A DNA stretch of 33,547 nt from an uncultured Bacteroides sp. (GTDB lineage: Bacteria > Bacteroidota > Bacteroidia > Bacteroidales > Bacteroidaceae): NCBI GenBank assembly GCA_947176775.1, contig CAMWRY010000008.1, positions 1 to 33,547 of the forward strand. The letters run 5' to 3'. Shown here piece after piece: positions 1 through 33,547 of this stretch. Position numbers and translations under genes: made by a program. Each line of letters opens with the position of its first letter. The stretch's first letter is position 1. The notes under the pieces are model-generated. The model had not been told where the DNA came from. It searched no databases and worked only from the letters and a program-made list of their open reading frames with translations.

Positions 1-1
1 C

Positions 2-1090
2 CGCGAAGTAATCAAGAAAATCGGCGATACCAAGGGCGAGTACATGTGCGACAGCAACGCGTGCGGCGTGCTGAGCGCCATCCACGAGCAGAGCCCCGAC
101 ATCAACCGCGGCGTAGAGCGCCAGGACCCCATGGACCAGGGTGCCGGCGACCAAGGCATGATGTTCGGCTATGCCACCAACGAGACGGAGAACTACATGC
201 CGCTCTCGCTCGACCTGGCACACCGCATCCTGCTGGTACTGGCCGACATCCGCCGCGAAGGCCAGGTGATGACCTACCTCCGTCCCGATGCCAAGAGCCA
301 GGTGACCATCGAGTACGATGACAACGGCACGCCCGTGCGCATCGACACCATTGTGGTCTCCACCCAGCACGACGACTTCATACAGCCCACTGACAGCAGC
401 GAGGCCGCACAGCTCAAGGCCGACGAGGAGATGCTGGCTCAAATCCGCCGCGATGTCATCGAGGTGCTGATGCCGCGTGTCATCGCCTCCATCCATGCCG
501 AAAAGGTGCTGGCGCTGTTCAACGACGGCATCAAGTATCACGTCAACCCCACGGGCAAGTTCGTTATTGGCGGCCCCCACGGTGACACGGGGCTGACGGG
601 ACGCAAAATCATCGTCGATACCTATGGCGGCAAGGGTGCCCACGGTGGCGGTGCCTTCTCCGGCAAAGACCCCTCGAAAGTGGACCGTAGCGCTGCATAC
701 GCCGCACGCCACATCGCCAAGAACCTGGTAGCTGCCGGCGTGGCCGACGAGATGCTGGTACAGGTGAGCTATGCCATCGGCGTGGCGCGCCCCATCAACA
801 TCTTCGTGGATACCTACGGCCGCAGCCACGTCAACATGAGTGACGGCGAGATTGCCCGTAAGATTGACGAACTGTTCGACCTCCGTCCCAAAGCCATCGA
901 AGACCGCCTGAAGCTGCGCAACCCCATCTATCAGGAGACTGCCGCCTACGGACACATGGGGCGCAAACCGCAGATAGTCACCAAGCATTTCCGCTCGCGC
1001 TACGAGGGCAACAAGGATGTAGAGGTGGAACTCTTCACTTGGGAGAAGCTGGACTACGTGGACAAGGTGAAGGCTGCGTTCGGGCTATAA
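2..1090 (+). CDS. metK: S-adenosylmethionine synthase (5' end truncated by window)
   Basis: Frame is open from base 2; translation contains [29 protein letters not shown] and [26 protein letters not shown], which are MetK signatures. Confidence 0.97.
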
Positions 1091-1094
1091 GTTT

Positions 1095-1158
1095 TTTTGA
1101 AGGAATAATGGGGGTGTAGAAATCTGTGGTCACACACACCTCCATAGCTCCTTCAAAA
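1095..1158. repeat. Imperfect inverted repeat / terminator-like hairpin after metK
   Basis: TTTTGAAGGA (1095-1104) pairs perfectly with TCCTTCAAAA (1149-1158), with further partial pairing of GGGGGTGT and ACACCTCC inside. Confidence 0.6.
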
Positions 1159-1225
1159 GGACTTCTTTCAAAAATTATTCCAGCAGATAGGAAGATTGAT
1201 AGAAAGAGAAATAAACGATTTCGTA

Positions 1226-1262
1226 GTTTACCGGTAAACGTATTTGCAGTTTACTGTTAATC
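1226..1262. promoter_or_regulatory. Operator-like dyads: GTTTACCGGTAAAC plus a degenerate second copy
   Basis: Perfect 14-bp palindrome at 1226-1239; GTTTACTGTTAATC at 1249-1262 is a degenerate copy 23 bp downstream. Confidence 0.4.
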
Positions 1263-1406
1263 TGATATGATTTTGAAATATAATTGGGTGAATGATAGTT
1301 GTTTACGATATATTCTACTGCCCGGGTATAGCTTGAATCCGTGTCTGAACTGTACTTGCCCTATACCAAAACCATATCTCCTCCGCATTCATAGCAACAG
1401 AGCCTA

Positions 1407-1483
1407 TACGGAGCAGATACGGAGCTGGTACGGAGCAGATACGGAGGTTGCACGGAGATTGCACGGAGATACTACGGAGATGG
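1407..1483. repeat. Seven tandem copies of an 11-bp unit (T/C)ACGGAGnnnn
   Basis: TACGGAGCAGA, TACGGAGCTGG, TACGGAGCAGA, TACGGAGGTTG, CACGGAGATTG, CACGGAGATAC, TACGGAGATGG read head to tail with no gaps. Confidence 0.95.
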
Positions 1484-1540
1484 AGTAGGATAATATGAAA
1501 GTCGTGGCAGCTATTTTAATCTCCCTTTTTGTTCTATTTT

Positions 1541-1571
1541 TTTGCAATATCCCTGAAATGGTGTATTTTTG
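1541..1571 (+). promoter_or_regulatory. Bacteroides-type promoter TTTG-N19-TATTTTTG
   Basis: TTTG at 1541-1544, 19-nt spacer, TATTTTTG at 1564-1571; sits 28 nt upstream of the ATG at 1600. Confidence 0.75.
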
Positions 1572-1599
1572 TGGCTAGCAACAAAATTAGAACTGGACT

Positions 1600-2020
1600 A
1601 TGAAAAACATTTTGCCTGTTCTACAATCTGTTCACTCACGACCCCTATTCGTATCAGCGGTTCAAGCAGTCCTCGCTCTACCGACTGCTGAACAGTAAAA
1701 AGTTCTGGACTTACTCCATCCTGAAGGACGACCACATGGAGGAAGAGGTGAAGGACTTCATCATTGCCGACGGAGAGAATGCCCGCTGCTGCGGCCCCGG
1801 ATGGGACTACTTTGCCAGCGACTCCATCTTCATCAAGGTACAGACCATCTCGAAGAGTTGCTACGACATCTATCACCGGATGATAGACCAGCTCTGCACC
1901 AACGGCGGCGCCTACATCCCCATGCCGGCCAACATAGGGAGCAACATCAGCGGCGGAACGGTGTACGGTTGCTTCCGCGTGAGCGCCGTGTCCGAGAAGG
2001 GGGTGGAGATGAAGGAGTAG
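1600..2020 (+). pseudogene. Truncated, frame-disrupted DUF4249-like (outer-membrane/cell-surface) gene remnant
   Basis: ATG at 1600 opens only a 32-codon frame. The conserved-looking C-terminus (FYNLFTHDPYSYQRFKQSSLYRLLNSKKFWTYSILKDDH...KVQTISKSCYDIYHRMIDQL...PANIGSNISGGTVYGCFRVSAVSEK) runs in another frame, opening after a TGA at 1601, with no start until Met at 1736. Confidence 0.6.
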
Positions 2021-2134
2021 CTCCCCGGAACACTTGCATTTCTTCTTTGACAGAGGAACTACAGGTATTTTGTTTCAAATCTCCCTGAAATCATGTACCT
2101 TTGCGGCAATACTTCAAAGATAAATAGCAATACG

Positions 2135-2722
2135 ATGAACAAGATAAATGCCGTATGTGTGTACTGCGCTTCGAGTACCAAGATAGATGCCGCCTACTTC
2201 GATGCCGCCCGTGAACTGGGTACCCTGCTGGGACAGGGAGGCATCCGGGTGATTAACGGGGCGGGAAATATGGGCCTGATGGCCGCCGTGTCGGATGCCG
2301 CCCTCCGGGCCGGAGGCGAGGTGACGGGTGTCATCCCCCGTTTCATGGTGGAGCAAGGGTGGCAGCACACCGCGCTCACGCGCCTTGTGGAAGTGGAAAG
2401 CATGCACGAACGGAAAAAGATGATGGCCGACCTGAGCGATGCCGTCATTGCCCTGCCCGGCGGCTGCGGCACGCTGGAAGAGCTGCTGGAAATCATCACC
2501 TGGAAGCAACTGGGCCTCTATCTGAATCCGATTGTGATACTGAACGTGAAGAACTACTTCGACCCTCTGCTCGACATGTTGCGGCAGGCGGTGGACGAAC
2601 ACTTCATGCGCATGCAGCATGGTGCCATCTGGCAAGTGGCCCGGACACCGCAGGAAGCGGTGGAACTGGTACAGACTACCCCCGTGTGGGACGTTTCCAT
2701 CCGTAAATTCGCCGCGATATGA
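2135..2722 (+). CDS. TIGR00730/LOG family Rossmann-fold protein (nucleotide 5'-monophosphate phosphoribohydrolase-like)
   Basis: MNKINAVCVYCASSTKID and LPGGCGTLEELLEIITWKQLG (PGGxGTxxE motif). Start placed at ATG 2135 rather than 2093. Confidence 0.93.
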   Translation: MNKINAVCVYCASSTKIDAAYFDAARELGTLLGQGGIRVINGAGNMGLMAAVSDAALRAGGEVTGVIPRFMVEQGWQHTALTRLVEVESMHERKKMMADLSDAVIALPGGCGTLEELLEIITWKQLGLYLNPIVILNVKNYFDPLLDMLRQAVDEHFMRMQHGAIWQVARTPQEAVELVQTTPVWDVSIRKFAAI

Positions 2723-3453
2723 TGAGAGCGCTACTGATGGCTTGGGCAGGAGTGGGAACGGAGGGCATCCCCATCCCCTATTCGCCGAGGATGGATGATG
2801 GTATCACCGTCATCCTGCTGTGCTGCTTCTTTCTGTCGGCTTACGTCCTGTCGCGCAGCCGCAAGTTTCTGCTGCAACTGGTGAAGGACTTCCTGCTGCA
2901 CCGCGAACGCACCAGCATCTTTGCAACTTCTACGGCTGCCGACATGCGATATCTGTTGTTGCTGGTCGTGCAGACCTGTATTCTGGCCGGTGTCTGCCTC
3001 TTTAATTGTTTCAACGACCTTCAACCTACCTTGGTACACCACGTCTGGCCGGAGTATCTGCTGGCTCTCTACATCGGCATCTGCCTGCTTTACTTGTGCC
3101 TGAAGTGGTTGCTCTACTCTTTTCTGGGTTGGATTTTTTTTGACGAAAGTACTACCACGCTATGGCTGGAGTCTTATTCCACGTTACTCTATTATTTGGG
3201 ATTTGCCCTGTTTCCGTTTGCCCTGTTCATCGTGTATTTCGATTTGAACTTGCAATTGACAATCATAATAGGACTGTTTTTGGTCTTTTTGGCCAAAATG
3301 TTGATGTTGTACAAGTGGCTAAAGCTTTTTTGTAATAATTTATATGGCAGTTCACTTTTAATTTTGTACTTTTGTGCCCTTGAAATTATGCCTTGCCTTG
3401 TGCTGTATCAAGGCATGCTGCATCTAAACGATTATTTGATAATAAAATTTTAG
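2719..3453 (+). CDS. DUF4271 domain-containing integral membrane protein
   Basis: Multiple hydrophobic segments; position between the LOG gene and hemD; GIPIPYSPRMDDGI N-terminus typical of the family. Start overlaps the preceding stop (ATGA). Confidence 0.8.
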   Translation: MMRALLMAWAGVGTEGIPIPYSPRMDDGITVILLCCFFLSAYVLSRSRKFLLQLVKDFLLHRERTSIFATSTAADMRYLLLLVVQTCILAGVCLFNCFNDLQPTLVHHVWPEYLLALYIGICLLYLCLKWLLYSFLGWIFFDESTTTLWLESYSTLLYYLGFALFPFALFIVYFDLNLQLTIIIGLFLVFLAKMLMLYKWLKLFCNNLYGSSLLILYFCALEIMPCLVLYQGMLHLNDYLIIKF

Positions 3454-3457
3454 GACG

Positions 3458-4210
3458 TTGAAAATTAAGAAAGTACTTGTGTCGCAGCCGAAACCGGCAT
3501 CAGAGAAATCTCCTTACTACGACATTGCCGAAAAATATGGTGTGAAAATTGATTTTCGCCCCTTTATCAAAGTGGAAAGCCTTTCAGCGAAAGAGTTCAG
3601 ACAGCAGAAAATTTCAGTTTTGGATCATACTGCCGTTATTTTTACTTCGCGGCATGCCATTGACCATTTCTTCCATCTTTGCACGGAATTGCGTGTGACA
3701 ATTCCCGAAACTATGAAGTATTTCTGTGTGACAGAGGCGATAGCTCTGTATATCCAGAAGTATGTGCAGTATCGTAAACGCAAGATTTTCTTCGGAAGCA
3801 CTGGGAAGATTGATGACCTGATACCTTCCATCGTGAAACACAAGGCCGAAAAGTACTTGGTACCGATGTCGGATGTACACAGTGACGACGTTAAGAATCT
3901 GCTGGACAAGCATAAGATTCAGCATACCGAAGCCGTCATGTATCGTACCGTCAGCAACGACTTCACTGCCGACGAGGCTTTCGACTATGACATGCTGGTG
4001 TTTTTCAGCCCGGCAGGTATCACTGCCCTGAAGAAGAATTTCCCTGATTTCGACCAGAAGGATATCAAGATCGGAACGTTCGGTTCCACCACCGCCCAGG
4101 CTGTTCGCGACGCCGGTCTTCGTCTGGACTTGGAAGCTCCCAGCGTACAGGCACCCTCAATGACGGCGGCGCTCGACATGTTCATCAAAGAGAATAATAA
4201 AGGAAAGTAA
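3458..4210 (+). CDS. hemD: Uroporphyrinogen-III synthase
   Basis: KIKKVLVSQPKPASEKSPYYDIAEKYGVKIDFRPFIKVE and VFFSPAGITALKKNFPDF. The start codon appears to be TTG. Confidence 0.9.
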   Translation: MKIKKVLVSQPKPASEKSPYYDIAEKYGVKIDFRPFIKVESLSAKEFRQQKISVLDHTAVIFTSRHAIDHFFHLCTELRVTIPETMKYFCVTEAIALYIQKYVQYRKRKIFFGSTGKIDDLIPSIVKHKAEKYLVPMSDVHSDDVKNLLDKHKIQHTEAVMYRTVSNDFTADEAFDYDMLVFFSPAGITALKKNFPDFDQKDIKIGTFGSTTAQAVRDAGLRLDLEAPSVQAPSMTAALDMFIKENNKGK

Positions 4211-4216
4211 TGAAGA

Positions 4217-4247
4217 AGCTGCGAGTTGTAGTTCACAACTCGTAGCT
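4217..4247. repeat. Intergenic hairpin, 13-bp arms with one mismatch/wobble
   Basis: AGCTGCGAGTTGT (4217-4229) / ACAACTCGTAGCT (4235-4247), 5-nt loop. Confidence 0.8.
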
Positions 4248-4259
4248 CTTAACTAACTC

Positions 4260-4679
4260 ATGCCAGATACACTGCGTAAGTCCGAACGACTGGACAAGAA
4301 AAAAGTGATAGAGAAGATGTTTGCAGGCGGTGCGCGCTCGTTTTCAATCTTCCCACTGCGTGTGGTATATCTGCCGGTGGAGGAACTGGAGGCAACCGTC
4401 TCCATCCTTGTCAGTGTATCGAAGCGCCGTTTCAAACGGGCGGTGAAGCGCAACCGCGTGAAACGCCAGATACGCGAAGCCTATCGCACAAACAAGCACG
4501 GACTGCTGGAGGTACTGATGGAGCAGAAGTGCCGTCTGGCCGTTGCTTTCATCTACCTTTCGGACCAGTTGACAGACTCTTCCCTCATCGAGGAGCGCAT
4601 GAAGACGGCTTTGGCGCGCATTGCCGAGAATATAACGGCAGAGGCTGAAACCGAGCCTGCCACTCCGCAAGTGCCATGA
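4260..4679 (+). CDS. rnpA: Ribonuclease P protein component
   Basis: [26 protein letters not shown] is the RnpA signature. Confidence 0.96.
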
Positions 4680-4897
4680 AGCGTCTGCTTTCTACCTTGT
4701 TGCTGTTTCCCATCTACTTCTATCAGAGGTGCATATCGCCCCTTACGGGACCCTCATGCCGCTTCACCCCCACCTGTTCGCAATATGCGGTGGAGGCCAT
4801 CAAAAAACATGGACCTTTCAAAGGGCTTTACCTCGCCGTGAAGCGTCTTCTGCGTTGCCATCCCTGGGGAGGTTCCGGATACGACCCCGTTCCATGA
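4676..4897 (+). CDS. yidD: Membrane protein insertion efficiency factor YidD
   Basis: [58 protein letters not shown]; start overlaps the rnpA stop. Confidence 0.97.
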
Positions 4898-5529
4898 ACA
4901 TTCCTAAAGACATACATACCCACCGGCTTCCGTCACTACCCGGAACGGCGATTGTGAACGTCGCTCCCGATGCTTTTTCGCCCTGCAAGGGTGAATGGTA
5001 CTCGATAGGCATACATCCCTGGCACGTCACCCCTACCCTTGCTTCCGAGGGTGCTTCCTGTCCGCCGTCGTTACGCCATCCGCAAGTGCTGGCCGTGGGC
5101 GAAGCCGGGCTGGACAAGCTGGCCGCTGCCCCGATGACGCTGCAAGTAGAGTTGTTCAGAAGGCAGGCACGCTGGGCGGAAGAAGCAAGGAAGCCGTTGC
5201 TGATTCACCTGGTGAAGGCGACCGACGAGTTGCTGAAGGTGAAGCGAGAGCTATGTCCCTCCGTCCCGTGGATTATCCACGGTTTCCGCGGCAAGGCGGC
5301 ACTGGCAGAAGAGTACCTGCGACACGGTTTTCACCTCTCGTTCGGAGAGAAATATCAGGAAGCGGCACTTTGCACGATGCCTGCTTGCCGCCTCTTCATC
5401 GAGACGGACGAAAGTGAAATCGCCGTTCGCGAACTGTATGTCCGAGCTGCCCGGGTGCGCGGCATCTCCCCCGAAGAATTGGAGGAAACCGTCCGGAGAA
5501 ATGTCCGTACCCTCTTTTTTAGACCCTAA
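4894..5529 (+). CDS. TatD family metal-dependent hydrolase
   Basis: IHTHR..., [47 protein letters not shown]. Start placed at ATG 4894, overlapping the yidD stop. Confidence 0.9.
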
Positions 5530-5532
5530 GAA

Positions 5533-5564
5533 CTTGCTTCTTCGGATAAAGAGTCGTATTTTTG
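5533..5564 (+). promoter_or_regulatory. Promoter for tyrS (CTTG-N20-TATTTTTG)
   Basis: CTTG 5533-5536, 20-nt spacer, TATTTTTG 5557-5564. Confidence 0.65.
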
Positions 5565-5632
5565 CGCAATCTTAAAACAAGGCTCTAAGCAGACAATCAA
5601 TACATTAATTAATCAGATAACATATTCATTCG

Positions 5633-6925
5633 ATGAACTTTGTAGAAGAATTAAGATGGCGTGGCATGCTCCACGATATGATGCCGGGTACGGAAGAACT
5701 TTTGGCTAAGGAACAAGTGACTGCATACATCGGTTTCGACCCCACAGCAGACTCTTTGCACATCGGTCACCTTTGCAGCGTGATGATTTTGCGCCATTTC
5801 CAGCGTTGCGGACACAAGCCGTTGGCGCTGATTGGCGGTGCCACGGGTATGATTGGCGACCCCTCGGGCAAGTCGGCCGAACGTAACCTGCTGACGGAAG
5901 AGACCTTGCGCCACAACATGGAAGGCATGAAGGCGCAACTCTCCAAGTTCTTGGATTTCGAGTCGGATGCCCCCAACCGCGCCGAGCTGGTGAACAACTA
6001 CGACTGGATGAAGGACTTCTCCTTCCTTGACTTTGCCCGTGAGGTGGGTAAGCACATCACCGTGAACTATATGATGGCTAAAGACTCTGTGAAGAAGCGC
6101 CTCAACGGCGAGGCTCGCGACGGCTTGTCGTTCACCGAGTTTACCTACCAGCTGCTGCAAGGCTATGACTTCCTGCACCTGTATGAGACCAAAGGCTGCA
6201 AGCTGCAAATGGGCGGTAGCGACCAATGGGGAAACATCACCACCGGTTCGGAACTTATCCGCCGCACCAACGGTGGCGAAGCGTTTGCCCTGACCTGTCC
6301 GCTGATTACAAAAGCCGACGGTGGCAAGTTCGGCAAGACGGAGTCCGGAAACATCTGGCTTGACCCACGCTACACCTCTCCCTACAAGTTCTATCAGTTC
6401 TGGCTGAACGTGAGCGACGAAGATGCCAAACGCTACATCAAGATATTTACCGCCCTCTCCCGTGAGGAGATTGAAGCCCTGACGACCGAACACGAAGCGG
6501 CTCCCCACTTGCGCGTGCTCCAGAAACGCCTGGCCAAGGAAGTGACCATCATGGTACACTCCGAAGCTGACTACAATGCAGCGGTAGACGCCTCCAACAT
6601 CCTCTTCGGTAATGCTACTTCCGATGCCCTGAAGAAGCTGGACGAAGACACCCTGCTGGCTGTGTTCGAAGGTGTTCCCCAGTTTGAAATCTCCCGGGAT
6701 ACACTGGCTGCCGGCGTGAAGGCGGTCGACCTGTTCGTAGACCATGCCGCCGTATTTGCCTCCAAGGGCGAGATGCGCAAGCTGGTACAGGGTGGCGGCG
6801 TTTCGCTGAACAAGGAGAAGTTGACAGCCTTCGACCAAGTAGTGACGACAGCCGACTTGCTGGACGAAAAGTACCTGCTGGTGCAACGTGGTAAGAAGAA
6901 CTATTACCTGATTATTGTGAAATAA
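5633..6925 (+). CDS. tyrS: Tyrosine--tRNA ligase
   Basis: [43 protein letters not shown] and [13 protein letters not shown]. Confidence 0.98.
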
Positions 6926-7054
6926 CGGCATTAAAGGCGATGATTCGCATATCCGTTTTATTACCATACTCCTCTTTAGTGGCCGGTCTTTGTCTGCAAA
7001 GTATTGCCTCTAAAGTAACGAAGAAACGGAAATAATGCTTCGATAATAAAAAAT

Positions 7055-7092
7055 AGCCCCGAAATATTTGCATATATCGGGGCTTCCTTTTA
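7055..7092 (+). terminator. Rho-independent terminator-like hairpin overlapping the tRNA-Gln promoter
   Basis: AGCCCCGA (7055-7062) / TCGGGGCT (7077-7084), 14-nt loop, followed by TCCTTTTAT. Confidence 0.75.
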
Positions 7093-7098
7093 TCTTTG
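7067..7098 (+). promoter_or_regulatory. Promoter for tRNA-Gln (TTTG-N20-TATCTTTG)
   Basis: TTTG 7067-7070, 20-nt spacer, TATCTTTG 7091-7098. Confidence 0.8.
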
Positions 7099-7127
7099 CA
7101 TCGCTTTTTAACAGAAAGCCCTATGTT

Positions 7128-7198
7128 TGGACTATGGTGTAATGGTAGCACAACAGGTTTTGGTTCTGTTTGTCCAAGTTCGAATCTTGGTAGTCCAA
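7128..7198 (+). tRNA. tRNA-Gln (anticodon TTG)
   Basis: Acceptor TGGACTA/TAGTCCA, anticodon arm ACAGG-TTTTGGT-TCTGT, T arm CCAAG-TTCGAAT-CTTGG, no encoded CCA tail. Confidence 0.95.
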
Positions 7199-7226
7199 CT
7201 TTGTTTTTCATTATTTTTGATTTTTG

Positions 7227-7261
7227 CCCCCTTAGAGTTTTTAGCTTTAAGGGGGTTTTTT
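7227..7261 (+). terminator. Rho-independent terminator after tRNA-Gln
   Basis: CCCCCTTA (7227-7234) / TAAGGGGG (7248-7255) followed by TTTTTT. Confidence 0.9.
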
Positions 7262-7355
7262 AGTTCCCCTTCCTTCTCTTGGCAGTGTCCGCCGGCTCTT
7301 CGTCATTCACCATACATATCGATTCTCTTGATTTAACAAGTCTTTGAACAATATT

Positions 7356-7384
7356 GCTGTATAATTGAGACAAAATTATACAGC
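7356..7384. promoter_or_regulatory. Operator-like dyad upstream of the kduD-like gene
   Basis: GCTGTATAATT (7356-7366) / AATTATACAGC (7374-7384), perfect 11-bp arms, 7-nt spacer; TACATTTG -7 box at 7403-7410. Confidence 0.5.
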
Positions 7385-7502
7385 TTCTCCATTTTCTTTT
7401 GCTACATTTGCACCGTGTACGTAAACGATATGCCTTTGCAACCGAATCGGACGCTTCGTACATCAAGTGAGAACGTCATTTTTAAACTTAATAATTAACA
7501 TT

Positions 7503-8306
7503 ATGAATCCGTATTTGAATTTTTCTTTGGAAGGTAAGGTAGCCTTGGTGACAGGTGCTTCTTATGGTATCGGTTTTGCTATTGCTTCGGCTTTCGCAGA
7601 ACAGGGTGCAACAATCTGTTTCAACGACATCAACCAGGAACTGGTGGACAAAGGTCTGGCTTCATACGCCGAAAAGGGCATTCAGGCTCATGGCTATGTA
7701 TGTGACGTGACCGACGAACCTGCCGTTCAGGCACTCGTAGCTCAGATTGAGAAAGAGGTGGGTACCATCGACATCCTCGTGAACAACGCCGGCATCATCC
7801 GCCGTGTCCCCATGCACGAGATGGAGGCTGCCGATTTCCGCCGCGTTATCGACATCGACCTCAACGCTCCGTTCATCGTATCGAAGGCTGTTCTGCCTGC
7901 CATGATGAAGAAGGGCCACGGTAAAATCATCAACATCTGCTCCATGATGTCCGAACTGGGCCGTGAAACGGTATCGGCATACGCTGCTGCCAAGGGTGGT
8001 CTGAAGATGCTGACACGCAACATCTGCTCCGAATATGGCGAATACAACATCCAGTGTAATGGTATCGGCCCGGGATACATCGCTACTCCCCAAACTGCTC
8101 CGTTGCGCGAAAAGCAGGCCGATGGTAGCCGTCACCCGTTTGATTCGTTCATCTGTGCCAAGACTCCGGCAGGCCGCTGGCTGGATCCGGCAGAACTGAC
8201 CGGTCCTGCTGTGTTCCTGGCATCCGAAGCCTCTAATGCTGTCAACGGTCACATTCTCTATGTAGACGGCGGTATTTTGGCTTACATCGGAAAGCAACCG
8301 AAATAA
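7503..8306 (+). CDS. kduD: SDR-family gluconate 5-dehydrogenase / 2-deoxy-D-gluconate 3-dehydrogenase-like
   Basis: LVTGASYGIGFAIA, NNAGIIRR, YAAAKGGLKMLTRNICSEYG, GPGYIATPQT. Start placed at MNPYLNFSLEGK (ATG 7503). Confidence 0.85.
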   Translation: MNPYLNFSLEGKVALVTGASYGIGFAIASAFAEQGATICFNDINQELVDKGLASYAEKGIQAHGYVCDVTDEPAVQALVAQIEKEVGTIDILVNNAGIIRRVPMHEMEAADFRRVIDIDLNAPFIVSKAVLPAMMKKGHGKIINICSMMSELGRETVSAYAAAKGGLKMLTRNICSEYGEYNIQCNGIGPGYIATPQTAPLREKQADGSRHPFDSFICAKTPAGRWLDPAELTGPAVFLASEASNAVNGHILYVDGGILAYIGKQPK

Positions 8307-8336
8307 GCTGAATGGTGCATCTTTAATTCTCAATTC

Positions 8337-9572
8337 ATGAAGAAGCTCCTTTTATTAAGTATGACGGCGCTCTTCTGTCTTGCCTGCAACGGCAGCAAGA
8401 CGGAGGTGACCGTCACGGTAACCAATCCGCTGGCCATGGACCGCTCCAATGAGATGGTAGAGGTATCCATGACCGAAGTATCGAACCGCTTGAACCTGGC
8501 AGACACGGCACAACTTGTAGTGCTGGATGCCGAAGGAGAGCAGGTGCCCTATCAAGTGACCTACGATAACAAACTGATTTTTCCGGCCGCAGTAGCTGCC
8601 AATGCTTCGGCTGCCTACACCATTCAGGTGGGTACGCCTATTAATGTGGAGGTAAGAGCCTGCGGACGCCAATATCCCGAACGCATGGACGACATGGCTT
8701 GGGAGAACGACCTGGTGGGTTTTCGTGCCTACGGTCCTGCCTTGCAGGCAAGGGGCGAGCGTGGCTTCGGCTACGACTTGTTCACGAAGCGAGGTACTGC
8801 CGAACCGGTATTGGAAGAGATGTATGCCAAGGAGCTGGATGCCGACTCTTGGAAGAAGGTGAGCGAACTGCGCAAGACGGACCCGAAAGCTGCCGGAGAG
8901 CTGGTGCGCACGTTCTCTTATCACGTGGACCACGGCTACGGCATGGATTGCTACGCGGTAGGTCCTACGCTGGGTGCCGGTGTGTCGGCGCTGATGGTGG
9001 ACGACAGCATCCTCTATCCGTGGTGCTACAAGACGCAGGAGGTGCTGGACAACGGCCCGTTGCGCTTCACGGTGAAGCTGGAGTTCCATCCGCTGACGGT
9101 GAAGGGTGATACCACGGTAGTGGAAACGCGCCTGATTACGCTGGATGCCGGTTCTCACCTGAACCGCACGGTCATCTCGTATAGCAACTTGAAGGAGGCT
9201 CTGCCCATTGTCACCGGTATCGTGCTGCACGAACCGGACGGTGCTGTGGTGGCTGATGCCGCAAACGGCTACATGACCTATGTAGACCCTACTACAGGGC
9301 CGGATAACGGCAAGATATTCATGGGTGCTGCCTTCCCTGCCGTTGTCAAAGAGGCCAAGGCCGTGCTCTTCCCCGAAGAGGAGAAGAAGATGCGCAACAA
9401 CGCAGACGGCCATGTGCTGGCTGTAAGCGACTACGAGCCGGGTGCCGACTATGTGTATTACTGGGGCTTTGCCTGGGACCGCGCTGACATCCGGACTGCC
9501 GAGGCATGGAACCAATACATGGCTGACTTCGCACAGAAGGTACGTTGTCCGCTGACAGTGGAGGTGAAGTAA
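8337..9572 (+). CDS. DUF4861 domain-containing lipoprotein
   Basis: Lipobox-like LFCLAC; VTNPLAMDRSNEMVEV, AYGPALQARGERGFGYDLFTKR; directly downstream of the kduD-like gene. Confidence 0.8.
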   Translation: MKKLLLLSMTALFCLACNGSKTEVTVTVTNPLAMDRSNEMVEVSMTEVSNRLNLADTAQLVVLDAEGEQVPYQVTYDNKLIFPAAVAANASAAYTIQVGTPINVEVRACGRQYPERMDDMAWENDLVGFRAYGPALQARGERGFGYDLFTKRGTAEPVLEEMYAKELDADSWKKVSELRKTDPKAAGELVRTFSYHVDHGYGMDCYAVGPTLGAGVSALMVDDSILYPWCYKTQEVLDNGPLRFTVKLEFHPLTVKGDTTVVETRLITLDAGSHLNRTVISYSNLKEALPIVTGIVLHEPDGAVVADAANGYMTYVDPTTGPDNGKIFMGAAFPAVVKEAKAVLFPEEEKKMRNNADGHVLAVSDYEPGADYVYYWGFAWDRADIRTAEAWNQYMADFAQKVRCPLTVEVK

Positions 9573-9584
9573 ATTTCTAAGAAA

Positions 9585-9675
9585 ACGTAAGTTCGATATA
9601 AGCGATAGCCCATAGGCCGCATGGTAGCTTCAACAACATGCGGTCTGTGGGCTATCGCTTATGTCGAATTCACGT
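9585..9675. repeat. Long near-palindrome (39-bp arms, 13-nt loop), MITE-like
   Basis: Arms 9585-9623 and 9637-9675 match at 34/39 positions; TAAGAAA abuts both outer ends (7 bp; 9 bp if TAAGAAAAC is counted). Confidence 0.9.
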
Positions 9676-9686
9676 TAAGAAAACAT

Positions 9687-10343
9687 CTACAACACTTTAA
9701 ACTCGTACCCCTCTTCCTTCAGAAAATCGATGGCACGCGGCAGTGCGTATTGCAGGTTTCCGTTCTCCCAAGACTTCAGTGAGTCGTGGAAGGTGATGAT
9801 GGAGCCGTTGCGCGCATAGCGCATCACGTTGGCAAGCACCTGCGGACCGCGCAGCTTTTTACTATAGTCACGGGTTACGAGGTCCCACATCACAATCCGG
9901 TAGGTCTTCTTCAGTATGCGGTATTGATTGGCAAACATGTGTCCATGAGGAGGACGGAACAAGAGTGGATAGAGCACTTTCTCCACATTGCAGTTGATGT
10001 CGCCACCCATCTCCATGAAGATTTTCGCCTGCTCGGTGTTTCCCAAGTAGTTCTTGGCAGTATATTCAAATCCACGGATGTGGTTGAAGGTGTGGTTGCC
10101 GATGCGGTGACCGCGCTCCACGACCATGCGGAACTCTTCGGGATGTTTCCGTATGTTGTCGCCTACCATGAAGAAGGTGGCTTTGATGTCCTGCTTATCC
10201 AGCAGGTCGAGCACCCAAGGGGTGACCTCGGGGATGGGACCGTCGTCGAAGGTCAGGTAGACGGCCTTCTCGTTGGGATCCATGCGCCAAAGGGCGCTGG
10301 GATAGAGGTTGCGGATGAATTGGGGAGGTTGTTCTATAAACAT
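9687..10343 (-). CDS. Polysaccharide deacetylase family protein (NodB homology)
   Basis: VYLTFDDGPIPEVTPWVLDLL, ATFFMVGDNI, HRIGNHTFNH, RPPHGHM. Confidence 0.93.
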   Translation of the reverse strand: MFIEQPPQFIRNLYPSALWRMDPNEKAVYLTFDDGPIPEVTPWVLDLLDKQDIKATFFMVGDNIRKHPEEFRMVVERGHRIGNHTFNHIRGFEYTAKNYLGNTEQAKIFMEMGGDINCNVEKVLYPLLFRPPHGHMFANQYRILKKTYRIVMWDLVTRDYSKKLRGPQVLANVMRYARNGSIITFHDSLKSWENGNLQYALPRAIDFLKEEGYEFKVL

Positions 10344-10349
10344 AATTGG

Positions 10350-10392
10350 ATCCTCAAACCTCCTCCCCCGTAGGGAGGGGAGGTTTGAGGAT
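10350..10392. repeat. Intergenic hairpin with 14-bp perfect arms
   Basis: ATCCTCAAACCTCC (10350-10363) / GGAGGTTTGAGGAT (10379-10392). Confidence 0.9.
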
Positions 10393-10457
10393 AGTGTTGT
10401 TGATGAATACTATAAGAATATTTTTCCTCTACTTTAGAATGCTGCTCTCACCCACTT

Positions 10458-10485
10458 CCCCCTCCCTACAGGGGAGGGGTCGGGG
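10458..10485. repeat. C/G-run hairpin (CCCCCTCCCTACAGGGGAGGGGTCGGGGG)
   Basis: CCCCTCCC and GGGAGGGG are complementary around TACAG, followed by another G5 run. Confidence 0.75.
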
Positions 10486-10491
10486 GAGAGG

Positions 10492-13400
10492 CTACTTCAT
10501 TCTTTCTGCATAGATACGATACAACTCTTCTATCTTCGGCTCGTAGATTTCGGTCAGGCTGGAGTTGTACTTCTTCATGCTTTGCACTTCGGCATTGAGC
10601 ACACGCCAGTGGTATTCAAACTCGTTGGCGGAAATCAGGAAGCGGTTATCGTCCAGGCTCAGGTACCAAGTCATATACTCTACGGCCTTGTCGGCAAGGG
10701 CTTTCATGATTTCGTCCGCCTTGGCGGTTTCGTCCAGCTGATAGTAGGCTTCGGCCATTTGTGCGGAACCGTTCTGCCAGTCGTAGGGCACGTTGTAGGC
10801 CGGAATCATCTTTTCGGCATAGTCCAGGGCGGCTTTGGCCTTCTCCTTCTTGCCTTCGCGTATCAGCTGCTGCACGAGCTGCGAGAAGATGCGACGGTGG
10901 GAGTGGCACATGCGCATGGCATTCTCGTCGATGTAGATGCCCGGCTTGTCGATGCCGCCGTAGCGGAACTTGTTCATCAGGTTGTCATACATCTTCTCGG
11001 AGTCTATCGAGACGCCTGTCTTTTCGTTGTCGAACGGGGTGAAGCGGTAGGCAAGACCTTCTTGGATGAAGTGATTGTCCATGCCCAGCTGATTGTCGCT
11101 TCCTACGCTGACGGCGATGTAGATGGGACGTTCCCAGTTGGCTTCGCTCAGCATTTCGAGCATCATCAGTTCGCTCTTGTAGAGGGCGCGTTTGGGGATG
11201 TAGTCACCTTTGTAGGTCTTGGTGCGCAGCTTGATGCTCATGTAGTCGGGGATGGAGTCGCCCGGTATCATCATGCCGCTGCGGCGCACGGCTTCCTTGT
11301 CTATCTTGATGACGATGCTGTCCGTAGGAATCACCTTCAGTTCTTCGTCTTTCGGAGCACGTACCCAGTGCTTCAGGATGTTCTTCAGCTCGTAGGGGTT
11401 GTCGCCGAACTCCTTCTTCACGTTCACCAGCGCTTCGGGGTTGCCATTCAGGGCCTGTTTTTCGGCTTCGGCATAGAGTTGGTCGATGCTCTTCTTGTAC
11501 TCCGGCTGGATGGGGATGTATTCGTTGGTACCCTCTACGTACTCCATGCGGTCCCAAGTGATGGGTAGCGAGGGAGAGTCGTAGGCAGGACGCTTCATCT
11601 GGTCGATATACCAGTCGGTCTGCAAGTAAGAGAGGTTGCAGGTACGGGCATCGGTGCGGAAGCCTTCGGTCTCCTGGTTGTACCAGAGGGGGAAGGTATC
11701 GTTGTCGCCGTTGGTGTAGATGATGGGGTTTCCGCTCTCTTGCAGGGACATCAGGTAGTTCTGTCCGAAGTCGCGTGCCAGGTAGCGACCGCTGCGGTCG
11801 TGGTCGTCCCACGTCTGGCTGGCCATCTGGATGGGAACCAAGAGGCAGAGGAGGGAAACGATGAGGGCAGATACAAGTTGACGAGTTGACGAGGCTACAA
11901 GGAACTTATCCTCGTTTCCTTCTCCCCTTGTAGCCTTGTTAATTTGTCCCCTTGTCCCCTTGTCAACTCTCTCCACCAGTCCTGCCACACCCATGCCAAT
12001 CCAGATGGCGAAGGCGTAGAACGAACCGGCGTAGGCATAGTCGCGTTCGCGCGGCTGGCTCGGGGTCTGGTTCAGGTAGAGCACGATGGCGATACCGGTC
12101 ATAAAGAAGAGGAAGAACACCACCCAGAACTGCTGGATGCCCTTCTGTCCGCGGTAGGCTTGCCACAGCAGGCCGATGATACCCAGCAGCAGGGGCAGGC
12201 AGTAGAAGACGTTGTGTCCCTTGTTGTCGCGTAGTTCCTGGGGCAGCAGTGTCTGGTCGCCCACCAAGAGGTTGTCGATGAACGAGATGCCGGTAATCCA
12301 GTTGCCGTGCTCTATCTCGCCGCTACCTTGGATGTCGTTCTGCCGTCCGGCAAAGTTCCACATGAAGTAGCGCCAGTACATCCAGTTGAGCTGGTAGGAG
12401 AAGAAGAACTTGATGTTCTCCCACTGCGTGGGCATGTTCACCATTACCATTTGCCCACACTTGTCGTAGGGCACGTCATAGCCCGTGATGTCCTGCCAAG
12501 CTTGGTATTGCGGTGTGTGCGCACTGCTGTACATGCGTGGGAAGAGCATGTTCTGCGCATATTCGTATTCGATGCGTCCGGGGATTTCGATGTACGAATC
12601 CTTCTCGTCGGGCGTGGCTTTCTCCTTGCGGATGAACTTGGTGCCGTTGTACTTGATGCGCGGTTCGCAGTAGCCGGTTTGCGTATTCACGTCGAGCGCC
12701 ACTTGCGAGGTGAAGGCAGGACCGTAGAAGAGCGGCCGTGTGCCATATTGCTCGCGTCCCAGGTATTCGCCCAGCGTGAAGATGTCCTCAGGCGAGTTCT
12801 GGTCCATCGGTGTGTTGGCGGTGGAGCGGATGACGATGAGCGCATACGAGGAGTAGCCGATGACAATCATCGTGGTGCAGAGCAGCGCCGTGTTCAAGGT
12901 GTGTGCCGATACGCGGAGCGACTCCTTCAGCAGCGCCTGTGTCTGCGGACGGAGGTAGAACCACAGCAGAGCGATGATGATGATGCCTATAACCACCGAG
13001 CTGGTGCCGTGTCCGTAGAACGGAATGCCCAGCAGGGCGATGGTGAGTATGAAGGAGAGCGTCATGCACGTCTTGTTGCGCTCGGTATAGCTTTCGTAGA
13101 TACCCCAAATGAGGCAGGCTGCCAGCAGGATGATGTAGACGATGACACCTGTGTTGAAGGACATGCCCAGCGTGTTGACAAAAAGCAGCTCGAACCAGCC
13201 GCCCACTTTCACGATGCCCGGCACAATGCCATAGAGCACAGCCGCTACCAGTATGCCCGAAGCCACCAGTGCCAGCAGCGAACCACGGGCGTTGGCATTG
13301 GGCACCTTCTTGTAGTAATACACCAGTACGATGGCAGGCAGACAGAGCAGGTTCAGCAAGTGAACGCCGATGCTGAGTCCTGTCAGGTAGGCAATGAGAA

Positions 13401-13932
13401 TCAGCCAGCGGTCGCTGTGCGGCTCGTCGGCCACGTCTTCCCACTTCAGTATCAGCCAGAATACCACAGCTGTAAACAGGGAAGAGAAGGCATACACCTC
13501 GCCCTCCACGGCACTGAACCAGAAGGTGTCGCTGAACGTATAGGCCAACGCACCCACCAGACCGCTGCCCATGATAGTCACCAGCTGTGCGGATGTAATG
13601 CGGCTCTCGTCCGTCACCACCAGCTTGCGCACCAGGTGCGTGATGCTCCAGAAGAGGAACAGGATGCAGGCGCCGCTCATCAGCGCACTCATGTAATTCA
13701 CCATCTTGGCCACTTGCGAGGCATCGGAAGCAAATTGTGAGAAAAGGTTGGCCACCAACATGAAGAACGGTGCGCCGGGCGGATGCCCGACTTCCAGCTT
13801 ATAGCCTGTAGTGATGAACTCCGGGCAGTCCCAAAAACTTGCAGTCGGTTCGATGGTCATGCAGTAAACCGTTGCCGCAATGAGGAATGTAATCCAACCC
13901 ATCAGGTTGTTTACGGTCTTGTACTGTTTCAT
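10492..13932 (-). CDS. DUF2723 domain-containing large membrane protein (putative protein O-glycosyltransferase-like)
   Basis: 1146 aa; EPTASFWDCPEFITTGYKLEVGHPPGAPFFML N-terminus, about a dozen hydrophobic segments, NGDNDTFPLWYNQE, soluble C-terminus. Confidence 0.88.
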   Translation of the reverse strand: MKQYKTVNNLMGWITFLIAATVYCMTIEPTASFWDCPEFITTGYKLEVGHPPGAPFFMLVANLFSQFASDASQVAKMVNYMSALMSGACILFLFWSITHLVRKLVVTDESRITSAQLVTIMGSGLVGALAYTFSDTFWFSAVEGEVYAFSSLFTAVVFWLILKWEDVADEPHSDRWLILIAYLTGLSIGVHLLNLLCLPAIVLVYYYKKVPNANARGSLLALVASGILVAAVLYGIVPGIVKVGGWFELLFVNTLGMSFNTGVIVYIILLAACLIWGIYESYTERNKTCMTLSFILTIALLGIPFYGHGTSSVVIGIIIIALLWFYLRPQTQALLKESLRVSAHTLNTALLCTTMIVIGYSSYALIVIRSTANTPMDQNSPEDIFTLGEYLGREQYGTRPLFYGPAFTSQVALDVNTQTGYCEPRIKYNGTKFIRKEKATPDEKDSYIEIPGRIEYEYAQNMLFPRMYSSAHTPQYQAWQDITGYDVPYDKCGQMVMVNMPTQWENIKFFFSYQLNWMYWRYFMWNFAGRQNDIQGSGEIEHGNWITGISFIDNLLVGDQTLLPQELRDNKGHNVFYCLPLLLGIIGLLWQAYRGQKGIQQFWVVFFLFFMTGIAIVLYLNQTPSQPRERDYAYAGSFYAFAIWIGMGVAGLVERVDKGTRGQINKATRGEGNEDKFLVASSTRQLVSALIVSLLCLLVPIQMASQTWDDHDRSGRYLARDFGQNYLMSLQESGNPIIYTNGDNDTFPLWYNQETEGFRTDARTCNLSYLQTDWYIDQMKRPAYDSPSLPITWDRMEYVEGTNEYIPIQPEYKKSIDQLYAEAEKQALNGNPEALVNVKKEFGDNPYELKNILKHWVRAPKDEELKVIPTDSIVIKIDKEAVRRSGMMIPGDSIPDYMSIKLRTKTYKGDYIPKRALYKSELMMLEMLSEANWERPIYIAVSVGSDNQLGMDNHFIQEGLAYRFTPFDNEKTGVSIDSEKMYDNLMNKFRYGGIDKPGIYIDENAMRMCHSHRRIFSQLVQQLIREGKKEKAKAALDYAEKMIPAYNVPYDWQNGSAQMAEAYYQLDETAKADEIMKALADKAVEYMTWYLSLDDNRFLISANEFEYHWRVLNAEVQSMKKYNSSLTEIYEPKIEELYRIYAERMK
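11872..11967. repeat. 96-bp repeat-rich imperfect inverted repeat embedded in frame in the DUF2723 CDS
   Basis: TACAAGTTGACGAGTTGACGAGGCTACAAGG...CCTTGTAGCCTTGTTAATTTGTCCCCTTGTCCCCTTGTCAAC; core arms 11889-11902 and 11926-11939 match 13/14. Confidence 0.8.
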
Positions 13933-13989
13933 TCGGATGAAATTCGTTATTATATAATCTGTTTATTTTCAATTGTTTAAGTGTCGCTT

Positions 13990-14083
13990 GACAGACACTT
14001 GTGTCTGTCTCGACAGAGGCCAGTGTCTGTCGTCTCAAAGACCAGTGTTTGTCACGACAGACACCAGTGTTTGTCAACTCAAA
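13990..14083. repeat. Four 22-bp-period dyad-symmetric units plus a partial fifth
   Basis: Units begin at 13990, 14012, 14034 and 14056: GACAGACAC-TT-GTGTCTGTC, GACAGAGGC-CA-GTGTCTGTC, CTCAAAGAC-CA-GTGTTTGTC, GACAGACAC-CA-GTGTTTGTC; CTCAAA restarts at 14078. Confidence 0.95.
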
Positions 14084-14335
14084 CTATATTGCCTGCCACA
14101 GCAAGTCTCGAAGGCCTTTTTTTCAGGGCCTGGAACCATGGTGCACAACGCGGCAAAGATAATAAATTCAATTCTAAATAGATGCCAATGCGACTGATTA
14201 TTAGGATAGGTTAAGGGAATGCACTGCTGCCATTGTTTCACTTTTTTTCCCTGCAATGGATAACATGAGCAAAAAAACTCTATTTTTGCATCTATATCTT
14301 GTTGCTGGACAACCGTACTTAAACTTACATATACC

Positions 14336-15766
14336 ATGAAAAGTAAAATTCTTGCATTGATTCTATTGTGCTGCGCCACCTCGCTGGCAGCCAAAGTAAA
14401 ACTACCGTCTTTGATAGGCGACAACATGGTGCTGCAACAGCAGACCGAAGTCCGACTATGGGGAACAGCCACCCCGAAAGCCGAAATACGCGTCACCCCC
14501 TCGTGGAGCGGACAACCCACTGTGTGCCGGGCCGATAAAGAGGGCAACTGGCAACTGGCGCTCCTCACCCCCGAGGCCGGATATACGCCCTACGAGATAA
14601 CCTTTGACGACGGTGAGAAGACCACGCTGAAGAATGTGCTGGTGGGCGAAGTGTGGCTGGCAGCCGGACAGAGCAATATGCAGATGCCTCTGAAGGGCTT
14701 CGGAGGCTGCTGCGTACAGAATGGAATAGAGACTGCCATCAGTGCCGCCACCGCCGCTCCCGGCGTGCGCATGTTCAATGTGCCCATGCGCCAAAGTTAT
14801 ACCCCACAAGAGACTTGCGGCGGACAGTGGATGACCACCCGGACGTTTACAGACGTGATGGAGTTCAGCGCCACCGCCTTCTACTTCGCTTCTCTCCTGA
14901 GCAACGCCCTGCATATCCCCGTGGGCATCGTGAACTGTTCCTACGGAGGTACCCGAGTGGAGAGTTGGTTGCCACGCGAGATTCTGCAAGACTACCAAGA
15001 CATACCTACAGATAGTGTCGCCATCAGCCGCCTCATGCCTGACTATAAACGTCCTATGCTGACCTATAACGGGATGTTCCGTGCCGTGCGTCGTTGCACC
15101 GTGAAGGGAATCATCTGGTATCAGGGATGCTCCAACGTAGATAGCCACTCTACCTATGCCGACCGCTTGGCTACCATGGTGAAGCACTGGCGCGAGGAAC
15201 TTTCACTGGGCGACATTCCTTTCTATTTTGTGGAGATAGCTCCCTACGACTACGAAAGTGGCGACCAAGCCGACGGGGCGCGTCTGCGCGAGGCACAGTT
15301 CAGGGCGCAAAGCCTGATTCCTAACAGCGGCATGGTCTCGACCAACGACCTGGCCGAGCCTTTCGAACGATATAACATCCATCCGCGCCGCAAGCAACCG
15401 GTGGGGAACCGCTTGGCCTACATGGCACTGAACCGTACTTATGGCAAGAAGCAAGTATGTTGCGAGGGTCCTCAGTACAAGTCGTGGACCGCCAAAGACA
15501 ACGAGGCATGGGTATCCTTCGACCATTTGGACATGGGTATCTGCCGTAACTACGACATCCGTGGTTTCGAGGTGGCTGGCGAAGATCGTGTCTTCCACCC
15601 TGCCGATAAAGTGTGGTTGCATTGGCAAACGAACGAAATGGTGGTCTCTTCGGAGAAAGTGCCCCACCCCGTTGCCGTGCGCTATTGCTTCCGCGACTTC
15701 CAAGTGGGCACCATGATTGGTGGCAACGAGCTTCCTACAGTTCCGTTCCGGACGGATGATTGGTAA
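14336..15766 (+). CDS. Sialate O-acetylesterase (SASA-type)
   Basis: Signal peptide; LPSLIGDNMVLQQQTEVRLWG, GEVWLAAGQSNMQMPLKGF, KGIIWYQGCSNV. Confidence 0.93.
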   Translation: MKSKILALILLCCATSLAAKVKLPSLIGDNMVLQQQTEVRLWGTATPKAEIRVTPSWSGQPTVCRADKEGNWQLALLTPEAGYTPYEITFDDGEKTTLKNVLVGEVWLAAGQSNMQMPLKGFGGCCVQNGIETAISAATAAPGVRMFNVPMRQSYTPQETCGGQWMTTRTFTDVMEFSATAFYFASLLSNALHIPVGIVNCSYGGTRVESWLPREILQDYQDIPTDSVAISRLMPDYKRPMLTYNGMFRAVRRCTVKGIIWYQGCSNVDSHSTYADRLATMVKHWREELSLGDIPFYFVEIAPYDYESGDQADGARLREAQFRAQSLIPNSGMVSTNDLAEPFERYNIHPRRKQPVGNRLAYMALNRTYGKKQVCCEGPQYKSWTAKDNEAWVSFDHLDMGICRNYDIRGFEVAGEDRVFHPADKVWLHWQTNEMVVSSEKVPHPVAVRYCFRDFQVGTMIGGNELPTVPFRTDDW

Positions 15767-15772
15767 CAGAAC

Positions 15773-16726
15773 TCAGCAACCGGTGTGCTTTTCTCTTACC
15801 AATACCTTTTCTTTTCCGAAGAGATACCGGGACACATGCAGCCTGTCCATCCCCCATGCCACTCCTATGCTGCCGAAGAGGGTAAAGCCGGTGGCCGTCG
15901 CTAAGAAAAGCATTCCCGTTGCATCGAAGGCAAAGAGCGGCAGCAGTGCCTTGGAAAGCATCGTGAAGATGGGCGAGAACAGCAATATTACCAACGTGTT
16001 GCGCCCTATGAAGCGGCATCCTCTGCGCACCCCTTCGGGCACTCTTGCATAGACAGCCAGCAGCAGGCTGATTGTCAGCCAAGTGATGCCTACTCCGGCC
16101 AACGTTCCCCTATCCAGGTTGTCGGGAAAACTGCATAGCAACACCAACGGGACAACAGCCAGCGGCGTGGCGCGGAACACCTGCGTGAAGCGCACTCCGC
16201 TCTGGCTTACTGCCATCCCAATAAGGTAGTAGAGCGCGTTGGAGAAATTCATCACCCCTCCCCAGTAGGAAAGCCCGGCCAGGCATACCCCTGCCACCAT
16301 TATCCGCGAGGCTACCGACAGTCGTGTGCAGCGGAATGAGGCATAATAGACAAGGCTGCACAGTATCAGGGTGTGCAGGTACCAGTAAGGTCCCATTGGG
16401 TGCAGGAATAGTTTGTCGAGCAGCACGGCAGGGGTGATTTCGGCCACTCCGTCACGCACGGGCAGGAAATGGGACATCACCGTATAGGCGGCCTCCATGC
16501 AGGCGTAGGGGATGAAAATCCACAGGAATTTGCGCAGGAAGCTGCGAGCGTCTTTTCGGATATTGGCCAGATAGCCCGACAGAATCAGGAAGGCGGACAT
16601 GTGGAACGTGTAGACGACCTGCTTCGCATACGGGTACTTGTCGCCTATGTACACAAGGTGAAAAACAATCATCAGGAGGATGAAAATACATTTCAGGTAA
16701 TCTATCTCTTTGACACGCTCTTCCAT
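15773..16726 (-). CDS. Acyltransferase-3 family membrane protein
   Basis: IDYLKCIFILLMIVFHL, FHMSAFLILSGYL, PYWYLHTLILCSLVYY; many hydrophobic segments. Confidence 0.88.
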   Translation of the reverse strand: MEERVKEIDYLKCIFILLMIVFHLVYIGDKYPYAKQVVYTFHMSAFLILSGYLANIRKDARSFLRKFLWIFIPYACMEAAYTVMSHFLPVRDGVAEITPAVLLDKLFLHPMGPYWYLHTLILCSLVYYASFRCTRLSVASRIMVAGVCLAGLSYWGGVMNFSNALYYLIGMAVSQSGVRFTQVFRATPLAVVPLVLLCSFPDNLDRGTLAGVGITWLTISLLLAVYARVPEGVRRGCRFIGRNTLVILLFSPIFTMLSKALLPLFAFDATGMLFLATATGFTLFGSIGVAWGMDRLHVSRYLFGKEKVLVREKHTGC

Positions 16727-16847
16727 ACGGGGCAGATTTTACGGCACAGATGCCGGCTGCAAAGATAGTCGATTTCTGTTATTTTCCGGCCGTCCGATTG
16801 CTTTTACGTATAGAAAACGTATATTTGTACATGAATCAATCCATATA

Positions 16848-18923
16848 ATGCAGACTATGATAACAAACCAGTTACTCCATCCGGAAAGTATTGTCGTAGT
16901 GGGCGCCTCCAACAACGTCCACAAGCCCGGAGGGGCTATTCTCCGAAACCTGATAAACGGCGGATATGCCGGCGAGCTTCGTGCCGTCAATCCCAAAGAA
17001 CCCGAAGTGCAGGGTGTCACCGCCTTTGCCGATGTCCGCGACCTTCCGTCTACCGACCTCGCCATCCTTGCCATTCCTGCCGGCCTCTGCCCCGATGTTG
17101 TGGAAGTGCTTGCCGCCGAGAAACAGGTGAAGGCGTTCATCATTCTCTCTGCCGGCTTTGGCGAAGAGACCCGTGAGGGTGCCGCCCTGGAGGAGCGCAT
17201 CTTGCAGACGGTGAACCGCTACGGCGCTTCCCTGATAGGTCCCAACTGCATCGGCTTCATGAATGCCTGGCACCACAGCGTCTTCAGCCAACCCATCCCC
17301 CAGCTGCATCCGCAGGGCGTGGACCTGATTTCCAGTTCGGGTGCCACGGCAGTCTTCATTCTGGAGAGCGCCGTGACCAAGGGCTTGCAGTTCAATTCCG
17401 TCTGGTCTGTGGGCAACGCCAAGCAGATAGGTGTGGAGGACGTGTTGCAATACATGGACGAGCACTATCAGCCCGAGACCGACTCCAGAATAAAACTCCT
17501 CTACATCGAAAGCATTGCCGACCCCGACCGGTTGCTTTTTCATGCCTCGTCGCTCATCAAGAAGGGGTGTCGCATTGCCGCCATCAAGGCCGGAAGCAGT
17601 GAGAGCGGAAGCCGGGCCGCCAGTTCGCATACGGGAGCCATCGCCAGCAGTGATTCGGCTGTGGAGGCACTCTTCCGCAAGGCAGGCATCGTGCGCTGTT
17701 ATTCGCGCGAGGAGCTGACCACCGTGGGGTGCATCTTCACCCTGCCCGAACTGAAAGGAAAGAACTTCGCTATCATCACCCATGCCGGAGGCCCGGGCGT
17801 GATGCTGACCGATGCCCTGAGCAAGGGTGGACTGAACGTCCCCAAGCTGGAAGGAGAGGCTGCCGAGGAGCTTAAGAGTCGCCTTTTCCCCGGTGCCGCC
17901 GTGGGTAATCCTATCGACATACTGGCCACGGGCACTCCGGAGCACCTGCGCCTCTGCCTGGAATACTGTGAGGAGAAGTTCGACGGGATAGATGCCGTGA
18001 TGGCCATCTTCGGCACTCCGGGACTGGTGACCATGTTCGAGATGTACGACGTGCTGCACGAGAAGATGCAGACCTGCCGTAAACCGATATTCCCCATCCT
18101 CCCCTCCATCAATACGGCCGGTGCCGAGGTATCCGCCTTCCTCGCCAAGGGGCATGTGAACTTTGCCGACGAGGTGACTTTGGGTACGGCCCTCTCGCGC
18201 ATTGTGAATGCTCCGCGCCCTGCCAACAACGAGATAGAGCTTTTTGGGGTCGACGTGCCGCGCATCCGCCGCATCATCGACTCCATTCCTCAGGATGGCT
18301 ACATCGCTCCCCACTACGTGCAGGCATTGCTCCGCTCGGCAGGCATCCCGGTGGTCGAAGAGTTTGTGTCCGAGAACAAGGAGGAGGTACTTGCCTTTGC
18401 CCGTCGCACCGGTTTTCCCGTAGTGGCCAAGGTGGTGGGGCCTGTGCATAAATCGGATGTGGGCGGTGTGGTGCTGAACATCAAGGGTGAGCAGCACTTG
18501 GCCTTGGAGTTTGACCGCATGATGCAGATTCCCCAGGCACATGCTGTCATGGTGCAGCCTATGCTGAAGGGTACCGAGCTTTTTATCGGTGCCAAGTACG
18601 AAGAGAAGTTTGGCCACGTGGTGCTTTGCGGCTTGGGCGGCATCTTTGTGGAGGTACTGAAGGATGTATCCTCCGGCTTGGCTCCCCTCTCCTATCCGGA
18701 GGCCTACTCTATGATTCGTGCGCTGCGTGCCTACAAGATTATCAAGGGCACGCGCGGACAGCAGGGAGTGAATGAAGACAAGTTTGCCGAGATAGTCGTG
18801 CGCCTCTCTACCCTGCTGCGCTTTGCCACGGAAATCAAGGAGATGGACATCAATCCGCTGCTGGCTACCGAGAAACAGGTGATAGCGGTGGATGCACGCA
18901 TCCGGATAGAGAAAGATAGTTAA
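16848..18923 (+). CDS. Acetate--CoA ligase (ADP-forming) family / acyl-CoA synthetase with ATP-grasp domain
   Basis: ESIVVVGASNNVHKPGGAILRNLINGGY, LIGPNCIGFMN, SSHTGAIASSD, ITHAGGPGVMLTD, GFPVVAKVVGPVHKSDVGGV, EMDINPLL. Internal start chosen; TATATTTG at 16820-16827. Confidence 0.93.
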   Translation: MQTMITNQLLHPESIVVVGASNNVHKPGGAILRNLINGGYAGELRAVNPKEPEVQGVTAFADVRDLPSTDLAILAIPAGLCPDVVEVLAAEKQVKAFIILSAGFGEETREGAALEERILQTVNRYGASLIGPNCIGFMNAWHHSVFSQPIPQLHPQGVDLISSSGATAVFILESAVTKGLQFNSVWSVGNAKQIGVEDVLQYMDEHYQPETDSRIKLLYIESIADPDRLLFHASSLIKKGCRIAAIKAGSSESGSRAASSHTGAIASSDSAVEALFRKAGIVRCYSREELTTVGCIFTLPELKGKNFAIITHAGGPGVMLTDALSKGGLNVPKLEGEAAEELKSRLFPGAAVGNPIDILATGTPEHLRLCLEYCEEKFDGIDAVMAIFGTPGLVTMFEMYDVLHEKMQTCRKPIFPILPSINTAGAEVSAFLAKGHVNFADEVTLGTALSRIVNAPRPANNEIELFGVDVPRIRRIIDSIPQDGYIAPHYVQALLRSAGIPVVEEFVSENKEEVLAFARRTGFPVVAKVVGPVHKSDVGGVVLNIKGEQHLALEFDRMMQIPQAHAVMVQPMLKGTELFIGAKYEEKFGHVVLCGLGGIFVEVLKDVSSGLAPLSYPEAYSMIRALRAYKIIKGTRGQQGVNEDKFAEIVVRLSTLLRFATEIKEMDINPLLATEKQVIAVDARIRIEKDS

Positions 18924-18934
18924 GCATCTTATGG

Positions 18935-20473
18935 CTATCCTGCCCAATCCTCCCTATCCAGATTCCGGTAGCCGATGGCCTCTGCCAAGTGTGGAGGCTG
19001 TATCGGTTCACTGCCCTCCAGGTCGGCAATGGTGCGCGCCACCTTCAGAATGCGGTCGTAGGCGCGTGCCGAGAGGTTCAGTCGCTTCATGGCATTCTTG
19101 AGCAGGGCAAGTCCTTTCTCGCCGGGGCGCGCATAGAGAGCAAGCAATTTGCTGTTCATCTGTGCGTTGCTGTAGATGCCGGGGATGTCGGCATATCTTG
19201 CTTCCTGCATTTTCCGGGCGCGTATCACACGTTCCCGTATGGTGGCGCTCGACTCTCCGGGACGGGTGTCTGCCATCTTCTCGAAGGGCAGTGGAGTAAC
19301 CTCTATCTGCAAATCTATCCGGTCCAGCAGGGGGCCTGATATGCGGTTCAGGTATTTTTGTACTTGTCCCGGACTGCATACGCAAGCCTTGGCCGGGTGA
19401 TTGTAGTAGCCGCAAGGGCAAGGGTTCATGGAGGCTACCAGCATGAAGTTTGCCGGATATTCCACACTGTACTTGACACGGGCCACTGTGATTTTCCGGT
19501 CTTCCAGCGGCTGACGGAGCACTTCCAGTACGTTGCGCTGGTACTCGGGCAGTTCGTCCAGAAAGAGGATGCCGTTGTGGGCCAGGCTGATTTCACCGGG
19601 TTGGGGAAATGCGCCTCCACCGGTCATGGCTGTTGTGGAGATGGTGTGATGTGGGTCGCGGAACGGACGCCTGGAGATGAGTCCGCCATCCTTTCCGATA
19701 TAGCCTGCGACGGAGTGTATCTTGGTGGTTTCGAGGCTTTCGCCCAGTGACAATGGAGGCAGGATGGATGGAAGCCGCTTGGCCAGCATGGACTTTCCGC
19801 TGCCGGGAGCACCGATGAGCAGGATGTTGTGGCTGCCTGCGGCGGCTACTTCCAAGGCACGTTTTACGTTCTCTTGGCCCTTTACTTCTGCAAAGTCCAG
19901 GTCGAAGTCGCTTTGCCGGTTGTAGAACTCTTCGCGTGTATTGACCTCTGTCGGTATCAACTCTTGTTTTCCGTTGAAGTATTCGATGACCTCTTTGAGA
20001 TTGTTTACTCCATAGACTTTCAGATTATTCACTACGGCCGCTTCGCGTGCATTGGAATAGGGCACTATCATGCCTTCGAATCCCAGTTCCCGGGCTTTGA
20101 TGGCGATGGGAAGTGCTCCCTTGATGGGTTGCAGGCTTCCGTCCAGACTCAGTTCGCCCATCAGCAGGTACCGGTTCAGTCTGTCCGACTTGATTACTTC
20201 GCTGGCGGCCAGCATACCGATGGCTAAGGGCAGGTCGTATGCTGACCCTTCTTTCCGGATATCGGCCGGTGCCATGTTGATGACGATGTTGCTGGTCGGC
20301 ATCCGGTAGCCGTTGACTTGTAAAGCGGATATGATACGCTGGTGGCTCTCTTTGACGGCGGAGTCCGGTAATCCCACCAAATAGAACATACAGCCCTTGG
20401 AGCTGTTTACTTCAATAGTGATGAGGGTGGCATCAATGCCTTGGACGGCAGCTCCGAAGACTTTTATCAGCAT
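18935..20473 (-). CDS. YifB/ComM family Mg-chelatase-like AAA ATPase
   Basis: VNSSKGCMFYLVGLPDSAVKES, LLIGAPGSGKSMLAKRLPSILPPL, FRDPHHTIS, GEISLAHNGILFLDELPEY, NPCPCGYY. Confidence 0.96.
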   Translation of the reverse strand: MLIKVFGAAVQGIDATLITIEVNSSKGCMFYLVGLPDSAVKESHQRIISALQVNGYRMPTSNIVINMAPADIRKEGSAYDLPLAIGMLAASEVIKSDRLNRYLLMGELSLDGSLQPIKGALPIAIKARELGFEGMIVPYSNAREAAVVNNLKVYGVNNLKEVIEYFNGKQELIPTEVNTREEFYNRQSDFDLDFAEVKGQENVKRALEVAAAGSHNILLIGAPGSGKSMLAKRLPSILPPLSLGESLETTKIHSVAGYIGKDGGLISRRPFRDPHHTISTTAMTGGGAFPQPGEISLAHNGILFLDELPEYQRNVLEVLRQPLEDRKITVARVKYSVEYPANFMLVASMNPCPCGYYNHPAKACVCSPGQVQKYLNRISGPLLDRIDLQIEVTPLPFEKMADTRPGESSATIRERVIRARKMQEARYADIPGIYSNAQMNSKLLALYARPGEKGLALLKNAMKRLNLSARAYDRILKVARTIADLEGSEPIQPPHLAEAIGYRNLDREDWAG

Positions 20474-20515
20474 GTTTTTCGTATGATTAAAGGTTTGACG
20501 ACGGAGGAATGAAGT

Positions 20516-21592
20516 CTACCGTCGGTTTGTTCTTTTGAGTTTCTTCTCAGCCTCTTTTTTCTCTTTCTCCTGTTGCTTTATCTCTTCCAGCCTCTCTTCG
20601 ATGGCTTCCAGACTGAGGTCTCTTCCTTCGATTTTTCCGGAAGGGGTGAGAAGCAGATTGGCTGGTAATGTCCGTATGGCTAGCTGCTTGATGATGGCTG
20701 CATTCCATCCGTAGAAATCACAACTCTGTTCCCACTCTAAGGTGTCTTTTTGGATGGCTTTTTCCCATTCCTTTCTGTCTACGTCCAAGGAGATACCCCA
20801 AAGGGCGAAACTTTCGTTCTTTTTCTCTTTCTTGTATATCCGGCGCAGGGCGGCATTGGTTTCCATACTCTGCTGGTCCCATGATGCCCAGAAGTGTAAT
20901 AGCAGATATTTGTCTTTGAAGTTAGTGCGGCTGATTTGTGTGCCTTCGGCATTGGGCAGGTGGATGTAAGGAACTGTCTTGCCTACGGTTGCTTTTTCTT
21001 CTTCTTGAATGATGTCAAGCAACTCTTCCATGAATGGACGGTCTTTCACTCCTCCGGTCATGTGCTCTGTCATTGCTTTGATTTTGGAAAACTTGGGCTG
21101 CTGTTTCTGTACAAAATATTTCTCCAGCAGGTAGATGCTCACCAGTGAGGCGGGGTGGCTGTTGATGAAGGCTTCTGCTTTTTCTTCCAATACATTTTCC
21201 GAAGGGGTACCCACTCCTTTCAGTTCTTTCTGGAAGGCGGTCAGTTCTTCATTCAGGGAATTTCCGGTGATTTCCAGTGAGGTGAGTTCAGCAGCTGAGC
21301 CTTTTATCTTTATCTTATCTCCTTTGTTCAGGTAGAGCGGATATTCCATTCCGTCACTGAACCGCAGCCATGCAGAGACCAGTGTGTCGATTTCAAGGGT
21401 TGTAGCGAACTTGCTGTCTTTGACGGGCAGTGTGTCTGTACGGTCATAAAAATTGTCCATACCGTATATATATAGGGTGTCGTTTCCCAGTCCTTTGATT
21501 TCGCCGCTCAGGCTGACCGAGTTTGTATGCTTGCTGCCGCAGGCAAACAATATCATGGTAGGCAGAAGATAGACAAGACAGATTTTCTTCAT
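20516..21592 (-). CDS. TlpA-like thioredoxin-fold lipoprotein (DUF4369-like N-terminus) lacking the CxxC motif
   Basis: LIPO signal MILFACGS; LLHFWASWDQQSMETN in place of WCxxC; cis-Pro-like TLPANLLL. Confidence 0.85.
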   Translation of the reverse strand: MKKICLVYLLPTMILFACGSKHTNSVSLSGEIKGLGNDTLYIYGMDNFYDRTDTLPVKDSKFATTLEIDTLVSAWLRFSDGMEYPLYLNKGDKIKIKGSAAELTSLEITGNSLNEELTAFQKELKGVGTPSENVLEEKAEAFINSHPASLVSIYLLEKYFVQKQQPKFSKIKAMTEHMTGGVKDRPFMEELLDIIQEEEKATVGKTVPYIHLPNAEGTQISRTNFKDKYLLLHFWASWDQQSMETNAALRRIYKKEKKNESFALWGISLDVDRKEWEKAIQKDTLEWEQSCDFYGWNAAIIKQLAIRTLPANLLLTPSGKIEGRDLSLEAIEERLEEIKQQEKEKKEAEKKLKRTNRR

Positions 21593-21656
21593 TCCGGTTC
21601 TTTTTCTGATAACTTCGGTTGCGAAAGTACTCCTTTTTAGTGTGAATAAAAAGAAA

Positions 21657-21682
21657 TGCCCGACATATTTCTATGTCAGGCA
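21657..21682 (-). terminator. Terminator hairpin downstream of the TPR lipoprotein gene
   Basis: TGCCCGACATA (21657-21667) / TATGTCAGGCA (21672-21682); on the minus strand it is followed by TTTCTTTTTATTC. Confidence 0.85.
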
Positions 21683-21705
21683 TGTTCTTTTCAGTCTAAC
21701 CTTTA

Positions 21706-23400
21706 TTATTTGATGATATTCATAAAGTCAGCACTTGTGAAGTATTTGGCGAATTCCAAGTCGGAAGCAGCCTTCTTTGCCAAAGTCGGTTCTTTAGCAA
21801 TGGCTTTTTTCAGACTGCTGGTTACCATAGATGCGTTATTGGTTCTTGCGCCAAGTACAGCTGTCAGGTAGTCAGTGTAAGCGTCTGCCTTTTCGATAGC
21901 GGCCAGTGTGTTCTTAGCCTTGTTGTAGTCCTTAGCCAGGATTTGTGCCAAAGCAGCGCTGTTGGTCTTTGTGTTGCCGAATGCGTTGACAGCTCTGTCA
22001 TATTGTCCCTGAGCGATGTACAGGTTACCCAGAGCTTCGTTCAGTTCTTTAGAACCGGAAGCCTTGCTCATGTAGCTTTCTGCAGCAGTTCTGTCACCCT
22101 TAGTCAAGGCGATAAGACCCAGGTTCATGTTTACTTCAGGAGCGTTCTTGATGGAAAGGGCTTTCTTGAAGTAGCTTTCAGCCTTGTCCAAGTTACCTGC
22201 CTGGTAAGCCAGTTTACCCAAGTTGTTGTAAGCACGGAAGTCGTTCGGGTAGATTTGTGTAGCTTTTGTGAAGATAGCTTCTTGCTTAGCAACATCCTGA
22301 GTCAGTGTAGTGGCATACAACAGTTCTTCGATGTTCAGTTGTTTAGCATCGCTGTCGGCCAGCTTAGCGATTTCTTCGTCAGACTTACCGATGATTTCGT
22401 AGTTCAAAGTCAAGCGTGAACGACGCAGTTGCGGCAGGATTTCGTCAGCCAAAGTCTTGTAAACAGAAGAGATGTTCTTGATTTCCTGCTCTCTTTGCTC
22501 GGGATCCTGATACATGGAAAGAACGCGGAGAATGAGTTCCTTGTCTTGGATGTTTGATTTGGATACCAGTTCCTGGAAGCCTTCCCAGTCCTGAGCTGTG
22601 TACTTAGTGTCTACTGCTGCATCGATTTTGGCTTTCTTCAGGTCTCTGTTGATGATTTTAGCGGTGTTGTCCTGACGGTTTTCGGCCAACTTGCTGTTCA
22701 GACCTACACCACCATCGGGAGAAGCGTATGCAGAGATTTCGATGTTGCTGATTTTCTTGTTGGCAGCTTCGTCGATGTTCTTCACTTCTTCACCGAATGC
22801 TTTGGCAGTTTTCAGTTCGCTGGCACGTACGTTGGCCTGTTGAATCAAGAACATGATGTTGGCATCGTGCTTCTCTTTGATGATGCGTTGGAAAGCATCG
22901 TCACCGTTAGCGGGATTGGCGCTGCCCAGTGTCTGCTCCAACATTTCGGAAGTAGAGATTACGCCGTCGGCTACTTTTACAGCAGGGATGGTGATGGTTT
23001 TCTTGCCAACTGTAGCTTTGAATTCCAGATACAGTTCTGATTTAGCCATTTCCGGTACATAGTCGAAAGAAGTCTTCATTGTATAGCTGCCTCCCATCTT
23101 ATAAGAGATGGTCTGGTCATTGCCTTCTACTTTTTCGCCTTGGAATACTGCAGACTGGCCTTTGGCTTCGCCACCATTCCACTTCAATACGGGGGTTACT
23201 TCTACTACGGCCTTCTTGTTGAAGTACTTTTCGGGGAATTTGCCGTTGATTGTAGCGGGAACTTTACCACCCACGGCTTCCAAAACTTGAGGAGTTACGG
23301 TGAAATAGTCTGATGACAACTCACCCATTTTTTTGCTGCATGATGTCATCAGTGCAACAACCATTGCCATTAAAAACGGCAGATACAATCTCTTAGTCAT
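21706..23400 (-). CDS. Tetratricopeptide repeat lipoprotein with OmpA-like segment
   Basis: LMTSCSKK lipobox; ISAYASPDGGVGLNSKLAENRQ; TPR-like FRAYNNLGKLAYQAGNLDKAESYFKKALSI. Confidence 0.8.
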   Translation of the reverse strand: MTKRLYLPFLMAMVVALMTSCSKKMGELSSDYFTVTPQVLEAVGGKVPATINGKFPEKYFNKKAVVEVTPVLKWNGGEAKGQSAVFQGEKVEGNDQTISYKMGGSYTMKTSFDYVPEMAKSELYLEFKATVGKKTITIPAVKVADGVISTSEMLEQTLGSANPANGDDAFQRIIKEKHDANIMFLIQQANVRASELKTAKAFGEEVKNIDEAANKKISNIEISAYASPDGGVGLNSKLAENRQDNTAKIINRDLKKAKIDAAVDTKYTAQDWEGFQELVSKSNIQDKELILRVLSMYQDPEQREQEIKNISSVYKTLADEILPQLRRSRLTLNYEIIGKSDEEIAKLADSDAKQLNIEELLYATTLTQDVAKQEAIFTKATQIYPNDFRAYNNLGKLAYQAGNLDKAESYFKKALSIKNAPEVNMNLGLIALTKGDRTAAESYMSKASGSKELNEALGNLYIAQGQYDRAVNAFGNTKTNSAALAQILAKDYNKAKNTLAAIEKADAYTDYLTAVLGARTNNASMVTSSLKKAIAKEPTLAKKAASDLEFAKYFTSADFMNIIK

Positions 23401-23481
23401 TTTAGGTATAAATTAATTGTTTGTAATTGAAATTTGTCTATTTCATTTCAGTGTGTTGTTTTAGGTATGGACACAACAACG

Positions 23482-23489
23482 CAAAGATA
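23482..23489 (-). promoter_or_regulatory. -7 element (TATCTTTG) for the TPR lipoprotein gene
   Basis: CAAAGATA on the + strand 82 bp upstream of the start codon; no clear -33 box. Confidence 0.5.
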
Positions 23490-23537
23490 TTAAATCCTAT
23501 TACAGATTGTTAACTCGCGAGTCAATTTTATCATAAT

Positions 23538-24491
23538 TTAATGAATCTGCTGTTCTTTGCGGTACTTTATATTGCGAGGATGATGTTCTATGATTTCGCT
23601 ACGCAATTTGTTCCGGTCGATGTGGGTGTAAATTTCTGTTGTAGCTATGGATTCGTGTCCCAGCATACTTTGTATGGCACGCAGGTTGGCACCCCCTTCC
23701 AGCAGGTGGGTGGCAAAGGAGTGGCGGAAGGTGTGCGGACTGATGTTCTTGGCGATGCCGGCTTTTTCTGCCAGTTCCTTGATGAGGTGGAATACCATGA
23801 TGCGAGAGATGCTCTTGCCCCAGCGCGCCAGGAATACATAGTCTTCGAAGTCTTTCTTGATTTTCCACCGTTCGTTGCGGTCCATGAACCAGTATTTTAT
23901 CTCTTGGATGGCACGGGGGGATATGGGTACAAGGCGCTGTTTACTGCCTTTTCCTTCTACCTTGATGAATCCCTCATCGAAATAGAGGTCGGAGATTTTC
24001 AGGTTGCAGAGTTCCGATACCCGCAGGCCGCAACTGTAGAGGGTTTCGAGGATGGCCCGGTTGCGTTGTCCTTCGTTGGTGCCCAGGTCGATGGCACCGA
24101 TGATGCGGTCTATCTCTTCCACCGTCAGTACTTCCGGAATCTTGAATCCTATTTTGGGACCTTCCAACAGTTCGCTGGGGTCTCCCTCCAGATAGTCGGC
24201 TATGACGAGGAAGTGAAAGAATGACTTGACACCTGACAAGATGCGTGCCTGTGAACGGGGATGGATGCCTATGTCGTGCAGTCCGGCAGCAAAGTGCTGC
24301 AAATCGTTCAGGGTAGTGCCGAGGATGGGGATGTTCTCTCCTTCCAGGAAATGCAGCAGTTTCTGCAAGTCCGTCTGGTAGGCATCCACAGTATTGGGTG
24401 AGAGTGCTTTTTCCAGTTTTAGGTACTGGTAGTATTTTCTGATTATCAGTGCCTGTTTCTCTTTATTCGTAGATTTCTCTTCTGGTTTCAT
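23538..24491 (-). CDS. xerD: Site-specific tyrosine recombinase XerD
   Basis: LETLYSCGLRVSELCNL, SPHTFRHSFATHLLEGGANLRAIQSMLGHESIATTEIYTHID. Confidence 0.95.
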   Translation of the reverse strand: MKPEEKSTNKEKQALIIRKYYQYLKLEKALSPNTVDAYQTDLQKLLHFLEGENIPILGTTLNDLQHFAAGLHDIGIHPRSQARILSGVKSFFHFLVIADYLEGDPSELLEGPKIGFKIPEVLTVEEIDRIIGAIDLGTNEGQRNRAILETLYSCGLRVSELCNLKISDLYFDEGFIKVEGKGSKQRLVPISPRAIQEIKYWFMDRNERWKIKKDFEDYVFLARWGKSISRIMVFHLIKELAEKAGIAKNISPHTFRHSFATHLLEGGANLRAIQSMLGHESIATTEIYTHIDRNKLRSEIIEHHPRNIKYRKEQQIH

Positions 24492-24578
24492 TCCTTTTTC
24501 TACCTTTGCTTTGCGAAAATAGGCTATGCCTCAGCATAAAAAATGAACGCGTTCTTTTATTTTGCCCTCGGATTGCAC

Positions 24579-24586
24579 TATCTTTG
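24579..24586 (+). promoter_or_regulatory. -7 element (TATCTTTG) for aroQ
   Basis: Matches TAnnTTTG 28 nt upstream of ATG 24614. Confidence 0.6.
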
Positions 24587-24613
24587 CACCGCAAAGGTAT
24601 AAAAAATTGTGTT

Positions 24614-25027
24614 ATGAGGATACAGATTATTAACGGGCCCAATATAAATCTCTTGGGTAAACGTGAACCTTCCATTTACGGTAGTGTGACTTTTGAAGAC
24701 TACTTGGCCGAACTCCGCGAAAGGTATGCGGATGTGCAGATTGATTATTTCCAGTCCAACATTGAGGGAGAATTGATAGACAAAATCCAGCAGGTGGGTT
24801 TTGACGTGGATGGCATCATTCTGAATGCAGGTGCCTATACTCACACGTCCATTGCGCTGCAGGATGCTATCCGTTCGGTCACTTCACCGGTGATTGAGGT
24901 GCATATCTCCAATGTGCATGCCCGTGAGTCTTTTCGGCATGTATCCATGATTTCCTGTGCGTGTAAAGGGGTTATTCTGGGCTTCGGGCTGAACTCTTAC
25001 CGGTTGGCTTTGGAGGCTTTGCGGTAG
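24614..25027 (+). CDS. aroQ: Type II 3-dehydroquinate dehydratase
   Basis: IINGPNINLLGKREPSIYG, QSNIEGELIDKIQ, ILNAGAYTHTSIALQDAI, EVHISNVHARESFRH. Confidence 0.97.
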   Translation: MRIQIINGPNINLLGKREPSIYGSVTFEDYLAELRERYADVQIDYFQSNIEGELIDKIQQVGFDVDGIILNAGAYTHTSIALQDAIRSVTSPVIEVHISNVHARESFRHVSMISCACKGVILGFGLNSYRLALEALR

Positions 25028-25113
25028 TGTGGGCTGACGAGGCGGTTTGTGTCCCAATCGTATAATTATAATAGGTGTATAAATAAAATAGGTATATTAA
25101 AGGTAAATAGATT

Positions 25114-26571
25114 ATGTTATTAAAGCAAACGAAGATTGTCGCAACAATTTCCGACCAGCGTTGTGAGGTTGACTTTATTAAGCAGTTGTTTGATGCCGGT
25201 ATGAATGTGGTACGCATGAATACTGCCCATCTTGGCCGCGAGGGAGCCGAGAAGTTGATTAACAATGTGCGTTCGGTGTCCAATCGTATCGCCATCCTGA
25301 TGGATACGAAGGGGCCTGAAGTGCGTACTACCGTTCTTGCCGAACCTATTCCTTTCAAGGCAGGTGACCGCGTGAAGGTAGTGGGCAATCCGGAGCAGGA
25401 GACTACCCGTGAGTGTATCTCGGTTTCGTACCCAAATTTTGTGAAAGATTTGGCTGTGGATGGCCATATCCTGATTGACGACGGTGACTTGGAGCTGGTG
25501 GTAGTGGAGAAGACTTCCGATTACCTGCTTTGCGAGGTACAGAATGAGGCTACTTTGGGTAGCCGCAAGAGTGTCAACGTTCCGGGTGTCCGTATCAATC
25601 TGCCTTCTCTGACTGAGAAGGATCGTACCAATATCCTTTATGCCATTGAGAAGAATATCGATTTCATTGCCCATTCCTTTGTGCGCAACAAGCAGGATAT
25701 TCTGGACATCAAGTCCATCCTTGACGAGCACCACAGCGATATTCGGATTATCGCCAAGATAGAGAATCAGGAGGGTGTGGACAATATCGACGAGATTCTT
25801 GAAGTGGCCGACGGTGTGATGGTGGCACGTGGTGACTTGGGCATAGAAGTGGCGCAAGAGCGCATCCCGGGCATCCAGCGCATTCTGATTAGGAAGTGTA
25901 TCCTTGCCCGTAAGCCGGTTATCGTGGCTACGCAGATGTTGCATACCATGATCTCTAATCCGCGGCCTACCCGTGCGGAGGTGACGGACATTGCCAATGC
26001 CATCTACTATCGTACAGATGCTTTGATGTTGAGCGGTGAGACTGCTTACGGTAAATATCCGGTAGAAGCTGTCCAGACAATGACTAAAGTGGCTGCCCAG
26101 GCTGAAAGGGACAAGTTGTCTGACAATGATATCCGTATTCCGCTGGATGAAAATAGCAACGATGTAACGGCTTTCCTTGCCAAGCAGGCTGTAAAGGCTA
26201 CTACCAAGTTGAAAATCCGTGCCATCATTACGGACAGTTACAGCGGACGTACGGCACGTTATCTGGCCGCTTTCCGCGGTAAGTATCCGGTGTTGGCCAT
26301 CTGCTACAAGGAGAGGACTATGCGCCATCTGGCTCTTTCCTACGGTGTGGAGGCTATCTATATGCCCGAGCTTGCTAATGGGCAGGAGTATTATTTTGCT
26401 GCTTTGCGCCGCCTGCTGAAGGAGGGTAAGTTGTTGCCGACCGACATGGTGGGTTACCTGAGCAGCGGTAAGGAGGGTACGCAGACCTCTTTCCTTGAGA
26501 TAAATGTAGTGGAAGATGCCTTGAAGCATGCCGAGGACAGCGTGTTGCCTAATAGTAACAGATACTTGTAA
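25114..26571 (+). CDS. pyk: Pyruvate kinase
   Basis: TKIVATISDQRCE, MNTAHLGREGA, MDTKGPEVRTT, DGVMVARGDLGIEVA, KPVIVATQMLHTMISNPRPTRAEVTDIANA. Confidence 0.97.
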   Translation: MLLKQTKIVATISDQRCEVDFIKQLFDAGMNVVRMNTAHLGREGAEKLINNVRSVSNRIAILMDTKGPEVRTTVLAEPIPFKAGDRVKVVGNPEQETTRECISVSYPNFVKDLAVDGHILIDDGDLELVVVEKTSDYLLCEVQNEATLGSRKSVNVPGVRINLPSLTEKDRTNILYAIEKNIDFIAHSFVRNKQDILDIKSILDEHHSDIRIIAKIENQEGVDNIDEILEVADGVMVARGDLGIEVAQERIPGIQRILIRKCILARKPVIVATQMLHTMISNPRPTRAEVTDIANAIYYRTDALMLSGETAYGKYPVEAVQTMTKVAAQAERDKLSDNDIRIPLDENSNDVTAFLAKQAVKATTKLKIRAIITDSYSGRTARYLAAFRGKYPVLAICYKERTMRHLALSYGVEAIYMPELANGQEYYFAALRRLLKEGKLLPTDMVGYLSSGKEGTQTSFLEINVVEDALKHAEDSVLPNSNRYL

Positions 26572-26577
26572 CATATA

Positions 26578-26672
26578 GAAGGGGATGTGTCAGAACTATG
26601 ATAGAGCTTATTTAAGCATGTTTTACGGATGCGGATTAGGCGGATTTATCGGATTTCCAACACATCCTCTTC
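26578..26672. repeat. Intergenic stem-loop with CGGATT-rich loop
   Basis: GAAGGGGATGTGT (26578-26590) / ACACATCCTCTTC (26660-26672), 12/13 matched; CGGAT at 26626, 26632, 26641 and 26650. Confidence 0.8.
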
Positions 26673-26714
26673 ACTTTCTACTTCTCGATTTTAATTCTCA
26701 ATTCTCTTTCTAAA

Positions 26715-27344
26715 GTGACTATCGACGAATACATACTTCAGCACATTGACGATGAGGGCGACTATCTGAGGGCACTCTATCGAGATACGCATGTCAAGTT
26801 GCTCTATCCCCGTATGGCCTCCGGGCATTTGCAGGGACGTATGCTCAAGATGTTTGTCCGGATGATTCGTCCGCGGCAGGTGCTTGAGATAGGGACGTAT
26901 AGCGGCTACTCCGCCCTTTGCATAGCAGAGGGGTTGCCGGAGGGGAGCATGTTGCACACGTTTGAAATCAACGACGAGCAGGAAGACTTCACGCGTCCGT
27001 GGCTGGAGAACTCTGGCTATGCGGATAAAATCAAATTCTATATCGGCGATGCCTTGGAGCTGGTGCCGCAGTTGGGCTTCACTTTCGACCTTGCCTTCAT
27101 TGACGGGGATAAGCGCAAGTACATCGACTACTATGAGATGGTGCTTGCCCGTCTGTCCGACGGTGGGTATATCATTGCCGACAACACGCTGTGGGACGGG
27201 CATGTGCTGGAGGAGCAACCTCGTCATACGGACTTGCAGACTATCGGCATCAAGGCTTTCAATGACTTGGTGGCGCAGGATGCGCGTGTGGAGAAGGTCA
27301 TTCTGCCGCTTCGTGACGGGTTGACGATTATCCGCAAGAAGTAG
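26715..27344 (+). CDS. O-methyltransferase (class I SAM-dependent)
   Basis: GTG start; VLEIGTYSGYSALCIAEGL, DLAFIDGDKRKYIDYYE, GGYIIADNTLWDGHV. Confidence 0.93.
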   Translation: MTIDEYILQHIDDEGDYLRALYRDTHVKLLYPRMASGHLQGRMLKMFVRMIRPRQVLEIGTYSGYSALCIAEGLPEGSMLHTFEINDEQEDFTRPWLENSGYADKIKFYIGDALELVPQLGFTFDLAFIDGDKRKYIDYYEMVLARLSDGGYIIADNTLWDGHVLEEQPRHTDLQTIGIKAFNDLVAQDARVEKVILPLRDGLTIIRKK

Positions 27345-27373
27345 CAGTAGCTTATACTATATGTATATCACTT

Positions 27374-28606
27374 TTATTTCTTCAGCAGTCTCTTGCTGAG
27401 GTACCTCACCGGGTACCATACGGAGAGGAAGCCTATGGCGATGACCGTAACGAATACCAGCACGATGTCCGTGGTATGCACACTCACCGGATAGGCGTCG
27501 ACCACGAAGTTTCCGTTGCCTCCTCCCAATGAAATCAGGCCGAAACGTTGTTGCAGAAAGCACAGCAGTAGCCCTAAGACGATGCCGGCGAGGGCGCCGG
27601 AGATGGAAATCATCCGTCCTTCGAACAGAAAGATGCGTGCTATGAGGCGGTCGTCGGCACCCAGGTTGCGTAGTGTTGCCACATCCTCGCGCTTGTCCAG
27701 TATCAACATGGAGAGTGAGCCGATGACGTTGAAGCAGGCAATGGCTAGGATGAAGGTGAGGAAGAGGTAGGAGATGAACTTTTCTATCTCCATGATGCGG
27801 AATACATCGGCTTGCTGCTGGTAGCGGTCCTGTACGATGAAGCGGTTGCCCAGAAGGTTTTCAATCTTCCTTTGCGTGGAGTTGATGTCGGCATTAGGTT
27901 TCAGTTTCAGCTCAATGGCCGAGACTTCCGTGTCGTAACGGAACAGGCGCCGGGCAAAGCTGAGGGAGGTGAGTATGTAGCGCGAGTCGTACTTCTGCTG
28001 GTTGACGGCAAAAACGGCACCGGGCGAGAATAGATACTCCCGGTTGAAGGCCGCTGTGGGGTTGGCGATGTTTATCCGCACGTTCCGCTTGGGGGCATAG
28101 ACCTGCAAAGGGTCTACGAACTGGAGACCGGTGCCTAATTCGGAGATAAGTTCCACGCCCAAGAAGCCGTAATCCACTACAGAGTCGTTCAGGATGAACT
28201 TTCCCGTTCCGTAGAGCAGGCTGTCGATGGAGGTCAGTTGCTCGAAGTTCTCTTCCACTCCCTTGATGACGGCCATAGCTTGGCGGTCCTTGTACTGCAC
28301 CATGGCATTCTCTTCCAGTGTTTCGGTCCACACGTCAATCTCGGGCAGAGTCCGAACCTGCTCGATGCGTGGGTCCTGTGGGTCGAACACCTTGCCTTCG
28401 CGGATGGTGATTTTCAGTTCCGGGTCGAAGGCGGTGAAGAAGCCGGCTACCATGTCCTGAAATCCATTGAACACGGACAGGGTGCACACCAGTGCCAAGG
28501 TGGCCAGTGCCACTCCGCACACCGAGATGCCGGAGATGATGTTGATGGCATTGTGCTTCTTCTTGGAGAAGAGGTAACGCCGGGCTATGAAGAAGGGAAA
28601 GTTCAT
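27374..28606 (-). CDS. FtsX-like/LolE-type ABC transporter permease
   Basis: FFIARRYLFSKKKHNAINIISGISVCGVALATLALVCTLSVFNGFQ, LILDKREDVATLRNLGAD. Confidence 0.92.
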   Translation of the reverse strand: MNFPFFIARRYLFSKKKHNAINIISGISVCGVALATLALVCTLSVFNGFQDMVAGFFTAFDPELKITIREGKVFDPQDPRIEQVRTLPEIDVWTETLEENAMVQYKDRQAMAVIKGVEENFEQLTSIDSLLYGTGKFILNDSVVDYGFLGVELISELGTGLQFVDPLQVYAPKRNVRINIANPTAAFNREYLFSPGAVFAVNQQKYDSRYILTSLSFARRLFRYDTEVSAIELKLKPNADINSTQRKIENLLGNRFIVQDRYQQQADVFRIMEIEKFISYLFLTFILAIACFNVIGSLSMLILDKREDVATLRNLGADDRLIARIFLFEGRMISISGALAGIVLGLLLCFLQQRFGLISLGGGNGNFVVDAYPVSVHTTDIVLVFVTVIAIGFLSVWYPVRYLSKRLLKK

Positions 28607-28628
28607 GGGAAGAGAGGGACCCCTGTCG

Positions 28629-28961
28629 CTATTTCAACAGTTCGTCGATTCGTTCCAGATAGTCCAGCGAGTCGTCCACGAAGAACTTCAGTTCGGGGAT
28701 GATGCGCAGCTGATGACGCACACGGGTGCCCAGCTCGAAGCGTATGGACTTCATGTTCCCATTGATGTTCTTGACGATTTCTTCGCTCCTCTCCGAGGGG
28801 AATATGCTGAGGTAGGCCCGTGCTACGCTCATGTCGGGGCTGATGCGCACGGCGCTGACGGAAATCAGTATGCCGGGCATGGACTTGGTTTGCAACAAGA
28901 AGATGTCACTCAGTTCCTTCTGCAGGAGTCGGGCTATTTTATTCTGTCTGGTGGTTTCCAT
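28629..28961 (-). CDS. rbfA: 30S ribosome-binding factor RbfA
   Basis: TTRQNKIARLLQKELSDIF, ISPDMSVARAYLSIFP, ELKFFVDDSLDYLERIDELL. Confidence 0.95.
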   Translation of the reverse strand: METTRQNKIARLLQKELSDIFLLQTKSMPGILISVSAVRISPDMSVARAYLSIFPSERSEEIVKNINGNMKSIRFELGTRVRHQLRIIPELKFFVDDSLDYLERIDELLK

Positions 28962-29100
28962 ACTGTCTGTTTTGGGGTTTAGAACCTGTTTTCGCGAAGC
29001 AAAGTTACTGAAATATATCGTTCAGCCGGCTGTTTCTCACTTTTTTTTCTTTCTTTTCCACGGTCTTTTTATCGAATCGCGGTTGCCTGCCATGAAAAGG

Positions 29101-29184
29101 CTGTCCCCAGGCTGCGGATATGCGTTCCCCAGTCGGGAACAGACGTTCCAAGGCAGCGGATATCTGTTCCCAGGCTTGGGGTGG
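29101..29184. repeat. Two diverged 42-bp direct repeats sharing GCGGATAT and GTTCCC blocks
   Basis: Copies at 29101-29142 and 29143-29184 match at about 26/42 positions; GTTCCC-CAGTC-GGGAAC dyad inside. Confidence 0.6.
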
Positions 29185-29231
29185 CACTCGCCATTTGCTC
29201 TTTTCACTTTTACTGCGGATACTGTGGCACT

Positions 29232-29981
29232 TTATAGCTTGTGCTTTACAGCATTATGCTCAGTGCTCGTCGGGCCGTCTGCCTGTGCGGCAAGCAGAGT
29301 CTTCAGCTCCTTCACCCCTTCTGATGCGCCCTTCCGGATGACATGTATCGGCCGTACGATGTGCGTGTCCACAGGTTTGGGGTCTATCAGATACACCTCT
29401 GCCTCGCGAGGCACATAGTGTAGTAACCCTGCTGCTGGGTAGACGTTCATCGATGTACCGATGATGACAAAGATGTCCGCCTTCTCCACATACTTGATGG
29501 CAGTCTCAATCTCTGGCACCGCTTCGCCGAACCACACGATGAATGGGCGGAGTTGTGAGCCGTCGCCGGCCTTGTCCCCCAGCTTCACTTCATACTCCTC
29601 CGTTTTCAACTCCTTGACAAAATGTGGGTTATAAGGGTCACGGCTGGAACAAACCTTCGTCAGCTCTCCATGCAGATGTATCACTTGCGTGCTTCCTGCC
29701 CGTTCGTGCAGGTTGTCTACGTTCTGGGTGACCACTGTCACTTGGTACTCCTTCTCCAAATCGGCAATTCCCAAATGTCCGGCATTCGGCGCCACATCGA
29801 GCAATTGCCTGCGGCGTTCGTTGTAGAAGCGGATGACCAGTTCCGGATTACGTGCATACCCCTCGGGAGTGGCTACCTGTTCCACCGGGTACTTGTCCCA
29901 CAGTCCGCCGGCATCGCGGAAGGTGCTGATGCCACTTTCGGCGCTCATACCGGCGCCCGACAATACGACCAAATTCTTCAT
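29232..29981 (-). CDS. Sir2-family NAD-dependent protein deacylase
   Basis: VVLSGAGMSAESGISTFRDAGGLW, VTQNVDNLHERAGS, IHLHGEL, RPFIVWFGEAVPE, VIIGTSMNVYPAAGL. Start set at MKNLVVLSGAG rather than the long ORF start. Confidence 0.95.
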   Translation of the reverse strand: MKNLVVLSGAGMSAESGISTFRDAGGLWDKYPVEQVATPEGYARNPELVIRFYNERRRQLLDVAPNAGHLGIADLEKEYQVTVVTQNVDNLHERAGSTQVIHLHGELTKVCSSRDPYNPHFVKELKTEEYEVKLGDKAGDGSQLRPFIVWFGEAVPEIETAIKYVEKADIFVIIGTSMNVYPAAGLLHYVPREAEVYLIDPKPVDTHIVRPIHVIRKGASEGVKELKTLLAAQADGPTSTEHNAVKHKL

Positions 29982-30093
29982 AATTCTCTCCTTTCTTTGA
30001 TTAAAGCAAGGCAAATATACGGAGAAAGTCCAAGTTACGGCACAAATAAGAAAAATTAAATGCCCAAAAGCCTTGTCATTCAAATAAAAGACG

Positions 30094-30101
30094 TACTTTT
30101 G
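30094..30101 (+). promoter_or_regulatory. -7 element (TACTTTTG) for the FKBP gene pair
   Basis: CTTG at 30072-30075, 18-nt spacer, TACTTTTG 30094-30101. Confidence 0.5.
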
Positions 30102-30163
30102 CCATTCGTAAATTTGCAATGGACTGGAAAAGAAACCAATCCGGTCGTCAACAAGAATACTTT

Positions 30164-30757
30164 ATGGATAAATTCAGTTATGCTATCGGCCTTGGAATAG
30201 GTCAGAATCTTTTAAGCATGGGTGCCAAAGGCATTGCAGTAGAAGACTTTGCACAAGCTATCAAAGACGTTTTAGAAGGCAACCAGACAGTCATCAGTCA
30301 TACGGAAGCTCGCGACATTGTTAACAAGTACTTTGCCGAACTTGAGGAGAAGATGAACGCTGCCAACATAGAAGCCGGCAAGAAATTCCTGGAAGAAAAC
30401 AAGCAACGCTCGGGCGTAGTTACCTTGCCCAGCGGACTCCAGTACGAAGTCATCAACGAAGGAACCCCGGGCCGCTACGCCACAGCCGCCGACCAGGTGC
30501 AATGCCACTATGAAGGCACGCTGATAGACGGAACCCTCTTCGACAGCTCCATCAAGCGCGGACAGCCGGCCACCTTCGGCGTAAGTCAAGTGATTCCCGG
30601 TTGGGTAGAAGCCCTGCAGCTGATGCCCGAAGGCGCCAAATGGAAACTCTACATTCCCAGCGACCTGGCATACGGTGCACAGGGAGCCGGTGAGATGATT
30701 CCTCCTTATAGCACATTGATATTCGAGGTCGAGTTACAGAAAATCTTATCTAAATAA
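30164..30757 (+). CDS. FKBP-type peptidyl-prolyl cis-trans isomerase
   Basis: SGLQYEVINEG, YEGTLIDGTLFDSSIKRGQPATFGVSQVIPGWVEALQLMPEGAKWKLYIPSDLAYG. Start may be 30119. Confidence 0.95.
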   Translation: MDKFSYAIGLGIGQNLLSMGAKGIAVEDFAQAIKDVLEGNQTVISHTEARDIVNKYFAELEEKMNAANIEAGKKFLEENKQRSGVVTLPSGLQYEVINEGTPGRYATAADQVQCHYEGTLIDGTLFDSSIKRGQPATFGVSQVIPGWVEALQLMPEGAKWKLYIPSDLAYGAQGAGEMIPPYSTLIFEVELQKILSK

Positions 30758-30777
30758 ATAAAACAAGTAAAAGCAAA

Positions 30778-31644
30778 ATGAAAAAAGTAACATTTCTCAT
30801 GGCTCTTGCAGTAGCTGCCGGCATGGCATCTTGTACTGCTCAAAGTCCGAAAGCCGATTTGAAGACGGACATCGACTCATTGTCTTACGCTATCGGTATG
30901 GCACGTACAGAAGGTCTGGACCAATACCTTGCACAACAGGGTATCGATTCTACTCAGATGGCGGACTTCCTGAGAGGTTTCAACGAAGGTGCAACCAAAA
31001 TTAGCGAGAAAGATGTAGCCTATATGGCTGGTATGCAGATAGGCCAGATGGTCAGCAAGCAATGGGTAGATGGCTTCAACCAGCAAATCTTCGGCGGTGA
31101 CTCTACACAGACCATCAGCCGCGAAAACCTGCTTGCTGGTTTCATTGCCGGTGTTGTACGCAAAGGCGGTGCCATGGATATGATGCAGGCACAAGACTAC
31201 ATGCGCACTCAGATGGATGCCATCAAAGAAAAAGCCACTGCCGAGAAATACGCCGATAACAAGGCTGCCGGTGAAAAGTTCCTGGCCGAGAACAAGACCA
31301 AAGAAGGCGTAGTGACTACTCCGAGCGGCCTGCAATACAAAATCATCACTAAGGGCAACGGAGAAATCCCTGCCGACAGTAGCAAGGTGAAAGTGAACTA
31401 CAAAGGTACGCTGATTGACGGAACCGAATTTGACAGTTCTTACAAGCGCAACGAACCCACTACCTTCCGTGCCAACCAGGTAATCAAAGGCTGGACAGAG
31501 GCTCTCACCATGATGCCCGTAGGCTCCAAGTGGGAACTCTACATCCCCTACGACTTGGCATACGGTTCAAGAGAAACCGGTGCTCAAATCAAGCCCTTCT
31601 CTACACTGATTTTCGAAGTAGAACTGCTGGGTATCGAAAAGTAA
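30778..31644 (+). CDS. FKBP-type peptidyl-prolyl cis-trans isomerase lipoprotein
   Basis: GMASCTAQ lipobox; YKGTLIDGTEFDSSYKRNEPTTFRANQVIKGWTEALTMMPVGSKWELYIPYDLAYG. Confidence 0.95.
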   Translation: MKKVTFLMALAVAAGMASCTAQSPKADLKTDIDSLSYAIGMARTEGLDQYLAQQGIDSTQMADFLRGFNEGATKISEKDVAYMAGMQIGQMVSKQWVDGFNQQIFGGDSTQTISRENLLAGFIAGVVRKGGAMDMMQAQDYMRTQMDAIKEKATAEKYADNKAAGEKFLAENKTKEGVVTTPSGLQYKIITKGNGEIPADSSKVKVNYKGTLIDGTEFDSSYKRNEPTTFRANQVIKGWTEALTMMPVGSKWELYIPYDLAYGSRETGAQIKPFSTLIFEVELLGIEK

Positions 31645-31668
31645 GGCCGATAATAGAATAATAAGGTA

Positions 31669-31714
31669 ATGGGGTGATAAATCGGTAAAATGATATTACC
31701 GTTTGTCATCCCAT
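31669..31714 (+). terminator. Putative terminator hairpin after the FKBP pair
   Basis: ATGGGGTGA (31669-31677) / TCATCCCAT (31706-31714) with inner GGTAA/TTACC pairing; weak U tract. Confidence 0.55.
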
Positions 31715-31905
31715 TCTCTATTTTCCACTATCCTATCCTTTTGTTCTTCTCCATCACTTTGTCACATAATCATTTCCTCTCTTCATTTTCTTTTTCTTTT
31801 CCTCTCTTTTATTTATTTTCTTGTCCGTTTTCATAGATAAATTAAAATAAAGCCCTATATTTGCTTACTATTTGATAACAACAAGAATTTTACTTATTTA
31901 CGATT

Positions 31906-32370
31906 ATGGAAAAAATAGATAATCTTGACCGACAGATTTTGGAAATCATCTCTCAGAATGCCCGTATTCCTTTCAAGGACGTAGCAGCAGAATGCGGTGT
32001 GTCACGTGCGGCTATCCATCAACGTGTGCAGCGCTTGATTGACCTCGGAGTCATTGTAGGCTCAGGCTATCATGTGAATCCTAAATCACTCGGGTACAGA
32101 ACCTGTACTTACGTAGGAATCAAATTGGAGAAAGGCTCCATGTACAAGACGGTAGTTGCCGAACTGAGCAAGATTCCCGAAGTTGTAGAATGTCATTTCA
32201 CCACAGGCCCATACACTATGCTGACCAAGGTGTATGCCCGTGACAACGAGCATCTGATGGACTTGTTGAACAATAAAATGCAGGAGATTTCAGGCGTGAC
32301 CGCTACCGAGACACTGATTTCTCTGGAGCAGAGTATCAAGAAAGAGATTCCTATTTGTCCGGAGAAATAA
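31906..32370 (+). CDS. Lrp/AsnC family transcriptional regulator
   Basis: LDRQILEIISQNARIPFKDVAAECGVSRAAIHQRVQRLIDLGVIVGSGYHVNPKSLG; TATATTTG -7 element at 31856-31863. Confidence 0.95.
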   Translation: MEKIDNLDRQILEIISQNARIPFKDVAAECGVSRAAIHQRVQRLIDLGVIVGSGYHVNPKSLGYRTCTYVGIKLEKGSMYKTVVAELSKIPEVVECHFTTGPYTMLTKVYARDNEHLMDLLNNKMQEISGVTATETLISLEQSIKKEIPICPEK

Positions 32371-32411
32371 GAGAATCTGAAGTTGAGCCTTGCAAAACTT
32401 TGATAAAATTA

Positions 32412-32487
32412 ACCCGGTTACAAATAGTCTGTTCACTTGAGTTGCTATTAGAGATTCCTTAGCGTTGAACATTTGCAGTAACCGGGT
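32412..32487 (+). other. Structured intergenic element with long-range perfect stem
   Basis: ACCCGGTTAC (32412-32421) / GTAACCGGGT (32478-32487); AAAT/ATTT and GTTCA/TGAAC pairing inside. Confidence 0.5.
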
Positions 32488-32518
32488 GTTGTCCTTTTAT
32501 AACTAATAACGAGCAACA

Positions 32519-32830
32519 ATGTATTTCTTGAACGAATATCATTTGTCAGGCCTTGTCATAGGTATCTGCACTTTTCTTATTATCGGCTTGTTTCATCCCA
32601 TAGTCGTGAAGGCGGAATATTATTGGGGCACCAAGTGCTGGTGGGTTTTCCTTTTGTTTGGCATCGGCGGCGGCATCGCTTCCCTCTATACGGATAATAT
32701 CATGATTGCTTCCCTTTTGGGTGTCTTTGCCTTTTCCTCGTTCTGGACTATCAAAGAGGTGTTCGAACAGGAAGAGCGAGTGCGCAAAGGCTGGTTTCCC
32801 AAAAATCCGAAACGGACTTATAAGTTCTGA
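32519..32830 (+). CDS. DUF4491 family small membrane protein
   Basis: LSGLVIGICTFLIIGLFHPIVVKAEYYWGTKCWWVFLLFGIGGGIASL...WTIKEVFEQEERVRKGWFPKNPKR. Confidence 0.88.
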   Translation: MYFLNEYHLSGLVIGICTFLIIGLFHPIVVKAEYYWGTKCWWVFLLFGIGGGIASLYTDNIMIASLLGVFAFSSFWTIKEVFEQEERVRKGWFPKNPKRTYKF

Positions 32831-32864
32831 AAGAACAAAACCTGCAAGAAAACCAGAAGGGCCG

Positions 32865-33281
32865 TCAACGAATCCGGAAGTCGTTGACGGCTCTTTCTGT
32901 AAGAATATGTATGCGCTTGTCTTCAGCTTCGCCCCCTTCACCATCCATTGAGCCGTCGGCATGAATACAAATATCCTGCTTGTCGCCCTTGTAGTCCTTG
33001 ATGGTCAGCAGGAAATAGTGTTCATCGTCGGCAGTCTGGTATTCTACTGCATCATCAATTTTGAAAGCCGCATACTCGGAAGCACAGAAAGTGGGAAGGA
33101 TGTTTTCAGGCAGTTCCCGGGTATGAAGTTTGGTTTGGGTAGATAGCCAGTTGCCTGAATAGTCGAACAGCAGTGTATGGGTAAGTTCTCTGTCCAGAAT
33201 CTTGACTTTGGTCTCTTCTTTGCCTGTATAGATGTGGATGTATTCTGCCTGCGGATAGTGGCTGTTGACAAAGGCAGTCAC
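32865..33281 (-). CDS. PepSY-like (putative beta-lactamase-inhibitor-like) protein, possibly N-terminally truncated
   Basis: VTAFVNSHYPQAEYIHIYTGKEETKVKIL...LLFDYSGNWLSTQTKLHTRELPENILPTF; no signal peptide in frame; GTG start. Confidence 0.6.
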   Translation of the reverse strand: MTAFVNSHYPQAEYIHIYTGKEETKVKILDRELTHTLLFDYSGNWLSTQTKLHTRELPENILPTFCASEYAAFKIDDAVEYQTADDEHYFLLTIKDYKGDKQDICIHADGSMDGEGGEAEDKRIHILTERAVNDFRIR

Positions 33282-33434
33282 ATAGTCAGGAGTAGTCTGC
33301 GGTAGCCACTCCTAATGTCACACGTTTCCTATCCATTTGACAACAAGCGTCGCCTACCTCTGCCTGCTGAGGCAGAGAATCCCCCATAAACCATCAAATT
33401 TAATGCTATCACCTTGGATTTTTTAGCGAAAAGT

Positions 33435-33466
33435 CTTGCATATTCCAATGTAAAATACTACTTTTG
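33435..33466 (+). promoter_or_regulatory. Promoter for tRNA-Met (CTTG-N20-TACTTTTG)
   Basis: CTTG 33435-33438, 20-nt spacer, TACTTTTG 33459-33466. Confidence 0.65.
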
Positions 33467-33493
33467 CCCCCGTTATCCAAGTAAGGATACATC

Positions 33494-33547
33494 GGACTTG
33501 TAGCTCAGTTGGTTAGAGCAACAGACTCATAATCTGGAGGTCCCTGG
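33494..33547 (+). tRNA. tRNA-Met (anticodon CAT), 3' end cut by window
   Basis: GGACTTGTAGCTCAGTTGGTTAGAGCAACAGACTCATAATCTGGAGGTCC: D arm, anticodon arm ACAGA-CTCATAA-TCTGG. Confidence 0.88.

Follow-up and report, generated by a model that had tools for sequence, protein, structure and literature searches.

A 96-bp block inside a membrane-protein gene of an uncultured Bacteroides species is, with a probability of about 0.7, a copy of a dispersed, non-autonomous and mainly intergenic palindromic repeat of 8-bp units (octamers), which is tolerated in a permissive loop of the protein. The gene lies in the window, which is the whole stretch of 33,547 nucleotides that was analysed. Several observations carry this reading: the number of octamer elements in the host genome and their depletion within genes; a DUF2723 loop specific to the lineage; further in-frame copies in genes for an RND pump, UvrA and a methyltransferase; near-identical copies at unlinked loci of a related genome, G015; intergenic copies that often lack an open frame; and the position of the insert at a helix-helix turn. 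Counted against it are the lack of a clean empty site, of a target duplication and of a mobiliser, as well as the tandem expansion of one array.

The Octamer Block and Its Host Gene

The product of the host gene matches PF11028 (E=1.2e-78) and, in a phmmer search, the human TMEM260 structure 9rql (E=7.5e-11). Going by these matches, it is probably an O-mannosyltransferase-like GT-C enzyme acting in sugar transfer; a Foldseek search with the protein model returned weak, non-significant GT-C matches and nothing better. In an AlphaFold model built on a 35-sequence alignment (mean pLDDT 73), residues 656-687 are predicted to lie where the chain turns from one helix (634-667) into the next (674-696), and confidence is lowest at residues 664-676 (pLDDT <50). 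The model agrees with the sequence-only reading, which had placed the insert in a loop of a membrane protein. The effect of the insert on the enzyme is probably near-neutral.

On the minus strand the block reads GTTGACAAGGGGACAAGGGGACAAATTAACAAGGCTACAAGGGGAGAAGGAAACGAGGATAAGTTCCTTGTAGCCTCGTCAACTCGTCAACTTGTA and starts in frame at codon 656. It mixes 8-bp units of the forms TTGACRAG, GGGACRAG, TTAACRAG and GCTACAAG into an overall imperfect palindrome, the unit types being TTGACAAG, GGGACAAG, TTAACAAG and GCTACAAG, followed by the opposite-sense CTCGTCAA. Between the arms at 11873-11902 and 11926-11955, 80% of the 30 positions are complementary. Self-identity at lag 8 is 54/88, while none of 263 other segments of the same gene exceeds 29/88; the inverted-repeat score is 18 (maximum elsewhere in the gene, 9), and ACRAG-type units number nine (maximum elsewhere, three). 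Since periodicity and inverted-repeat score are far above the gene background, the presence of a repeat-rich inverted element within the gene is confirmed. The accompanying claim that it fits the frame exactly, in 32 codons, stands only in part: the frame start holds and the net length is frame-compatible, but the 96-bp limits were picked by eye, so that an exact fit says nothing beyond this compatibility of length.

Table 1. Features of the DUF2723 gene (positions in the window) and octamer elements of the host genome.
Feature	Position	Strand	Remarks
TMEM260-like (formerly DUF2723) membrane protein, host gene, 1146 aa	10492..13932	-	PF11028, phmmer, intact ORF
Palindromic octamer-repeat block, codons 656-687, predicted peptide VDKGTRGQINKATRGEGNEDKFLVASSTRQLV	11872..11967	-	8-bp units; loop absent or different in orthologs
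Left arm, gene sense: GTTGACAAG GGGACAAG GGGACAAA TTAACAAG GCTACAAGG	11926..11967	-	inverted arms; units also in intergenic copies
Spacer between arms, 23 nt, GGAGAAGGAAACGAGGATAAGTT	11903..11925	-	
Right arm, gene sense: CCTTGTAGC CTCGTCAA CTCGTCAA CTTGTA	11872..11902	-	inverted arms
Intergenic octamer elements, host genome			C1, C2, C27, C28, C47, C53, C115, C132, C159
In-gene octamer elements, host genome			C8 DUF2723; C17 AcrB-like RND pump; C117 UvrA; C15 PG_1098-type methyltransferase

The DUF2723 Loop in Orthologs

The DUF2723 protein was matched in all 61 genomes searched and at 80 further named loci. The loop was measured between two conserved motifs, GSFYAF and WDDHDRS. It has 65 residues in the host, 50 in the sister genome G011 and 42-44 in most relatives, a net gain of 15 residues over the sister and of 21 over the typical loop (44). 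Neither the peptide of codons 656-687 nor its octamer repeat was found in any of the compared orthologs, and the remaining orthologs with loops of other length carry other sequences. By this alignment the block is lineage-specific, as had been suspected of residues 656-687, and the loop is not one that the orthologs share. At the nucleotide level, neither a clean 96-bp empty site nor a target duplication was found at DUF2723 among the orthologs; together with a net gain of 15-21 codons, the missing empty site suggests displacement or erosion of residues native to the loop.

The same comparison bears on whether the loop could be native and functional, an old selected peptide that looks like a repeat through low-complexity chance. 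The intact ORF and the loops of other lengths in orthologs would suit such an origin, but it is contradicted by the absence of the peptide from every ortholog and by the match of the block DNA to the dispersed family, and appears scarcely credible.

Two further genomes, G009 (L141) and G033 (L142), have an even longer DUF2723 loop, with an 81-residue stretch compared to 31 residues in most. These loops are charged, alike between both genomes, and without an obvious repeat signature.

A Dispersed Family in the Host Genome and the Genus

The host genome (G000) is metagenome-assembled, 64.5% complete and in 285 contigs; its elements were counted by means of pattern and BLAST searches. Exact matches to the three-unit pattern ACRAGNNNACRAGNNNACRAG number 36, compared with none for its reversed control, and these cluster into 13 elements. 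Besides the DUF2723 copy there are nine intergenic elements, the position that the sequence-only reading had considered usual for such a repeat, and three more in frame in other genes. The description of the block as an intergenic-type repeat in frame inside a gene is supported, as members of the family are mostly intergenic. With 88% of the genome assumed to be coding, four in-gene elements out of 13 represent a strong depletion (P ~2e-6), which suggests that the in-gene copies are survivors.

Across the genus, 33 of the 101 Bacteroides genomes contain the family, the highest count for a single genome being 316 matches. It is palindromic everywhere, with elements mostly of 60-130 bp and arrays of 60-170 bp, and the unit variants TTAACAAG GCTACAAGG, which lie innermost, recur throughout the host genome and across species. 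The element C28 is a near-perfect tandem array of TTGACGAG/TTGACAAG, and its contig starts within the array.

A contig that begins inside an octamer array, in a genome of this fragmentation and completeness, is what might be expected if the DUF2723 block were an assembly artefact, namely a misjoined repeat. However, the ORF of 1146 aa is unbroken, and on either side of the block the orthologous protein continues. Four in-frame cases in this genome, and more in other assemblies, would not be expected from misjoins either, and the chance of an artefact is therefore taken to be very slight.

Phage records held nothing matching the octamer element, and the search of plasmids gave one short chance match only, in Streptomyces. 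Two candidate copies were rejected. A pattern match in a P-type ATPase of G017 (L201) is due to chance and encodes the native VISCPCALV motif, while KGTRGQQGVNEDKF (18745-18790 of the window), in an acyl-CoA synthetase-like ORF, has DNA without the octamer signature and was taken as native protein.

In-Frame Copies in Other Genes

UvrA has 16-21 extra residues at one site in G000, G016 and G018, and this site is empty in 20 other orthologs. The insert DNA is a clear palindrome in G016; in G018 the repeat has decayed and the extra residues are retained. The RND linker and the methyltransferase loop of G000 are also enlarged by octamer DNA in comparison with orthologs. In G121, G015 and G002, OMP_b-brl_3 outer-membrane proteins have octamer copies of differing lengths at a common position, and one copy is carried by a histidine kinase of G066; the comparison with orthologs covered the DUF2723, UvrA, RND and methyltransferase genes.

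Octamer DNA is also found at a gene junction. In G115 (L182:488-2428), a single ORF of 647 aa comprises a GT2 glycosyltransferase joined to an NTP_transf_5 protein by an octamer palindrome. The two are separate adjacent genes in G032 and G016, where the first ends ...KVPQFLR or ...KVPQFFG, at the point where the element begins in G115.

It is also conceivable that the DNA hairpin itself is retained, either to regulate through the mRNA or to act as a signal in the DNA, with the peptide as a by-product. The RNA fold of the block is better than that of most shuffles (z-score -2.8; 2 of 200 fold equally well), and the palindromic nature of the family wherever it occurs points the same way. Against this, the hairpin is missing from nearly all DUF2723 orthologs, the UvrA of G018 keeps its additional residues after decay of the DNA repeat, and an Rfam search found an RNA family at none of four loci with intergenic copies. 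A regulatory hairpin is thus highly improbable.

Reading Frame and Retention

Because 8 and 3 have no common factor, tandem octamers pass through all three phases in every 24 nt. As read from the sequence, GGGACAAG and CTCGTCAA units are stop-free in every phase, and TTGAC/TTAAC units contain a stop (TGA or TAA) in one of the three phases. In the in-gene copies, the TTGAC/TTAAC units occur in safe phases only, while of 12 intergenic copies that were checked, seven lack any open frame. Given that intergenic copies are often closed and in-gene copies open, the open in-gene copies look selected, and their phase pattern would fit selection after arrival.

A dispersed element could have reached the gene as follows. 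A copy would have landed, or been templated, in the loop between two TMEM260-like membrane helices, with a length that preserved the reading frame and with its TTGAC/TTAAC units happening into phases that avoid TGA and TAA. The hydrophilic insert would have been tolerated by the protein, with the loss of native loop residues. Copies that broke the frame or the fold would have been purged, leaving the element only in permissive loops and at gene junctions.

Spread and Ends of the Elements

G015 has octamer copies at unlinked loci that share 94-100% identity across some 120-134 bp and have unrelated flanks, which favours copying. The block had been described as either inserted or expanded; of the two, arrival by copying is favoured, and expansion also occurs, slippage-type local growth being a contributor in at least some arrays, such as C28.

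It might then be asked whether anything moved at all. A chance octamer could have grown in place by replication slippage, with hairpin template switching making the opposite arm. Such a local origin would account for the near-perfect tandem array at C28, for the occupation of one loop by different short-period families in different clades, and for palindrome arms that can be exchanged at one locus. The recurrence of identical unit variants genome-wide and between species is against it, and copying is needed to account for full-length copies that sit at unlinked loci and have identical cores. As an explanation of the DUF2723 block, local origin is unlikely, though it deserves more weight than an artefact would.

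The outer ends of the elements vary. Four intergenic copies of the host genome (C1, C47, C115 and C27) have the ends AAGTTTCGCA..TGCGAAACTT in common, and similar ends occur without octamer arms in G000:C13 and in G011. The G015 copies have common ends of their own, TAAATGATAATTTAG..AATTCCTATTTA, and the DUF2723 copy has neither type. At one orthologous intergenic locus, an octamer palindrome in G015 is replaced by a different palindromic mosaic in G032 with identical ends; at this locus pair no clean empty site or target duplication was found, and the palindrome has been exchanged instead. A search of 41 genomes revealed no transposon bearing these outer ends. PF01797 (Y1/RAYT) had no match in the element-rich genomes G107, G115, G069, G088 and G016, some of these assemblies being incomplete. 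A requirement for RAYT/Y1 mobilisation is unsupported, given that Y1/RAYT is absent from most element-rich genomes.

Different Repeats in the Same Loops

Octamers are not the only repeats in these loops. A 7-bp family, GGTCAAY, is dispersed in the clade of G006, G008, G013 and G028 (31, 4, 150 and 39 matches, respectively), with no matches in G000, in G022 or in the control. The DUF2723 loops of G006, G008 and G013 contain period-7 DNA of this kind, with a lag-7 identity of 0.54-0.56 compared to a background mean of 0.26 (sd 0.07) that includes the loops themselves. The RND linker of G006 contains a match to the same family (C13:22229-22251), and the DUF2723 loop of L085, an ortholog from the Prevotellaceae, contains a CTCCCCTCC..GGGAGGGG palindrome. 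The presence of unrelated repeats in equivalent loops suggests that these loops are permissive to whichever repeat abounds in the lineage. Judged by sequence, they look like recurring landing spots that turn junk-like DNA into predicted protein.

A broader proposal can be made tentatively, and may well prove wrong. Bacteroides genomes would carry several unrelated short-period palindromic families (8-mer, 7-mer and others), which would arrive in the same permissive loops and gene junctions in repeated, independent events and supply in-frame loops and enzyme-fusing linkers. The mobilising mechanism would be one not yet described, in which arms are swapped between palindromes whose ends stay constant. 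Entry into the same loop in two clades, the palindrome swap at one locus and the GT2-NTP_transf_5 fusion point in this direction.

Comparison with Known Palindromic Elements

Rickettsia palindromic elements (RPE) and Wolbachia palindromic repeats, of ~100-150 bp, are found between genes and in frame in unrelated genes, whose products tolerate them (PMC10969869, PMC2229807); the octamer elements of the host genome are distributed likewise. A sequence relation is not expected. Whereas RPE encode a conserved peptide in each copy, octamer peptides vary with phase and unit mix; and in contrast to RPE, which are reported from Rickettsia, the octamer arms are mosaics of 8-bp units in a free-living gut genus. 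The best reading of this comparison is that the octamer element may work like RPE, yet is not counted in the RPE family.

GTAG- and CGTC-tagged REPs are also mostly intergenic, with some in frame in "REP-decorated" genes that include uvrA, and they sometimes occupy an identical site in related species (PMC3733652). The octamer family resembles them in its mostly intergenic distribution, its in-frame copies and the hit in uvrA. REPs, however, are RAYT-linked stem-loops that measure 20-40 bp, have stems of 6-13 bp and end in a GTAG or CGTC tag (PMC3733652), while octamer elements are arrays of 60-170 bp with octamer arms and no tagged short stem-loop, and RAYT (Y1_Tnp) is absent from most of their carriers. 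The octamer element is not counted among the REPs either.

Within the Bacteroidales, the nearest element in design is the BrickBuilt MITE of Porphyromonas gingivalis, which is likewise non-autonomous and has short tandem units between inverted ends (PMC4596501). Its unit is 23 nt long, between a leader and a tail with IS5-like ends (PMC4596501), whereas the octamer units are 8 bp and themselves form the palindrome arms; in-frame use within proteins does not feature in the described material (PMC4596501). As in MITEs generally, octamer elements are short, multicopy and without a transposase, and some copies in G000 and G015 have terminal inverted repeats.

The main reports of in-frame palindromic inserts concern Rickettsia, Wolbachia and bacteria rich in REPs. 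The literature searched contains no report of them in Bacteroides, which is weak evidence given that it covered few subscription papers. In Bacteroides, a free-living gut genus that is open to genetic work and of which many species have been sequenced, the rate of repeat-to-protein conversion, the loops that accept repeats and any change of function would be measurable. Different repeat families entering one loop in separate clades amount to a natural replicate experiment.

Other Repeats in the Window

The window contains other repeats. Directly upstream of the DUF2723 gene start, at 13990-14075, a palindromic unit of 22 bp (GACAGACACCAGTGTCTGTCTC) forms a tandem array with 3.9 copies. An 11-bp tandem array of ATACGGAGCAG-like units lies at 1400-1481, and no ORF >80 aa spans it. 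Between a polysaccharide deacetylase-like ORF and the DUF2723 gene there is a CCTCCTCCCCCGTAGGGAGGGGAGG hairpin (10350-10392), which resembles the in-frame palindrome in the DUF2723 loop of L085. A long, near-perfect hairpin at 9577-9672 lies between convergent genes and is terminator-like.
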